Positions 1 through 64,000 of a stretch of 64,000 nucleotides of DNA are shown piece after piece. The stretch spans positions 1,355,501-1,419,500 of the forward strand of contig NZ_AP019797.1 in NCBI RefSeq assembly GCF_009936275.1, written 5' to 3'. Numbering within the stretch: position 1 is the stretch's first letter; each line of letters opens with the position of its first letter. The translations under genes were made by a program, and so were the position numbers. The stretch is from Rhodothermus marinus (GTDB lineage: Bacteria; Bacteroidota; Rhodothermia; Rhodothermales; Rhodothermaceae). The notes beneath the pieces were generated by a model, which saw only the letters and a program-made list of their open reading frames with translations, had not been told where the DNA came from and ran no database searches.

Positions 1-10
1 AACGAAACCC

Positions 11-517
11 ATGCGCTATAAAACAGGATGGTGGTTACTGCTGCTGAGCTGGGGGCTGTTTGGTATCGCCCATGCCCAGCCGATCGGAGGACTGGGAGGT
101 GGCAGCAGTTCGTTCGAATTTGAGTTTTACCGGCCGGGCCGGCCCACGATGATCGTGTACATCTGGGGGGCGGTCGGGCAGCCCGGCATCTGGCGGGTCG
201 AACGGGGCGTGGATCTGATTCCGCTGCTGTCGGCGGCAAAGGTGCCGGGTGTGGGGAGCAGTCCTCAGGGCGTCAGCCAGCAGTATCTGGTGCGTCTGTT
301 TCGGGATGTAAACGGTGAGCGGCGCGAAATCTACAACGAGCGCCTGGAACGCCTGGTAGGAGGCGGTGCCCGACCCTATCCGCCGCTTCAGGAAGGCGAC
401 ATCCTGGTGGTGGAAATGCGCCAGCGGGCGCGGTTCGGGTGGGGGACGGCCTTCGAAATCACCCGCACCATCGCCCAGATGCTGACGCTTTATCTGCTGA
501 TCCGACGGGAATTCTGA
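11..517 (+). CDS. SLBB-domain polysaccharide export protein (Wza-like, short)
   Basis: 168 aa. A Sec signal peptide (residues about 1-23, hydrophobic WWLLLLSWGLFG then AHAQ) precedes a small secreted protein. Residues about 45-85 (TMIVYIWGAVGQPGIWRV, then PLLSAAKVPG) read as an SLBB domain (soluble ligand-binding beta-grasp) of the kind found in Wza-type outer-membrane exporters. The canonical N-terminal Poly_export domain is not visible, so this is shorter than Wza. The C-terminal 20 residues are hydrophobic and may anchor it. It is the first gene of the exopolysaccharide region and probably acts in envelope export. Domain class is fairly sure; exact role is inferred from the neighbours. Confidence 0.7.
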   Translation: MRYKTGWWLLLLSWGLFGIAHAQPIGGLGGGSSSFEFEFYRPGRPTMIVYIWGAVGQPGIWRVERGVDLIPLLSAAKVPGVGSSPQGVSQQYLVRLFRDVNGERREIYNERLERLVGGGARPYPPLQEGDILVVEMRQRARFGWGTAFEITRTIAQMLTLYLLIRREF

Positions 518-1074
518 TGGATGGATCCAGCAATACAAACGCCACGATACCTGCATGGACCCGTTTCGCTGACTCTGTATGCAAGGAGCGGGCTTGAGAG
601 CTCTGAAAGAGGAATCCCGAAGCCGTCACCGGCGCCGATCGACTCGAACAATGCGGCAGGCAACAACCGGGAAATACCCTCCCCCTGACCCCCTCCCTGG
701 CAGGGAGGGGGAAGAAAATAAGCGGAAGCGTTGACGCTGAAATGTGCGTAAGCGCGGGCCTCCACCGCTTACCGTAGCCCATGGGCTTTGCCCTCTTTCG
801 AGTGGGGCTGGCCCGAAGGGCCTGAGGAGGTCAACAAAATTTTCTGACTCCATAGAAGAAAGGCCATAAGCAGGAAAGCATCGGCGCTGCAAGACGCGCA
901 AGTGCCGACTTCTACCACCGGCCGTAGTCCATAGACACTGCTCCCCCTCGAAGGGGGAGCTGCCGCGAAGCGGCTGAGGGGGTGAATGATCGGTCGGGCT
1001 TCTTGATCAATGGGGCTTTACGGACAACAGTTACCACTATGCTGAAGACTGATAGATTGCAGGTTGTGGTGGGG
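518..1074. repeat. Gene-free gap with GC-rich palindromic repeats
   Basis: No convincing gene. It holds a C5/G5 palindromic repeat at about 678-712 (CCCTCCCTGGCAGGGAGGG core). A second repeat at 941-983 has a CTCCCCCT/AGGGGGAG hairpin joined to a GCCGCGAAGCGGC palindrome. The same two families recur at 11588-11929 in the other orientation. Two short direct repeats of the CCGTAG(C/T)CCAT type lie near 774 and 922. The second palindrome runs into 982-984, the most upstream possible ATG of the next gene, which argues that the real gene start is further in. Confidence 0.6.
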
Positions 1075-2922
1075 ATGAAACAGGGGGTGAAAATACTGTT
1101 GCGCCGTCGGTTCTGGCGTGTGGATGAAGGCGCGCGCCTGGTGCTGCGCCAGCTCTGGGAGCACCGGAGGCTGTTCGTGCTGACGGTCGCCCTGACCGGC
1201 CTGGGTGCGGCTTTCGAGGGAGTCGGACTGGGCCTGCTCGTGCCGTTTCTGGACAGCCTGACCAATCCGGACGCGAAGGGTTTTGCCACGGGCTGGACCT
1301 GGGTGGACCAGCACCTGCTGCGCGTCGATGCCCCGGTCATGACGCGCTTGTACTGGTTTTCCGGGCTGATCCTGACGGCCATCCTGCTACGGGCGGTTCT
1401 GGGCTACGCGTCCCAGCAGTTCAGCATTCGCCTGCAGGAGTCCATTCTGCACCGCCTGCGCTGTCAGATCATCGACCAGTTGCAGGCCGTTTCGCTCCGG
1501 TTCTATGCACACCGCCGCGCCGGTGACCTGCTCAACGTCCTGACGGCCGAAATCCAGCGGTTGCGTATGCTTTTTGGCACGTCCAGCGCCATTCTGATTA
1601 ACGGTTTCCTGCTGGTGGTCTATGGCACGGCCATTTTTGCACTTTCCTGGCCGCTGGCGCTGGTGGCCGTCGGGTTGACCATCAGCCTGTTTGTGGTCGT
1701 GCGTGTACTGGTGGTGCGTCTGAAGCAGGAAGGTAGCGGCATTACGGTTACGAACAGCCGGATTGCCTCCCGGGCGCAGGAGTTGATCGCCGGCATTCGT
1801 ACGGTGCTGACGCATGGTGCTGAAGCCTTCGAGTCGGCGCGGTTCAAGCAGGTCAGCCAAGAGGCGGCCGACGTGGTCGTGCGGCTCAGCCGGAAACAGT
1901 CGCTCATCGGACCGCTTTCCCAGGCGGTGGCTTCGGCGGCGCTGATCGGCCTGATCATTGTGGCCGTGCAGTTCTTCGTGCTGCCGGGGCGCATGAGCAT
2001 CGCCGTGCTCATCACGTTCCTGTTTGCATTTTTCCGCATGTTGCCCATCGTGCAGAATATCAACGGCCTGCGGGCCATGTGGGCCAAGCAGCGCGGAGCC
2101 GTGGACGCGGTGGCCGCCATCCTCCGGCGCGATGACAAACCCTACCTGCCCGACGGTACCATCCCGTTCGAGGGCCTGCGCGAGGCCATCGAACTGCGCC
2201 ACGTCAGCTTCGGCTATGAGCCCGGCCAGCGCGTGCTGCACGACATCAATCTGACGATCCGAAAAGGGCAGACCGTGGCCTTTGTGGGCGCCTCAGGGGC
2301 CGGCAAGAGCACGCTGGCCGACCTGATCGTGCGCCTCTACGACCCGGACGAGGGGCAGATCCTCTACGACGGCATCGACCTCCGACAGTACCGGCTCGAC
2401 ACGCTCCGCCGTCGGGTGGCCATGGTGAGCCAGGATACGTTCCTGTTTCACGACACGATCCGGGCCAACATTGCCTACGGGCTGGCGGATGTACCGGAGG
2501 AGCGCATCCGGTGGGCGGCCGCGCAGGCCAATGCGCTGGAGTTCATCGAGCAGCTTCCGGAAGGGTTCGACACGGTGGTGGGCGACCGGGGCGCACGGCT
2601 TTCGGGCGGACAGCGCCAGCGGATCGCTATCGCCCGGGCGCTCCTGCGTGATCCCGACATCCTGGTGCTCGACGAGGCCACCAGCGCGCTCGACAGCGTC
2701 TCGGAGCGGCTGGTGCAGGAGGCACTCGAACGCCTGATGGCCGGCCGTACGGTCATCGTCATCGCCCACCGCCTTTCGACCATCGAAAACGCCGACCTTG
2801 TGGTCGTCCTCGAAGCCGGCCGCATCGTGGAGCAGGGGACGTATGAGGAGTTGGTGAGTCGTCGAGGCGCGTTCTGGAAGTTTTATCAGCTACAGCAGGG
2901 TGAGGTGATGCAAGAGGCATGA
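1075..2922 (+). CDS. ABC transporter, fused permease-ATPase (MsbA/PglK-type flippase)
   Basis: About 615 aa from this ATG (preceded by GGTGGGG); in-frame ATGs at 982 and 1039 are possible but 982 lies in a palindromic repeat. N-terminal half: type-1 exporter membrane domain with about six TM helices. C-terminal half: complete ATPase, with Walker A GASGAGKST near residue 405, signature LSGGQRQR near 509, Walker B ILVLDEAT near 530 and H-loop IAHRLS. Such half-transporters flip lipid-linked saccharides or lipid A; next to an SLBB protein, sulfotransferases and glycosyltransferases it most likely translocates a polyprenyl-linked glycan. No Wzx-type flippase is seen in the window. It is followed by a sulfotransferase with a 4-nt overlap. 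Confidence 0.9.
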   Translation: MKQGVKILLRRRFWRVDEGARLVLRQLWEHRRLFVLTVALTGLGAAFEGVGLGLLVPFLDSLTNPDAKGFATGWTWVDQHLLRVDAPVMTRLYWFSGLILTAILLRAVLGYASQQFSIRLQESILHRLRCQIIDQLQAVSLRFYAHRRAGDLLNVLTAEIQRLRMLFGTSSAILINGFLLVVYGTAIFALSWPLALVAVGLTISLFVVVRVLVVRLKQEGSGITVTNSRIASRAQELIAGIRTVLTHGAEAFESARFKQVSQEAADVVVRLSRKQSLIGPLSQAVASAALIGLIIVAVQFFVLPGRMSIAVLITFLFAFFRMLPIVQNINGLRAMWAKQRGAVDAVAAILRRDDKPYLPDGTIPFEGLREAIELRHVSFGYEPGQRVLHDINLTIRKGQTVAFVGASGAGKSTLADLIVRLYDPDEGQILYDGIDLRQYRLDTLRRRVAMVSQDTFLFHDTIRANIAYGLADVPEERIRWAAAQANALEFIEQLPEGFDTVVGDRGARLSGGQRQRIAIARALLRDPDILVLDEATSALDSVSERLVQEALERLMAGRTVIVIAHRLSTIENADLVVVLEAGRIVEQGTYEELVSRRGAFWKFYQLQQGEVMQEA

Positions 2923-3764
2923 GCACATTGCCGAATTTCCTGATTATCGGCGCGCAGAAATGTGGGACTTCTTATTTTGCAGCCAAACTGGCGCAACATC
3001 CTCAGGTCTATGTGTGCCCCGGAGAGGTTCATTTTTTTGACAGGGCAGAAAATTATGCCAGAGGAGTAGAGTGGTATGCTTCGTTGTTTGAGCAGGGAGC
3101 AGGCAAAAGAGCTATCGGAGAGAAAACGCCGGACTATCTCTGTCCTGTAGATGTAAGCCTGCGCTCAGTAATAAGTGAACGCATCCATGCATTGCTCCCT
3201 GATGCACGCCTGATTGTTCTGGTTCGTAACCCTGTAGATCGTGCTGAGTCCCACATAAACCACCTGATTCGTACCCATCGTATTTCGCCGTTTGTTTCAC
3301 CAGACGAGGTGCTGTTTGGGCGGTATAGATACCTTGGAGAAAAATATGCTATCTTAGAAAAAGGATTTTATTTTAAGTACATAAGTGATTTTTTGAAATA
3401 TTATAGAGAAGAAAGAATTTTGGTATTGATTTTTGAGAAATATGTACGAGATGATGTGCGTAGAGGGTTGCAAAAAGTTTGTTCATTTATTGGAGTAGAT
3501 TCTGATTTTGAGTTCAAATATCTTGATCATATTGAGAATGCGTATATTCGATATGGACGAAGCAAATGGGGATTGGCATTGCAATATTATCTTCCAGAGT
3601 CAACATGGATCAAGCGAATAGCCATTGCTCTGGATCATCGGCTATTTAAGCCTGACCGTTTTACTCTTTCGATAGATTGTAAAAATCGTCTGTACGAATT
3701 GTATCACAGAGAAAATGAACGTTTATTTTCCTGGTTAGAAGAGAAAAATATATGGTATCCATAG
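2919..3764 (+). CDS. PAPS-dependent sulfotransferase
   Basis: 281 aa; start overlaps the ABC gene stop (ATGA). Shows the 5'-phosphosulfate-binding loop IIGAQKCGTSYF at residues about 9-20 and the 3'-phosphate-binding motif LVRNPVDRAESH near 100-111, as in heparan-sulfate-type sulfotransferases (Sulfotransfer_1). It would transfer sulfate from PAPS to a sugar hydroxyl or amine in the cytoplasm. The second half of the gene (about 3330-3764) is strikingly AT-rich compared with both neighbours, pointing to recent horizontal acquisition. The acceptor is unknown; a repeat unit of the exopolysaccharide is the natural guess. Confidence 0.85.
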   Translation: MSTLPNFLIIGAQKCGTSYFAAKLAQHPQVYVCPGEVHFFDRAENYARGVEWYASLFEQGAGKRAIGEKTPDYLCPVDVSLRSVISERIHALLPDARLIVLVRNPVDRAESHINHLIRTHRISPFVSPDEVLFGRYRYLGEKYAILEKGFYFKYISDFLKYYREERILVLIFEKYVRDDVRRGLQKVCSFIGVDSDFEFKYLDHIENAYIRYGRSKWGLALQYYLPESTWIKRIAIALDHRLFKPDRFTLSIDCKNRLYELYHRENERLFSWLEEKNIWYP

Positions 3765-3774
3765 TGTCTGAAGA

Positions 3775-4881
3775 ATGATACGTGAACTAGGAAGAAAGGT
3801 CCTTTCTTTTTTTCGAAAGAAGCGACTTGTAGAGATTGTCCCGTTTGACTCCCTTTTCCCGAGGGTAGAAAAAATCTGGATTGTTCCGCCGCAGGAGGTG
3901 CCCACGCCGGAGGCGATTGATATGGAGTTTGTGCCGGGCGTGGCGCACTACCGCCAGCCGGTGTATCGGACGCCGGGCGTCTTTGCGGCGATTCTGCACG
4001 ACGTGCTCTACTGTCCCGCCAACAATGTCATTCTGACCGAGCAGGGTCAGGTGCTGGCCGAAAGCATCAGTACGATTCCCCGGCCCGAGTATCTTGATCA
4101 TTATGCGCTTTCGGCCCGGCGCATCGAGCGGATCAGGGGACCGGCGGCGGCGCTGCGCTCCGTCCATAATCAGTTTTATCATGCGCTGATCGACAACCCC
4201 CCGCGTCTGTGGGCGCTCGGGCATCCAGCCCTGGCCCATCTGGGTACCATTGAACTGCTGCTCCGCGATGGGCCCACCCCGCTCGAACAGTACATCCTGA
4301 AAGGACTCCGGCCGCCCAATGTGGTAGTACGCCGGTTGAAGCGGCGGCGCCTGTACCGCATCGACACCTTCGTGTTTGTGAGTTACATGAATCGCAGACA
4401 TGCGGCCTATCTCGACGCGGCCTATCTGGAGACGTTTCGGCGGGCGTTCTGTCCGGATCGACCGCGGCGTCCCCGGCACCGCATTTATATTTCCCGGGCC
4501 GGACGGACCCGGGGGACCCGCCGGGTGTTGAACGAACCGGAAGTGGTGGCCGAGCTGGAACGATGGGGCTTTCGGGCGTATCTGCTCGAAGAGCTTTCTT
4601 ATGAGGCGCAGGCCGAGCTATTCTACGACGCCGAGATGGTGGTGGGGGCGCATGGTGCCGGATTTGCTAACCTCATTTACGCCAGAGGCGCAAAGGTACT
4701 TGAGTGGTTTCCTTCACCTCATGTAGTGCCGTCGTACTATTTTCTCTGTAAAGCGACCGGGAATCTTTACTTCCGGCGGCATGCCGATGAGGTCTGGCGC
4801 GACCGCGATTTTGTCATCGACCTGGACGTGCTGCGTCAGGCCCTGGAGGAAATGATGTCTTCACAACGACACGGGGGGTAA
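3775..4881 (+). CDS. Glycosyltransferase family 61 (DUF563) protein
   Basis: 368 aa. The C-terminal half has the GT61 pattern: HRIYISRAGRTRGTRRVLNE near residues 237-256, then EELSYEAQAELFYDAEMVVGAHGAGFANLIY, where GAHGAGFANL is the family's hallmark nucleotide-sugar-site segment, and a final VLEWF. GT61 enzymes add pentoses or GlcNAc to capsular polysaccharides and glycoproteins. The first 100 bp are AT-richer than the rest, continuing the composition change of the upstream sulfotransferase. Ends one base into the next gene (TAATG). Donor and acceptor cannot be told. Confidence 0.82.
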   Translation: MIRELGRKVLSFFRKKRLVEIVPFDSLFPRVEKIWIVPPQEVPTPEAIDMEFVPGVAHYRQPVYRTPGVFAAILHDVLYCPANNVILTEQGQVLAESISTIPRPEYLDHYALSARRIERIRGPAAALRSVHNQFYHALIDNPPRLWALGHPALAHLGTIELLLRDGPTPLEQYILKGLRPPNVVVRRLKRRRLYRIDTFVFVSYMNRRHAAYLDAAYLETFRRAFCPDRPRRPRHRIYISRAGRTRGTRRVLNEPEVVAELERWGFRAYLLEELSYEAQAELFYDAEMVVGAHGAGFANLIYARGAKVLEWFPSPHVVPSYYFLCKATGNLYFRRHADEVWRDRDFVIDLDVLRQALEEMMSSQRHGG

Positions 4882-5750
4882 TGGAGCGAGCAATCTTTTT
4901 TGTGCGGCATAAAAGCGCCTCGATGTGGCTCAGCACGATTGCCGAGCGGGCCTGTGCCCTGATGGGGAAGCGGTATATCTACTTTTACAAGAGCACGCGC
5001 CTTGGACAGGATTTTGTCGCGTTCTATCGGCGCACCTCCTATGAAGTTCTAAGTTGCGCCAATGCTGAAATCCATGAGGTGCGGCAAATAGATGGCTTTC
5101 GGGGGGTGCATGTGGTGCGTGATCCCCGGGATGTAATTGTATCGGGCTACTTCTTCCATCGCAACAGCGAGCTTAGCTCTCTCAGGCAAGAGGCCTACGC
5201 ACACCGGCAGCGATTGCGGCAGGTTCCCAAAGACGAAGGACTGGCGCTGGAGATTGCCTATAGCGAACGCTACCTGCGCCCCTTGATGAGCTGGGATTTC
5301 TCAATGCCGCATGTGCTGGAGTTGAAGTTCGAAGAAGTAACGGCGCGGCCTTACGAGTCGGTGCTGCAGATGTTTTCATTCCTGGGGCTGCTGGATGAAG
5401 AAGAATGGCCCTGGTGGCAGCAGCTCATCGATACGCCTCGGTTTGTGTGGAATCGACTGACGCGACGCTGGGGTGGCTTCGGGCGCTGGACCCGCCACCG
5501 GATTCCCGCCGAGAAGCTGCTGGGTATCGTGCATGCGCTGCAGTTTGCGCGGCTGGCCCGCCGCCCGAAAGGCCAGGAAGATCCGACAAGCCATTATCGA
5601 AAAGGCCAGCCGGGCGACTGGCGCAATCATTTTACCGAAGAACACGTGGCACTTTTCAAGGAGCGCTATCCGGGATTGCTGGTGCGGCTCGGGTATGAGT
5701 CGGATGAGAACTGGTCGCTCACGCCGCGAGTCGTTTCCGAAGCAGGATGA
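4881..5750 (+). CDS. Sulfotransferase domain protein, tandem array member 1
   Basis: 289 aa. The first and most divergent of four tandem paralogues. The N-terminal loop is FFVRHKSASMWL, where the next three have YFGHHKCA(S/T)(T/R)W. The 3'-phosphate motif HVVRDPRDVIVSGYF lies near residue 76, and the C-terminus carries the conserved YRKGQPGDWRNHFTEEHV block shared by all four and typical of Sulfotransfer_1 enzymes (RKG…GDWKNHFT). Cytoplasmic PAPS-dependent sulfation of a glycan is expected. The array sits between GT61 and GT4 genes. Confidence 0.82.
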   Translation: MERAIFFVRHKSASMWLSTIAERACALMGKRYIYFYKSTRLGQDFVAFYRRTSYEVLSCANAEIHEVRQIDGFRGVHVVRDPRDVIVSGYFFHRNSELSSLRQEAYAHRQRLRQVPKDEGLALEIAYSERYLRPLMSWDFSMPHVLELKFEEVTARPYESVLQMFSFLGLLDEEEWPWWQQLIDTPRFVWNRLTRRWGGFGRWTRHRIPAEKLLGIVHALQFARLARRPKGQEDPTSHYRKGQPGDWRNHFTEEHVALFKERYPGLLVRLGYESDENWSLTPRVVSEAG

Positions 5751-5754
5751 CGCT

Positions 5755-6660
5755 ATGCTGTACGTTTACTTCGGGCATCATAAGTGCGCTTCGACGTGGA
5801 TCCATGAGATCATCGGCCAGGTGTGCCGGGAGGCCGGATTGCAGAAGCGGCTGCTGGTCGATCCGCTCACGCCGCACGCCCACGGTCCGCTGACCGATTA
5901 CCGGCGGTGGGACATCCGGCGGGAAGAGCTGGGGGCGTACCTGACGCGTGAGCGGGTCGATTTCGCCTGTTGCATTACGGCCGACCGGGCACACGTGGAG
6001 GGACTGGGCGACGTGCCCTTTCGGGGCTTTCATGTGATCCGGGATCCGCGGGACATCATCGTATCGGCCTACTTTTCCCATCGCAACAGCCATCCGACCG
6101 AAGGATTGCCGCATCTGGCCGAGCACCGGCGGCGGTTGCAGGCGGTCTCCAAAGAGGAGGGGTTGCTTCTTGAGATGGACTTTTCGGCGCAGGAACTCCG
6201 GGATCTCGGCGAATGGCCCTACGGGCATCCGGACATACGCGAACTCAAGATGGAGGACCTGATCGCCCGTCCTTACGATGGCTTCCTGCAGATTTTCGAG
6301 TTTCTGGGACTCATGGACTGGGAGGGCGACTATCCGGCCCGCCGTCGCGTGGCCAATTTCGTCCGCCGGATGCTGAATCGTCTGAGCTTTCGCCACCCGT
6401 TGCTACGGCGACTGCGCCGTCCGATCCCGATCACCGGAGAAATGTTGCTGGGACGGGTATGGGATCATCGGTTTGAGAAGAAGGCGCGTCGTCGGAAGGG
6501 AGAGGAGGATCCTCGGAGTCATTATCGGAAGGGGCAGCCGGGCGACTGGCGCAATCACTTTACCGAAGAACACGTGGCCGCCTTTAAGGAGAAATTCCCG
6601 GGGCTTGTGGAAAAACTGGGCTATTCCTGGGATTCCTCTATCGTGCCTTCTTTAACCTGA
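5755..6660 (+). CDS. Sulfotransferase domain protein, tandem array member 2
   Basis: 301 aa starting at ATG 5755, 5 nt after the previous stop. The open frame extends upstream to 5473 but that part lies in another frame of member 1. Motifs: YFGHHKCASTWI at residues 4-15 (5'-phosphosulfate loop), HVIRDPRDIIVSAYFSH from residue 93 (3'-phosphate site), and the terminal YRKGQPGDWRNHF block. About 100 bp near 6455-6580 are almost identical to members 3 and 4. Paralogue of its neighbours; likely differs in acceptor position or sugar. Confidence 0.82.
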   Translation: MLYVYFGHHKCASTWIHEIIGQVCREAGLQKRLLVDPLTPHAHGPLTDYRRWDIRREELGAYLTRERVDFACCITADRAHVEGLGDVPFRGFHVIRDPRDIIVSAYFSHRNSHPTEGLPHLAEHRRRLQAVSKEEGLLLEMDFSAQELRDLGEWPYGHPDIRELKMEDLIARPYDGFLQIFEFLGLMDWEGDYPARRRVANFVRRMLNRLSFRHPLLRRLRRPIPITGEMLLGRVWDHRFEKKARRRKGEEDPRSHYRKGQPGDWRNHFTEEHVAAFKEKFPGLVEKLGYSWDSSIVPSLT

Positions 6661-6666
6661 GAGGTT

Positions 6667-7566
6667 ATGGTCTATTTTTATTTTGGGCATCATAAATGCG
6701 CCACGCGTTGGATCCGAGACATTCTGTCCGAGATCTGCTGGCAAGCAGGGTTCCGGACTGAGCGGATGCGGGATCCACTGATGCCGATGGCACACGGACC
6801 ATTGCTTACAATGGAAGGGCGGCGGCTTTCCTGTGCGGATCTCGGTACGTATCTCAGGAAAGCCGGAGTTGATTTCTGTATGGTACGAAATGCTTATCGA
6901 GCGCAGGTAGAAGCACTGAGTGGAATCCCCTTTCGGGGGTTTCATGTGGTTCGGGATCCACGAGATCTGATCGTGTCGGCCTACTTTTCCCATCGGTACA
7001 GTCATCCGACTGCGGGATACCCACATCTGGCTGAACATAGGCAACGATTGCAGGAAGTGTCCAAAGAAGAAGGGTTGTTGCTGGAGATGGACTTTTCGGC
7101 ACAGGAACTCCGGGATCTCGGCGCGTGGCCTTACGGGCATCCGGACATTCTGGAGGTGAAGATGGAGGAGTTGACGGCGCGGCCCTATGAGGGGTTTGTG
7201 CGGATTTTTGAATTTCTGGGGTTGCTGGATGAGGGGGAGAGTTATTCGGCGCGTCGGCGGATCGGGTTGTTTGTGCGGGAGATGTTGAACCGGGCGAGTT
7301 TTCGGTATCGGTGGTTGCGCTGGTTGCGTCGGCCGATGTCGGTGCCGGGGGAGTTGTTGCTGGGACGGGTGTGGGATCATCGGTTTGAGAAGAAGGCGCG
7401 TCGTCGGAGAGGGGAGGAGGATCCTCGGAGTCATTATCGGAAGGGGCAGCCGGGCGACTGGCGCAATCACTTTACCGAAGAACACGTGGCAGCCTTCAAA
7501 GAGAAATTCCCGGGACTTGTAGAGAAGCTGGGCTATTCCTGGGAAGCCGAGCTACACACCGTTTAG
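6667..7566 (+). CDS. Sulfotransferase domain protein, tandem array member 3
   Basis: 299 aa. Same architecture: YFGHHKCATRWI at residues 4-15, HVVRDPRDLIVSAYFSH near residue 94, and YRKGQPGDWRNHF near the end. Bases 7138-7469 are identical to 8050-8381 of member 4, while the first 90 codons of the two differ strongly. This mosaic pattern fits gene conversion or a very recent partial duplication. The identical block uses unusually many NNG/NNT codons compared with flanking genes. Confidence 0.82.
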   Translation: MVYFYFGHHKCATRWIRDILSEICWQAGFRTERMRDPLMPMAHGPLLTMEGRRLSCADLGTYLRKAGVDFCMVRNAYRAQVEALSGIPFRGFHVVRDPRDLIVSAYFSHRYSHPTAGYPHLAEHRQRLQEVSKEEGLLLEMDFSAQELRDLGAWPYGHPDILEVKMEELTARPYEGFVRIFEFLGLLDEGESYSARRRIGLFVREMLNRASFRYRWLRWLRRPMSVPGELLLGRVWDHRFEKKARRRRGEEDPRSHYRKGQPGDWRNHFTEEHVAAFKEKFPGLVEKLGYSWEAELHTV

Positions 7567-7578
7567 CCGAGAAAAGCC

Positions 7579-8517
7579 ATGCTTTACTGTTATTTTGGCC
7601 ATCATAAGTGCGCTTCTACCTGGATTCGATCCATTCTGCGCGAGGTAACGTGGGCCGCAGGATTGACCCTGGAAGAAGTCTTCTGCCCTTATCTGCCAGA
7701 GAAGCGCACGGCGTTGATAACCGCTTCGCAACAGCGTTTACCATTTGAGGATTTGGCGACGTATCTGCAGCAACAAAACGCAGTCTTTGCCAGCTTTCCG
7801 ATCGCGGTTTCTGAACTGGTTGAAAATCTGCAGACCATCCCATTTCGGGGGTTTCATGTGGTTCGGGATCCACGAGATCTGATCGTCTCGGCCTACTTTT
7901 CCCATCGGTACAGTCATCCGATTGAACCATTGCCTGAACTGGAGCCCCACCGAAAGCGGCTGGCTGCTGTTTCGAAAGAAGAGGGCCTGTTTCTGGAGAT
8001 GGAGTTCTCTGCGCCGGTGTTGCAGGATATGGGCGCGTGGCCTTATGGTCATCCGGACATTCTGGAGGTGAAGATGGAGGAGTTGACGGCGCGGCCCTAT
8101 GAGGGGTTTGTGCGGATTTTTGAATTTCTGGGGTTGCTGGATGAGGGGGAGAGTTATTCGGCGCGTCGGCGGATCGGGTTGTTTGTGCGGGAGATGTTGA
8201 ACCGGGCGAGTTTTCGGTATCGGTGGTTGCGCTGGTTGCGTCGGCCGATGTCGGTGCCGGGGGAGTTGTTGCTGGGACGGGTGTGGGATCATCGGTTTGA
8301 GAAGAAGGCGCGTCGTCGGAGAGGGGAGGAGGATCCTCGGAGTCATTATCGGAAGGGGCAGCCGGGCGACTGGCGCAATCATTTTACCGAAGAACACGTG
8401 GCCGCCTTCAAGGAGAAATTTGGTGATCTGGTCGTGCGACTGGGATATGAGCCGGACAACGACTGGGGCCTGATCCCGCGTGAACCGGTCGCACAGACGC
8501 CGACGGCGCCTCGCTGA
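7579..8517 (+). CDS. Sulfotransferase domain protein, tandem array member 4
   Basis: 312 aa. YFGHHKCASTWI at residues 4-15; HVVRDPRDLIVSAYFSH; C-terminal half identical in sequence to member 3 up to the GDWRNHFTEEHVAAFKEKF block, then a different tail (DLVVRLGYEPDNDW) resembling member 1. The N-terminal substrate-facing part (residues 15-90) is private to this copy, so the array seems to combine a constant C-terminal half with variable N-terminal parts. Followed 11 nt later by a GT4 gene. Confidence 0.82.
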   Translation: MLYCYFGHHKCASTWIRSILREVTWAAGLTLEEVFCPYLPEKRTALITASQQRLPFEDLATYLQQQNAVFASFPIAVSELVENLQTIPFRGFHVVRDPRDLIVSAYFSHRYSHPIEPLPELEPHRKRLAAVSKEEGLFLEMEFSAPVLQDMGAWPYGHPDILEVKMEELTARPYEGFVRIFEFLGLLDEGESYSARRRIGLFVREMLNRASFRYRWLRWLRRPMSVPGELLLGRVWDHRFEKKARRRRGEEDPRSHYRKGQPGDWRNHFTEEHVAAFKEKFGDLVVRLGYEPDNDWGLIPREPVAQTPTAPR

Positions 8518-8528
8518 TCGCTGAAGCC

Positions 8529-9761
8529 ATGCGCATTCTCTTTGTCGCGCAACGGTATCATCCGTTCGTCGGGGGGGTGGAGACGCAGACGCGGCTGGTG
8601 GTGCACGAACTGGCCCGGCGGGGACACGAAGTCCAGGTGGTAGCGACCACGCTCCGCGAGCCGCACCTGCCGGCCCGTCTGCGCGTGCTGGGTGACAGCC
8701 TGCTGCTACCCGACGGCCGCTCCTACGACGACGAAGGGGTGCCCGTGCATGTGCTGACGCCCGGCCTCGGGGATCGGCTGCGCATGTTGCCGATCGCGCT
8801 GCGGACCGTGCCCCTCCTTGCGCGGCGCTATCATGCGCTGCGACGCTTCGGCTATCCGTTTTTCCGACGGGTTTTCGCGCCGAAGCTGCAACCGTTCGTC
8901 GCGTGGGCCGACGTGGTGCACTCTGTGGCGGGCAACTACCTGGGCTGGATGGCGCAGGAGGTGGCCCGAGCGCTGGGCCGTCCGTTCGTGGTGACGCCCT
9001 ACGTGCATCCGGGCCAGTACGGCGACGGACCCGACGACGCCCGGCACTGGCAGACGGCCGACGCCGTGCTGGCGTTGCTGGAAACCGACCGAAAGGTGCT
9101 TGTCGAGCGACTGGGCGTACCGCCCGAAAAGGTACATCTGTACGGCGTGGTGCCGCTTCTTCCCGATCGGGCCGATGGGGCCGGCTTCCGGGCACGGCAT
9201 GGTCTGGGCGAGGCGCCGGTCGTGCTGTTCGTAGGTCGCATGAATGATTACAAGGGCGCACCGGCCCTGGTGCAGGCGGCCCCGCTGGTGTGGACGAAAC
9301 GATCGGATGTGCATTTTGTCTTCATCGGTCCGGCTTCGGAAGACGAACGGCACATCTTTGAAGGCGCCGACGCCCGCGTGCATTATCTGGGGCGCGTGGA
9401 CGATCAGGAAAAGGCCGATGCCTACGCGGCTTGTGATGTGTTCTGTATGCCCTCGCGGCATGAGATCCTGCCGGCCGTGTATCTGGAAGCCTGGAGCTAC
9501 GGCAAGCCGGTCGTCGGCGGACCGGCCCCGGGGTTGCGGGAATTGATCGAAGGGAACGAAGCCGGCCTTGTCGTGGCGCAGACGCCCGAAGCGATCGCCG
9601 AAGGACTGCTGCAGCTGCTGGAGCATCCGGAGCAGGCACGTCGGTTCGGCGAAAACGGCCGGCGCCTGGTCCGCCAGCGCTACACCCGCGAAGCGCTGGT
9701 CGATACCCTGGAGCGGGTTTACGGTGCACTTCTGGCTCGTGCAACGTCCGCCGCTTCCTGA
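8529..9761 (+). CDS. GT4-family glycosyltransferase
   Basis: 410 aa. N-terminal Rossmann domain opens ILFVAQRYHPFVGGVETQTRLVV, with the GGVE glycine-rich acceptor loop. The C-terminal donor domain has VLFVGRMNDYKGAPALVQA near 235-254 and the E-x7-E type segment PSRHEILPAVYLEAWSYGKPVV near 313-334. This is a retaining GT-B enzyme using a nucleotide sugar. The 3' end overlaps tail-to-tail by 43 bp with the minus-strand SGNH remnant. Confidence 0.88.
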   Translation: MRILFVAQRYHPFVGGVETQTRLVVHELARRGHEVQVVATTLREPHLPARLRVLGDSLLLPDGRSYDDEGVPVHVLTPGLGDRLRMLPIALRTVPLLARRYHALRRFGYPFFRRVFAPKLQPFVAWADVVHSVAGNYLGWMAQEVARALGRPFVVTPYVHPGQYGDGPDDARHWQTADAVLALLETDRKVLVERLGVPPEKVHLYGVVPLLPDRADGAGFRARHGLGEAPVVLFVGRMNDYKGAPALVQAAPLVWTKRSDVHFVFIGPASEDERHIFEGADARVHYLGRVDDQEKADAYAACDVFCMPSRHEILPAVYLEAWSYGKPVVGGPAPGLRELIEGNEAGLVVAQTPEAIAEGLLQLLEHPEQARRFGENGRRLVRQRYTREALVDTLERVYGALLARATSAAS

Positions 9762-10184
9762 TAACCTTCGGCCAGCTTCCGGGTAAAGTCCGGGGCGTAG
9801 GCATCGGCCAGGTGGACCAGGTCGGGAAAGGCTTCGTCGGGGTAGTCGGCCGGTACGTTGAGGACGAGCACGTCATGCTGCCGGGCCCACCTGTGGAAGG
9901 ATTGCATTTTCTCCGGCGTGGGGCGGTCGGTCAGCCGATGCCAGGAAGTCAGCGGCACGTTGAAGACCACCTCGCGGCCGCCATGGCGCTGCATCAGGCG
10001 CACCAGGTCGGCAAAGACGGTGCGGTCCCAGTCCGGGATGAGGCTGTCGGGACGCAGGGCGTCGGTCGCGCGCATCTGCTCGAGGATCTGATACGGGATC
10101 GTTGTGCTCTTGATATTCAGGCGGACACTGTGGTCGCTCCTCCAGGGCATGGGCAGGCCATTGTGCTCGTCTCCTGACGTGCAA
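9719..10184 (-). pseudogene. C-terminal remnant of an SGNH-hydrolase-like protein
   Basis: The minus-strand frame reads as real protein over its last 150 or so residues: PYQILEQMRATDALRPDSL, then VFADLVRLMQRHGGREVVFNVPL, and DEAFPDLVHLADAYAPDF. FPDLVHL resembles the C-terminal catalytic D-x-x-H of SGNH/AlgX-like esterases and O-acetyl-handling enzymes. The upstream part of the open frame (10185-10432) runs into a dispersed repeat and REP-like sequence and looks non-coding, so the N-terminal domain with the catalytic Ser is missing. An internal ATG at 10150 could give 143 aa. It is the only gene-like sequence antisense to this operon. The family assignment is tentative. Confidence 0.5.
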
Positions 10185-10595
10185 AGAATGATATGGGATC
10201 GCTGATCTACTGGTGCATGAGGGGCCACACCCCGTGTGGCGGACGTGATCCGGCGGGTATGATCGGGCGGACCCAGGGGGCCGCCCCTACGGGATAGGAA
10301 AGACGTCAAGGATCTGTAGGGGCGCGCCGCCGTGTGCGCCCGTGCTTTCTCACATGCACTCTGATTGCCCGGAAATCGTAATCGTATAAGCCACGAAGGC
10401 GCCAGCCGAAGTGGCGTCACCCGAGTCGACACTCCGCTTCGTGCCTGACTACGAGCAGGTGCCGGTATGCGCGCAAAGGCGCATATCGCATGCGCCAGAA
10501 CGACCTATGCGCTGCCGAAAAATCGCGTGCGCCAGGTGAACGCCGATCCTGTAAACTATAGCTGCGAATCCTGAAAATCATCGACGGGCAGTTTC
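10185..10595. repeat. Gene-free gap with dispersed repeat copy A and REP-like palindromes
   Basis: Nothing codes here convincingly. Bases 10191-10220 (minus strand) are copy A of a 30-bp dispersed repeat (28/30 identical to 12031-12060), with a CCACAC/GTGTGG palindrome at 10224-10240. Bases about 10275-10340 hold two inverted REP-like half units (GGCCGCCCCTAC and GTAGGGGCGCGCC) related to the palindrome inside the Y1 transposase gene at 19803-19854. Bases 10460-10540 have several GCGC-rich short repeats without a clear fold. No strong promoter for the downstream epimerase was identified. Confidence 0.55.
10191..10220 (-). repeat. Dispersed 30-bp repeat, copy A
   Basis: On the minus strand it reads TCATGCACCAGTAGATCAGC plus GATCCCATAT. 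It lies exactly where the SGNH-like reading frame loses protein character, so its arrival may have accompanied truncation of that gene. Confidence 0.65.
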
Positions 10596-11537
10596 ATGGC
10601 AATTCGGCGGGTTCTGATAACCGGGGGTGCCGGCTTTATCGGACGATGGGTGGTGGCACGGTGTCTGGAGCAGGGGTATCAGGTGGCCGTTTACGACAAC
10701 CTGACGGCCGGCTCCGTGGATCATCTGCTGGCTTTCTCCGATCGGATCGACTTCTACGAGGCCGACATCCTGGACACGGCTACGCTACAGGCGGTCATGG
10801 ACGAGACGCGGCCGGAGATCGTCTTTCATCTGGCCGCCCTCCATTTCATTCCGTACTGCAATGCGCATCCGCAGGAGACGCTGCGGGTGAACGTCGAGGG
10901 CACCTACAACGTGCTGGACGCGGCAGCCCGGGGCGGTGTGCGTACGGTCGTCGTCGCCTCCAGCGGGGCCATCTATCCGAGCGTGGAGGGACTGATTCCC
11001 GAAACGCTCGCGCCGGCGCCGGTCGACGTGTACGGTCTCAGCAAATGGCTCACCGAGCAGGTGGCCGAGCAGTTTGCGCGCACGACGGAGATGGCCTGCG
11101 TGGCGGTCCGGCTCTTTAACACCTACGGCCCCTATGAAACGAACCCGCATCTGATCCCTCACATCATCGCGTCGCTCCAGCAGGGACCGGTGGTCGAGCT
11201 GGGCAACATCCACACGAAACGCGACTACATCTACGTCGAGGACGTGGCGCGACTGCTGGTAGCGCTGGGTGAGCGTGTGACCGAGGGCTATGAGGTGGTC
11301 AATGTGGGAACGGGTCAGGAGTACTCGGCGCAGGAGATTATCGAGACGCTGAGCGAACTGATGGGGCAGCCCATCGAAATCCGGATCGATCCGGCGCGGG
11401 TGCGTCCGGTGGACAAGCTGCACCAGCGGGCCGACACGACCCGCCTGCAGCAATTGACCGGGATGCTGCCCGAGGTGACGCTGCGCGAAGGCCTGGCGCG
11501 TCTGCTGCAGCACGAAGGTTTGCCCGTGCGGCCGTGA
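10596..11537 (+). CDS. NAD-dependent nucleotide-sugar epimerase/dehydratase (extended SDR)
   Basis: 313 aa. Rossmann motif GGAGFIGRWV at residues about 9-18, DNLTAG after beta-2, a VASSGAIYPS strand with the catalytic Ser/Thr position, and YGLSK (Tyr-x3-Lys) near residue 146. Best matched by the UDP-glucose 4-epimerase / GDP-mannose dehydratase branch of extended SDRs. It would make or interconvert a nucleotide sugar for the surrounding glycosyltransferases. The exact substrate cannot be read from the sequence. It stands alone between two repeat-filled gaps. Confidence 0.85.
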   Translation: MAIRRVLITGGAGFIGRWVVARCLEQGYQVAVYDNLTAGSVDHLLAFSDRIDFYEADILDTATLQAVMDETRPEIVFHLAALHFIPYCNAHPQETLRVNVEGTYNVLDAAARGGVRTVVVASSGAIYPSVEGLIPETLAPAPVDVYGLSKWLTEQVAEQFARTTEMACVAVRLFNTYGPYETNPHLIPHIIASLQQGPVVELGNIHTKRDYIYVEDVARLLVALGERVTEGYEVVNVGTGQEYSAQEIIETLSELMGQPIEIRIDPARVRPVDKLHQRADTTRLQQLTGMLPEVTLREGLARLLQHEGLPVRP

Positions 11538-12149
11538 ACATCCGGAGCGCAGGTATAAACGGGGAATGCGTGTGCAGATGACGTTTTACCCCCTCAGCCG
11601 CTTCGCGACAGCTCCCCCTGAAAGGGGGAGCGGGTCTGGTAGTTGGCGGCTGGAGTCGGATACGGGCGCATGCGTCCGGTTTAACGCCGGCGTTTCTCCT
11701 GCTGCCCACCCCCTCCCTGAAGGGGTGCGGGACGGGGGGAGGGTTAAGTGGGAATGGTCAAAGCGTAAAAATCATCCTCTCAGTCGCTTCGCGGCAGCTC
11801 CCCCTGCAAGGGGGAGCAGGATCTGTGGGCTACGGCTGGCGGTAGCACGGGTGCCTGGGCGCATTTCAGTATCACTGTCTTCCCTCATGTGCTTCCCCCT
11901 CCCTGCCAGGGAGGGGGCCAGGGGGAGAGTGCGCCTGCTGGTTGCGGGCACCGACGTTCGGGGCGCTGGCGTTGGCGGTTGGCGCCGCTTGTGGTGGGCT
12001 GAAAGCACGGGTGCATGGGATGTGGCTCCCTCATGCACCAGTAAATCAGCGATCACATATAAGGGGCAGAAGCGCTGCTAAATAGTACGATTGTTGTGAA
12101 GAACGAAAGCGTCAACGGCGCTGCAGATAAAAACGTGAACGGGGAATCC
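11538..12149. repeat. Repeat-filled intergenic region
   Basis: No credible gene. Palindromic units: 11588-11631 and 11774-11817 (CAG(C/T)CGCTTCGCG(A/G)CAGC followed by CTCCCCCT…AGGGGGAG), 11705-11746 (CCCCTCCCTGAAGGGG type) and 11893-11929 (CCCTCCCTGCCAGGGAGGG). Copy B of the 30-bp dispersed repeat is at 12031-12060, right before the next gene. The first two families are inverted copies of those at 678-983. They look like mobile REP/MITE-type elements rather than regulatory sites. Confidence 0.6.
12031..12060 (+). repeat. Dispersed 30-bp repeat, copy B
   Basis: TCATGCACCAGTAAATCAGC plus GATCACATAT. Differs from copy A at two positions and from copy C at five. It ends about 90 bp before the chosen start of the GT2 gene. 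Confidence 0.65.
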
Positions 12150-13169
12150 ATGTGGCAGCCGGCGGAAAAACAGGCGACGCTGATCTGTATGACGCCGGTG
12201 CGTAACGAGGCGTGGATCCTGGAACGCTTCCTGCAGTGCGCCTCCACCTGGGCCGATTACATCGTGATCGCCGACCAGCAATCGACCGACGGCTCGCGGG
12301 AGATCGCCCGGCGATTTGAGAAGGTGGTGCTTGTGGATAATCCTTATGAGGCCTACGATGAGGGTGCGCGCCAGCGGCTGCTGATCGATTCGGCGCGGCA
12401 GTTGCCGGTCTCGGGCAAGCGCATCCTGATCGCGCTGGATGCCGACGAGATGTTTTCGGCCAACTGGATGGAAAGCCCGGAGTGGCAGCAGTTGCTGGCG
12501 GCACCACCCGGTACCGTGCTCTACTTCCGGTGGGCCAATATCGGGCCGGATGTGACCTGTGCCTGGGTGGATGCGGATTACAAGCCGTTCGGGTTCGTGG
12601 ACGATGGCTCACCACACGAAGGGAGGCCCATCCACAGCCCCCGCGTGCCGGTCCCGAAAGATGCTCCGGCGCTGTACTTCGACGAGATCAAAGTGCTGCA
12701 TTACCAGTACGCCGACTGGAATCGCATGCGCAGCAAGCAACGCTGGTATCAGGTCTGGGAACGGCTGAACGACCCGAAGAAGCGTCCGGTGACCATCTTT
12801 CGCCAGTACCACCACATGGAGGCGGCCATTCGGCGGGCGGGACCGGTACGTCCCGAATGGCTGGCCGGCTACGAAGCGCTTGGCATCGACATGCGCGCGA
12901 TCCCGAAGACTTCCCATTACTACTGGGACGAAGAGGTGCTGAAGCTCCTGATGGAATATGGTCCGGAACGTTTTCGCAAGCTGAACATCTGGGATCGCGA
13001 CTGGACCGCGCTGGCAGCGCAGAAAGGACTGGCCGTTAACGGAACGTTGCGTGACCCGCGCACCCCCTTTGAAAAGGCGGTGCATGCCTGGCTCCGTGCC
13101 ACACAGGGTAAGAGCCAGACGCTGCCCGTACGCATGGTGCAGAAACTGCTGCAGCTACTGGGATGGTAG
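12150..13169 (+). CDS. GT2-family glycosyltransferase
   Basis: About 339 aa from ATG 12150, preceded by GGGGAA; a GTG at 12096 would add 18 residues of low-complexity sequence. N-terminal GT-A fold: LICMTPVRNEAWILERFL, then DYIVIADQQSTDGSREI, and the metal-binding ILIALDADEMFS (DxD-like DAD). Members of this group transfer sugars to growing glycans at the cytoplasmic membrane face. The C-terminal part has a YYWDE segment and a basic helix. Overlaps the next sulfotransferase by 7 nt, so they are translationally coupled. Confidence 0.83.
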   Translation: MWQPAEKQATLICMTPVRNEAWILERFLQCASTWADYIVIADQQSTDGSREIARRFEKVVLVDNPYEAYDEGARQRLLIDSARQLPVSGKRILIALDADEMFSANWMESPEWQQLLAAPPGTVLYFRWANIGPDVTCAWVDADYKPFGFVDDGSPHEGRPIHSPRVPVPKDAPALYFDEIKVLHYQYADWNRMRSKQRWYQVWERLNDPKKRPVTIFRQYHHMEAAIRRAGPVRPEWLAGYEALGIDMRAIPKTSHYYWDEEVLKLLMEYGPERFRKLNIWDRDWTALAAQKGLAVNGTLRDPRTPFEKAVHAWLRATQGKSQTLPVRMVQKLLQLLGW

Positions 13170-13942
13170 GAGCTAACTTCACATATCCAGAAGGTTCATG
13201 GCCCGGGGCGGATTCCGAGGTGCTGTATTTCTTTGTACATGTGCCAAAGACGGCCGGCACCTCTTTCTTGTACCGGGTCGTTTACCCAAACTTTGCACCG
13301 GAGGAGATTCTTGGTGGGGTGCGTATTCGCACCTTTCGGGAAGCCTTACAACCTGTTCATCGCTTTGCCCATGGGCATGTCGCCTATGGGTTGCACTGGC
13401 TTACGACGCGCCCCGTTGTTTATCTCACCTTTTTGCGCCATCCGGTAGACCGAGCCATTTCGCACTATTACTTTATCAGACAGTGCGATCCCCAAAAATG
13501 CCGACACAATCGGTATGAGGCGGCCATGTCCATGGACCTGGTAACATTCTACCGGCAGCCTCCGTTTCAAAATGAAATGACCATGATGCTGGCAGGAATT
13601 CCCTGGCACAAACTGCAGCGCTACATCACGCATCCAACTTTCGGGAGGTGGGCCCTGCAGCGTGCCTGTTACAATCTGCAAAATCGTTTTGCCTGCTTTG
13701 GATTACAGGAACGATTTGAAGAGTCGCTGCAGCTCTTGGCCCATACATTTGGTTGGAAAATTCTTCCAAAAGACGTGCGTGCGAAGCAAACGAGATCGCG
13801 ACCGCGGCTGGAGGAAGTTCCACCCGCGATTTATAGGACACTGGCGGAACTCAACGAGTTAGATATGATCCTTTATCGCTTTGCACGTCGGCTTTTCAAC
13901 GAGCGTGTACGCCAATTGCATCTATCGTCAACTTCAATATGA
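13163..13942 (+). CDS. Sulfotransferase family 2-like protein
   Basis: 259 aa. [17 protein letters not shown] near residues 24-40 is the 5'-phosphosulfate loop (HVPKTAGTS is the Sulfotransfer_2 hallmark), and [19 protein letters not shown] near 89-107 the 3'-phosphate site. It belongs to a different subfamily from the tandem array and resembles HS2ST/CHST-like enzymes and bacterial homologues acting on uronic acids or hexosamines. AT content is somewhat higher than in flanking genes. Coupled at both ends (7-nt and 4-nt overlaps) to a GT2 and an epimerase gene. Confidence 0.83.
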
Positions 13943-15015
13943 AAGCTATGCGCAGACTGCTGGTAACCGGATCGTCGGGACTGATCGGCTCCGAAGTGGC
14001 CACGTACTTTTCTTATCGGGGCTGGGATGTACATGGTGTGGACAACAACATGCGGGCGTTTTTCTTCGGGCCGGAGGGAGACACGCGCTGGAACCAGCGC
14101 CGGCTCGAAGAGACGCTTCCGCGCTTCACGCATCACGAACTGGACATCCGCGACCGGCAGGGCGTGCTCGAACTGATCGAAACGCTGCGCCCGGATGCCA
14201 TCGTACATGCGGCCGCTCAGCCCTCGCACGACAAGGCGGCCCAGATTCCGTTCGAGGACTTCGACGTCAATGCCGTCGGGACGCTCAACCTGCTGGAGGC
14301 CACGCGGCGCTATGCGCCCGAGGCCGTGTTCGTGCACATGTCCACGAACAAGGTCTACGGCGATGCGCCCAACGAATTGCCGCTTGTCGAACTGGAAAAG
14401 CGCTGGGACTACGCCGATCCGGCCTATTACAACGGCATCCCGGAGACCTTCCGGATCGACCAGTCGAAGCACTCCATCTTCGGCGCCTCCAAGGTGGCGG
14501 CCGACATCATGGTGCAGGAATACGGCCGCTACTTCGGCATGAAGACCTGCTGCCTGCGCGGCGGCTGTCTGACCGGCCCCAATCACTCGGGCGTGGAGCT
14601 GCACGGCTTTCTGAGTTATCTGATCAAATGCAACGTAACCGGTCGCAAGTACACGATTTACGGCTACAAGGGCAAGCAGGTGCGGGATAACATCCATTCC
14701 TACGATGTGGCCCGGTTCATCGAGTGCTTCATCGAAGAACCCCGCGTGGCCGAGGTGTACAATCTGGGCGGCGGCCGGGGGAACAGTTGCTCGATCCTGG
14801 AAGCCTTCGAGATGATCGAGGCGCTTTCGGGCAGAAAAATGATCTACGACTACGTGGATAAAGCGCGCGAGGGCGATCACATTTGCTACATTTCGGATCT
14901 GACCAAAATGAAAACCCACTACCCGCAGTGGGACATCACGAAGAAGCTGCCGGACATTTTCGAGGAGATCTACCGGGGATGGGTCGAGCGCATGAAAGCC
15001 GGACAGGCGGCCTGA
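13939..15015 (+). CDS. NAD-dependent epimerase, CDP-paratose 2-epimerase (tyvelose epimerase)-like
   Basis: 358 aa; first ATG overlaps the previous stop, with a second in-frame ATG 9 nt later. Rossmann [13 protein letters not shown] near residues 9-21; [11 protein letters not shown] near 130-140; the family-typical long insertion with [22 protein letters not shown] (split here: ends FGASK, catalytic region). The STNKVYGD and [13 protein letters not shown] segments match the RfbE-type CDP-paratose 2-epimerase group. CDP-glucose pathway partners are not in this window, so the true substrate may be another nucleotide sugar. Confidence 0.82.
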
Positions 15016-16166
15016 TCGCCTTTGTGCAGCCGTTCGGGTTGCGCGACAGCAGCGGTGGCGGACGCATTCTGCGGGCCCTGTTGCAGGAGGCACCGGTGCC
15101 GTTTCTGAGCATCTGCACGAGCGTGCGGCCGCCGGCACCGCCGCCGTTCGGGCGCGAGGTGCATCTGCCCCCCCGGCCGTACTTCGGACGCATCGAAGCG
15201 ACGCGCTTTGCCCGTTACCTGCGCTGGATTGCCGAGTGGCGGCGGCCGGCCTTCGAACGAGCGCTGGAGCGAACGATTCTGGAGGCCGGTGCGACGGCCA
15301 TCCATGCCATTCCCCACGGCGAGGCGTTCTGGCAGGCATTTCAGGTGGCCGAGCGGTACGGCCTGCCGTATTTTCTGAACGTGCACGACGACATGCGCTA
15401 CAACCTGGCCGGTCACCCGAAGCTGAACTTTCTGATGGACCGGCTGGCGTACGTCTGGCAGCGGGCTACCGGACGGATCGTGATCTCTGAAGCCATGGGG
15501 GAGGCCTATTGCCGGTGGTTCGGCCGCCTGCCCTATGAGATTGTCACCGACGGGTTGCCCGACGAACTGCCCGAAGCGCCGCGGCCGCGTCCGGAAGGGC
15601 GGGCCGTGGTCTATTTCATGGGCGCGCTGCATCTGTCCTACCATCCGAACTTCCGTGTGCTGGCCGAGGCGCTCGACAGGCTCCGGGCACGACGACCCGA
15701 CTGGGAAGTGTCCTTTGTGACCCGGGGAAGCCGGACGCCCGTTCGTCCCCGGACCGTCCCGGTGCAGGAACTGCCCTACGCGCCGGAGGCCGAGGTGGCG
15801 CGCGATCTGGATCGCGTGGACGTGCTTTACATGCCGCTGCCGTTCGGCGCGCAGTACAGCTGGTTTACGCGCTACAGTCTGTCGACCAAACTGGTGACGT
15901 ACCTGGGGAGCGGTCTGCCGATCCTGTATCACGGCCCCGAGGATGCGGCCGCGGCGCAACTGCTGGCCCGTTATGGAGCGGCCGTGCAGGTGCACGAGCT
16001 GGAGGCGGACGCCCTGTGTCGGGGCATCGAACAGGCGCTGGAAGCCCGGGACGAACTCGTCGCCGGGGCGTTACGTCTGGCACGCGAGCGATTCCGGCTT
16101 TCGGATCAGCGCGCGCGTTTCTGGAAGTTGCTGGCCGGGGTTCCGGTCGAGGCATCCACAGACTGA
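14979..16166 (+). CDS. GT4-like glycosyltransferase
   Basis: About 395 aa from ATG 14979, with GAGGAG upstream, overlapping the epimerase by 37 nt; the frame stays open to 14883 but is antisense-like there. The protein starts [24 protein letters not shown], a glycine-rich GT-B acceptor loop; the second domain has [19 protein letters not shown] and [10 protein letters not shown]…[19 protein letters not shown], a donor-site region in which the canonical E-x7-E is weak. Probably a retaining glycosyltransferase of the locus. Confidence 0.75.
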
Positions 16167-16172
16167 GTGATT

Positions 16173-17141
16173 ATGGCAGAGTTCGACACATCGCGTTCGG
16201 CCGTCTGCACGCTCTTCGAGGGGCACTACCACTACGGGGTGGGCGCACTGGTGAATTCCCTTTACCGCCACGGCTTTCGCGGGGTCGTATGGGTGGGGTA
16301 TCGCGGTGATCTGCCCCCCTGGGCGCGGACGGCCCGCCGGACCCCATCGGGCTACGATCTGGAGGTGGCGTCGGGCTGCATCGTTCGCTTTCTGCCCCTT
16401 CTGACCGAAATCTTCTTTTCGAACTACAAGCCGTATTTCATGCTGGACCTCTGGGACCGCTACGGCCTGGAGGCCGAACGGCTGTTCTATTTCGATCCGG
16501 ACATCGTCGTCAAGTGCCGCTGGTCTTTCTTCGAGGAATGGGTCGATACCGGCGTGGCGCTCTGTCTGGACGGAGCCTACGCGCACATGCCGGCCACCCA
16601 TCCGTTTCGTCGCCAGTGGCAGGCGTTTGCCTGCCGCCATGGTTTACAGGTGCGACGCTGCCCCGATGAGTACTATAATGGCGGGTTCATCGGCGTCCGT
16701 CGTGAGCACCGTGCCCTGCTGGAGGCCTGGCGAACCCTCATGGAAGCGGTGCGTGAGGAAGGGATTAACATTGCCAGCTTCAAAAATTTTGAAGGCTACA
16801 ACATCGGAGACCGGAGCCATCCCTTCTACGTGGCCGATCAGGACATGCTGAACCTGAGCGTGATGGTGACCGACGTGCCGCTCAGCGTGATGGGCACCGA
16901 CGCCATGGATTTTACCGGGGCGGGTTTCACCATGTCGCACGCGGTGGACGCCCCGAAGCCCTGGAAGAAGAACTTCCTCTGGCTGCTTCTGAAGCGGGGA
17001 CGGCTGCCCGTGCTGGCCGACGCCGAGTTTCTGAAGTACATCGACGGTCCCATCCGGCTCTATTCTCCCCTGCGGCTGCGCCTGAAGCGTCTGAACTACC
17101 TGGCCAGCAAAGCCGTGGGGACGTTCTACCACCGACATTGA
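16173..17141 (+). CDS. GT-A fold glycosyltransferase with DxD motif
   Basis: About 322 aa from ATG 16173 (a GTG lies at 16167). Begins SAVCTLFEGHYHYGVGALVNSL; the metal site is RLFYFDPDIVVKCRW (DPD) near residues 108-122, followed by YYNGGFIGVRREH (acceptor/donor-binding NGGF as in GT8/GT77-type enzymes) and YVADQDMLN. This layout fits nucleotide-diphospho-sugar transferases that act stepwise on surface glycans. The exact CAZy family is not certain. Confidence 0.72.
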   Translation: MAEFDTSRSAVCTLFEGHYHYGVGALVNSLYRHGFRGVVWVGYRGDLPPWARTARRTPSGYDLEVASGCIVRFLPLLTEIFFSNYKPYFMLDLWDRYGLEAERLFYFDPDIVVKCRWSFFEEWVDTGVALCLDGAYAHMPATHPFRRQWQAFACRHGLQVRRCPDEYYNGGFIGVRREHRALLEAWRTLMEAVREEGINIASFKNFEGYNIGDRSHPFYVADQDMLNLSVMVTDVPLSVMGTDAMDFTGAGFTMSHAVDAPKPWKKNFLWLLLKRGRLPVLADAEFLKYIDGPIRLYSPLRLRLKRLNYLASKAVGTFYHRH

Positions 17142-17147
17142 GTCTGT

Positions 17148-18302
17148 ATGCGGATCGGTCTGCTATTTCCGGCATTGCCGCCGGCGCTGGACGGCATCGG
17201 GGATCACACGGCGCATCTGGCGGCCGCGCTGGCGGCCGAAGGCGCGTCGGTGCGGGTGTGGACGGCACAGCCGGAGGCCACGTCGATCCCGGGCGTCGAG
17301 GTCGTGCGGGCGTTTCGCTATCCACCTCGGCGTGGCGTCCGGGCACTGGTGGCGGCCGTATCGGCCGATCCGCCCGACTGGCTGGTCGTGCAGTTCAATC
17401 AGTTCAGCTACGGCCGCTGGGGACTGAACCCATTCTTGCCAATTGCGCTGCACTTGTTGCGTCGCCGCTGTCCCTCGATGCGGCTGGCCGTGATGTTCCA
17501 TGAGGACTTTGTGCCGCCTTCAAGCTGGAAGAACCGGGTGTTTCGTTTGTGGCAGATTCCGCAGTTTCGGGCGCTGGGACGAATGGCCGACGTGGTGGCG
17601 TTTTCGATCCAGCCGTGGGTGGCGCGGTACCGGAGCTGGTTTCCGCAGGCGCAGGTGGTGCACTGGCCGGTGGGGTCGAATATTCCGGACGTGGGCTGTG
17701 CGCGCGAGGAGGCACGCCAGCGGCTGGGTCTGGACCCGGAAACGCTCGTGGTGGGGGTGTTCGGAACGATCGGGTCCGGCCGGCTGACCGATTACATCCG
17801 GGCGGCCATCGAACAGCTGGACAATGCCGGGGTGTGCTTTGCGGTGTGGTACGTGGGCCCACACGGCGAGCGACTTCGCGCACAGTTGCCCCCCGGTGTT
17901 TCGTTTCGGGACGCCGGGGCGTTACCTGGCGAGGCGGTTTCGGTGCATCTTTCGGCGATGGATCTGCTGCTGGCACCGTTTGTTGACGGGGCTTCGACGC
18001 GGCGGGGTTCGATGATCGCGGGATTGCAGCACGGGCTGGCCGTGCTCAGCACCGACGGACCGCTGACCGATTCGATGCTGCGGGCCGAGCACGGGCGGTC
18101 GTTGTGGCTGACGCCAGTAGGAGACCGCGAGGCGTTTGCCGGAGCGGCGCTGGAGCTGGCGCGACGTTCGGCGTTGCAGGAGATGCTGGGGCAGAACGCC
18201 CGGCGTTTCTATGCGGCACAGCTTGACTGGCCGGTACTGGCCCGGCGGGTGATGCAGACGCTGGAAGAAGCGGCCTCGAACGTTGTCGTGCAGGTGTCAT
18301 GA
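17148..18302 (+). CDS. GT4-family glycosyltransferase
   Basis: 384 aa. Opens RIGLLFPALPPALDGIGDHTAHLAAAL with the GIGD acceptor loop; donor domain has LVVGVFGTIGSGR near 205-217, then LLLAPFVDGASTRRGSMIAGLQHGLAVLST near 278-306, where E of the usual E-x7-E is replaced by T/R residues, a variant seen in the GT4 set acting on capsule sugars. Ends with ATGA overlap to the next GT4 gene, so the two are probably co-translated. Confidence 0.82.
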   Translation: MRIGLLFPALPPALDGIGDHTAHLAAALAAEGASVRVWTAQPEATSIPGVEVVRAFRYPPRRGVRALVAAVSADPPDWLVVQFNQFSYGRWGLNPFLPIALHLLRRRCPSMRLAVMFHEDFVPPSSWKNRVFRLWQIPQFRALGRMADVVAFSIQPWVARYRSWFPQAQVVHWPVGSNIPDVGCAREEARQRLGLDPETLVVGVFGTIGSGRLTDYIRAAIEQLDNAGVCFAVWYVGPHGERLRAQLPPGVSFRDAGALPGEAVSVHLSAMDLLLAPFVDGASTRRGSMIAGLQHGLAVLSTDGPLTDSMLRAEHGRSLWLTPVGDREAFAGAALELARRSALQEMLGQNARRFYAAQLDWPVLARRVMQTLEEAASNVVVQVS

Positions 18303-19459
18303 AGGTGGCGATTCTCATGCCCCTGGCCGAGCAGCGCGGTGGGGCCGAGCAGCTTCTGCGCCTGTTTCTCCGCCATGCCCCCGGGGCGCCGGACGCCTGG
18401 CCACTCGTGTTTTTTGAACCCGGACCGCTGGTGGAAGAAGCGCGTGCGCTGGGCTTCCCGGCGCAGGTGATCCGGGCCGGTCGGTTGCGGCAGCCCGTCC
18501 GCTATCTGCAGACGGTCCGGCGGCTTGCGCGGTGGTTCCGGCAGGAAAGCCTTACGCTGGTGCTGAGCTGGATGGGCAAAGCGCACCTGTATGGCGGCGT
18601 GGCGGCCCGGCTGGCAGGGGTCCCGGCGGTCTGGTTTCAGCACGGGATTCCGATGCGGGATTCGTGGATGGATCGATGGATTACGCGGATGCCGGCCGCC
18701 GGCGTGCTGGCCTGTTCCGAGGCGGCCGCCGCGGCCCAGCGGCGGTTGCGTCCGGTGCGTCCGGTGGTCGTCGTCCATCCGGCGGCCGAGCTGACGGCGT
18801 TTGATCCCGATCGGCTACCTGCACCTACGGAAGCCCGCCGCCAGCTCGGGTTGCCCGAAAGCGGGCCGCTGATCGGTATGGTGGGGCGTCTGCAGCGCTG
18901 GAAGGGCATGCATACGCTCGTGCAGGCCATGCCGCATATTCTGGAGAGACACCCTGAGGCCCGGGCCGTGATCGTCGGGGGACGCCACGAGCTGGAGCCG
19001 GATTACGAACCCTGGCTGCGCAGCTTGATTACCCGGCTTGGCCTGCAGGATCGGGTCTGGCTGGCGGGGTTTCAGACGGACATCCCGTTGTGGATGCAGG
19101 CGATGGATGTGGTCGTGCATGCCTCGGACCGGGAGCCGTTCGGGATCGTGGTGGTCGAAGCCCTGGCGCTGGGCAAACCCGTGGTGGCCGGGGCCGAAGG
19201 CGGTCCGCGCGAGATCATTACCGAGGGTGTGGACGGCCTGCTGACCCCCTACGAAGACGCCGAAACGCTGGCCCGACAAATCCTGCGCTATCTGGATGAC
19301 CCGGATTTTGCCCGACGGGTAGGCGAGGCGGCCCGCCGCCGCGCCCGGGATTTCTCGCCGGAAGCGTTTGCGCGGCGGGTCACGGACGTCCTGCGAGATT
19401 TCGGGGAAATGGCCAATCGGATTGCGCCGGAGGCGCATGAAAAACGGCGTGACGGATGA
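18299..19459 (+). CDS. GT4-family glycosyltransferase
   Basis: 386 aa. Starts KVAILMPLAEQRGGAEQLLRLFL with the GGAE loop typical of GT4; LIGMVGRLQRWKGMHTLVQAM near 199-219 and the E-x7-E segment DREPFGIVVVEALALGKPVV near 281-300 (E283/E291 positions) complete a canonical donor site. A retaining enzyme using a nucleotide sugar. Its stop overlaps the most upstream ATG of the Y1 transposase gene. Confidence 0.9.
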   Translation: MKVAILMPLAEQRGGAEQLLRLFLRHAPGAPDAWPLVFFEPGPLVEEARALGFPAQVIRAGRLRQPVRYLQTVRRLARWFRQESLTLVLSWMGKAHLYGGVAARLAGVPAVWFQHGIPMRDSWMDRWITRMPAAGVLACSEAAAAAQRRLRPVRPVVVVHPAAELTAFDPDRLPAPTEARRQLGLPESGPLIGMVGRLQRWKGMHTLVQAMPHILERHPEARAVIVGGRHELEPDYEPWLRSLITRLGLQDRVWLAGFQTDIPLWMQAMDVVVHASDREPFGIVVVEALALGKPVVAGAEGGPREIITEGVDGLLTPYEDAETLARQILRYLDDPDFARRVGEAARRRARDFSPEAFARRVTDVLRDFGEMANRIAPEAHEKRRDG

Positions 19460-19515
19460 TGCGCCGGGCGGTGAATGGTTGCATTTTGCAAGATGCGATC
19501 ACGTGTCGTGACATC

Positions 19516-20100
19516 ATGGACGGGGCGCGGTATCATCGGCGATCGATTCGCCTGAAGGGATACGATTACACGCAACCCGGTGCCTATTTCGTCACCGTCG
19601 TGACGCAGGATCGGGTGTGTCTGTTCGGGGAAATTGTTGACGGACGTATGCGGTTGAACAGGCCGGGTAAAATTGTGTACGAGGAATGGTTTAGAACGGC
19701 ACGATTGCGGCCCTACGTGGAATTACGCCCGGACGAATTCATCGTCATGCCCAACCATATTCACGGCATCATTCGGATTGTGGATATAATCGATGATAAC
19801 AATGTAGGGGCACGGCGCCGCCCTGTAGGGGCACGGCGCCGCCGTGCCCCTACATCGGGGACGACGTTGGAACAATTCGGGCGCCCTGTGTCAGGATCGA
19901 TTCCCACCATCATCCGGGCGTTCAAATCGGCCACCACGCGTCGGATCAACGAATGGCGGGGTACGCCGGGTGCCCGCGTCTGGCAACGCAATTACTGGGA
20001 ACATATCGTCCGAAATGAAAAGGCCCTGGAACGTATTCGTCGATACATTGTGACCAACCCGGCCCGCTGGCAGATGGATCGTGAAAATCCCTATCGATAA
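19516..20100 (+). CDS. REP-associated tyrosine transposase (RAYT, Y1/TnpA_REP type)
   Basis: 194 aa from ATG 19516 (open to 19456). Y1_Tnp fold: RLKGYDYTQPGAYFVTVVTQDR, the HUH motif VMPNHIHGIIRI, and a C-terminal helix RNEKALERIRRYIVTNPARW with the likely nucleophile Tyr. RAYTs are single-copy, IS200-like enzymes that process REP palindromes. Between the HUH and the Tyr the gene contains two 21-bp direct repeats (19803-19823 and 19824 on) and a 14-bp inverted repeat that read in frame as VGARRRP-VGARRRR, an in-frame REP insertion. It interrupts the glycosyltransferase series but has the same strand. Confidence 0.85.
   Translation: MDGARYHRRSIRLKGYDYTQPGAYFVTVVTQDRVCLFGEIVDGRMRLNRPGKIVYEEWFRTARLRPYVELRPDEFIVMPNHIHGIIRIVDIIDDNNVGARRRPVGARRRRAPTSGTTLEQFGRPVSGSIPTIIRAFKSATTRRINEWRGTPGARVWQRNYWEHIVRNEKALERIRRYIVTNPARWQMDRENPYR
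19803..19854. repeat. REP-type palindrome inside the RAYT coding sequence
   Basis: Unit TGTAGGGGCACGGCGCCGCC occurs at 19803-19822 and again at 19824-19843 (period 21 bp, so the frame is kept). The second unit forms a perfect 14-bp inverted repeat: 19824-19837 pairs with 19841-19854, loop GCC. Related half units lie at about 10275-10340. Such palindromes are known targets of RAYT proteins in other genomes; that this RAYT acts on this palindrome is inference. Confidence 0.75.
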
Positions 20101-20115
20101 CCATAACAGAACACC

Positions 20116-21561
20116 ATGCGGTTGACATTTTCCATATCGGGCCCTACGGCAACGGCCATTTCCTGGCGGCGGGCGCTGGGACTGTGGTTGCTTGGGGCGC
20201 TCAGCATCGGCGCCGTGCTGTTTTTGCTGCTGACGGGCCACGGCCGACTGGCGCTGACGCTCATGTTGCTGGAATTGTTCGTGGCCATGGCCACCTTCAA
20301 CGTGCGCGTGGCCATCCTGGCCGTGTTCGCCTATCTGATCGTGCTGGGCGACCTGCGGCGGCTGTTGATTCCGCTGTTTGGCTGGTCGGGTACCGATCCG
20401 CTGCTGGTGGTGGGGAGTGCCTTTGCGCTGGTAGTGGTGGCCGGGGCGCTGGTCAACCGGGAGATCCGCTTCGACACGAAGCTGGCAAAATGGACGCTGG
20501 CGCTCATGGCCATCATGGTGCTGCAGATTTTCAACCCGAAGCAGGGCGGGTTGATGGTGGGGCTGGCCGGGGCCATGTTTCTGATCGTGCCGATCTGCTG
20601 GTTCTGGGTGGGACGCACCTATGCCACGCCGGCCTTCCTGCGCACGCTGCTGTACGGTCTGGTGCTTCCCATGGCGCTGGTGGCCGCCGCCTACGGTACC
20701 TATCAGGTTTTCTTTGGCTACCTGCCGCACCAGCAGCGCTGGCTGGAAATGAACTGGTACGCCGGGCTGGGCGACCCGAACAATCCGGCGCCCATCTCGC
20801 TATTTGCATCGAATACAGAGTATGGCATGTTCATCAGCATCGGGGCTGTGCTGAGCTGGGCTGCTTTTCTCAAGGGAAACCGGAGTGCTGGACTGCTGGT
20901 GCCGCCACTCCTGGTAGCCGTGGCGCTGACCGGAAGCCGCGGTCCCCTGTTTTTCTCGCTGGCCGCAATGGTGGCCCTCTGGGCCGTGCTTTCACGTTCG
21001 ACGACGGCCTGGGTGTTGCGCGGGGCACTGGCCGCCGTGCTGGCGGCCGTGGGGCTGGTCTGGAGTCTGACCCAGGCGACGCAACTGGGGCTGGATCCGC
21101 ATGTTCAGGCAAGGCTGGAGCGCCAGGCTCAGGAATTCGTTCACGCCCGAAAGGGTGAGGTCGAGTACAGCTCCGCGGAAAATCACTTCATGATGATGGT
21201 GCGGGGCTATCTGTATCCCCTCAAAGAACCACTGGGGCTGGGGATCGGGGCGGTTACCAAGGCGGCCGGAAAATTCGGAGGACGCTCGTACAACACCGAA
21301 ACACATCTGGGCAACAGCTTTGTGGCTCTGGGTTTGCCCGGGGGCATACTTTATCATCTGATCATCGGGCTCTTGCTCCTGACAGCGCTGCGCTACTGGA
21401 TACGAACCCGTAGCCTGACGGCGCTGGCGATGCTGGGCATCCTGGGTGTGACGATGGCCAATTTGCTGAACGGGGAAGCCTATGCCGTCGGACCACTGAC
21501 CGCGCTGTGTGCGGGGGCTGTGGATCGCCTCGCGTCTGATCAGCCCGCCGAGCCAACCTGA
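20116..21561 (+). CDS. O-antigen polymerase/ligase-like membrane protein (Wzy/WaaL family)
   Basis: 481 aa, almost wholly hydrophobic, with around 11-12 predicted TM segments by eye from residue 18 to 465. A long periplasmic loop near residues 305-400 contains the AENHFMMMVRGYLYPLKEPLGLGIGA and TETHLGNSFVALGLPGG type segments (H/N-rich, then GLPG) seen in Wzy_C/O-antigen-ligase proteins. It would polymerise or ligate lipid-linked repeat units flipped by a transporter such as the ABC protein at the start of the window. Only one such gene is visible. Confidence 0.82.
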   Translation: MRLTFSISGPTATAISWRRALGLWLLGALSIGAVLFLLLTGHGRLALTLMLLELFVAMATFNVRVAILAVFAYLIVLGDLRRLLIPLFGWSGTDPLLVVGSAFALVVVAGALVNREIRFDTKLAKWTLALMAIMVLQIFNPKQGGLMVGLAGAMFLIVPICWFWVGRTYATPAFLRTLLYGLVLPMALVAAAYGTYQVFFGYLPHQQRWLEMNWYAGLGDPNNPAPISLFASNTEYGMFISIGAVLSWAAFLKGNRSAGLLVPPLLVAVALTGSRGPLFFSLAAMVALWAVLSRSTTAWVLRGALAAVLAAVGLVWSLTQATQLGLDPHVQARLERQAQEFVHARKGEVEYSSAENHFMMMVRGYLYPLKEPLGLGIGAVTKAAGKFGGRSYNTETHLGNSFVALGLPGGILYHLIIGLLLLTALRYWIRTRSLTALAMLGILGVTMANLLNGEAYAVGPLTALCAGAVDRLASDQPAEPT

Positions 21562-22666
21562 TGGGTGCGCCCAATCAATATTACCGATGCCTGAGGTATC
21601 GGGAGACGCCGGAGCCGGTGGCGCTTTCCCGACCGCCGGCACGGCCGTCCTATCTCCACCGGGTGCTGCAGGTGGTGGAGTCGGAGCTTGAGGGGCCGGG
21701 CTCACCTTTTTCATTACATGGAAGCTGGATGTGCTACCGGAGTACGGCGATCATGTGGTGGCCATCGTCATGGGGGATGAATGGAGCCAGATCCCGGCCT
21801 ACGTCGATCGGGTGCTGGTGACGTTCAAGTGCTACGGGATCTATCCGCGGCTCGGCGTGCGGCCCCTGCGTCGGCCTTCTTACCTGAACATGCTGGTATT
21901 TTTGCGGCATCTGCGTGTGCTGGCGCACTGGCTCCCCGGTGCGTTTCGGTACGGCGGCCGCTATCTGCAACGGCGGCTGCAGGGCAGTGCCATGCCGCCG
22001 GTTTACGATCTGCCGCTGGGATACGGCAACCAGTTGCCGCTGCCCGTGCAGCCCATCGAAACGCGGCCGATCGATCTATTTTTTGCCGGAAGCGTCGAAC
22101 AGGGGTTCCCGAGATGGCTCTGGTCGCCGCACCGCTGGTTTCCCAGCCCAAAGCGGGTTTCCCGAGAGCGTATGCTCCGGACGCTGGAGGCCCTGCAGCG
22201 TCGCTTTCCGGAACTGCGTGTTTTCGTGCATACGAACGCCCGTTTTGTGCTCAATGCGCTGGAGTACGGGCTGACCGAGCCCGGCGAAGTGCTGGATACC
22301 GAGGCCTACTCGCGGGCGCTCATGGACAGTAAGATCTGTCTGGCGCCGAGAGGCACCTCGGCCGATACGTTCCGGCTGTTCGAAGGGCTGCGGTATGGGT
22401 GTGTGGTGATCACGGAGCGGTTACCGGCCCGCTGGTTCTATCGGAATGCCCCGGTCGTCCAGATCGACGACTGGCGCGAACTCCACCGGCTGGTGCCGGA
22501 ATTGCTGGGAGACGCCCGGCGTCTGCGGGAGCTTTCGCAGGCGGCGTTGCACTGGTGGCGGTCGGTCGCCTCCGAAGAAGCCATCGGGCGCTGGATGGCC
22601 GAACGGATCCGGGAGCGACGGCAACAGGTCGCCACGGCTTCGTCTGAAACGGTACCGGTAGGATGA
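21561..22666 (+). pseudogene. Exostosin-like (GT47-type) glycosyltransferase with a frameshift
   Basis: Frame 1 runs from ATG 21561 (coupled to the previous stop, TGATGG) through ESELEGPGSPF; the protein then continues in another frame as FFITWKLDVLPEYGDHVVAIV. One extra T in the T5 run at 21707-21711 restores a single 368-aa frame. The downstream part has DLFFAGSVEQ, and KICLAPRGTSADTFRLFEGLRYGCVVI near the end, which is the exostosin signature. A GTG at 21731 could yield 311 aa lacking the first strands. The cause may be a real mutation, phase variation at the T-tract, or a sequencing error. Confidence 0.75.
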
Positions 22667-23823
22667 TTCATCTGGCGTTCATCACGCACAATGTGATTCC
22701 CGGCGACGGGCAGGGACGTGTCAACTTCGAGCTGGCGCGCTATTTTCTGCTGCGCGGCGCCACGGTGACGCTGTTTGCCGATAAAGTGGACCGGCGGCTG
22801 CTCGAAATGGGCGCTTCCTGGGTGCCCGTGCACACGGGACCGCTCGGCGAGGCCGTCGATCTCTACAAGGTCTGGCGCTTCCGGGAGCTTTCCGATCGCA
22901 TCCTGGCCACGATGGATCACCTGTTCGACGTGATCATGGGCTGCGGGGTGGTCACGCGCTTTCCGCACACGGTCAACGCCGTCCACTTCGTGCACGGTAC
23001 CTGGCTGCGTTCGCCCTACCATCCCGCCCGGCAGAGCCGGCACCCCCGCGCGCTGTATCAGAAACTGTTCTCGCAGCTCAACGCCGAGTGGGAGCAGGAG
23101 GCGTTCATTCAGGCCCGGCAGATCGTGGCCGTTTCCGAGATGGTACGGGACGAGCTGATTGCCGTGGGGGTGCCGCCGGAGCGCATCGAGGTGATCGTAA
23201 ACGGGGTGGATCTGGCCGAATTTCATCCCGGTCGGGCCGACCGGGGCCGCCTGGGATTACCCGAAGGAGTGCCGCTGGCGCTGTTTGTGGGCGACATTCG
23301 CTCGACCATCAAGAACCTGGACGGCGTGTTGCATGCGCTGCAGCAGGTGCCGGCGCTGCACGTGGCCGTGGTCGGACGGCTGCCGGGCAGCCCGTATCCC
23401 GCGCTGGCCGAGCAGCTCGGCGTGGCCGACCGTGTGCATTTTCTGGGCTTCCGGCGCGACGTTGCCTCGCTGATGCGGGCCGTGGACTTTTTCGTGCTGC
23501 CCTCGCGGCGCGACTCGTGTCCGCTGGTGCTGCTCGAAGCAATGGCCAGCGGGCTGCCGGTGATCGTTTCGCGACAGGTGGGGACGGCCAACCTGGTGGG
23601 CGAAGCCGGCTTTGTGATCGAAAACCCGGAAGATCACGAGGCGCTGGCGCAGGCGATGACCACGCTGACGCGGGAGCCTGACCTCCGACATGAAATGGGT
23701 CGGAAGGCCCGGGCCGTTGCCGAGGAGCATAGCTGGGAGCGCATGGCCTCGCGCTATGCGGCGCTGTTCGAGCGGCTGATGGGCCGCAAGTTTCCGTTGC
23801 CGGAACTGTACACAGTAGAATAA
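22663..23823 (+). CDS. GT4-family glycosyltransferase
   Basis: 386 aa; ATGA overlap with the frameshifted gene before it. IHLAFITHNVIPGDGQGRVNFELA (GQGR acceptor loop), EVIVNGVDLAEFHPG near 175-190, LALFVGDIRSTIKNLDGVLHAL, and the E-x7-E segment SRRDSCPLVLLEAMASGLPV near 280-300. A regular GT-B retaining enzyme. Confidence 0.9.
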   Translation: MIHLAFITHNVIPGDGQGRVNFELARYFLLRGATVTLFADKVDRRLLEMGASWVPVHTGPLGEAVDLYKVWRFRELSDRILATMDHLFDVIMGCGVVTRFPHTVNAVHFVHGTWLRSPYHPARQSRHPRALYQKLFSQLNAEWEQEAFIQARQIVAVSEMVRDELIAVGVPPERIEVIVNGVDLAEFHPGRADRGRLGLPEGVPLALFVGDIRSTIKNLDGVLHALQQVPALHVAVVGRLPGSPYPALAEQLGVADRVHFLGFRRDVASLMRAVDFFVLPSRRDSCPLVLLEAMASGLPVIVSRQVGTANLVGEAGFVIENPEDHEALAQAMTTLTREPDLRHEMGRKARAVAEEHSWERMASRYAALFERLMGRKFPLPELYTVE

Positions 23824-23831
23824 GCGGCACA

Positions 23832-24977
23832 ATGAAGTTACTGGTGATCAGCCATGCATGTGTTACTCCTATTAATCAGGATTTCTGGAGTTTTGTCATG
23901 CATAAATATGGGTGGAATATAGATCTTGTTGTTCCAGAAACATGGAGAGGAGAATATGGTCTTGTTGCTGCACAGAGATGGAAGAGCTTTACAGGCAGAA
24001 TATGGAAGTTACCTGTTTTATTTTCAGGATCTGTTCCATTGCATATTTACAGGGCAAGACTTGACAAAGTGATCGAGAAAGTTGATCCAGATGTTGTATA
24101 TGTCCATCATGAGCCTTACGGACTGGCAACTTTCCAATGGTATCTGGCTAATAAGATCGCAAAAAGTGTTCCCATAGGTTTTTTTTCATGGCAGAACATT
24201 CTGAAGAATTATCCGCTACCTATCCAGGTGGGAGAACAATGGGTTTATAGAAATAGCAGTTTTGCTTTTGTGGGTTCTAAAGGAGCCGAAGAAGTGTTGC
24301 GCGAGAAAGGATATAAAGGACCAGTATATTACAAGCCGGGCTTTGTGAATCTCGATATATACAAGCCATATCCGGAGGAAGCCAGAAAAATAAGGAGAGA
24401 ATTAGGTGTTGAAGATAAATATGTTATAGGTTTTGTTGGTAGATTAGTAAGGGAAAAAGGTGTTGTTACTTTAGTTAAGGCTCTGGGCTTGCTTGATGAT
24501 AGGCTTGATTGGGTATGTTTTTTTATCGGAAAGGGAAACTTGTTAGATTTTTTAAAGAGCGAGTCTGTGCGTCTGGGAATTGATAGAAGAGTAATATTTA
24601 TGGATTACATTAAGCATGAAAATATCCCTTATTATCTGTCTTTGATGGATTTGTTGATTCTGCCTTCTGAAACTCAAAAAAACTGGAAAGAGCAATTTGG
24701 GCGCGTCATTATTGAGGCAATGGCCTGTGGGACACCAGTGATTGGTTCAAGTTGTGGAGAAATACCTCATCTTATCCAGAAGACAGGAGGCGGATTGATC
24801 TTCCGTGAAGGAAATTACGAAGAGTTAGCTGAGTGTATTGTTAAATTGTTGAATGATGAAGCGCTTAGAAACAACCTGGTAATCAGAGGTGGCAATGTGG
24901 TTAGAAATGAATATTCTCTGGAAGCTGTAGCTTCAGCCTTTGTCTGTAATCTTAAGCGCGTTCTGAGAGGATTTTAA
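23832..24977 (+). CDS. GT4-family glycosyltransferase, AT-rich (likely acquired)
   Basis: 381 aa. KLLVISHACVTPINQDFW at the start; IGFVGRLVREKGVVTLVKAL near 199-218; EQFGRVIIEAMACGTPVIGSSCGEIP near 290-315 with the E-x7-E pair. Composition is far more AT-rich than both neighbours from the first codons to the stop, and codon use shifts (AGA, ATA, AAT), so it seems a recently imported gene placed between GC-rich glycosyltransferase genes. No mobile element remains next to it. Confidence 0.88.
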   Translation: MKLLVISHACVTPINQDFWSFVMHKYGWNIDLVVPETWRGEYGLVAAQRWKSFTGRIWKLPVLFSGSVPLHIYRARLDKVIEKVDPDVVYVHHEPYGLATFQWYLANKIAKSVPIGFFSWQNILKNYPLPIQVGEQWVYRNSSFAFVGSKGAEEVLREKGYKGPVYYKPGFVNLDIYKPYPEEARKIRRELGVEDKYVIGFVGRLVREKGVVTLVKALGLLDDRLDWVCFFIGKGNLLDFLKSESVRLGIDRRVIFMDYIKHENIPYYLSLMDLLILPSETQKNWKEQFGRVIIEAMACGTPVIGSSCGEIPHLIQKTGGGLIFREGNYEELAECIVKLLNDEALRNNLVIRGGNVVRNEYSLEAVASAFVCNLKRVLRGF

Positions 24978-24981
24978 TGAT

Positions 24982-26241
24982 ATGCGGATTGCCTGTTACG
25001 CGCTGGTGGAGCAGCACGCCGGGAGCGTGGCGTCGGCCAACTACCTGATTCTGGAGGAACTGCTGCGGCGGGGGCATCAGGTGGACCTGTTCGCCAAGGC
25101 CGACTTTGTGCGTCGGCCGGAAGGGCTGGAACGCTGGCCGAATTTCCACTACGAAGGCGTGTTGCTGGAGCGGTTGGGGGCGTTGCGCGACCGGTGGCGT
25201 CCGCTCCTTCGTGGCGGTCTGGAACGTGTGGTGGAAGACTGGATCTATCGCCGACATCTGGAGGCCATTGCCCGTCGGGTAGCCGAACGGCACCGACAGC
25301 AGCCCTACGACGTGTTGCTGTTTCTGGGCGTGGGGGCTCAGTTCGAGGTGGCGGGGCTTCCGGCGGTGGCCTGGTTGCAGGGCCCTCCGCAGACCGAATG
25401 GCAGGCGATCCATCGGCTCCGGCACCGACTGATCGAACTGGCCGGCCGGATGCTCTACTGGAAGCTCCGGGTCTTTTACCGACACCGGCAGCGCGTGGCG
25501 CGACGTGAGCTGACCCGCTGCCGGGCCGTGATCTGCGGCAGTGAATGGAGTCGGCAGCACGTGATCGCCTTTGGCGTGCCAGCCGAGCGTGTGTTCGCGC
25601 TGCCCTATCCGTTCGATCTGGAGCTGTTTCGGCCTGAGCCGAACGTACCGCCAAGGCATCCGGGCCGACGGACGTTCCTCTGGCTGGGGCGTATCGACCC
25701 GCGCAAGCGACTGGATCTGATGCTGGAAGCCTTTGCCCTGCTGCTGGAAAAACGCCGCGACGTGCATCTGGAGATCATCGGACGCTTCACCTATGCCCCC
25801 GAGTACCGGCGGCTGATCGAGGATTTTCCGTTCCCGGAGCATCTGACCTACGCGCCTTATATCGCGCGAACCGAAGTGCCGGATCTGCTGCGTTCGGTAG
25901 ATGTGATTGTGCAGCCCAGCGAAGACGAAAATTTTGGTTCCACGGTGGCCGAGGCGCTCTGCTGCGGCAAGCCCGTGGTGGTGGGTCCCACGAACGGCAC
26001 CGGCGAATACTGCGGAGCGGCTGCTTTTCGGTTCGAACGCTACACGCCCGCGTCGCTCTGCGCGGCGCTGGAGGCTGCGCTGCAGGCTATCGAAACCGAT
26101 CCGGCCGGCCTGGCGGCCATGGCCCGTCAGATCGCGGAGGAGCAGTTCGAGGTGCGCCGGGTGGTGGATCGGCTGGAGGAGATTCTGACGTGGACGGCAG
26201 GCGTGCAGTCCCTTCGGGAGCCGGCACGGCAGACCGGATGA
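24982..26241 (+). CDS. GT4-family glycosyltransferase
   Basis: 419 aa. RIACYALVEQHAGSVASANYLILEELL; ICGSEWSRQHVIAFGVPAERV near 182-202; FLWLGRIDPRKRLDLMLEAF near 231-250; QPSEDENFGSTVAEALCCGKPVVVG near 311-335 holds the E-x7-E pair. Canonical GT-B enzyme; the 5-nt gap to the preceding AT-rich gene marks an abrupt return to high GC. Confidence 0.88.
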   Translation: MRIACYALVEQHAGSVASANYLILEELLRRGHQVDLFAKADFVRRPEGLERWPNFHYEGVLLERLGALRDRWRPLLRGGLERVVEDWIYRRHLEAIARRVAERHRQQPYDVLLFLGVGAQFEVAGLPAVAWLQGPPQTEWQAIHRLRHRLIELAGRMLYWKLRVFYRHRQRVARRELTRCRAVICGSEWSRQHVIAFGVPAERVFALPYPFDLELFRPEPNVPPRHPGRRTFLWLGRIDPRKRLDLMLEAFALLLEKRRDVHLEIIGRFTYAPEYRRLIEDFPFPEHLTYAPYIARTEVPDLLRSVDVIVQPSEDENFGSTVAEALCCGKPVVVGPTNGTGEYCGAAAFRFERYTPASLCAALEAALQAIETDPAGLAAMARQIAEEQFEVRRVVDRLEEILTWTAGVQSLREPARQTG

Positions 26242-26269
26242 ACATAGCTTAGGGGGCGGTAAAGCAAAC

Positions 26270-27403
26270 ATGCAGGTCCTTCAAGTGGGTAGCGGGTGGT
26301 TTGCGGAGGCGCCGGGGGGACTGGAGCGGGTCTACGAGGCGCTGTGCCGGTACCTGCCGGGGGCCGGGGTTGTGTGCCGGGGCGTTGTGGTGGGATCTGA
26401 AGCGGTGTCGCAGGCCACCGAAGGGCATTTCGTGGCGGCGGCGCGTCCGGATGCGCCGCTCTGGCAGCGCTGGCAGGGCATGCGGCAGGCCGTGCGGCAA
26501 CTCCGCCGGACGACATCGTTCGATCTGGTGGCCGCCCACTTTGCGCTCTACACGTTCCCGGTGCTGGATCTGGTGCGCGATCTCCCGCTGGTGGTGCATT
26601 TCCACGGACCCTGGGCATGGGAGGGCCGCGAGGAGGCAAAAGGCGGCCTGCAGGTGGCCGTCAAGACCTGGCTGGAACGCACGGTTTACCGACGGGGGGC
26701 GCGGTGCATCGTGCTGTCGGAGGCGTTCGGCCGGGAGCTGGTGCAGCGCTACGGGGTGGCGCCCGAGCGGGTGCGCGTCGTGCCCGGTGGGGTGGAAGCC
26801 GATCGCTTTGCGCTGCCGCACACGCGGCGTGAAGCCCGGGAAGTGCTGGGGTGGCCGACCGACCGGCCGATCGTGCTGAGCGTGCGGCGTCTGGTGCGGC
26901 GCATGGGACTGGAGCGACTTATTGAGGCCATGGTCGAGGTGCGGCGGCAGGTGCCGGAGGTGCTTTTGCTGATCGCCGGGCGCGGATCGCTGGCCGACGC
27001 GTTGCAGGCACAGATCGACGCGCTGGGGCTGGCGCAGCACGTGCGGCTGCTGGGTTTTGTGCCGGACGACCAGCTGCCACTGGCCTACCGGGCGGCCGAC
27101 CTGACCGTCGTGCCGACGGTGGCGCTGGAAGGCTTCGGCCTGATCACGCTCGAGTCGCTGGCGGCCGGCACGCCCGTGCTGGTAACGCCGGTGGGAGGGC
27201 TGCCCGAAGCCGTACGGGGGCTCTCGGAAGCGCTGGTGCTGGAAGACGCAACCCCGGAGGCGCTGGCGGCCGGACTGACCGAAGTGCTAACGGGTCGGCG
27301 GCCGCTGCCTTCAGATGAAACCTGCCGGGCGTACGTCTGCGCCCACTACGACTGGCCCGTCATCGCCCGCCGCGTGAAGGCCGTGTATGAGGAGGTACTG
27401 TGA
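26270..27403 (+). CDS. GT4-family glycosyltransferase
   Basis: 377 aa. VLQVGSGWFAEAPGGLERVYEAL (GGLE loop), RVRVVPGGVEADRF near 167-180, VLSVRRLVRRMGLERLIEAM near 203-222, and PTVALEGFGLITLESLAAGTPVLV near 282-305 with E-x7-E. Coupled to the next gene by a GTGA overlap (stop TGA, start GTG). Confidence 0.9.
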   Translation: MQVLQVGSGWFAEAPGGLERVYEALCRYLPGAGVVCRGVVVGSEAVSQATEGHFVAAARPDAPLWQRWQGMRQAVRQLRRTTSFDLVAAHFALYTFPVLDLVRDLPLVVHFHGPWAWEGREEAKGGLQVAVKTWLERTVYRRGARCIVLSEAFGRELVQRYGVAPERVRVVPGGVEADRFALPHTRREAREVLGWPTDRPIVLSVRRLVRRMGLERLIEAMVEVRRQVPEVLLLIAGRGSLADALQAQIDALGLAQHVRLLGFVPDDQLPLAYRAADLTVVPTVALEGFGLITLESLAAGTPVLVTPVGGLPEAVRGLSEALVLEDATPEALAAGLTEVLTGRRPLPSDETCRAYVCAHYDWPVIARRVKAVYEEVL

Positions 27404-28575
27404 ATATGACGGTACGCTTGAATCTGCGCACTCTTTTTCTGGATCACAGCGCGGCACTCGGCGGGGCCGAACTGTATCTGCTCGATCTGGCCCCGGCTTT
27501 TGCGCCGCCCGGCGAGGTGCTGCTGCTGGAAGAGGGGCCCTTTTATGAAAAGCTCCGGGCGGCAGGTATCCCGGCCGACGTGATCGCTGCACCCGAAGCG
27601 GTCCGGCGTGTGGCGCGGGAGGCCGGACCGTTCCGTGCGCTGCGGGCGGTGCCCGGATTGCTCCGGCTTGCCTGGCGCGTAGCCCGGAAGGCCCGGGCGT
27701 TCGATCTGATTTATGCCAATTCCCAGAAGGCGCTGGTGGTCGGGAGCCTGGCGGCGCAGATGGCCCGGCGGCCGCTCGTGTGGAACCTGCACGACGTGCT
27801 GACGACCGAGCACTTCAGCGCGATGAACATCCGACTGGCCGTGACGCTGGCCAATCGGTTTGCGCGTCTGGTGATTGCCAACTCGGAGGCTTCGAAAGCA
27901 GCTTTCCTTGAGGCTGGCGGGCGGGTGCCGGTCGTGGTAGTGCACAACGGGATCGACGTCGAGCGCTTTGCGGCCGTCGATTCGGAGCAGGTGGTCGCCC
28001 TGCGCCAGAAACTCGGTTTGCGCGACGGGCCGGTGGTCGGACTCTTCAGCCGGCTGGCACCCTGGAAAGGACAGCATGTGCTGCTGGAAGCATTGGCCGA
28101 GCTACCGTACGTTCAGGCGATTCTGGTGGGGGAGGCGCTGTTTCAGGACGAACAGCTCTACGCCGAGCAGCTCCGGAAACGCGCGGCGCAGCCCGACCTT
28201 GAAGGGCGTGTGCATTTTCTGGGATTTCGGGACGATGTGCCGGAGTTGATGCAACTGGTCGATGTGGTGGTGCATACGTCCGTCGCACCCGAACCGTTCG
28301 GCCGGGTGATCGTCGAGGGCATGCTGGCCCGTCGTCCCGTCATCGCCACGCGAGGCGGAGGGGCCGTGGAAATTGTGCGCGATGGGGAAACGGGCCTGCT
28401 GGTGCAGCCTGGCGATGTGCAGGCGCTTGCCGCCGCCATTCGGCACCTGCTCGAGCACCCGGATCAGGCCCGTCGACTGGCCGAAGCTGCCTACCGGGAT
28501 GCCCGCCATCGGTTTTCCATAGAGGCCATGCGTAAAGGAGTCCACCAGGCACTGGCCGCCCTGCAGGAAGCTTGA
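27400..28575 (+). CDS. GT4-family glycosyltransferase
   Basis: 391 aa from GTG 27400 (ATG at 27406 also possible). LFLDHSAALGGAELYLLDLA has the GGAE loop; VVVHNGIDVERFA near 175-187; VGLFSRLAPWKGQHVLLEAL near 210-229; SVAPEPFGRVIVEGMLARRPVIAT near 293-316 with E-x7-E. Last gene of the first glycosyltransferase block; a 193-bp gap with no clear promoter or terminator separates it from the cytochrome-like genes. Confidence 0.9.
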   Translation: MNMTVRLNLRTLFLDHSAALGGAELYLLDLAPAFAPPGEVLLLEEGPFYEKLRAAGIPADVIAAPEAVRRVAREAGPFRALRAVPGLLRLAWRVARKARAFDLIYANSQKALVVGSLAAQMARRPLVWNLHDVLTTEHFSAMNIRLAVTLANRFARLVIANSEASKAAFLEAGGRVPVVVVHNGIDVERFAAVDSEQVVALRQKLGLRDGPVVGLFSRLAPWKGQHVLLEALAELPYVQAILVGEALFQDEQLYAEQLRKRAAQPDLEGRVHFLGFRDDVPELMQLVDVVVHTSVAPEPFGRVIVEGMLARRPVIATRGGGAVEIVRDGETGLLVQPGDVQALAAAIRHLLEHPDQARRLAEAAYRDARHRFSIEAMRKGVHQALAALQEA

Positions 28576-28768
28576 CAGCGGTTTTCTTTTTTTCCATACG
28601 GTACGCGGCGGCGGGTACATAACGTAATTACGCATTCCAACGTAAATCGGCCTTCTTTTCCTATTCTGCGCACGGCCGAGCTGATCGGCATATCGTTGGC
28701 CCCCGGCATCTCCGGCCGGTGCCCGTTCGGGTCCGGGAACGCCCGCCTTCCAACCAGCCAGAAGCAAG

Positions 28769-31700
28769 ATGTCGGAGACGATGCGTTACGTCTGGGGACT
28801 GTTGTCGATCGGTTTATTGCTCGCGCTGGGGCTGACGCAATTCCTGAAGGCTGACGAAGAAGTCGTCGTCACGCTTCCCATCGAGGTCATCGGACCCGAC
28901 GGCTATACGGTGGCCGTCGAAGTGTACGTGTCCGACACGACCGGCGTCGATTCGCTCTACCTGAAAGCCCACAACCTGGGCTACAACTACACGCCCGCGC
29001 TTGAAGACACCGGCGGTTACGATAAGAAGGCGTCGTTCCGCATCAACGGCGGGCCGTGGATTCCCATCGACAATGCGCACTTCAAGGCCTTCTATCCGGA
29101 GGCGGTCATGTACCGGGAGCCGCTCACCGGGCCTATCGGCGGGCCCTACAAGACGTTGCGGGGGATGATTTCCATTCGGGAGACGGGTAAACTGAAGCCC
29201 GGACGCAACGTGATCGAGTTTCGCTTCAACGGGACCGAGGGGGTGACCTCGGGCTATCGCGTGCTGGAGCTGGACCTGCGGCGAGGCGGACGAAACGGCA
29301 CGAGCGTGCTTGAGGGAACGCGCTTCGTATGGGATGATCCTGCAACATGGGGGCCGCCCGAGGGGTACGACACGCCGGAAGCCGTCGCCGAGGGCAAGGC
29401 GCTCTGGCTGGAGCGACGCATTCTGACGGCCAACCCGCTCAACCCCACGCCCATCGTGGCCGCCTGCGCCGATTGCCATGCCGAAAGCGGTCGCGACCTG
29501 AAGTACTTCAATTTCTCGAACCACGCCATCATCGAGCGCGCGAAGTTCCACGGGCTCTCGGAGGATGAGGGCAAGAAGATCGCCGCCTACATCCGCTCGA
29601 TCGATCTTGGACTTCCGCCCGGCGAGACGGTGTCCACCTGTGGCGGCAGGCCGTGGAATCCGCCCTACCAGCCGGGGCCGGGGCTCTCGAAGCGTCCCGT
29701 GGAGTGCTGGGCGGCCGGCGCGGGCGTCGACTGGGCGCTTGCGGAGGACCGCGACGTGCTGGCCTTCCTGGCGCCTGATGCGGCCACCGAAGCAGCTTTG
29801 AACGCGCTTCAGGGTGTGCCGCCTTCCCCCGAACACTTCCCGGCACGTGCGGATCTGTCGGTGGAGAATCTGGTGCGGCGCTTCGATCTGAAGAAGTCTT
29901 TGCCGCTCAGCGACATCCCGGTGGCCTACCAGATGCCCGACATTTTCGATTGGTGGCCGGACATCTATCCGGGGGATTACTTCGGAGATGAGGCCTTCCA
30001 CAGCTCACAGGCCTATCAGAACTGGAAACAGGCCTACGAGGAGTTAGAACAACCCGGAAAGGTAGATGCGCTCATCGAAGAGGCAAAACGCGACGTCAAT
30101 AGCTGGATGAGCCGGGGGCTTCCGACGTACTTCCGCTTCGAGATGAACACGAAGGACATGCCGCAGGACCTCAGGCCGTATTTGCCTGAATCCTGGCAGC
30201 AGAACACGGGCGAGGGAGAGATCGCTAAGCTCTCGGTGCGGCAGTGGATCCTGATCAAGCTCTGGGAGCTGCTTCACGAGCACAAGTTAGAAGATACGAC
30301 CGTCGAGGTCTACGGAAATAATGCCCGCTCGGGTGAGATCGACCTGACAGGCTGGGACCGCAACTGGCCCGTGCGCGGCATGTGGGTCTACGACATGGCC
30401 ACGCACAAGCAGGGAAGCAAGTTCGCAGACATCGGGCCCTACCCGACAAAGCCGCAGGATTTCTACTTCTCGATGGCCTGGTACCAGATGGCTCAGATCC
30501 TCAACAGCGGCGTGCGCACCTCAGGCGGCACGACGAACGTCGACTGGAACTACGTCTTCGGGCTCATTAACGACGTGCAACGTGAGTACCGGGTTCGTTT
30601 CGGCGCCGAATATCTCAAGAGTGTCGTTACGATGATGCAGACGCGCACGTCGTGGTACGTCGAAAACAATGCACCCGAGTGGATGGTGCCGGGTTTCGGC
30701 AAGCAGAACCGCCCGGGCTTTAAGGACCTCAAAGAGTTCATGCCGCTCAACTGGTTCTATCTCGGGCATAAGCAGCGCACCGAGGAGTTCACGCCCGAGG
30801 AGATGCGAAACATCACCGAGGCGCTGCTCCGGGTATGGATCGAAGAGGCCGAGCGCTACGACGAGCGGCACTTTGAATACATCCGAATGCTTGATGCAAA
30901 AGACTGGAGGAAAGACAATCTACTACCTCAGGACACGACCTACGACGTGCGCTACGAGCGCTGCAACAGTGCCGTACCGCTCGATCCGAACTGGTACAAG
31001 GACGAGGCCATGCTGCAGTTCCTGTATCAGGCCCAGTGCTACGGGGTAGACGAGGCCGTGCTCGATCGTGTCGCACGTTATATGGAGCGCATGAGCCCCG
31101 GAGGGAACTGGGAACGGTTTTTCCTGAGCACGGACACCACGCACCAGACGCTGACGCTGGAAGCCGGTTGGAATCTGGTTTCGCTGCACGTGCAGCCCGC
31201 AAGCGACCGCCTCGACGACCTGCTGACACCGATTCGCGATCGCCTGGTGCTGGTCAAGGACGGAGACGGCCGCGTCTACAGTCCCGAGCTGGGCGTCGAC
31301 CAGATCGGCCGCTGGGACTGGCGTCGCGCCTACATGATCTTTGTGGCCGAGCCGACGACCTGGACGGTCGAAGGTCGTGCGATTCCGGCGACGGCGAGCA
31401 TTGGCCTGGAGGCGGGCTGGAACCTGATTCCCTACTGGCCGACGACGTCGATGCCGGTGTCGGAGGCGCTGGCCTCGCTGGGTTCGTCGCTGGTGCTGGT
31501 GAAGGACCTGGAAGGGCGGCTCTACTTCCCGGAATACGACATCTACACGTTGCAGACGCTGGAGCCGGGCCGGGGCTATAAGGTGTACGTGAGTCGTGCG
31601 GCGACGCTGACGTATCCGGCTTCGGGAAGCGGCAAGCGGAGTCCGGCGGCGGCCTCTGTGGAGGATGGCGTGGCAGTGATGAGCAGCGTGCTGATTCTGG

Positions 31701-32260
31701 AGGGATTGCCGGAAGGCGGCTGGGTGCAGGTGCGGACGGCGAGCGGCGAAGTGGTCGGGGAAGGCGTGGTGCGAGCGGGCAGGGTGGCCGTGGTGGTCCG
31801 GGGGGATGAGCCGCTGACGGAAGTGCGCGAGGGTGCCGAGGTCGGAGAGGCGCTGACGTTGTGGTGGGTGGACGAGGACGAGGCGCGGCGGCTCGAAGTG
31901 CGGCGGGTGATGGATGTGCTTGGAGGAAGGGAGCTTTCGGCCGCCCTGCAATTTACGCCGGACCAGGTGTGGGTGGTCGAGGCGGAAGGCTTGCCGCTGG
32001 AGTTTGCCGTACAGGCGCCCTATCCGAATCCGGTTGTCGAACGCGCCACGATTTCCTATCAGTTACCGGAGGCGGCGGAGGTACGGCTGGAGGTGTTTGA
32101 TGTGCTCGGTCGGCGGGTGGCGACCCTGGTGGACGAACGTCAGGAAGCCGGCATTCATCGCGTGGTCATCGACGCGCGTGATCTGGCCGGTGGTACCTAT
32201 TTCTACCGGCTACAGGCCGGTCCCCATCGCGCCGCCGGGCAGATGGTGGTCATTCGATAG
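28769..32260 (+). CDS. Secreted monoheme cytochrome c-like protein with T9SS tail (paralogue 1)
   Basis: 1163 aa. Signal peptide-like start (VWGLLSIGLLLALGLTQFL). A beta-rich N-terminal domain (VEVYVSDTTGVDSLYLKAHN) is followed near residue 230 by a heme-c site ACADCHAESG (CxxCH) with downstream HAIIERAKFHGLSEDEGKKIAAYIRS, as in cytochrome c domains. Residues about 790-950 hold two repeats starting (L)EAGWNL(V/I), and the last 90 residues are a T9SS type A sorting domain (PYPNPV…LGRRVATLV…GTYFYRLQAG). Likely surface- or extracellularly located. Function unknown; no enzyme motif recognised in the 350-780 part. Confidence 0.8.
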   Translation: MSETMRYVWGLLSIGLLLALGLTQFLKADEEVVVTLPIEVIGPDGYTVAVEVYVSDTTGVDSLYLKAHNLGYNYTPALEDTGGYDKKASFRINGGPWIPIDNAHFKAFYPEAVMYREPLTGPIGGPYKTLRGMISIRETGKLKPGRNVIEFRFNGTEGVTSGYRVLELDLRRGGRNGTSVLEGTRFVWDDPATWGPPEGYDTPEAVAEGKALWLERRILTANPLNPTPIVAACADCHAESGRDLKYFNFSNHAIIERAKFHGLSEDEGKKIAAYIRSIDLGLPPGETVSTCGGRPWNPPYQPGPGLSKRPVECWAAGAGVDWALAEDRDVLAFLAPDAATEAALNALQGVPPSPEHFPARADLSVENLVRRFDLKKSLPLSDIPVAYQMPDIFDWWPDIYPGDYFGDEAFHSSQAYQNWKQAYEELEQPGKVDALIEEAKRDVNSWMSRGLPTYFRFEMNTKDMPQDLRPYLPESWQQNTGEGEIAKLSVRQWILIKLWELLHEHKLEDTTVEVYGNNARSGEIDLTGWDRNWPVRGMWVYDMATHKQGSKFADIGPYPTKPQDFYFSMAWYQMAQILNSGVRTSGGTTNVDWNYVFGLINDVQREYRVRFGAEYLKSVVTMMQTRTSWYVENNAPEWMVPGFGKQNRPGFKDLKEFMPLNWFYLGHKQRTEEFTPEEMRNITEALLRVWIEEAERYDERHFEYIRMLDAKDWRKDNLLPQDTTYDVRYERCNSAVPLDPNWYKDEAMLQFLYQAQCYGVDEAVLDRVARYMERMSPGGNWERFFLSTDTTHQTLTLEAGWNLVSLHVQPASDRLDDLLTPIRDRLVLVKDGDGRVYSPELGVDQIGRWDWRRAYMIFVAEPTTWTVEGRAIPATASIGLEAGWNLIPYWPTTSMPVSEALASLGSSLVLVKDLEGRLYFPEYDIYTLQTLEPGRGYKVYVSRAATLTYPASGSGKRSPAAASVEDGVAVMSSVLILEGLPEGGWVQVRTASGEVVGEGVVRAGRVAVVVRGDEPLTEVREGAEVGEALTLWWVDEDEARRLEVRRVMDVLGGRELSAALQFTPDQVWVVEAEGLPLEFAVQAPYPNPVVERATISYQLPEAAEVRLEVFDVLGRRVATLVDERQEAGIHRVVIDARDLAGGTYFYRLQAGPHRAAGQMVVIR

Positions 32261-32373
32261 GGCATCTGTGTACCGGCCGAAAGTGGCCGGCATCTCTTCC
32301 CTGATCATCCACGAGCTACGCGGCTTCTGCGTGTTCCTGCGCGCTTGTTCCACTTACTCCGCGAGGCAGGATC

Positions 32374-35064
32374 ATGCAGTACTGCCGTCGTTCGCTGTCT
32401 GCGCTCCTCTGGGGCGCGCTGGTGTTGCTTGGAAGCTGGGTGCTGATGACTTCCTCCCGAAAGCTCCAGGCTGGCGAAGAGGTGGTCGTGAAGCTTCCCA
32501 TCGAAGTGATCGGTCCGGATAGCTTCGTGGTGGCCATCGAGGTCTTCGTGAGCGACACCAGCGGGGTCGACTCCATGTACCTTAAGGCTCACAACCTGGG
32601 CTATAAATACGTGCCCGAGTTGGATGGTAGTCCAGACTACGATAAAAAGGCAAGCTTCCGCATCAACGGTGGGGCATGGATTCCGATAGACAATGCGCAT
32701 TTCAAGGCCTTCTACCCGGAATCGAAGATGTACGCCCCGCCGCTTACCGGCCCGATCGGTGGGCCGTATCAGACGCTGCGGGGCATGATCTCGATTCGCG
32801 AAACCGGAAAGCTCCGGCCCGGACGCAACGTGATCGAGTTTCGCTTCAACGGGACGGAGGGGATCTCTTCGGGCTACCGCGTGCTGGAGCTGGATCTGCG
32901 ACGGGGCGGACGCAACGGCCCGAGCGCCCTTCAGGGAACGCGCTTCGTGTGGGATGATCCTGCAACATGGGGGCCGCCCGAGGGCTACGACACCCCGGAA
33001 GCCGTGGCCGAGGGCGAGCGGCTCTGGGAAAGCCGACGCATCCTGCTGAAGAACGCCCGCGAACCTGTTCCGATCGTGGCCGCCTGCGCCGACTGCCATG
33101 CCGAAAACGGCTTCGACCTGAAGTACTTCAACTTCTCCAACCACGCCATCATCGAACGGGCGAAGTTTCACGGGCTCTCGGAAGACGAAGGGAAGAAGAT
33201 CGCCGCCTACATCCGCTCGGTCGATCTGAAGCTTCCCGAGGGCGAGACCGTCTCGAGCTGCGGGGGACGTCCCTGGGATCCACCCTACCAGCCCGGCCCC
33301 GGACTCTCGAAACGGCCCGTCGAGTGCTGGGCCGCGGGCGCCGGACGCAAATGGGTGCTCAGCTCGGACCGCCAGATGCTGGCCTTCCTGGCCCCGAGCG
33401 CGCGCTTTCGCGCCGAGCTGGACGCGCTCCAGGGCACGGCCGAGCCCGGATCGCTCCGTCCTGAGGCGGATCTGTCCTGGGAGAACGTGCAGCGCTACTG
33501 GCGCATGGACTCGACGCTCGTGCTTGCGGACATCCCCGTGGCCTTCGAGCTTCCGGACATCTTTGCGTGGTGGCCGCAGATCTATCCGGGCGACTTCTTC
33601 CCGGCGGACGTCTGGTTCAGCTCGAAGTACTACCAGAACTACGAGAAGGTTAAAGAACTACTTGAGACGAACGGCCCCGAATACTACATCGAGAAGCAGC
33701 GCCAGAGCCGCAACTCGCCAGCGTGGGACGAAGGCCTGGCGAAGCTCTTCGCCGACTACAATTTCCGCCTGAATCCCAAGCACAATGACCACGAAGACCT
33801 GAGTCCTCCGCCGGAGTGGGGCGGGCGCTACCCGACGCATCCGGTCGGCCGCATGATGCACATCGCCGTGGCCCGCTGGTTCCTCATGAAGATGTGGGAG
33901 CTCCAGATGGAATACAAGCTGGAGGACCACTACGCGGACGTCTACGGCGACAACGTGCGCGGCATCCCCATGGAGAAGGCCGATCGGGCGCTGCTGCTCA
34001 CGGGGCCGTGGCTGATGGACCAGACGATGCACCGCCTTTCGAAGAACGACCTGGCCTTCGCCGCGCCCTATCCGACGATGGCGCGACATCATTACGAGGA
34101 TCTTTCGTGGTGGCATCTGGCCACGGTGCTCACGCCGAAGCTCCGGACCGACAATCCCTCGAGCGGCGCGATCGACTGGTCCTACATCTTCGAGCAGAGC
34201 CGGCGGGCGCTGGAGCGCTACGGCCGCGACCACACGATTGGCCATCTCTACTACGTGATCGCCGCCATGCAGGCCCACACGTCGTGGTATGCTGACGAAG
34301 GCTTCACGCCGGGATGGGGATCGACGCGTCGGCTCGGCGTGCGCATGATGAAGACCGGCTCGCCGCTCACGTGGTTCATGTTCTACATGCCCAACGGCTT
34401 CCGGGAGCTGGATCGGGACACGCTCCGGATGATCACAGAGAACCTGCTCCGGAGCTGGCTGATCGAAGCGCGGCGCTATGACCTGAAGCACTGGCAGTCG
34501 CTCTATGGAGATGAGCGCGTAGGCGGATCGAAGGGCATCGAGCCGCCCGAAACCGTCTTCGACGTGCCGCAGGAGCGCTGCACCGAAGACGGTCATCCGG
34601 CGGCCAATGTCGAGATCAACGACTGGAAGAACCGGGCTTTTATGCAATACCTGTACAACGCGCAGTGCGTGGGCGTGCGTCCGACGCTGCTCGACAGCGT
34701 GGCGCGCTTCTGGGAAGCGATCTCTCCGGGAGGGAACTGGGAACGGTTCTTCCTGAATGATGAGGAAACGCCGACCCGGGCCGAGGAAGCGCCGGATTCC
34801 GGGACGTTCTCGCTGGAGCCGCTCTATCCCAATCCGGCCGTCCACAGGGTGACGATCGCGTACACGCTGCCCCGGGTGCTGCCCGTGCGGCTGGAGGTTT
34901 ATGATCTGCTGGGACGCAGGGTGGCCGTGGTGGTCGATGCCGTGCAACCGGCCGGAACCCATCGGATGCCCTTCGAACTGCAATCGCTGGCCAGCGGACG
35001 CTATGTGGTTCGATTGCAGGCAGGGCCGCACGAGGCCAGCCGCTCGCTGATCGTGCAGAATTGA
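32374..35064 (+). CDS. Secreted monoheme cytochrome c-like protein with T9SS tail (paralogue 2)
   Basis: 896 aa; paralogue of the preceding gene, with near-identical stretches in the first 300 residues (SFRINGGAWIPIDNAHFKAF and the WDDPATWGPPEGYDTPEAV block). Heme site ACADCHAENG near residue 246. It lacks the EAGWNL repeats of paralogue 1 and goes directly from the conserved NWERFFL segment to a T9SS tail (PLYPNPAVHRVTIAY, LLGRRVAVVV, RYVVRLQAG). The stop codon TGA (35062-35064) coincides with the tip of the TnpB element. Between polysaccharide genes on both sides; role unknown. Confidence 0.8.
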   Translation: MQYCRRSLSALLWGALVLLGSWVLMTSSRKLQAGEEVVVKLPIEVIGPDSFVVAIEVFVSDTSGVDSMYLKAHNLGYKYVPELDGSPDYDKKASFRINGGAWIPIDNAHFKAFYPESKMYAPPLTGPIGGPYQTLRGMISIRETGKLRPGRNVIEFRFNGTEGISSGYRVLELDLRRGGRNGPSALQGTRFVWDDPATWGPPEGYDTPEAVAEGERLWESRRILLKNAREPVPIVAACADCHAENGFDLKYFNFSNHAIIERAKFHGLSEDEGKKIAAYIRSVDLKLPEGETVSSCGGRPWDPPYQPGPGLSKRPVECWAAGAGRKWVLSSDRQMLAFLAPSARFRAELDALQGTAEPGSLRPEADLSWENVQRYWRMDSTLVLADIPVAFELPDIFAWWPQIYPGDFFPADVWFSSKYYQNYEKVKELLETNGPEYYIEKQRQSRNSPAWDEGLAKLFADYNFRLNPKHNDHEDLSPPPEWGGRYPTHPVGRMMHIAVARWFLMKMWELQMEYKLEDHYADVYGDNVRGIPMEKADRALLLTGPWLMDQTMHRLSKNDLAFAAPYPTMARHHYEDLSWWHLATVLTPKLRTDNPSSGAIDWSYIFEQSRRALERYGRDHTIGHLYYVIAAMQAHTSWYADEGFTPGWGSTRRLGVRMMKTGSPLTWFMFYMPNGFRELDRDTLRMITENLLRSWLIEARRYDLKHWQSLYGDERVGGSKGIEPPETVFDVPQERCTEDGHPAANVEINDWKNRAFMQYLYNAQCVGVRPTLLDSVARFWEAISPGGNWERFFLNDEETPTRAEEAPDSGTFSLEPLYPNPAVHRVTIAYTLPRVLPVRLEVYDLLGRRVAVVVDAVQPAGTHRMPFELQSLASGRYVVRLQAGPHEASRSLIVQN

Positions 35065-35200
35065 CACTCCCCCGCTTGAAAGCGGGGGATTCTTGCTTCA
35101 CCGATCCGAGCCTGCCAGCATGAAAGCCGACGAGGACTTACCGGGATCTCCACAAGCTCGACTTCGGGTGTGTCCCACCCTACGAATGTTCTCGGCCGCG
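35061..35200 (-). ncRNA. Predicted omega RNA (reRNA) scaffold of the TnpB element
   Basis: In characterised TnpB systems the guide RNA covers the 3' end of tnpB plus the right end and continues into flanking DNA. Here the gene-strand sequence from tnpB into the right end carries a 9-bp hairpin (35069-35088) just before the GTGTCAA tip, the expected scaffold end. The guide would begin at 35060 and read TTCTGCACGATCAGCGAGCG, from the 3' end of the cytochrome-like gene. The 5' limit of the RNA is a guess. Confidence 0.45.
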
Positions 35201-36264
35201 TTCGCGTCGCGCTGGTGTTCTGCCCCACACTCGGGGCAGGTCCAGCAGCGGACGTTCAGCGGCAAGTTGTCTATGACGTGACCGCACGCGGAGCAGCGTT
35301 TACTGCTGGGGAAGAAGCGGTCGATCAATACGACGGTACGCCCGGCCATCTCAGCCTTGTACTGCACCAGTCGGAGGAGTTCACCCCATCCGGCATCCGA
35401 GATGGACAGAGCGATGTTGCGGTTGCGGACCATGTTCTTCACTGCCAGCGACTCGAAGCAAAGGACTTGGTTCTCGTCCACAAGCTTGCGGGTCAGCTTG
35501 TGCAGGAAGTCTCTGCGTTGGTCCGCAATCTTGGCGTGGATGCGGGCCACCTTGCGCCGGGCCTTCTCCCAGTTCCGGCTTCCCTTTTGCTTCCGGCTCA
35601 GGCTTCGCTGCGCCCGCTTGAGGCGACGGAGGCTCTTGCGGAGATGCCGGGGGTTGCCGCTATACCACACCTCCCCGTCGCTGCTGGATGTGACGACGAG
35701 ATCGTTCAGGCCGAGGTCAACACCAATACTCCGATTCAACTTCGGCAAGGGTTTAGCATCTACCTCAACAACAAAGGAGACGTGGTACCGCCCGGCCGAG
35801 TCAAGCGTCACGGTGCAGGACGAGGGCTTTGATGGAAGCGTGCGGCTCCACCGGACTTTGATCGTGCCGGGGATCTTTGCCAACTTCAGCCTGCCGTCGC
35901 GCACGTCGAAGGCGGTGCCGACGTAACGAGCACTTTGCCGATCTCGCTTACGCTTGAAGGAGGGGTAGCCGCTGCGGCCCTCGAAGAAGTTGGTGAAGGC
36001 CCGTTCGAGGTTGCGGAGGCTCTGCTGCAGAACGACGGCGGAGCATTCGGCAAGCCAGGCGGTTTCGGCCTCCTTCTTCTTCTGGGTGAGCAGCTGAGCC
36101 GTTTCAGCGTAGCCCATGCTTCGCCCTTCGCCGTAGTAGGCGTCGGTGCGAAGCCTGAGAGCCCAATTGTACACCCAGCGGGCGCACCCAAACGTCTTGG
36201 CGAGTTCGGCGCGTTGCTCCGGATTGGGGTAGAGACGGTATCGGTATGCCAGTTGGTAACCCAT
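35098..36264 (-). CDS. tnpB: TnpB RNA-guided nuclease (IS605 OrfB family)
   Basis: 388 aa starting at GYQLAYRYRLYPNPEQ, the usual TnpB opening; the open frame extends 40 codons upstream into the left end. RuvC active site is intact: D183 (SIGVDLGLNDLVV), E271 (CFESLAVKNM), D353 (HQRDANAAENI). Zinc ribbon CSACG…CPECG at residues 324-347. Arg-rich bridge-helix region near 205-245. TnpB proteins use an omega RNA transcribed from the 3' end of the element to cut DNA next to a TAM, which retains the element at its site. Length matches the family. No accompanying tnpA, so transposition would need a transposase from elsewhere. Confidence 0.92.
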   Translation of the reverse strand: MGYQLAYRYRLYPNPEQRAELAKTFGCARWVYNWALRLRTDAYYGEGRSMGYAETAQLLTQKKKEAETAWLAECSAVVLQQSLRNLERAFTNFFEGRSGYPSFKRKRDRQSARYVGTAFDVRDGRLKLAKIPGTIKVRWSRTLPSKPSSCTVTLDSAGRYHVSFVVEVDAKPLPKLNRSIGVDLGLNDLVVTSSSDGEVWYSGNPRHLRKSLRRLKRAQRSLSRKQKGSRNWEKARRKVARIHAKIADQRRDFLHKLTRKLVDENQVLCFESLAVKNMVRNRNIALSISDAGWGELLRLVQYKAEMAGRTVVLIDRFFPSSKRCSACGHVIDNLPLNVRCWTCPECGAEHQRDANAAENIRRVGHTRSRACGDPGKSSSAFMLAGSDR

Positions 36265-36511
36265 TTCTACAACGATACCCCCATCCCTGTAGATGTTCCG
36301 CTCAGTCGTGCCGCCGTCTGTAGACGGCGGAGAACTCCTTCGCAGAAATAGCCGGGGCTTATCCAGACGGATAGCTTGCGCCATTGGCGCATAACGGATC
36401 GGTCAAAACCGGTGCGCCGCAGTCCGGGCGACGCCCTAATCTTTTTGATGCGTGCGCCGTAGTATTGCTAAGGGCGCGCATTCGGAGACCGTTCCATTTT
36501 CAGGGGGGCGC

Positions 36512-37624
36512 ATGCAACAGATCAGCCGCCAGGAGCACGGGGGACCGGTGGTCAGCATTCTGATCCCGACGTTCAACCGGGCGGGGTATCTACAGGCGGC
36601 GCTGGCGAGCGCCTGCGCCCAGACCTATCCGAACCTGGAGATCATCGTGCTGGACGACGCCAGCTCTGATCATACCCCGGCGGTGGTCCGGGCCTTTCAG
36701 CAGCAGGATGATCGGATTGTGTACGTGCGCAACCACCGAAACCGGGGTCTGGTGGCCAACTGGCGACAGGGCGTCGAAATGGCGCGCGGCGACTTTTTTT
36801 GCTTTCTGGGCGACGACGACACGCTGGAGCCGGCTTTTGTGGAGACGCTGCTGCAACCGCTTCGTCAGGATGCCCGCCTGGTGCTGGCTTTCTGTGATCA
36901 CTGGGTCATGGACGGTGAGGGGCGGCGGCTGCCGGATGACAGCGAGCGAAACACCCGGCGCTGGCGACGCGCGCGCCTGCCGGAAGGTCCGGTGGGCGAT
37001 TTCCTGCGGGTTGCGCTGATCGATCGGTCCGTGTTCATCGGGGCCGTGCTGTTCCGCCGGGCGTCCGTACATCCCACGTTTCTGGCCGATGAGGCGCGGG
37101 CCATGGTGGACCTGTGGCTGTTGTACCGGTGCGCGCAGCAGGGCGGCGCCTACTACGTGCCGCAGCGGCTGGCCAGTTGCCGCTGGCAACCCGGCGGCGT
37201 CAGCCGGAGCTGGAACTGGCGTCTCTACGGGTTCGAAGGCGAACTATTCTGCTACCGGCACTTTCTGCAGGATCCGGCGCTGGCGCCGTACCGACCGGTT
37301 TTCGAAGCCCGGATGGCCTATGCGTTGACCACCTACGGCAACACGCTGCTCAGCATAGGACAGCGGGTGGCCGCACGGGAGCGTTTGCGACAGGCGTTGC
37401 GCCTGCGGTGGACGCTGCGCAGCAGCGTGGGCTACGTCCTGACCTGGCTGGGACCGCCGGGGAGCTGGATCTCGCGCGGGGTGCGCTGGCTGCGCAGCCG
37501 GTTCTGGCGCAAACCCGTTCCCAACTATCCGGAGGAATTGTTTCGGTACACGGTGCCGGATCTGTCGGTAAAATCCATGCCTCCCGCATCTGAAGAAGTT
37601 GCGCCGTTGACCCTCTCTTCCTGA
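36512..37624 (+). CDS. GT2-family glycosyltransferase
   Basis: About 370 aa from ATG 36512, which has a strong AGGGGGG upstream; the frame is open back to 36452. GT-A fold: VSILIPTFNRAGYLQAAL, IIVLDDASSDHTP, and FCFLGDDDTLEPAFVE (DDD metal site) near residue 95. A helical C-terminal third. It restarts polysaccharide genes on the right side of the TnpB element and lies 7 nt before the nucleotidyltransferase gene. Confidence 0.88.
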   Translation: MQQISRQEHGGPVVSILIPTFNRAGYLQAALASACAQTYPNLEIIVLDDASSDHTPAVVRAFQQQDDRIVYVRNHRNRGLVANWRQGVEMARGDFFCFLGDDDTLEPAFVETLLQPLRQDARLVLAFCDHWVMDGEGRRLPDDSERNTRRWRRARLPEGPVGDFLRVALIDRSVFIGAVLFRRASVHPTFLADEARAMVDLWLLYRCAQQGGAYYVPQRLASCRWQPGGVSRSWNWRLYGFEGELFCYRHFLQDPALAPYRPVFEARMAYALTTYGNTLLSIGQRVAARERLRQALRLRWTLRSSVGYVLTWLGPPGSWISRGVRWLRSRFWRKPVPNYPEELFRYTVPDLSVKSMPPASEEVAPLTLSS

Positions 37625-37631
37625 GCTTGCC

Positions 37632-38822
37632 ATGTCGCTCGCATCGTTCCTTTCGCCGGAAGCACGGGTGCTGACGCTGGCGGCGCGCACGTGCCTGGAT
37701 CCGCCGGCGGCCGAGCAATTGCGGGCGCTGCTGGGGCGGCCGCTTGACCATGAGCGCCTGTACCGCCTGACGCTGCGCCATGGCGTGGTGGCGCTGGCGT
37801 ACCGAAACCTGTTGCAGGCGGCACCGGATGCCGTTCCCGAACCGTGGCGCATCCGGCTGGAGGCCGAAGCGCGGGCGCTGGCCGTCCATAACCTGCATCA
37901 GACGCAGGAGCTGCTGCGGCTGGTCGATCGGCTGGAGGCCGAAGGGATTCCGGTGATTCCCTTCAAAGGGCCGGCCCTGGCCGCGCTCATCTACGGGGAT
38001 CCGGCCGCGCGGGTCTATGTGGACATCGACCTGCTGGTAAAACGGAGCGACTTCTGGAAAGCCCGACGGGTCATCGAGTCGCTGGGCTACCGGGCCCATA
38101 AACAACTGGGAGAGGCCGAAACAGAAGCCTATCTGGACACGCAGCTCGGCTTTGAATTTGTTCACGAAAGCCGCGACTTTGTCGTCGAGCTGCACTGGGC
38201 CTTTTTCTACACGATCTACGACCTGCCCCTGGATCCCGAGGCGATCTGGGCACGGCACCGGCAGGTTCCCTTTGCCGGACGGACGCTGCGCACCATGGCG
38301 CCCGAGGACCTGTTGCTCTATCTGGCCATTCACGGCAACAAACATCGCTGGCTGAAGCTGACCTGGGTGGCCGACGTGGCCGAACTGCTGCGTCGCTGCG
38401 CTGACATGGACGGAGCGGCCGTGCTGCAACAGGCGCATCGCCTGGGAGCAGCGCGCGTGCTGGCCATCGGATGTACGCTGGCCGCCGAGTTGCTGGGTGC
38501 ACCGGTGCCGGACGTGCTGCAACGAGGGCTTCGCCAGCGGCGGGCAGCCCGGCGCATGGCCCGCGAGGTGGTCACGCGCTGGATGTTTCGGGAAGACGCC
38601 GACGTGCGCGCCTTCTGGCCCATGTTCTGGTATCACTTCCGGGAACGCGAGCGCTGGCGCCATCGCCTCGGCTACCTGGGCCATCACCTGAAACTGGCGC
38701 TGGCGCCCACCGAAAAGGATCGGGCGTTCTGTCGGTTGCCGAAACAGCTTACCTTTCTCTATCCGGTGATTCGTCCGGTGCGCGTGCTGGTAGAGCGGTT
38801 GCATCCCGGCGAAGCTTCATGA
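37632..38822 (+). CDS. Nucleotidyltransferase family protein (NTP_transf_5)
   Basis: 396 aa. The region EGIPVIPFKGPALAALIYG, then ARVYVDIDLLVKRSDF near residues 103-140, is the NTP_transf_5 catalytic core (GPAL helix and DIDLLV Asp pair). VELHWAFF and DLLLYLAIHGNKHRW follow as in the family. Members are commonly found in bacterial exopolysaccharide clusters; their substrate is not established. Ends with ATGA overlap to the GMC oxidoreductase. Confidence 0.82.
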   Translation: MSLASFLSPEARVLTLAARTCLDPPAAEQLRALLGRPLDHERLYRLTLRHGVVALAYRNLLQAAPDAVPEPWRIRLEAEARALAVHNLHQTQELLRLVDRLEAEGIPVIPFKGPALAALIYGDPAARVYVDIDLLVKRSDFWKARRVIESLGYRAHKQLGEAETEAYLDTQLGFEFVHESRDFVVELHWAFFYTIYDLPLDPEAIWARHRQVPFAGRTLRTMAPEDLLLYLAIHGNKHRWLKLTWVADVAELLRRCADMDGAAVLQQAHRLGAARVLAIGCTLAAELLGAPVPDVLQRGLRQRRAARRMAREVVTRWMFREDADVRAFWPMFWYHFRERERWRHRLGYLGHHLKLALAPTEKDRAFCRLPKQLTFLYPVIRPVRVLVERLHPGEAS

Positions 38823-40462
38823 AAATCGACCTGAAAGCCTTCGATCGAGCGGAGCTGGGTCCCTACGATCTGTGCATCGTAGGGGGCGGGGTGGCCGGAC
38901 TGACGCTGGCCTGGGCGCTGCGCGACAGCGGGCTGGGCATCTGCGTGCTGGAAACGGGCGGTGAACGACCGGAGCCGGAAACCGCCCGGCTCAGCCGGGG
39001 CGACATCACGGGGTATCCCTACTTTCCCCTGGATATGGCCCGGGCGCGGGCGCTGGGAGGCTCCAGCCATCTGTGGGACTACGAAGTGGCACCCGGTGTG
39101 TGCCGCATCCGGCTGCGGCCGCTCGATCCAATCGACTTCGAGCGTCGCGAGGCAGTCCCCTTCAGCGGATGGCCATTCGGTTACGAGACGCTGGCACCGT
39201 ACTATCGCCGGGCCCAGGCTTTCTTCGGGCTGGAAGACCGTCCCTACACGGCCGAAGCGTGGGCGTCCGACGCGGAGCGTCCGTTGCTCTCGGAAGGAAG
39301 TGCGGTGCTGCGTACCGCGTTGTTTCAGTTCGGCGATCCCGCTCGGTTTTATCGGGACTACGGGCCGGCGTTGCTGGCCGATCCGAACGTGACGGTGTGC
39401 CTGCACGCGCATGCGCTGGAGCTGCTGACGAACGAAACCGGCGAGGTGGTCGAAGGCGTCCGGGTGGCGCGGCCGGATCGGACCGAAGTCATCGTGCGTG
39501 CGCGCTGCGTGGTGCTGGCAGCCGGCGGGCTGGAAAATGCACGACTGCTCCTGCTCTCGAATCGAGCCTGCCCGAACGGGCTGGGCAATGTCTACGATAG
39601 GGTGGGGCGCTTTTTCATGGAGCACCTGCATTTTCTTTCAGGGCTGTTCGTGCCGGCCGACCCTGCGTTGATTCTTCGACTGGGCTTCTACCGGCTGCAT
39701 GCGCGGCTGGGCACGTGGATTATGGGCAAGCTGGCACTGCAGGAGGACGTGGTACGCCGGGAGGGGCTGCTGAACTACTGCGTGGCGCTCTGGCCGACCG
39801 ATCGCCTGGCATTGCCCCGCCGCAACAATCCGCTGCTCTGGGGCGGGTTTGAAGCGCTCCGCGTGTTGCGAGAAGCTATCCGGCACCGCACCTGGCCCGA
39901 AGAGCTACCCCGCCAGCTTTTGCGGCTGGTGCGCGACATGCCGCGACTTGTGCCCTGGGCTACGACGCGATTGCTGTCCCTGAAAGGAAAGGCGACGGCG
40001 GCGACGCGGGCACCGGTCGCCTTCGTGCTGCATCACATGACCGAGCAGGCGCCTGACCCGGAGAGCCGCGTGCGGCTTTCTCGACGCCGGGACGTGTTCG
40101 GCCAGCCGCGTCTGGAGCTGCACTGGCGGATCGGCCGCCAGGATGTGGAAAGTCTGCAGCGGGCACAGCACCTGGTGGCGCAGGAGCTGGCCCGGCTGGG
40201 GTGGGGCAGCGTGCAGGAAGAAGAATTCCGGCGCATTCCGCCCGATGGCATTACGGGCGGCTTCCACCACATGGGCACCACGCGCATGCATGCCAGCCCG
40301 CGTGAAGGCGTGGTGGATCCCGATGCTCGGGTGCATGGTGTAAAGAACCTGTATGTGGCCGGATCGTCCGTTTTTCCGACCGCCGGCTTTGCAAACCCGA
40401 CGTTGACCATTGTGGCACTGACCTTGCGACTTGCCGATCATCTGAGAACCCGTCTGACCTGA
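38819..40462 (+). CDS. GMC-type FAD oxidoreductase
   Basis: 547 aa from ATG 38819, overlapping the previous stop; the frame is open further upstream but inside the other gene. FAD-binding LCIVGGGVAGLTLAWAL near residues 16-33, VVLAAGGLENARLLLLS near 232-248, and a GMC_oxred_C end with HHMGTTRM, the conserved His region, and NLYVAGSSVFPTAGFANPTLT near 500-520. GMC enzymes oxidise alcohols or sugars. In this operon it may oxidise a sugar residue or lipid-linked precursor; the substrate is unknown. Confidence 0.88.
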   Translation: MKIDLKAFDRAELGPYDLCIVGGGVAGLTLAWALRDSGLGICVLETGGERPEPETARLSRGDITGYPYFPLDMARARALGGSSHLWDYEVAPGVCRIRLRPLDPIDFERREAVPFSGWPFGYETLAPYYRRAQAFFGLEDRPYTAEAWASDAERPLLSEGSAVLRTALFQFGDPARFYRDYGPALLADPNVTVCLHAHALELLTNETGEVVEGVRVARPDRTEVIVRARCVVLAAGGLENARLLLLSNRACPNGLGNVYDRVGRFFMEHLHFLSGLFVPADPALILRLGFYRLHARLGTWIMGKLALQEDVVRREGLLNYCVALWPTDRLALPRRNNPLLWGGFEALRVLREAIRHRTWPEELPRQLLRLVRDMPRLVPWATTRLLSLKGKATAATRAPVAFVLHHMTEQAPDPESRVRLSRRRDVFGQPRLELHWRIGRQDVESLQRAQHLVAQELARLGWGSVQEEEFRRIPPDGITGGFHHMGTTRMHASPREGVVDPDARVHGVKNLYVAGSSVFPTAGFANPTLTIVALTLRLADHLRTRLT

Positions 40463-40475
40463 AACGAGGAGGTGT

Positions 40476-41666
40476 ATGGCGGATTCCTATCGCATTGGAG
40501 TTGTGGGGAGCGGCTTCATCGCTCGCGGCTTCGTGATGGCGATGCAGCATGTGAAGGATCTGCGCGTGACGCGCGTGCTGACGCGCACCGACATCCGCAA
40601 TCGTCCGGACTTTCCCCGGCCGGAGCTGCTCACGAACAGCCTGGACGACCTGATCGAGCACGCCGATCTGGTGGTCGAGTGCAGCGGCGATGTGCTGCAT
40701 GCCACCGAGGTAGTCAGCCGGGTGCTGGAAGCCGGGCTTCCGGTGGTGACGATGGACGCCGAGTTTCACATCACGACGGGCTCCTATTTTGTCGATCGGG
40801 GATTGCTGACCGAAGCCGAGGGCGACCAGCCGGGCTGTCTGGCCGCGCTGCGGGAAGACATTCTGCAGATGGGCTTCCGGCCGCTGGTCTATGGCAACAT
40901 CAAACGCTACCTGAATCATAATCCCACGCCCGAAGAAATGCACTTCTGGGCGCGGAAGCAGGGCATCACGCTGCCGCAGGTGACGGCCTTTACCGATGGC
41001 ACCAAGGTGCAGATCGAACAGGCACTGGTGGCCAACGGACTGGGAGCCGACATTGCCGTGCGGGGCATGCTCGGGATTCAGTCGCCGGACGTCGAAGTAG
41101 GCGCCCGCACGCTGGCTGACGGCGCCCGTCGTCTTGGCCATCCGATCAGCGACTACGTGCTCTCGCCGGGCGCCCCGGCCGGCGTGTTCATTGCCGCCGA
41201 GCACGACGACTACCAGCGCGACTATCTGCAGTATCTCAAACTGGGCGACGGTCCGTATTACGTGCTGCTGCGGCCGTTTCATCTCTGCCACCTGGAAATC
41301 CAGAAAACCATCCGGCGCGTGCTCTTCGAACGGCGTATTCTGCTGAACAACACGACCCACCCGCGCATCAGCGTGGCCACCATCGCCAAACGACGCCTGC
41401 CGAAAGGTACGCGCATTGAGCGCGGCATCGGAAGCTTTGACGTGCGGGGGGAGGCCGTGCGGATTCTGGACGAGCCCGATCACGTGCCGATCGGTCTGAT
41501 GGCCGACGTCGTGCTGACCCGCGACGTCGAGCCCGGCGAACTGATTCGCTTTGACGACGTGGAGCTGCCGGATACGCTGGCGCTGCGCGCCTGGCAGGCC
41601 ATTCTGGAGCGCGTGCGCCTGAAAAAGGCCGTGGAAGAACAACCGGCATCGACCGCTTCTCGGTGA
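40476..41666 (+). CDS. NAD(P)-dependent oxidoreductase with C-terminal SAF domain (homoserine dehydrogenase-like)
   Basis: 396 aa. GxGxxG-type RIGVVGSGFIARGFV near residues 6-20; DLVVECSGDVLHATEVV near 66-82; VTMDAEFH; a C-terminal SAF-like segment from about 310 (TIAKRRLPKGTRIERGIGSFD, EPGELIRFDDVELPD). Proteins of this layout occur in LPS and capsule gene clusters, where they make unusual sugar or acyl precursors. SD AGGAGG is present just upstream of the ATG. Coupled to the next gene (GTGA). Confidence 0.75.
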   Translation: MADSYRIGVVGSGFIARGFVMAMQHVKDLRVTRVLTRTDIRNRPDFPRPELLTNSLDDLIEHADLVVECSGDVLHATEVVSRVLEAGLPVVTMDAEFHITTGSYFVDRGLLTEAEGDQPGCLAALREDILQMGFRPLVYGNIKRYLNHNPTPEEMHFWARKQGITLPQVTAFTDGTKVQIEQALVANGLGADIAVRGMLGIQSPDVEVGARTLADGARRLGHPISDYVLSPGAPAGVFIAAEHDDYQRDYLQYLKLGDGPYYVLLRPFHLCHLEIQKTIRRVLFERRILLNNTTHPRISVATIAKRRLPKGTRIERGIGSFDVRGEAVRILDEPDHVPIGLMADVVLTRDVEPGELIRFDDVELPDTLALRAWQAILERVRLKKAVEEQPASTASR

Positions 41667-42817
41667 GACTGCGCATGCCTCGCGTTCGTGGCATTGCTGA
41701 TGGAATGCTTCAACTCGTCTCCGGCAGCCTGCTGGGCCTGTTCGGGCTGACGTATGCGGCCTACTGGATTCCGCCGGAGGCGGCCTGGTGGCTGCAGTTG
41801 CTGGCGGTCGGATTGCCCCTGCTGGTGGCGGCATTGGGCGTGCTGGCGCTGGTGCTGCTCTGGCAGCGCCGCTGGCTGATGGCAGGGGGCGCGTTGCTGG
41901 CGCTGTTGCTCTACGGCCTGCGACACGGCCGGCCGGGAGGGGCGGAGCCGTCCGGTGCGGAGGCTGACGATACCCTTGTAGTGATGACCTACAACGTGCC
42001 GGAAAGTCGCCGGCCTGCGCTGGGTGATTCGTTGCAGGCGCTGGTATTGCGCTACCGGCCGCAGCTCATCGGCTTTCAGGAAGTGGGCGTCTGGCGCTAC
42101 GAGCAGCGGGGACGTCCGTCCACGGTGCGCCTGATCGGGCATCTGCGGCCGCTCGTGGAACGTCAGGGCTTCCGGTTTTCGGTGCCCGATCCGACGCGCG
42201 GGCCCATGTTTGCCGAGGTGGTGACGTTGACGCGCCTGCCGGTCGTTCGGCAGGAAATTCGCCTGCTGGAACGCGGACCGGAAGGGTTGATCTACCAGGC
42301 CGTGCGGAGCGAGCTGTGCTGGGCCGGTCGCCTTTTTGTACACTACAATGTGCGGCTGCAGTCGTATGGCCCGGTCAAACCGTGGGAAGTGCTGCGCGAT
42401 GGCGGCTGGAAGCGTCCGGCAAACTGGCGCCGATGGCTGAGTGCCTACCGACGGGCCATGCTGCAACGGGCGGCTCAGGTCCGGCAACTCCGTGCCTGGA
42501 TCGATCAGGAGGAGCTGCCCGTCATCCTGAGCGGCGACTTCAACAGCACGCCCGACCAGTGGTTTTATGGCTGGCTGTCCCAGGGATTGCAGGCGGCCGG
42601 ACGGCTCGGTGGTATCGCGGCACCTTCGTGGCCGGCGGGGCGACCGTTGGTGCGCATCGACCACGTGCTGGTCAGTCGCGAATGGGAAGTGCTCGACGGC
42701 GCCGTACCGGCCGCCGGACTCTCGGATCACCGGCCGGTGATCGCCCGCCTGCGCTGGCGCCGGACTTCCGCCAGCCCTGGAACGTGCCCGTTTGATGCCC
42801 CGACGGCGAATCCCTGA
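41663..42817 (+). CDS. Membrane-anchored endonuclease/exonuclease/phosphatase (EEP) family protein
   Basis: 384 aa from GTG 41663 (ATG at 41675). Three hydrophobic segments in residues 18-90 are followed by an EEP domain: LVVMTYNVP, LIGFQEVG (Glu metal ligand), ILSGDFNSTPDQ (Asp/Asn pair), RIDHVLVS and a final GLSDHRPVI with the catalytic His. The fold is shared by DNases, phosphatases and sphingomyelinases, so the substrate is open; location suggests an outward-facing phosphodiesterase or phosphatase on the membrane. Last gene of the polysaccharide region. Confidence 0.82.
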   Translation: MRLRMPRVRGIADGMLQLVSGSLLGLFGLTYAAYWIPPEAAWWLQLLAVGLPLLVAALGVLALVLLWQRRWLMAGGALLALLLYGLRHGRPGGAEPSGAEADDTLVVMTYNVPESRRPALGDSLQALVLRYRPQLIGFQEVGVWRYEQRGRPSTVRLIGHLRPLVERQGFRFSVPDPTRGPMFAEVVTLTRLPVVRQEIRLLERGPEGLIYQAVRSELCWAGRLFVHYNVRLQSYGPVKPWEVLRDGGWKRPANWRRWLSAYRRAMLQRAAQVRQLRAWIDQEELPVILSGDFNSTPDQWFYGWLSQGLQAAGRLGGIAAPSWPAGRPLVRIDHVLVSREWEVLDGAVPAAGLSDHRPVIARLRWRRTSASPGTCPFDAPTANP

Positions 42818-43308
42818 AGCACGTTTGCCGGCCGGGTGGTCGGCGAGTTCGTTTCGTTGGAGTACAGGTCCGACTTTTCTCTGGCGCAGGTCTGTTTCAG
42901 GTAAATTATGGCGCCTTGGCACACCCCTGACCCCGTCTTCTTTGAAATGTGCGGGAGGGCGCCCGTTGTGGTACGCCTCTATCCGGCAAACGCCTCATCC
43001 CCACCACGTCGGGGCGGACCGCCGTTTCTGTCGTGCTGGATTATGTCTGGCACACGGCGTGTTGCACCATCATGCCCGGGTAAATCGGCGATCACCTATG
43101 ACGTAACAACTAGCCCGGCAGCATGCCGTGCCCTATCTGCTGTACTCGGGCGCCCTGAACGAACTGGCCGTCTGGCTGGAGAAAGATTGAGTCCCGATAC
43201 GCCGTTCGGAAGCGGAAAACACGCGCTGTTGCATTGCATGAAACTTGAAACAGGTTCAATCTTTTAAACTTCAATCTGAATGATGTATGACCTTACCGGT
43301 TAAGGGCG
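42818..43308. other. Intergenic region between the polysaccharide and alginate loci
   Basis: No gene recognised. Copy C of the dispersed repeat is at 43070-43099 with its upstream GCACACGG…GTGTTGC part from 43050. Bases about 43125-43190 read as a short coding-like tail (YLLYSGALNELAVWLEKD then stop), perhaps the last piece of a lost gene. Near the GntR start there is a TTCAATCT direct repeat at 43256-43263 and 43271-43278, and TGTATGACC at 43285-43293, possible regulator binding sites. Confidence 0.5.
43070..43099 (+). repeat. Dispersed 30-bp repeat, copy C
   Basis: TCATGCCCGGGTAAATCGGC and ten more bases. It matches copy B (12031-12060, +) at 25/30 positions and copy A (10191-10220, -) slightly less. 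The similarity to copy A extends about 20 bp upstream (CACACGG(G/C)GTGT(G/T)GC). All three copies are intergenic. Function unknown. Confidence 0.65.
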
Positions 43309-44076
43309 ATGAGCAAGCTATTCCAGTCCATTGGTAAGACCGAGTTGCTCAGCCATACGGTAGAGCAGGCCATCGAAGCCGCCATTCGCGAAGGGCATCT
43401 CAATGTAGGCGATCGGCTCCCCTCTGAGTTCGAACTGTGCAATCAGTTCGGTGTAAGCCGGACGGTCATCCGCGAGGCGCTGCGTATGCTTTCGGCCCGA
43501 GGGCTGGTGCGCATTGAAAAGGGCCGGGGCGTCTTCGTATGTGCGCCTTCTGTCGAGTCCGTCTCCAATCCGATGGCCCTGTACCTGCACATGAATCTCG
43601 GGCCCGATCATGCCCTGGAGGTGGTGCGTGCCCGTCAGCTCATCGAGCCGGTCATTGCCGCCGAAGCCGCCCGTCGTCATACGACCAAGGATGTGCGCCG
43701 CATTCAGGAAAACCTCGAAGCGCTGAAAGCCTGCAGCGGGTCTTTTGAGCAGTTGACGCAGGTGGACATGGAGTTTCATGTGCTCATTGCCAAGGCGACG
43801 CACAACCCGGTCGTGCCGCTGATCATCCATCCCATCCAGCAGCTCATGCCGCGTATCAAGTTGAACGTGTACCTCTCCGTAGAGGACGCCCATGCGTCGG
43901 CCGTCGAATGGCACACGGCCATCGCCGAGGCCATCTTCGCGCGGGATGCCGAGCGGGCAGAGGCGTGCATGGCACAGCACCTCCGCATTGCAGAAGAGCA
44001 CGTCCGGAAGATGCTGGTGGCGCTGGAAGACAAAGCGAAGCCATTGCGGAACGGAGAGTCGGCAAGCGCCTCTTGA
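43309..44076 (+). CDS. FadR-subfamily GntR transcriptional regulator of the alginate locus
   Basis: 255 aa. N-terminal winged helix: EQAIEAAIREGHLNVGDRLPSE, then QFGVSRTVIREALRMLSARGLV (recognition helix, residues about 48-69) and RIEKGRGVFV. The C-terminal FCD domain (residues about 100-230) has D/H metal-ligand positions around VDMEFHVLIAKATHNP and HTAIAEAIFARD. FCD regulators sense small organic acids; here KDG, DEH or KDPG would be logical effectors. It is transcribed in the same direction as, and just ahead of, the alginate genes. Confidence 0.88.
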   Translation: MSKLFQSIGKTELLSHTVEQAIEAAIREGHLNVGDRLPSEFELCNQFGVSRTVIREALRMLSARGLVRIEKGRGVFVCAPSVESVSNPMALYLHMNLGPDHALEVVRARQLIEPVIAAEAARRHTTKDVRRIQENLEALKACSGSFEQLTQVDMEFHVLIAKATHNPVVPLIIHPIQQLMPRIKLNVYLSVEDAHASAVEWHTAIAEAIFARDAERAEACMAQHLRIAEEHVRKMLVALEDKAKPLRNGESASAS

Positions 44077-44083
44077 GCAGTTT

Positions 44084-44099
44084 CTGTTTTTGAAAACAG
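44084..44099 (+). terminator. Small hairpin after the GntR regulator gene
   Basis: CTGTTTT (44084-44090) pairs with AAAACAG (44093-44099) around a TG loop, 8 nt after the gntR stop. It is AT-rich and lacks a following T-run, so it may be a weak terminator or only a palindromic site. Confidence 0.3.
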
Positions 44100-44120
44100 T
44101 GTGAAGCACATCTCGCGTGT

Positions 44121-44138
44121 TGTATGACATGTTACATC
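44121..44138. promoter_or_regulatory. Candidate GntR operator upstream of the surface-protein gene
   Basis: TGTATGACATGTTACATC. A very similar motif TGTATGATGTATTACATC lies at 55820-55837 just before the PL17 start, and shorter versions at 43285 and 47634. Position between gntR and the next gene, overlapping a possible -35 (TTGTAT 44120-44125) with TATCTT at 44142-44147, fits repression. Motif sharing is observed; binding is inferred. Confidence 0.45.
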
Positions 44139-44230
44139 ACACTATCTTCTCAGGCGAGAGTTAATCATTCGGTAAAGGAAAACCGCTTCCGGCGGCTTTC
44201 ATCCATCCTCATAAACAAACGCTTACAGCC

Positions 44231-45814
44231 ATGAAGCTGCGCTACTACCTGTCGACTGCGGTGGCCGCTCTTTTCCTGATCGGCGGCACGGCATGGGCCC
44301 AGGTGACCGTCGTCAGGAGCGGCAACTGGAGCGACCCGACGACCTGGTCTACGGGGGCCGTTCCGACCGCCACCGACGACGTGGTCATCGAAGACAGTAC
44401 AGTGTATGTCGATGTTGCGGACGCCAAGGCTCGCAACGTGACGATTCGGGGGAGCGGCCAACTCCTCTATCAGCGCGATCCTTCGCTGCAGGGCTTCGAG
44501 CTCTCCGTGCACGGGAATCTCGTGATCGAAGGCCCGGACGCCGAGTTGCGGCCACTTTCGCAGGAAGATCAGACAACCGGCCAGGGGCTGGGCATCGTCT
44601 ATCATCGCCTGGTCGTCTACGGCGACATCGACAACAGCACGGGCGGAACGTTCGACATGCGTCGCGGCGCGACGAGCTCGAATCCGCCCACGGCCGCTTT
44701 TGTCGACCTCTACTTTGTGGGCGATACCGACTCGCACGTAACGCTGGGTGAGTATGACACCAATAAAAACCAGCTCTTTCAGGTTTTTATTCAGAAAGAA
44801 AACGGGGCGCGGGTAGTGCTGCATAGCGACGTAACCCAGGACAACAACAGCCTGGCCAAGCTCCACCTCGACAGCGGCTACATCGTCACGAACGAGTTCC
44901 GCTGGCGGGTATATTCGAACAGCTCCAGTGCGGTGGTGGGCGGCTCGCCGGAGTCCTATGTGATCGGTGCGCTGTCGCGGGGCATCCCTACCAACTCGAG
45001 CGGAAGCGCTTATGAGCGTGTCTTTCCGGTGGGCGATGAAAATGGTTATCGTCCTGTCACGATATATTCTTCGGCGAAGATAAGTGATGATCAAGACTTT
45101 GAGGTTCGGGTGATTCCGGGCGATGCCGATCCCGGTGGGGCTACGTTCCAGGGTGGATTGACGGATGTGTCCCCGGTGCGGTACTACGCCTTCACCATGT
45201 ACGACCGGGATTCGAGCGACCCGTACACGGTGGAGAAGATCGCCATTACCTATGGCTCGGACGACGGGGTTCCCGAGGGGAGCAGCGATTTCGTGGTGGC
45301 CACGTCCGTGGATGAAAACCGTATGGTGTGGCGCAACAGTGGCGGTTTCGATCCGGCTACCGGCCAGCCTCACGTGACGAGTCTGGCCAATCCGCCGACG
45401 CCGATTCAGTCCGATATGTTGACGGACTTCATGTTCGAGCTTACGTTGGTGCCCGGAAATCCGCCGCAGATTGCGCGGGACACCTACTACGCGGCCATCG
45501 GTACGAAGAGTGCCTTCACGGTAGCGGCCGAAGAGATTACGGCCGTGGATGGCTTCCGACTGGGTCCGGCCTATCCCAATCCCTTCCAGGAGGCTACGCG
45601 CATTGTGCTGGAGTTGCCGCGCGTGGCTCCGGTGGACGTCCGCGTGTACGACCTGCTCGGCCGTGAAGTAGCCCGGCTGGCGGAGGGAACGTGGACGCCC
45701 GGTACGCACACACTGATGTGGAAACCGGCTGCTGGGGTTGCGCCGGGGCTCTACCTCATCCGCGTGCAGGCGGGAGCCCTGACGGCAACCCGGAAAGTGA
45801 TGGTGGTGCGCTAA
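44231..45814 (+). CDS. Secreted surface protein with G8-like start and T9SS tail
   Basis: 527 aa. Signal peptide residues 1-23 (ALFLIGGTAWAQ). VVRSGNWSDPTTWSTGAVP, then DDVVIEDSTVYVDV, resembles the start of G8/beta-helix domains of surface carbohydrate-associated proteins. The T9SS type A tail is at residues about 440-527 (LGPAYPNPFQEATRIVLEL, LLGREVARL, GLYLIRVQAG). No catalytic motif recognised. Being the first structural gene after the regulator, it may bind alginate or carry it to lyases on the surface. Function unknown. Confidence 0.7.
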   Translation: MKLRYYLSTAVAALFLIGGTAWAQVTVVRSGNWSDPTTWSTGAVPTATDDVVIEDSTVYVDVADAKARNVTIRGSGQLLYQRDPSLQGFELSVHGNLVIEGPDAELRPLSQEDQTTGQGLGIVYHRLVVYGDIDNSTGGTFDMRRGATSSNPPTAAFVDLYFVGDTDSHVTLGEYDTNKNQLFQVFIQKENGARVVLHSDVTQDNNSLAKLHLDSGYIVTNEFRWRVYSNSSSAVVGGSPESYVIGALSRGIPTNSSGSAYERVFPVGDENGYRPVTIYSSAKISDDQDFEVRVIPGDADPGGATFQGGLTDVSPVRYYAFTMYDRDSSDPYTVEKIAITYGSDDGVPEGSSDFVVATSVDENRMVWRNSGGFDPATGQPHVTSLANPPTPIQSDMLTDFMFELTLVPGNPPQIARDTYYAAIGTKSAFTVAAEEITAVDGFRLGPAYPNPFQEATRIVLELPRVAPVDVRVYDLLGREVARLAEGTWTPGTHTLMWKPAAGVAPGLYLIRVQAGALTATRKVMVVR

Positions 45815-45825
45815 AGCATGGCGGT

Positions 45826-45860
45826 GTGGGCGGCGGCGGCCATGTGCCGTCGCCGCCCAC
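45826..45860 (+). other. Strong intergenic stem-loop before KDPG aldolase gene
   Basis: Arm 45826-45839 (GTGGGCGGCGGCGG) pairs with 45847-45860 (CCGTCGCCGCCCAC) with one G-U pair, loop of 7 nt. There is no T-tract, so it is more likely a transcript-processing or stabilising hairpin, or a repeat, than a classical terminator. It sits between the surface-protein stop (45812-45814) and the eda ATG at 45887. Confidence 0.55.
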
Positions 45861-45886
45861 TGCTGTCTGCCAGAACCAGAGCAGTC

Positions 45887-46531
45887 ATGCGACACGAGAT
45901 TGTTTCGGAATTGATCCGGCGCGGGGCGGTGGCCGTCATCCGCATGAGCGACCCCGAGCGCCTGGTGCGCGTGGTGGAAGCCATCTGCGAGGGCGGTGTG
46001 ACGGCCATCGAAATCACGATGAGCGTACCGCGCGCCTTTCAGATGATCGAAGAAGTCGCGCGTCGCCTGGGCGACGTGGCGCTGGTGGGCGCCGGGAGCG
46101 TGCTCGACGCCGAGACGGCCCGTCTGGTCATCGAAGCCGGGGCCCGCTACGTGGTCAGTCCGGTCTTCAAGCCGGAGATCATCCAGACGGCGCACCGCTA
46201 CGACGTGCCGGCGCTTCCGGGCGCCTTTACGCCGACGGAGATTCTGGCGGCGCACGAGGCCGGGGCCGACATTGTGAAGGTGTTTCCGGCCGACGTGGTG
46301 GGGATGGCGTTTTTCAAGGCGATTAAAGCGCCGATGCCGCAGCTCAAGCTGATGCCCACCGGTGGGGTGACGCTCACGAACGCGGGCGAGTGGCTTCGGG
46401 CGGGGGCGTGTGCGGTGGGGGTGGGCAGCGCGCTGCTGGACCGGGTGGCGATCGCTGAGGGGCGCTGGGAGAAGCTCACCGAAAACGCACGCACGCTCGT
46501 GGAAAGCATTCGTCAGGCACGGGAAAGCTGA
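45887..46531 (+). CDS. eda: KDPG aldolase (2-dehydro-3-deoxy-phosphogluconate aldolase)
   Basis: 214 aa from ATG 45887 (HEIVSELIRRGAVAVIRM start as in the family; the open frame reaches 45818 through the stem-loop). Class I aldolase: Schiff-base Lys131 in DIVKVFPADVVG and catalytic Glu42 in TAIEITMSV; LVGAGSVLDAETA and LMPTGGVTLTNAGEWL phosphate-site loops. Cleaves KDPG to pyruvate and glyceraldehyde-3-phosphate, the last step of alginate breakdown here. Followed 33 nt later by the KDG kinase gene, its pathway partner. Confidence 0.92.
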   Translation: MRHEIVSELIRRGAVAVIRMSDPERLVRVVEAICEGGVTAIEITMSVPRAFQMIEEVARRLGDVALVGAGSVLDAETARLVIEAGARYVVSPVFKPEIIQTAHRYDVPALPGAFTPTEILAAHEAGADIVKVFPADVVGMAFFKAIKAPMPQLKLMPTGGVTLTNAGEWLRAGACAVGVGSALLDRVAIAEGRWEKLTENARTLVESIRQARES

Positions 46532-46564
46532 ACGCACAACGCTTCAAACCACGGAAGTACACGT

Positions 46565-47593
46565 ATGAAAGTAGTTACGTTTGGAGAGATCATGTTGCGG
46601 CTGTCGACGCCGGGTTTCAGTCGGTTTGTGCAGGCGTCGACGTTCGAGGTGACGTTCGGGGGCGGGGAGGCGAACGTGGCCGTATCGCTGGCCAACTACG
46701 GGTTGGAGAGTTACTTCGTGACGAAGCTTCCCAAGCACGAGATTGGTCAGGCGGCGGTCAATCATCTGCGTCGGTTCGGGGTGCGGACGGATTTCATCGT
46801 GCGGGGCGGGGATCGGATCGGGATTTACTTTCTGGAGACGGGGGCCAGTCAGCGGCCTTCGAAGGTGATTTACGACCGGGCGCATGCGGCGATCACGACG
46901 CTTCGCGAGGGGGAGGTTGACTGGGAGCGGGTGCTGGAGGGGGCGCGGTGGTTTCACTGGACGGGGATCACGCCGGCGCTGGGCGAGTCGGTGCGCTCGG
47001 AGCTTCGTCGGGCGCTGGAGGTGGCGCGTCGGCTGGGGGTGAAGGTGAGTGCGGATTTGAACTACCGGGCCAAGCTCTGGAGCGTGGAGGAGGCGCAGCG
47101 GGTGATGCGGTCGTTGATGGAATACGTGGACGTGTGCATAGGGAACGAGGAGGACGCGGAGAAGAGCCTGGGGATTAAGCCGAAGGGGGTGGACGTGGAG
47201 GCGGGGAAGCTGGAGGAGGCGGCCTATCGGGAGCTGGCGCAGGAGCTGAAGCGGACGTTTGGGTTTGAGGCGGTGGCGATCACGCTTCGGGAGAGTTATT
47301 CGGCGTCGGTCAACGGCTGGAGTGCGTTGATGGTGGACGATCGGGATTGTCGGGAGGGTTATCGGTCGCGTCGGTATGAGATTCAACTGGTGGACCGGGT
47401 TGGAGGGGGCGATGCGTTTGCGGGGGGCTTGATTTACGGTTTGTTGATGAAGGAGGATACACGGGAGGCGCTGGAGTTTGCGGTGGCGGCGTCGTGTTTG
47501 AAGCAGACGATTCCGGGGGATTTCAATCTGGTGAGTGTGGAGGAGGTGGAGAAGCTGGCGCAGGGCACGGGCTCCGGACGCGTCGAACGCTGA
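46565..47593 (+). CDS. kdgK: 2-dehydro-3-deoxygluconokinase (KDG kinase, PfkB family)
   Basis: 342 aa. PfkB signatures: FGGGEANVAVSLANYG near residues 35-50 and DRVGGGDAFAGGLIYGLL near 277-294, with catalytic Asp283. Phosphorylates KDG with ATP to KDPG, feeding the adjacent aldolase. From about 46600 onward the gene has extreme G over C bias at third positions (long runs of GGGGG), unlike neighbours such as eda, and like the duplicated block in the sulfotransferase array. This may mark different ancestry or recent spread. Confidence 0.92.
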   Translation: MKVVTFGEIMLRLSTPGFSRFVQASTFEVTFGGGEANVAVSLANYGLESYFVTKLPKHEIGQAAVNHLRRFGVRTDFIVRGGDRIGIYFLETGASQRPSKVIYDRAHAAITTLREGEVDWERVLEGARWFHWTGITPALGESVRSELRRALEVARRLGVKVSADLNYRAKLWSVEEAQRVMRSLMEYVDVCIGNEEDAEKSLGIKPKGVDVEAGKLEEAAYRELAQELKRTFGFEAVAITLRESYSASVNGWSALMVDDRDCREGYRSRRYEIQLVDRVGGGDAFAGGLIYGLLMKEDTREALEFAVAASCLKQTIPGDFNLVSVEEVEKLAQGTGSGRVER

Positions 47594-47636
47594 GCAATCT
47601 GGAAAAATGTTTTCTTGAATCCCAACATTCTGCGGT

Positions 47637-49346
47637 ATGACCATGCGGCGGGTTCAAGTACTTCTGGTAATGCTGGTCTGGGGTGGTATCGCTTCCGCGT
47701 TTGCCCAGACCGGCAAGATTGCAGGTTACGTTCGGGATGCGGCCACGGGTGATCCGCTACCCGGCGTGAATGTGGTAATCGTCGGGACCACCCTGGGAAG
47801 CGCCACGGACATTGATGGCTACTACGTCATTCTCAATGTGCCGCCCGGTGTTTATGAAGTGCGGGCTACGTTCGTCGGCTACCAGCCCGTTACGAAGACC
47901 GATGTGGTGGTCAACTCGGGGCGCACGACAGAGCTCGACTTCGAGCTGACGGAGACCCCTATGCAGATCGGCGAAGAGATCGTCGTGGTGGCCGAACGGC
48001 CGGTGGTCGATCCGGAACGGGTGGCTTCGAGCGAGATCTTCCGTCCGGCCGACGTCGCGGTGAGCACGCCGGGCATTTACGACCTGGCGGACGTGTTCGA
48101 CCTGACGGTGGATGTGTCGGACGGTCACTTCCGCGGTGGGCGCACGGGCGAAGAGCTTTACCTGCTGAACGGGATCAACATCGTCAATCCGCTGAACAAC
48201 AGCCGGGCTTTTCAGCCACCGACGATCGCGTTGGAGGAGGTTGAAATCATCACCGGTGGATTCCCGGCCGAATATGGCAATGCGCAGAGCGGTGTGGTCA
48301 ACATCGCGCTTCGGGAAGGCCCCAGCCAGGAGTGGAGCGGCAACGTGGTCGTGCGACTGCGGGCACCGGGGCGCAAGCACTTCGGACCGAGCGTATTCGA
48401 TTCGACGGCCAACCCGTACCTGCAGGCTTTCAACAGCCCTGAGGACTGGATGGGGGACAGTGGTGAGGGTTCTTACTACGGCTTTATTGGATATGGCTTC
48501 AATCCGCCTGATAGTCTTACAGGTGGGCGTATTGCATACGGTATGTGGCAGCAGGCCCGCAAAGAGCTGGGGCGTAACTATGGTAAGATGTGGGACAGCG
48601 ACGTGCAGGTGGCGCTGGGTGGGCCGCTGACCTCCTGGGCGCGCATTTTCCTGTCGGGTCGTTTTCAGAGTGAGGAATGGGTGCTGCCCTACACACATCC
48701 GCTGGAGACCCGCCAGCTGCTCGGTACGGTCACCTTCGATGTGGGCAGCAACAAGAGCCTGCGACTGGCCGGGGCCTACAATACCAACGAGGCCATCAGC
48801 GCCAGCAGCAGCTTCTGGAACTGGCTCTGGGATCGTGCAATCGGGGTGGCCCCGCAAAAAGAGACGGCCTATGCGCTGGGGCTTCGGTTTTCCCATGCAT
48901 TGTCGGGCCGGTCTTTCTATGAAGTGAACCTGTCCACGCTCTGGACGCGTTTCCGGCAAGGTGCTGCCGTGCTTGACCCAAATCGCTTCCGCGAAGACGC
49001 CGCCGACGCAGGGGTCTGGCGCTATTACAACCCGCCGGATCAGTTCCGCGTGGGCTACATGGAGAATGACTTTCTTGATGAGCGGACGCGGACCTGGAGT
49101 CTGGATGCCGCCTACAGCAACCAGTTGACCAGCAATCACCTCCTGAAAGCGGGCGTGCAGGCACGCCTGTACGAGCTGGACGTGCGCAACCGGCGCAACC
49201 TTTCGAGTCCCTCGGACGCGCAGGACGAATTCTTCAAGAGCAATCCGGTCGATCTGGGCATTTACGTCCAGGACAAGATGGAATTCGGTGGCCTGATCGC
49301 CAACGTCGGGCTGCGCCTGGACCTGTACAACCAGAACATAGACTAG
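47637..49346 (+). pseudogene. TonB-dependent receptor, truncated by an IS5-family insertion
   Basis: 569 aa remain of a protein usually near 900-1000 aa. Signal peptide to about residue 23 (AFAQ), CarboxypepD_reg-like domain about 27-110 (GKIAGYVRDAATGDPLPGVN), plug domain with LYLLNGINIVNPLNN and EEVEIITGGFPAEYGNAQSG near 177-222, then the start of the beta-barrel. The frame stops at TAG 49344-49346, formed at the left IS end in mid-barrel (VGLRLDLYNQNID). No SusD gene is next to it. It was probably the outer-membrane alginate-oligosaccharide or related transporter; now likely non-functional. Confidence 0.85.
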
Positions 49347-50182
49347 AAGTCATCCGAAAAAGGTTCTCAAGAAGATCATGAGGCACCCGAGCAATACAAA
49401 ACCCAGGTAGTTTTCCGCGTAGCGCTCATGACGCATCACAATCCGGCGAAAATGCCCCAACCACGCAAACAACCGCTCTACTTTCCAACGGCGTCGATAG
49501 CGACGAAGCTTACGCCCATCCTGCGTCTTTTTCCGCTTCCGATTCCGCCGATGCGGGGCAATCATCTCTATACCCTGTTGCGCCAATGCCTTATCCAGCG
49601 GATCACTGTCATATGCCCGATCTCCAATCAAACGTACTGGCCTGGCCTCGGTAAAACGAGCCGCCAGAGTGGCTTCGACCAACCGGGTCTCATGTGGCGA
49701 AGCACTGGCCACCAGCACCGCCAGCGGCATCCCATTGGCATCGGCTATCGCCATGAGTTTGCTTCCTTTACCTCGCTTTGTCTTGCCCACACACGTCCCC
49801 CCTTTTTAGCAGCGACAAAGCAGGCATCGATAAAGCACTCCGAAAGCTTGAGCTTGCCCTGTTGGTGGAGTTCTTCGGCCAACACCTGCAAAATGCGTTG
49901 GAGGGTGCCGTTTCGGTTCCATGCTTGGAAGCGATCGTGGCAGGTGGACCTGGGCGGAAAGTGGGCGGGGAGCTTGGCCCAGGGAGCGCCGGTCTGGAGT
50001 ATCCAGAGGATCGCTTCGAGGATCTCGCGGTCGGCGCGTCGGGGACGGCCGCGTCGATCAGGGCGTTTAGGAGGGGAGACGATCAGGGGCTCGATGCGTG
50101 CCCATTGTGCGTCGGTGAGTTTCATGAGGCCGCTCCGATTATCGTGGCGATTACAGAGTATCCCTATTTTCCGGATAAGTTC
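49346..50182 (-). mobile_element. IS5-family insertion sequence (two-ORF, IS427-like)
   Basis: About 837 bp. Ends match as imperfect inverted repeats: 49346 inward GAAGTCATCCGAAAAA and, from the right end on the minus strand, GAACTTATCCGGAAAA (13/16). The transposase is on the minus strand and ends 4 bp inside the left end. No convincing target duplication is seen: the left flank ends GACTA and the right flank starts GAGTAACC, so an adjacent deletion or inter-IS recombination is likely. Exact tips may be off by a few bases. Confidence 0.82.
49350..50125 (-). CDS. IS5-family DDE transposase in two overlapping frames
   Basis: ORF A (49745-50125, 126 aa): [14 protein letters not shown] start, [17 protein letters not shown], first catalytic Asp in [19 protein letters not shown] (49350-49790): continues [22 protein letters not shown], second Asp in [14 protein letters not shown], and Glu in [19 protein letters not shown] -1 shift at the A5G6 run near 49800-49810 (minus strand) joins them into about 258 aa; both A-AAA-AAG-like and G-GGG-GGA slips fit. 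All three DDE residues are present, so the element may be active. Confidence 0.85.
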
Positions 50183-51455
50183 GAGTAACCTGCGTCAGTC
50201 GAAAATTGAACAGCAATACGTGGTAGATCCGCGCAAAAACCCACCCTATCGGCCGGGTTCTATAGAGCCGCCGGCGGGCGATAGTACGCACCCGGCGTAC
50301 CAATGGTATCAGCAGTACTGGGTCGGGCGCGGACAGTTCAACCATCGACAGACCCGCAAGGCGGTGGGGCGCATGTTTACCTTCGGCCCTTATACGCTGC
50401 ATATCGGGGACAAAATTGAGTTCTCGTATGCGGAAGTGATCGGCTACGGGGCGGCGCGCAAGGAAGAGACGGACGCCGGGCTTCTGGACTTTGGGGGCTC
50501 CTGTGGGGAAGATTGCGGTGAGCCCAGTGAGAAAGCATTCTATCCGGTGCCAAACTGGTACGAGAAGATCCTCTATGGCGGTACGCCTTTCCCGGGCTAC
50601 CCGTACGGTTTCCTTTATGAATACGGAAGCACGTACCTGTCGGAGTATGACCTGCCGGACTACGTGGACTCGGATGTGGTGACCGTCCGCGAGGTGGCCG
50701 ACAAGGCCAAAGAGGCCTACACCGGCGATCCTTCGGGGCCGCCGTATGCGATTGAGCAGTTCCCCAAAGACGGCGTCTATCGGCTCCCTATCCCGGTTCC
50801 GGCGCCGGCCATCGAAGTGGCCAACGATGAGCGGGGTAACAACATCATTTACTGGGGGCCGCAGGTCGAACAGTTCGATCATCCACGGCTCATGGGTCGC
50901 TTCGATCACTACGAGGTGTATCGGGCGCCGCATCCGACCGGTCCCTGGACGCTGCTGGCGGTCGTGCGGCCGGGGGACCCCAACTACGTCAATCAGGGCG
51001 ACATCTCCTTCGTGCCGAACGGTTACTACTTCGTGCGGGACCCCGAGCCACGCATTGGCGAGACCTTCTACTACTCGGTGTTGAGCGTTGACGAGCACGG
51101 CAACAGGAGCGGTCGGACCAACATCACCCGGCACGAGTCGCAACTGGGACCGGTCGAAAAGCTCGGTAACGTCTACGTAGTGCCCAACCCGTTTGTCGTC
51201 AGCTCGGGCTTCGCCGGCGAGGTAGAGAGCCAGCTCCGCATCGGCTTCTACGGGCTTCCGGCTCGGGCTACGATCAAGATCTACTCGTTCTCCGGGCAAC
51301 TGGTGGCCACCATCGAGCACGACGATCCGACCTACTCGGTGGCTTATTTCCAGGTGACGCGCAACAATCAGCGGCTGGCCTCCGGGGTCTACTTCTACGT
51401 GATCACGACGCCGGAAGGTGAGGTGGCGCGCGGCAAGTTCGTCATCATCCGGTAA
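50183..51455 (+). pseudogene. C-terminal part of a T9SS-sorted surface protein, 5' end lost at the IS
   Basis: About 420 aa in one frame from the right IS end: QSKIEQQYVVDPRKNPPY, a GRMFTFGPYTLHIGDKIEF segment, a fibronectin-III-like part (IIYWGPQVEQFDHPRLMGRF, YEVYRAPHPTGPW) and a C-terminal secretion domain (VYVVPNPFVVSSG, IYSFSGQLVATI, ASGVYFYVITTPEGEVARGKF). This is not TonB-receptor barrel, so it belongs to a second gene whose start is missing. In related genomes a receptor, such a protein and a PorV-like protein often follow one another (recollection, not checked). No signal peptide remains, so export is not expected. Confidence 0.78.
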
Positions 51456-51478
51456 ACGACATGAATTTCGGGGGAAAC

Positions 51479-52534
51479 ATGAAAGCTTACGGCTTCACAG
51501 TTCGAGCGCTCCGGCGGAGCTGTCTGGTGCTGGCACTTGCCGGGCTGATGCTGGTGGCCTGGCCGTCGTGGGCGCAGAAGGTGGGTACGACCTCCATGCA
51601 GTTTCTCAAGGTGATGCCGGTGGCGCGGGCCACGGCACTGGGTGATGCCTTCGTGGCGCTGGCCGAGGGCGTGGAGTCGGTCTTCTGGAACCCTTCCGGC
51701 CTGGCACTGGCCGAAGGCTTCCAGATCACGGGCACGCACATCCCGTATCTGATTGACACGCGGATTTCCTCGGCGGCGATCGCCTTCCCGCTGGGCGACC
51801 TGAACCGCATCGGCATTCAGGTCCAGTACGTCGATTACGGCGAGATCGTCGAGACGCGGACGGATCTGCTCGGCTTCAACCCGGATGGCACCTACAATCC
51901 GGGGCTGACCGGCAACACGTTCAGCCCGCAGGCCTGGGCGGTGGGCCTCTCCTACGGGCGCTCGCTCAACGACCAGTTCCTCATCGGCATTACGGCCAAG
52001 TACGTCCACGAGTCCCTGTACGACGGCCCCACCACGTTCACCGATCCGGAAACCGGCGGGGCGTACGCCACCAGCACCAGTGTCGTGCTGTTCGACTTTG
52101 GCCTGCAATACGACACCGGCTATCGGACGCTCCGGCTGGGGGCCGCCGTGCAGAACTTCGGGCCGGAGGTGGTCTTCGTGGAGGAAAACTTCGCGGCGCC
52201 GATGATCTTCCGACTCGGAGCCGCCTGGGACCTCGTGGGGCCGTCGGCGCTGCTTTTCAACACGAGCGGCCAGCGGTTCACCATGGTGTTCGACATGGTA
52301 CATCCCAACGACTACGATCAGCAGGCCCATGTGGGCGTGGAGTACGTTTTTGCCGACGTGCTGGCACTCCGGGCCGGGCGAAAGATCAACTACGATACCG
52401 AAAAATGGACGCTGGGCGGCGGGCTGCACATCGGCCTGGGCGCGGCTGACCTGTCGTTTGACTATTCCTACAACGACATGGGCGAAGACCTGGGCGCAGC
52501 CCACCGCATCACGTTGAGCGCACGACTGAAGTAG
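51479..52534 (+). CDS. PorV/PorQ-family outer membrane beta-barrel protein
   Basis: About 351 aa (ATG at 51461 would add 6). Signal peptide VLALAGLMLVAWPSWAQ. The mature start KVGTTSMQFLKVMPVARATALGDAFVALA, then ESVFWNPSGLAL, is the UPF0164/PorV signature. Ends with alternating beta-strand pattern to RITLSARLK. PorV is the outer-membrane shuttle of T9SS cargo; locus-specific paralogues may serve nearby cargo. Neighbours with T9SS tails on both sides support such a role. Confidence 0.8.
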   Translation: MKAYGFTVRALRRSCLVLALAGLMLVAWPSWAQKVGTTSMQFLKVMPVARATALGDAFVALAEGVESVFWNPSGLALAEGFQITGTHIPYLIDTRISSAAIAFPLGDLNRIGIQVQYVDYGEIVETRTDLLGFNPDGTYNPGLTGNTFSPQAWAVGLSYGRSLNDQFLIGITAKYVHESLYDGPTTFTDPETGGAYATSTSVVLFDFGLQYDTGYRTLRLGAAVQNFGPEVVFVEENFAAPMIFRLGAAWDLVGPSALLFNTSGQRFTMVFDMVHPNDYDQQAHVGVEYVFADVLALRAGRKINYDTEKWTLGGGLHIGLGAADLSFDYSYNDMGEDLGAAHRITLSARLK

Positions 52535-52558
52535 GATTTGCAAAACGACTGCTGAGCA

Positions 52559-53956
52559 ATGGCAACGAATCGTATGATTTACCGGCTTCTGCTGGCGCTC
52601 GGCCTGCTGCTCGGGCCGACCGGCGCAGCAATCGCTCAGGGCGTGGCCGATCCGCTGCTGTTTCAGGGGATGGATCAGACGGTGTGGCCGGGCGCGCGGG
52701 CGCGTGCCATGGGCGGGGTGGTGATGGGCGACTACCGGGATGCGACGGCGCTGTTTGCCGATCCGGCCGCGCTGACGCGCCTCAAGCGTGCCGAGGTCCG
52801 CATCGGGGGCAGTTATTCGGCCACCTCGCTCGATCAGGAAGTGCGCTGGATCCCCGATCGCATCTATGCCGAGCTGAGCCTGGTGCTCGAAAACGACCCG
52901 GACAAGCTCGTACAGATTCGTCCGTTCGATTCCATACGTCCCGACTGGGACCACAGCTACACGGCAACGCGGCCTGCGGTCGCGGCGATGGCCTTCCCGT
53001 TTGCTGCGCTGGGGGCGTCGTGGACGGCCGGGCTTGGCTACGGACAGGTGGCCGTGCTGGACCACTACTACCAGAACAACAACGCCCTGGACCCCAACAT
53101 CGGGCGGATGCGGCCTGCTCCCGTGCCGCGCGTGCAGGAAGGCGATTCGCTGCTGGTGGACTGGTTCCAGTTTGCCCGTGAGCGTAAGGGCGCACTCTAC
53201 GGCATCACGCCGGCCCTGGCCGTCCGATACGGCCGGCTGGCCTTCGGGCTGTCGGTCACGGTGCTGACGGGCTCGTCCGACGACTGGCAGCGCCGCTTCG
53301 GCCGCGGCCTGTTCATCCTGCGCTACAACAACGACTTCTCCCTGCTTCCTCCCCGAATCGGCGAAGAGATCACCGAGGCAAGCTCCGACTACCGCGGCGT
53401 TCGCACCACGATATCCGGCCGCCTGGAGTACGAACGGTTTGCCGTAGGCGTCGTGTTGCGGCCAGGCTATACGCTGGAACGTCGCTGGGAGACGCAGGCA
53501 GGCAACACGGGGACCGACAAGCTCGAAGTCCCCACTCAGATGACCGTGGGGCTGGCGCTCTATCCCTCTCGAGTCTGGCGTCTGGTGGCCGACTACGATC
53601 TGCGTCGCCAGGATGAAGTCCGGTACATCCCCGCCGGTAGCGACGCACAGACGCCCTGGGTGGGGAAGGGGACGTTCCGCTTGGGCGCCGAATTTCTGGC
53701 AGCAGACTGGCTGGCACTGCGGGCGGGATACCGCGACGAACCCCAGAGCTTCGCACCGGCCGGCGCCGCTTTCATCGACGATCCGGCCATTGCGTCGGTC
53801 TATACGGCGGGCGTGGGCATTATGCGTGGGCCTTTTGTGGTGGACCTCACCTATGAGCTGTTCCGCCTGCGCTACGACGATCTCTGGATCTCCAACGTGA
53901 ACACGAACCGGATGAAGCGGCACACACTGCTGCTGGAAGTTGCCTATCGGTTCTGA
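52559..53956 (+). CDS. Outer membrane beta-barrel protein (FadL/OmpP1-like)
   Basis: 465 aa. Signal peptide LLLALGLLLGPTGAAIAQ. GARARAMGGVVMGDYRDATALFADPAAL near residues 42-70 is the typical N-terminal plug-like segment of FadL/PorV-related barrels; the C-terminal ends in an aromatic (EVAYRF), as usual for outer-membrane barrels. Probably an outer membrane channel of the alginate locus. Substrate not deducible. Confidence 0.68.
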   Translation: MATNRMIYRLLLALGLLLGPTGAAIAQGVADPLLFQGMDQTVWPGARARAMGGVVMGDYRDATALFADPAALTRLKRAEVRIGGSYSATSLDQEVRWIPDRIYAELSLVLENDPDKLVQIRPFDSIRPDWDHSYTATRPAVAAMAFPFAALGASWTAGLGYGQVAVLDHYYQNNNALDPNIGRMRPAPVPRVQEGDSLLVDWFQFARERKGALYGITPALAVRYGRLAFGLSVTVLTGSSDDWQRRFGRGLFILRYNNDFSLLPPRIGEEITEASSDYRGVRTTISGRLEYERFAVGVVLRPGYTLERRWETQAGNTGTDKLEVPTQMTVGLALYPSRVWRLVADYDLRRQDEVRYIPAGSDAQTPWVGKGTFRLGAEFLAADWLALRAGYRDEPQSFAPAGAAFIDDPAIASVYTAGVGIMRGPFVVDLTYELFRLRYDDLWISNVNTNRMKRHTLLLEVAYRF

Positions 53957-53966
53957 GCGAGAAAAA

Positions 53967-55709
53967 ATGCGCCCTGGGATCAGCATCCTGCTTGCCATCT
54001 GCTGGGCAGCCGTCGCGCAGGCCCAGGCCGTCCGTTACGTGACCACGCCCGAAGAGCTGCAGGCCGCCATTCAGGCCGCACAGCCTGGCGACACCATCGT
54101 GATGGCCGACGGCACCTGGCGAGATGTTGCGATCGTCTTTGAGGCCAACGGGGCCCCGGGCGACACCATCACGCTGCGGGCCGAGACGCCCGGTCGCGTG
54201 GTGCTGACGGGCAGTTCCCGACTTCGCATCGGGGGGGCCTACCTCAAGGTGGAAGGACTCCGCTTCGAAAACGGCGCGCTGCCCGACGGCGAAGGTGTGA
54301 TCGAATTCCGGGCCAACGGCCGGCATGCCTTTCACAGCCGCCTGACCAACACGGCCATCGTCAACTACAACCCGCCCGGCAGGGAGACCGAGTACAAATG
54401 GGTTTCCCTGTACGGGCGCTTCAACCGGGTCGATCACTGCTATTTCGCCGGAAAGACGCATCTGGGGGCTCTGCTGGTCGTGTGGCTGCAGGATCCGCCC
54501 AACGATGCGCCGCCCCAGCACCGAATCGACCATAACTACTTCGGGCCACGTCCGGAGCTGGGTGAAAACGGCGCCGAGATCATCCGGATCGGCACCAGTG
54601 CCCGCTCGATGCAGGAAGCCCGCGTCGTAGTGGAGCGCAACCTCTTTCTGGAGACGAACGGCGAAATCGAAATCATCTCCAACAAATCGGGCGGCAACAT
54701 CTATCGGGGCAACACCTTCCGGCGGTGCCGGGGGACGCTCACGCTGCGTCACGGCAACGGCGCGCTCGTCGAAGGCAACTTCTTCTTCGGGGAAGGGGTC
54801 GCGGGCACGGGCGGCGTGCGCATCATCGGCGAAGACCACCGCGTGATCAACAACTACTTTCAGGACCTGACCGGGACCGGCTACTATGCGGCGGTCTCGG
54901 TGGTGCAGGGCGTGCCAGACTCGCCGCTCAACCGCTACTTCCAGGTCAAACGCGCGGTGATCGCCCACAACACCTTCGTCAATACCGAGCGTAGCTTCGA
55001 AATCGGCATCGGGGCCAGCCCGGACCAGTCGCTGCCGCCCGAAGACCTGACCATCGTAAACAACGTGGTGCAGACGCGACCGGGCGCTCCGATCGTAACG
55101 ACGCACCTGGAGCCGATCGGAAATACCATCTGGGCCGGTAACATCTTCTATGGCAAACCCGGATCATTCCCGGAAGGGGCAGCGACGTTCGCCCATCCGG
55201 AACTGGTCCGGGGCGACGATGGCCTCTACCGCCCGGCGCCTACCAGCCCGCTCATCGATGCGGGACGTCCGGACTTCGCCCCCGCAGTGGATATGGACGG
55301 GCAGCCGCGTAGCGATCGGGCGCCCGACGTGGGGGCCGACGAGGTTTCGGACGCCCCCGTACGCTGGAAACCGCTCACACCCGCCGACGTGGGGCCCGAC
55401 TGGCTGCGGGAGGCAAACATCGAAGTGAAGTTCGGAGGAAGGCCGTCCAGACTGGCACCGCATACTTCCGGCTTTCCCTTCGAAGGCGTGACCGACATGA
55501 GCTTCTACGTGGAACGGCCGTCCCATGTGCGGATCAGCATGTTCGACCTGAGCGGGCGCAGAGTGATGACCGTGTTCGAGGAACGGGTCGATGAAGGAGC
55601 CCACGTGTTTCGCCTCGACGGGAGCCACTTGCCCACCGGGACCTACCTGCTGGTGATGGAGACCGACTGCAACGAGCGCGACTATCGGCTGATTACCATA
55701 CGACGCTGA
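53967..55709 (+). CDS. Alginate lyase, polysaccharide lyase family 6, with T9SS tail
   Basis: About 580 aa from ATG 53967 (first in-frame ATG at 53940 lies in the previous gene). Signal peptide ISILLAICWAAVAQAQ. Right-handed beta-helix opening VRYVTTPEELQAAIQAAQPGD. Catalytic Lys240 in IISNKSGGNIYRGNTF and Arg261 in GTLTLRHGNGALVEGNFF; the 21-residue spacing equals that of characterised PL6 alginate lyases. The last 80 residues are a T9SS type sorting domain (VRISMFDLSGRRVMTV, GTYLLVMET). Secreted or surface enzyme cutting alginate, probably with preference for MG or polyG blocks, not decidable here. Confidence 0.92.
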   Translation: MRPGISILLAICWAAVAQAQAVRYVTTPEELQAAIQAAQPGDTIVMADGTWRDVAIVFEANGAPGDTITLRAETPGRVVLTGSSRLRIGGAYLKVEGLRFENGALPDGEGVIEFRANGRHAFHSRLTNTAIVNYNPPGRETEYKWVSLYGRFNRVDHCYFAGKTHLGALLVVWLQDPPNDAPPQHRIDHNYFGPRPELGENGAEIIRIGTSARSMQEARVVVERNLFLETNGEIEIISNKSGGNIYRGNTFRRCRGTLTLRHGNGALVEGNFFFGEGVAGTGGVRIIGEDHRVINNYFQDLTGTGYYAAVSVVQGVPDSPLNRYFQVKRAVIAHNTFVNTERSFEIGIGASPDQSLPPEDLTIVNNVVQTRPGAPIVTTHLEPIGNTIWAGNIFYGKPGSFPEGAATFAHPELVRGDDGLYRPAPTSPLIDAGRPDFAPAVDMDGQPRSDRAPDVGADEVSDAPVRWKPLTPADVGPDWLREANIEVKFGGRPSRLAPHTSGFPFEGVTDMSFYVERPSHVRISMFDLSGRRVMTVFEERVDEGAHVFRLDGSHLPTGTYLLVMETDCNERDYRLITIRR

Positions 55710-55779
55710 CCGACCTGCTGGCAGAAAAGAAAACCGCTTTAAGACGAGCCAGCACGAAGTGAAATGTCCCGGGCTTTAC

Positions 55780-55808
55780 TTGACCGTTAAGAAACGACAG
55801 TGTATTTT
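55780..55808 (+). promoter_or_regulatory. Candidate promoter for the PL17 lyase gene
   Basis: TTGACC (55780-55785), 17-nt spacer, TATTTT (55803-55808), running into TTTTTTG, so it also fits the Bacteroidota TTG / TAxxTTTG type. The operator-like motif at 55820-55837 lies directly at the expected transcript start. Confidence 0.5.
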
Positions 55809-55819
55809 TTGAAACGCCA

Positions 55820-55837
55820 TGTATGATGTATTACATC
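55820..55837. promoter_or_regulatory. Candidate GntR operator at the PL17 lyase start
   Basis: TGTATGATGTATTACATC, 13 of 18 positions identical to the motif at 44121-44138. Ends 2 bp before the chosen start codon. Two ATGs at 55840/55843 are the likely starts because the upstream ATG at 55819 overlaps this motif and would add a poor N-terminal region before the signal peptide. Confidence 0.45.
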
Positions 55838-55839
55838 CT

Positions 55840-58065
55840 ATGATGAAACGACAGTACATTCTGTTCACGCTCGGGCTGATGCTGGTGCTGGGTGGTGTGC
55901 CGGCGCTGGCCCAGGTGCAGCATCCCCGTGTGTTCATCACGGCCGAGGAAGCGGCGGCCATCCGTGAGCAGGCCGATCGCTACCCGTTGCTCAGGAATAC
56001 GCTGGCGCAGGTGCAGGCCGAAATGGAAGAGGCGCTGGCGAAGCCCATCGAAATTCCGCCCCCGGGCGAGGCCGGCGGCTACGAACATGAACGGCACAAG
56101 CAGAACTATCGCGAAATGTTCAAAGCCGGCCTGCTCTACCAGATCACCGGCGACGAACGCTATGCCCGGTTCGTGCGGGATATGCTGATGGGCTATGCGG
56201 CCATGTACCCCGAGCTGGGGCCGCATCCGCGCAGCGAACGCCAGATCCCGGGCAAGCTCTTTCACCAGCTGCTCAACGAGTGCGTCTGGCTGGTGCATAC
56301 CATCGTGGCCTACGACGCGATCTACAACTGGCTGAGCGAGGCCGATCGGGCACATATCGAAGCCAGCGTGTTTCGGCCGATGGCCTCCTGGATCATGAAC
56401 GAGGGGGCCTACGAATTCAACCGCATTCACAATCACGGTACCTGGGCGGTGGCCGCCGTGGGCATGACCGGCTACGTGATCGGCGAGCCGGACTGGGTGG
56501 AAAAGGCGCTCTACGGCAGCAATAAGGACGGCAAGGGCGGATTCTACGCACAGCTCGACCAGCTCTTTTCGCCGGACGGCTACTACATGGAGGGGCCGTA
56601 TTATGCCCGCTATGCGCTCTGGCCCTTCTTCTTCTTTGCCGAGGCGATCGAGCGGTACGAGCCCGAACGGGGCATCTACGCCTACCGCGATAGCATCCTG
56701 AAAAAAGCCCTCTATGCTACGGTCCAGACCGCTTTTCCGGACGGCGTCTTCCCGCCCATCAACGACGCCTCGCTCACGATGGACATCCGGGCGCCGGGTG
56801 TCGTACTGGCCACCGACGTGGTGTTTGCCCGCTACGGAGGTGATCCGGCGCTGCTGGGAGTGGCGCATGAGCAGGGGCAGGTGGTGCTCAACGGGGCCGG
56901 GCTGGCCGTGGCGAAAGCCTACGCCGAAGCGCCCGAAGTGCCCCGGATGACGTGGCCCAGCGTCGAGTTTACCGACGGCGCAGACGGCCAACGAGGCGGC
57001 ATTGGCTTTCTGCGTACCGGCGTGGGCCGTGACCAGACCGTCGTGCTCATGAAGTACGGCGTACACGGGCTCGGCCACGGCCACTTCGACAAGCTGCACT
57101 TCATGCTCTACGACAACGGCCGTCAGGTCATTCGCGACTACGGCTTTGCCCGGTTCATCAACGTGGAGCCCAAGTACGGTGGTCGCTATCTCCCGGAAAA
57201 CGATAGCTATGCCATGCAGACCATCGCCCACAATACGGTGGTGGTGGACGAGACCAGCCAGAATCGGGCTGATTTCGACGAAGCCGAGGCCATGTCGGGC
57301 CTGCGGCACTTTTTCGACGGCAGGGGCGGCCCCGTACAGGCCATGAGTGCGCGTGCCAACGGCTACTGGCCGGGCGTAAACATGCAGCGGACGCTACTGC
57401 TCGTCGAAGATGCGCGGCTGGACTATCCCGTGGTGGTGGACCTCTTCCGGGTGACGGCCGACACCGTGCACCAGTACGACTATCCCCTGCACTTTCTGGG
57501 GCAACCCATCTGGGACAACCTGGGCATTCGGGGCTACCCCGATCAGCTCAGGCCGCTGGGGACCGACTTCGGCTACCAGCACATCTGGGAGGAGGCGCGA
57601 GCGCGCACCGATAGCGTCGTGCAGTTTACCTGGCTCGATGGCTCGCGCTACTACACCTGGACGGTGGCGGCCGCTCCGGCTACAGACGTCATCCTGGGGC
57701 GCACCGGGGCCAACGATCCCCGCTTTAATCTGCGCCGGGAGCCGATGATTCTGGTGCGGCGCCAGGCAAAGGATCATCTGTTCGCCAGTGTCATCGAGCC
57801 GCATGGCTACTTCAACGAGGCGCGAGAAATCAGCCTCAAGGCCCGGCCGCAGGTGCAGGCGGTTCGCGTGGTGGGCCACAACGCGGAGGGCAGCGTGGTA
57901 GAGGTGATCGGGAAAGGCGGGTGGAAGTGGACCATCATGGTAACGAACGGTCCGGCCGATCCTGAAGCCCGCCACACGGTCACGTTCGACGGCCGCACGT
58001 TCTCGTGGACCGGTAACTACGCGGTGGAAGGGGTGCTGGCCCCGGACGCTTCGCGTCGTGAATGA
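55840..58065 (+). CDS. Alginate lyase, polysaccharide lyase family 17 (exo-oligoalginate lyase)
   Basis: About 741 aa. Signal peptide YILFTLGLMLVLGGVPALAQ. The N-terminal (alpha/alpha) toroid has NRIHNHGTWAVAAVG (Asn198-His199) and YYMEGPYYARYALWPFF (Tyr255); the C-terminal beta-sandwich has YGVHGLGHGHFDKLHFMLYDNG near 407-428, the heparinase II/III-type metal and His region. These match the Asn/His/Tyr/His sets of PL17 oligoalginate lyases, which release DEH monomer. It has no T9SS tail, so it is more likely periplasmic than extracellular. Promoter and operator candidates lie just upstream. Confidence 0.92.
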   Translation: MMKRQYILFTLGLMLVLGGVPALAQVQHPRVFITAEEAAAIREQADRYPLLRNTLAQVQAEMEEALAKPIEIPPPGEAGGYEHERHKQNYREMFKAGLLYQITGDERYARFVRDMLMGYAAMYPELGPHPRSERQIPGKLFHQLLNECVWLVHTIVAYDAIYNWLSEADRAHIEASVFRPMASWIMNEGAYEFNRIHNHGTWAVAAVGMTGYVIGEPDWVEKALYGSNKDGKGGFYAQLDQLFSPDGYYMEGPYYARYALWPFFFFAEAIERYEPERGIYAYRDSILKKALYATVQTAFPDGVFPPINDASLTMDIRAPGVVLATDVVFARYGGDPALLGVAHEQGQVVLNGAGLAVAKAYAEAPEVPRMTWPSVEFTDGADGQRGGIGFLRTGVGRDQTVVLMKYGVHGLGHGHFDKLHFMLYDNGRQVIRDYGFARFINVEPKYGGRYLPENDSYAMQTIAHNTVVVDETSQNRADFDEAEAMSGLRHFFDGRGGPVQAMSARANGYWPGVNMQRTLLLVEDARLDYPVVVDLFRVTADTVHQYDYPLHFLGQPIWDNLGIRGYPDQLRPLGTDFGYQHIWEEARARTDSVVQFTWLDGSRYYTWTVAAAPATDVILGRTGANDPRFNLRREPMILVRRQAKDHLFASVIEPHGYFNEAREISLKARPQVQAVRVVGHNAEGSVVEVIGKGGWKWTIMVTNGPADPEARHTVTFDGRTFSWTGNYAVEGVLAPDASRRE

Positions 58066-58121
58066 TCAGACCTGCAGCGAAGACCTTAACTGTCGTTTTC
58101 AAACCAAAAACAGGTTGCACG

Positions 58122-58880
58122 ATGAAGATCGATCTCACAGGCAAACGTGCACTGGTGACGGGCGCCGGTCGTGACATCGGCCGCGCCATTGCCGAAGCAC
58201 TGGCACGTTGCGGTGCCGCCGTAGCGGTGAACTACCGGGCCTCGAAAGACCAGGCGGAGGAGGTGGTGCAGGCCATTCGCGCCGAAGGCGGCACGGCCAT
58301 CGCCGTGCAGGCCGATGTCACCCGGGCCGACGAGGTGGAGCGCATGATCCAGGAAGTGGTGCAACAGCTCGGCGGCAACCTGGATATTCTGGTCAACAAC
58401 GCGGGCGGCCTTGTGCAGCGTTCGGCCATTGCGGATATGCCCGAGGAGTTGTGGGATCAGGTGATGAACGTCAACCTGAAGAGCGTTTTTCTGGTAACGA
58501 AGGCCGCGCTGAAGCATTTCAACGACGGAGGCGCCATCGTCAACGTCTCGTCGCTGGCGGCGCGCAACGGAGGCGGAAACGGCGCCGTGGCCTACGCCGC
58601 GGCAAAAGGCGGGGTGCTGACCTTCACGCGCGGGCTGGCGAAAGAACTTGCTCCGCGGAAAATCCGGGTCAACTGTGTTTCGCCCGGGCTGATCAACACC
58701 ACCTTCCACGACCGCTTTACGCCGCCCGAGGTGCGTCAGCGTGTGGCCAGTTCGACGCCGCTCGGCCGTGAGGGCGAGGCCTCTGAGGTGGCCGCCGGTG
58801 TCGTCTTCCTGGCGTCTGATCTGGCCTCTTACATCAACGGCGAATCCCTGGAAATCAACGGTGGCCTCTATTTTGTCTGA
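58122..58880 (+). CDS. SDR-family DEH reductase (4-deoxy-L-erythro-5-hexoseulose uronate reductase)
   Basis: 252 aa from ATG 58122 (KIDLTGKRALVTGAGRDIGRAI). Classic SDR: TGAGRDIG near residues 13-20, NNAGG near 93, Ser at 143-144, Tyr158-x3-Lys162, and PGLINTTFHD. Placed between PL17 lyase and KdgF, it should reduce DEH to KDG with NAD(P)H, as shown for SDR reductases of other alginate degraders. Cofactor preference cannot be told with certainty. Similar SDRs act on other keto sugars, so the function rests partly on context. Confidence 0.85.
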   Translation: MKIDLTGKRALVTGAGRDIGRAIAEALARCGAAVAVNYRASKDQAEEVVQAIRAEGGTAIAVQADVTRADEVERMIQEVVQQLGGNLDILVNNAGGLVQRSAIADMPEELWDQVMNVNLKSVFLVTKAALKHFNDGGAIVNVSSLAARNGGGNGAVAYAAAKGGVLTFTRGLAKELAPRKIRVNCVSPGLINTTFHDRFTPPEVRQRVASSTPLGREGEASEVAAGVVFLASDLASYINGESLEINGGLYFV

Positions 58881-58897
58881 GCCAGCCCGCTCTGCGC

Positions 58898-59263
58898 ATG
58901 GAGATGACGACAAAAAATCAATCGAAACGGTTTGTTTTCGGTCAGGAAGTGCCCTGGGAGGATCTGGGCGGAGGCATCCGGCGCCAGATTCTCGGCTACG
59001 ACGAGCACCTGATGCTGGTGCGGGTGCTCTTTGAGAAAGGAGCGGTAGGGGTGGTGCATCATCATCCCCACCGCCAGACCACCTACGTGGAATCCGGCGT
59101 GTTCCGGGTCCGTATCGGAGACGAGGAGGCCATCCTGAAAGCGGGCGATGGCTTCTTCGTGCCGCCCGACGTGCCACACGGTGCGGAGGCGCTGGAGGCA
59201 GGGAGCCTGATCGACGTATTCGCACCGGCACGTCGATCTTTCCTGGGCTTTGACGAAGATTGA
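58898..59263 (+). CDS. kdgF: KdgF-like cupin (unsaturated uronate linearisation)
   Basis: 121 aa single cupin. Metal-binding set VVHHHPHRQTTYVESGVF (His/His/Gln/Glu-type) near residues 52-69 and VPPDVPHGAEAL near 88-99 (second-motif His). Matches KdgF, which converts cyclic 4,5-unsaturated uronates from lyases into the linear ketouronate DEH. It follows the reductase by 17 nt and ends 7 nt before the next lyase gene. Confidence 0.88.
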   Translation: MEMTTKNQSKRFVFGQEVPWEDLGGGIRRQILGYDEHLMLVRVLFEKGAVGVVHHHPHRQTTYVESGVFRVRIGDEEAILKAGDGFFVPPDVPHGAEALEAGSLIDVFAPARRSFLGFDED

Positions 59264-59270
59264 CAGGTTC

Positions 59271-61946
59271 ATGGGGACGCCTCACCTGCAGCCTGGCAGT
59301 GCGGGAAGATCCAGACGCTTCCCGCCGGGCATTCTGGCGCTGGCGGCGTGGCTGCTCGTCGGCTCCGTCGCCAGCGCCCAGAACCCTTATGAAACCTATA
59401 CAGGCTTCACGGTCCCGACCGAAGCCGTCCTTCCGGACAGCGAAGTACACCCCTCGCTGTGGTTCTCGGCCGAGGAGCTGGCCACGATCCGGGCCCGGTG
59501 GCAGGATCCGGCCTATGCCGAGCTGGTGGACGAGATCAAGCGCGACATCCGGGACTTCAAAAACCGCAACCCCGAGGCCACCGATCCGGGCGAACGGGCC
59601 CGGATGGCCAAGACGCTGGCCTTCGCCTGGTTGATGGAAAACGACATCGTGGCGCTGGTAAAAGCGCTTGCGACACTCGACGTGGCCTACGACAACGTGC
59701 CCCAGCGCTACGGCTCGGACGTGTTCGACGGCGAATACGACGAGATCTACCGGGCCACGTGGTTGCAGAACTACTGTGCCGCCTACGACTGGCTGTACGA
59801 CCAGCTCGGGCCTGAGCTGGAGGCCGAATTGCGGGCCAAGCTGGTGGCCGAGGCGCAGTTGCTCTACACCTACATGAACCAATACGCGCCAAGGCCGCAC
59901 AACCACCGCTCCAAGCCGGCCTATGCGCTCGGAACGGCGGCGCTGACGCTTTCCAGTCATCCGGATGCGGCAAAGTGGCTGAGCTTTGCGCTCGACCGGC
60001 AGAACAGCGTCACGAAGTACATGTTCAGCAACGAAGGGGTCTATCGCGAGGGGCCCCACTACTACGTCTTCACGCTGGTCAATGCGATTCCCTTTCTCTG
60101 GCATTATCTGCACGTGTCGGGCGTGAATCTTTTTCCGTACTATCAGCCAGCCTTCGAATGGCCCATCCGTATCCGAAACAGCCGCGGGTGGATGCCCAAC
60201 ATCGAAGACGGCTACATGAAGCCCGCGCCCACGCACACCGTGGCCGCCGCCTATCGCAATACACCGACCCTGCTGCACAGCAGCGCGCCGCTGGCCGAGA
60301 TTCTGCAGTGGAACTGGCAGACTACCCGGTTTTTCACCCAGAACTACACCGGCGCCACGAATGACGTCACCTGGGAGATCGACGTGTTGCTCTCCTGGGA
60401 CGCGAGTATTCCGGCAACGCCTCCGGACGTCTCGCCCACGCAGATCCTGCAGAGTGGCCAGGTGGCGTTTCGCAATGCGTGGACCGACGAGGGGGCGGCT
60501 TCGCGCTATCTGCTTTTCCACGGCGTGGCCTCGGCCGACAACCACGACCACCCCGACCACCTCTCGTACGTGGTGGATGCGGCCAACACGCCGCTGGCCG
60601 TGGATGCCGGTTACGGGCCGGAGGGCTTCAGCGACGACCGGCGTAGCTGGTACACGTCGCCTCAGGCCCACAACACGGTCACGGTCAACGGTTACCCGCT
60701 GGTCGATTACAGCACGGCGCGGAACGAAGGTCCACGTCTGCGGCACGCGCTCGACACGCCGTTTTACGACTTCGCCGAAATGCAGGCCCGCAGCCAGGGC
60801 GTGGCCGGCGGCGCCGAAGTACGGCGCGGCATTGCGTTTCCTGAAGAACGTTTCTGGGTGGTGTACGACCTGGGCTCCTCGGACAACGAGGCCAGCTACC
60901 AGGTGCACCTGCACGGGCGGGGGACGTTTGCGCGCAACGGTTCATGGCTGACCTGGACCGCCCAGCCTGACACCTACGGCGAGGGCGCCCGCCTGCATGC
61001 GGCGTTCGCCGGCAACCGCACGCTGACGATTTCGGAGAACTCCGGCTGGACGAGTCTCTACTGGGGGCATGAGGAGACGCAGACCTACGTTTCCGTGCGG
61101 CAGACGGCCACCGATCCGGTCTTTCTGCACGTGCTCTATCCGACTCCGTTAGACGGAACGCCCCCGGCGCTGGTGGACCGGAGCAGCTCCGGCATCGTCA
61201 GTCTGGAGCTGACCGAAGACGCGGGCATCACCAACGTGGCCGTGCAGCGAGATCAGGTGCTGCGAACGGCCGGGCCGCTGGCGACCGACGCGATTTTTGC
61301 CTGGACCCGGCGCGTGCAGGGGAGCATCGTGCAGTTCGCTCTGACCGAAGGGCGAGAACTCCGGTGGGAAGGGCGCCTGCTGCTTTCGGCCAGCGACACG
61401 CTGACGGTGGCCGTCGATCGCTCCGATCCGTCGCGTCAGTTGCTGTATGTGGAGCCGTTCACCGGACAGGCCGAGTTGACGCTTCGGCTGCTGCCCGACT
61501 CGGCCACGCCGCTTTCCGTAATGCTCGACGGGCAGCCGCTGGCCTTCGAGACGCCGGAGCAGGGCACGGTGCGCTTCCGGCTCAGCGGCGATCAGCTCGG
61601 AGCCGGCAGCGTCATTGTGGTAACAACGAACGTGGCCTCGGCCGCCGAGCCCCATGAGGCGGCCACCGCAGGTTTCATGATAGAGGGACCCTATCCCAAC
61701 CCCACGTCGGGGCCGATGCACTTTCGGCTTGTACTGGCCCGACCGGCGCATGTACGAGCGGTGCTGTACGACGTGCTGGGACGTCGCCTGGCGACGCTGT
61801 GGGATGGGGCGGTGGGAGCCGGACAGACCGAATTGACCTGGGACGTGGGACGCCTGTTGCGACAGAAACTGACGCCAGGGCCCTATCTGATCAAGGTGGA
61901 GGCCGACGGCGTGCGCAGGGTAGTCCGGGGACTGGTTAGCAGATAG
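59271..61946 (+). CDS. Heparinase II/III-type lyase (PL17/PL39-like alginate lyase) with T9SS tail
   Basis: About 891 aa from ATG 59271 (TTG at 59250 is less likely). Signal peptide GILALAAWLLVGSVASAQ. Toroid region contains RPHNHRSKPAYALGTAAL (Asn-His) and NEGVYREGPHYYVFTLVNA (Tyr); the beta domain has ASADNHDHPDHLSYVVDAAN with the His/Asp set, then YTSPQAHNTVTVNGYPL. Differs from the shorter PL17 next door and may be a different PL family (PL39-like). T9SS tail: GPYPNPTSGPMHFRLVL, VLGRRLATLW, GPYLIKVEADG. An extracellular or surface lyase. Confidence 0.83.
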   Translation: MGTPHLQPGSAGRSRRFPPGILALAAWLLVGSVASAQNPYETYTGFTVPTEAVLPDSEVHPSLWFSAEELATIRARWQDPAYAELVDEIKRDIRDFKNRNPEATDPGERARMAKTLAFAWLMENDIVALVKALATLDVAYDNVPQRYGSDVFDGEYDEIYRATWLQNYCAAYDWLYDQLGPELEAELRAKLVAEAQLLYTYMNQYAPRPHNHRSKPAYALGTAALTLSSHPDAAKWLSFALDRQNSVTKYMFSNEGVYREGPHYYVFTLVNAIPFLWHYLHVSGVNLFPYYQPAFEWPIRIRNSRGWMPNIEDGYMKPAPTHTVAAAYRNTPTLLHSSAPLAEILQWNWQTTRFFTQNYTGATNDVTWEIDVLLSWDASIPATPPDVSPTQILQSGQVAFRNAWTDEGAASRYLLFHGVASADNHDHPDHLSYVVDAANTPLAVDAGYGPEGFSDDRRSWYTSPQAHNTVTVNGYPLVDYSTARNEGPRLRHALDTPFYDFAEMQARSQGVAGGAEVRRGIAFPEERFWVVYDLGSSDNEASYQVHLHGRGTFARNGSWLTWTAQPDTYGEGARLHAAFAGNRTLTISENSGWTSLYWGHEETQTYVSVRQTATDPVFLHVLYPTPLDGTPPALVDRSSSGIVSLELTEDAGITNVAVQRDQVLRTAGPLATDAIFAWTRRVQGSIVQFALTEGRELRWEGRLLLSASDTLTVAVDRSDPSRQLLYVEPFTGQAELTLRLLPDSATPLSVMLDGQPLAFETPEQGTVRFRLSGDQLGAGSVIVVTTNVASAAEPHEAATAGFMIEGPYPNPTSGPMHFRLVLARPAHVRAVLYDVLGRRLATLWDGAVGAGQTELTWDVGRLLRQKLTPGPYLIKVEADGVRRVVRGLVSR

Positions 61947-62073
61947 ACGCGCGGCAAACTTCCCGGCTGTGTGGCGGAGAACGGTACAGGGTAGAGCCGG
62001 GCGTGCCCGCATGGCGCGGCAGTCCGTCTCCCCGTTGACTTTCTGTCGGTGTCGTCCAAGCAGGAGGTAAGCA

Positions 62074-63351
62074 ATGCGCAAAGTTAAAGGCCTTCGCTGG
62101 TGGATTATCAGCCTGATCGCGATTGCCACTGTCATTAACTACATCGACCGGGGTGCGCTTTCGATCCTCTGGCCCAACATCTCCGCCGATCTGGGGATGA
62201 CCAAAGAGGATTATTCCCTGATCGCCATCATGTTTACGATTGCGTACGCGATCAGTCAGACGCTCTCCGGGCGGCTGTACGACTGGGTCGGCACGCGCCT
62301 CGGCTTTGTCATTTCGATCACGGTCTGGTCGATTTCCATTGCGCTCCATGCCATTGCGCGGAGCGTGACCAGCTTCAGCATCTTCCGATTTCTGCTCGGG
62401 CTGGGCGAGGCCGGCAACTGGCCCGGTGCCACCAAGGCGGTGGCCGAGTGGTTTCCGATCAAAGACCGGGCGCTGGCGCAGGGCATTTTCAACGCCGGGG
62501 CCTCCATCGGGTCCATCATCTCGCCGCCGCTGATCGCCTTCCTGTACCTGTGGCTGGGCTGGCAGGCGACCTTTGTGGTGCTGGGCGGACTGGGTCTGCT
62601 CTGGCTCATTCCCTGGGTGATCGTCTACAAGGCGCTTCCAGACCGCCATCCCTGGCTGACCGAGGAGGAGCGTCAGTACATTCTGAGCGGACAGAAAATC
62701 GAAGATGCCGAGGCGGAGGATGAACGGGTGCCTGGCTTTTGGGAACTTCTCTCGTACAAACAGACCTGGTCGGTGCTCGTGTCCCGCTTTTTCCTGGACC
62801 CCATCTGGTGGCTTTTCGTGTTCTGGCTGCCCATCTACCTGCACGACCGGTTTGGCTTCGACATCCAGCAGATCGGCCTTTCGGCATGGGTGCCATACGT
62901 GGGAGCGGCCGCCGGGGCGCTGTTTGGCGGCTGGTACGCCGGTTTCCTGATGCGTCGGGGCTGGACGGTGGACAAGGCCCGCAAATGGGCCATCACGCTC
63001 GGCGGGCTGATCATGCTACCCGGACTGCTGCTTACCTCGATTGCAGCCCATCCCGTCGTGGCTGTCCTGTTGATCGCCGTGGTGCTGTTCGGATTCCAGG
63101 TTTCCATCGGCAACATCCAGACGTTGCCCAGCGACTTCTATTCCGGAAAGGCCGTCGGGTCAGTGGCAGGTATGGGCGGGACCACGGCCGCGCTCGGGGT
63201 GATCATAACAACCTGGCTGGTTCCCAAGCTGGTGGTGGCCAGTTACGTACCGTTTTTCCTGATGGGTGCCATGCTGGTGCCGCTGGGTGTGCTCTCTGTG
63301 TACGTGCTGGGTGGCCGCATTCGGCGTGTACCACTGCGTCGGCGGCCCTGA
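62074..63351 (+). CDS. MFS transporter, anion:cation symporter family (hexuronate/DEH uptake)
   Basis: 425 aa, 12 TM helices by eye. INYIDRGALSILWPNI near residues 21-36 and FLLGLGEAGNWPGATKAVAEWFP near 108-130 are ACS-family hallmarks (ExuT-like). In this locus it would import DEH or other lyase products over the cytoplasmic membrane. SD GGAGG 8 nt before the ATG. Last recognisable alginate gene. Confidence 0.9.
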   Translation: MRKVKGLRWWIISLIAIATVINYIDRGALSILWPNISADLGMTKEDYSLIAIMFTIAYAISQTLSGRLYDWVGTRLGFVISITVWSISIALHAIARSVTSFSIFRFLLGLGEAGNWPGATKAVAEWFPIKDRALAQGIFNAGASIGSIISPPLIAFLYLWLGWQATFVVLGGLGLLWLIPWVIVYKALPDRHPWLTEEERQYILSGQKIEDAEAEDERVPGFWELLSYKQTWSVLVSRFFLDPIWWLFVFWLPIYLHDRFGFDIQQIGLSAWVPYVGAAAGALFGGWYAGFLMRRGWTVDKARKWAITLGGLIMLPGLLLTSIAAHPVVAVLLIAVVLFGFQVSIGNIQTLPSDFYSGKAVGSVAGMGGTTAALGVIITTWLVPKLVVASYVPFFLMGAMLVPLGVLSVYVLGGRIRRVPLRRRP

Positions 63352-63530
63352 ACTCTGAAAGCGCACCTCCAGGCGTGCGGTAGCTGCGGAGCCTGGGAGC
63401 CTTCAACGTGCCTGGTGAAAAGTGTAGGCGGTCGGCCGGGTTGGGCTCAAAACGTTGCGCTACGTGCATCTTTGCGGCGCCGCTGTTATTATTGGACCGA
63501 ATTATCGGTTCGTCTGTTTGATTTTGATCA

Positions 63531-64000
63531 ATGCGCCGCGCCGCGCTGCTTTTTACTCTGTTCTGGGGTGTTGTCGAAGGCGCCCATGCCCAGTGGTATG
63601 GCGTGACCTATCGGCCGCCCGGGGTGCATTACCGGGTGCTGCGCAGTCCACACTTTGAGCTGATCTACCAGCAGGGACGTGAGGCCGAAGCGCGCGCGGC
63701 GGCTGCGCTGCTCGAAGCGCACTACGACAGCGTGCGGGCCCTGGTGGGGCTGCGCCATGACTTCCGGATGCCGGTGATCATAAGCGACTACCGGGATCAG
63801 GGTAACGGCTTCGTCTCGGCGCTGCCGTTTCGACAGGAACTCGACGTGGCGCGGCTGCGCGGGCTGGCCGTGGCGCCCACGACGCACTCCTGGCTCCATG
63901 CGGTGGTGCCGCACGAGCTGGTCCACGCCGCCCATGCCGAACTGAATGCCGGGCTCGGTATCGGGTGGGGACTGCGGCTGCTGGGGCCTGACTGGAGCCG
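63531..64000 (+). CDS. Secreted HExxH metallopeptidase-like protein (5' part; runs off the window)
   Basis: ATG 63531 opens a frame to the window end (156 codons visible). Signal peptide RRAALLFTLFWGVVEGAHAQ, then VHYRVLRSPHFELIYQQG and, near residue 131, VVPHELVHAAHAEL, a gluzincin-type HExxH zinc site as in peptidase-MA-like proteins of Bacteroidota, often followed by a WD40/TolB-like part. That second part is not in the window. The 179-bp gap before it has no clear terminator for the MFS gene. Confidence 0.7.
   Translation, partial: MRRAALLFTLFWGVVEGAHAQWYGVTYRPPGVHYRVLRSPHFELIYQQGREAEARAAAALLEAHYDSVRALVGLRHDFRMPVIISDYRDQGNGFVSALPFRQELDVARLRGLAVAPTTHSWLHAVVPHELVHAAHAELNAGLGIGWGLRLLGPDWS

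Follow-up and report, generated by a model that had tools for sequence, protein, structure and literature searches.

A RAYT gene in the window (the whole stretch of DNA that was analysed, 64,000 nucleotides) holds within its open reading frame a perfect REP-like palindrome, GTAGGGGCACGGCG-C-CGCCGTGCCCCTAC, preceded by a 21-bp half-copy. The palindrome lies in frame between the HUH motif and the catalytic tyrosine, it recurs in homologues with differing cores and in two reading frames, and the number of half-copies varies between close orthologues. We consider it quite probable that the enzyme is a TnpAREP of the subclass 2.4 kind whose gene has a “double foot” REP palindrome, carried as a passenger in the part that encodes a loop predicted to be disordered.

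The transposase and its variable loop

The open frame begins at 19456; the ATG at 19516, from which the sequence-only reading had started the gene, is an internal, alternative start. Judged from translations alone, the neighbours of the gene are a glycosyltransferase-like gene on one side and a membrane-protein gene on the other. The following features were located:

19456–20100, forward strand: RAYT / TnpAREP-type Y1 HUH transposase open reading frame, 214 aa (Pfam, NCBIfam, Foldseek)
19756–19764, forward strand: HUH motif H101-I-H103, within PNHIH (alignment of 73 homologues)
19786–19875, forward strand: variable loop, approximately residues 111–140, linking the HUH strand to the helix after it (AlphaFold2 model)
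19803–19823, forward strand: half-REP copy (left arm and part of the right arm), peptide VGARRRP; direct repeat, period 21
19824–19854, no strand assigned: complete REP-like palindrome of the “double foot” form, TGTAGGGGCACGGCG-C-CGCCGTGCCCCTACA, read as VGARRRRAPT; perfect inverted repeat
19981–19986, forward strand: WQ motif W176-Q177, invariant in the 73 homologues
20044–20046, forward strand: catalytic tyrosine Y197, within YIVTNP, conserved in the homologue alignment

The product of 19456–20100 matched Pfam PF01797 (Y1_Tnp) with 24.2 bits, above the gathering score of 23 bits. Its score against NCBIfam NF047646 (REP_Tyr_transpos, the equivalog for REP-associated tyrosine transposase) was 63.6 bits, with the best stretch of the match covering residues 148–204 only; since this score is under the cut-off of 80, the protein is not filed under that equivalog. 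Only one solved structure was matched by the profile of the 73 homologues, namely 4er8, the E. coli RAYT with its REP hairpin bound, and the same entry was the top Foldseek match of the predicted model, followed by ISDra2 and IS608 TnpA. Throughout the 73 aligned homologues P99, N100, H101 and H103 show no variation, and Y197, I198, N201 and P202 are nearly invariant.

The AlphaFold2 model has a pLDDT above 90 except at the N-terminus and at about residues 111–140, where the values drop to about 61–65 without regular secondary structure. This segment, which carries the insert and is predicted to be disordered, is flanked by a strand at 101–108 and a helix at 149–168; H103 and Y197 are 94 residues apart. 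Such a location fits the earlier suggestion that the insertion is harmless because it falls in a loop. The loops of L005, L021, L052 and other homologues have been greatly lengthened by short units in tandem, for example many PVAPT repeats, indicating that the loop tolerates large length changes.

The palindrome and its half-copy

A 21-nt unit, TGTAGGGGCACGGCGCCGCC[C/G], is present at 19803–19823 and again at 19824–19844, with a period of 21 and 20 of 21 positions identical. The second copy extends into a perfect inverted repeat (19824–19838 / 19840–19854) with 15-bp arms and a 1-nt centre. The sequence-only reading had described a tandem 21-bp unit with a period of 7 codons and a perfect 14-bp hairpin in its second copy; both are borne out, the hairpin being 14 bp when counted from GTAG and having 15-bp arms in full. 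Its identification of a RAYT with a REP-like palindrome (GTAG foot) is also supported, and so is its statement that the frame was kept, as the 214-aa ORF reads N-VGARRRP-VGARRRRAPT between H101-x-H103 and Y197.

The palindrome is not due to chance: it scores 17 in the RAYT gene against a best of 9 in 20 codon-order shuffles of that gene. Apart from it, no comparable GTAG hairpin was found within 1 kb of the gene; besides the palindrome this distance holds just a 7-bp and a 10-bp imperfect GT[AG]G hairpin. Farther along the window, at 45826–45860, GTGGGCGGCGGCGGCC...GTCGCCGCCCAC forms an imperfect hairpin with 15-bp arms and a GTGG foot, which is unrelated to the RAYT gene.

Recurrence in homologues

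Using peptide patterns outside the insert, 80 homologues were fetched from a set of genomes in which each species was represented once. A palindrome score of at least 10 was reached in 65 of the 80, a frequency that may be inflated by the ranking of homologues by similarity to an insert-bearing query. At least 64 of these palindromes are in the same loop, and in 62 homologues the best palindrome lies 9–36 residues after PNHxH; L002 and L003 have VGARRRRAPT in the loop as well, though their better palindrome sits elsewhere. The bearers span at least 14 phyla, as taken from record titles of which some may belong to contaminated bins. In about a fifth of the close homologues the loop lacks a strong palindrome. 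Members of this enzyme group carry such in-frame palindromes repeatedly, and the present one is not a one-off in this genome.

Accordingly, the insert is not private to this gene, as had been envisaged at first: Chloroflexota and Thermus homologues encode VGARRRRAPT by the same DNA, and in most of the others the loop holds a different palindrome. The sequence-only reading had conceded that an RRRP insert found in unrelated genera as ordinary protein sequence would speak against it. Sharing of the insert did turn up, yet what is conserved is a DNA palindrome and not plain protein sequence.

The reading frames make this clear. The homologue palindromes commonly share their outer part, GTAGGGGC...GCCCCTAC, and the cores vary, falling into 22 classes. 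The core ACGGCATGCCGT is read either as VGARHAVPL or as RGTACRAPT, the core GACCGGCCGGTC either as VGATGRSPL or as RGDRPVAPT, and another core gives VGAQRRCAPT and RGAAALRPC in the two frames. The remaining frame, in which TAG would be read, did not occur (0 of 50). Because one core gives unrelated peptides in two frames, what recurs is the palindrome as DNA and not the peptide.

Distribution in genomes and turnover

Three perfect double-foot palindromes were detected in the 3.43 Mb of the own genome, all in or beside its three RAYT genes: the loops of this RAYT and of a second one hold one each, and the last lies a short way upstream of the third RAYT. An exact 13-mer of the palindrome occurs in this genome at two RAYT loci only. 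As no perfect copies were found beyond the RAYT loci in these 3.43 Mb, a dispersed REP family (many copies, mainly intergenic) was rejected for this genome, and the earlier notion of the enzyme's “own REP”, taken as such a family, did not survive the genome-wide search. The third RAYT (L082) has no loop palindrome; two half-copies and one full palindrome, with a period of 21, are located just upstream of its start (L082:1455–1530, C1:1248915–1248990). A further palindrome at C1:2145126–2145153, GTAAGGGCACGGC...GCCGTGCCCTTAC, is one mismatch away from the arm of the RAYT studied here.

We also compared 28 RAYT-bearing genomes, picked mostly for having few palindrome copies. In this sample 43 of 103 palindromes lie either in a RAYT or no more than 500 bp away from one, and in 15 of the 28 genomes this holds for every palindrome; some other genomes have more than 100 dispersed copies. 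Given that 15 of 28 genomes have no copies away from RAYTs, the in-gene palindrome needs no dispersed family in the same genome, and it need not be the by-product of a live one.

Changes of arm class and frame were counted on a tree for which the loop had been left out (65 rows, 200 shuffles). Arm class changed at least 32 times, with 39 changes or more in the shuffles (none of the 200 lower), and reading frame changed 14 times, the shuffled mean being 19.9 and the minimum 13. The arm classes are clustered on the tree yet change often, so that a palindrome is passed on along with its gene for some time before another takes its place. The ACGGCG arm class of this RAYT is also present in near relatives from Chloroflexota and Thermus.

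A same-genus orthologue (L088, genome G042) is found at the same place with a 96% identical gene, and its loop holds three 21-bp units against two in this RAYT (+21 bp). Tandem repeats of 12–24 nt, many of them half-palindromes, were detected in 22 of the 80 homologue loops, with every period divisible by three. In G039 and G040, which belong to the same genus, the downstream gene is present with no RAYT at that place; neither a clean junction nor a target duplication could be recovered at these two sites, where the intergenic DNA is too diverged. No orthologue pair with and without the palindrome in otherwise identical sequence was found, and no in-gene insertion event was caught.

At the second RAYT locus of the own genome (L085, C1:1311985–1312512), both gene ends are about 98% identical to the counterpart in G042 (L109), and the middle segment with the HUH motif and the palindrome is strongly diverged, the palindrome cores being different. 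Judging from this alignment, the mosaic looks like recombination with another RAYT. The mosaic gene adjoins a restriction-type gene.

Origin and possible roles of the palindrome

The passenger reading, which we favour, would involve the following steps. A putative REP-type hairpin substrate was most probably placed in this gene, or in an ancestor of it, by TnpA-mediated single-strand transfer. The loop would tolerate any in-frame, stop-free insertion, allowing the insert to persist as a near-neutral passenger. Extra 21-bp half-copies would have arisen when replication slipped at the hairpin, with only multiples of three bases being retained; hairpin slippage together with selection for frame would explain the tandem half-copies simply. 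Upon transfer of the gene the palindrome would move with it, and it would sometimes be swapped by recombination between RAYTs.

Perhaps the in-gene palindrome is instead a maintained cis element, a resident recognition hairpin linking gene and substrate, for instance by seeding the spread of REPs or by making the gene itself mobile. We regard this as unlikely, but as the strongest of the alternatives. It would suit the 15 of 28 genomes, own three palindromes included, where every perfect palindrome keeps to a RAYT or its 500-bp surroundings, and it would suit the kept 29-nt symmetry as against about 52% identity of conserved-residue codons elsewhere, a comparison that is indicative only, the pairs having been chosen for shared arms. 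On the other hand, the palindrome seems dispensable, being weak or absent in the loop of about a fifth of the close homologues, and in the third RAYT of the own genome it lies upstream instead; moreover, fresh insertion or RAYT-to-RAYT recombination would equally keep palindromes perfect. It is similarly doubtful that the palindrome is kept as a DNA element in its own right, one that serves the gene as its own recognition hairpin, travels between phyla with it, stays symmetric without dispersed copies and acts as a module that RAYT genes can exchange by recombination. If the palindrome is indeed maintained, enzyme and substrate could be read from one locus, which would help in testing TnpAREP–REP co-evolution.

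A hairpin in the middle of the ORF might also lower transposase expression at the mRNA level, a self-regulation through stalling or processing. The RNA of 19780–19880 is predicted to fold strongly (−49.7 kcal/mol, z = −4.5), but any GC-rich perfect palindrome would fold likewise, the hairpin is far from the start codon and has no conserved regulatory context, and some homologues do without the palindrome; we find self-regulation of this type quite improbable. Still harder to defend is a selected protein motif VGAxxxxAP with the palindrome as a by-product of its codons: VGA...APT does recur in many homologues, but one palindrome is read in two frames as unrelated peptides, the arms are symmetric at silent positions and more than 20 different cores exist. 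The selected motif was ruled out on the reading of the same DNA in two frames. Least credible of all is a chance palindrome or an assembly artefact, in favour of which nothing speaks, as codon shuffles never attain the palindrome score and a syntenic orthologue in another genome has the same structure.

Comparison with known systems

Contrary to the first impression that REP insertions inside the enzyme are rarely described, Quentin et al. (2018, PMC6006769) had already named a REP in the HuH–Y interval, inserted in frame and either canonical or “double foot”, as what characterises TnpAREP subclass 2.4. The other traits of this subclass are NH[IFV]H, WQ and YIxNNP, the last within the Y---NP signature of class 2, as well as a long HuH–Y distance (median 88) in which a variable insertion separates beta3 from alphaC; in most members, REPs also occur less than 1 kb from the gene (PMC6006769). 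By the motifs tested, the present RAYT fits subclass 2.4 save at one position of the Tyr motif. It has NHIH at 100–103 and WQ at 176–177, a GTAG...CTAC palindrome in frame between HuH and Y, and a 94-residue HuH–Y span with a predicted disordered segment after the strand at 101–108. It differs in reading YIVTNP (T for N, with the Y---NP signature present), in its extra 21-bp half-copy and in having no other GTAG hairpin of like strength within 1 kb.

In-frame GTAG-tagged REPs have been listed in many other genes by Di Nocera et al. 2013 (PMC3733652), where the Rickettsia palindromic elements are cited too. Both resemble the present case as short palindromes in coding sequence, in frame, with the ORF often kept. 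However, the hosts in Di Nocera et al. are assorted genes, many of them of DNA replication and repair, whereas here the host is the REP transposase and the site is one recurrent loop. For the terms searched, in-gene REPs are mentioned neither in RepRanger (PMC12306157) nor in a 2021 NAR study (PMC8266576).

The E. coli TnpAREP (4er8), which binds a GTAG REP hairpin, is the best match in fold and sequence among solved structures, yet its identity to this RAYT is 18% in structural alignment, and its chain is shorter (165 residues) with HUH and WQ closer together. REPs inside subclass 2.4 tnpAREP genes were already known, having been reported mainly as a curiosity of a flexible region. The present analysis sharpens that picture with the use of two frames, the turnover of cores with kept symmetry and the growth of half-copies in steps of three bases, and it adds that about half of the genomes sampled have the palindrome nowhere but in RAYTs or their vicinity.
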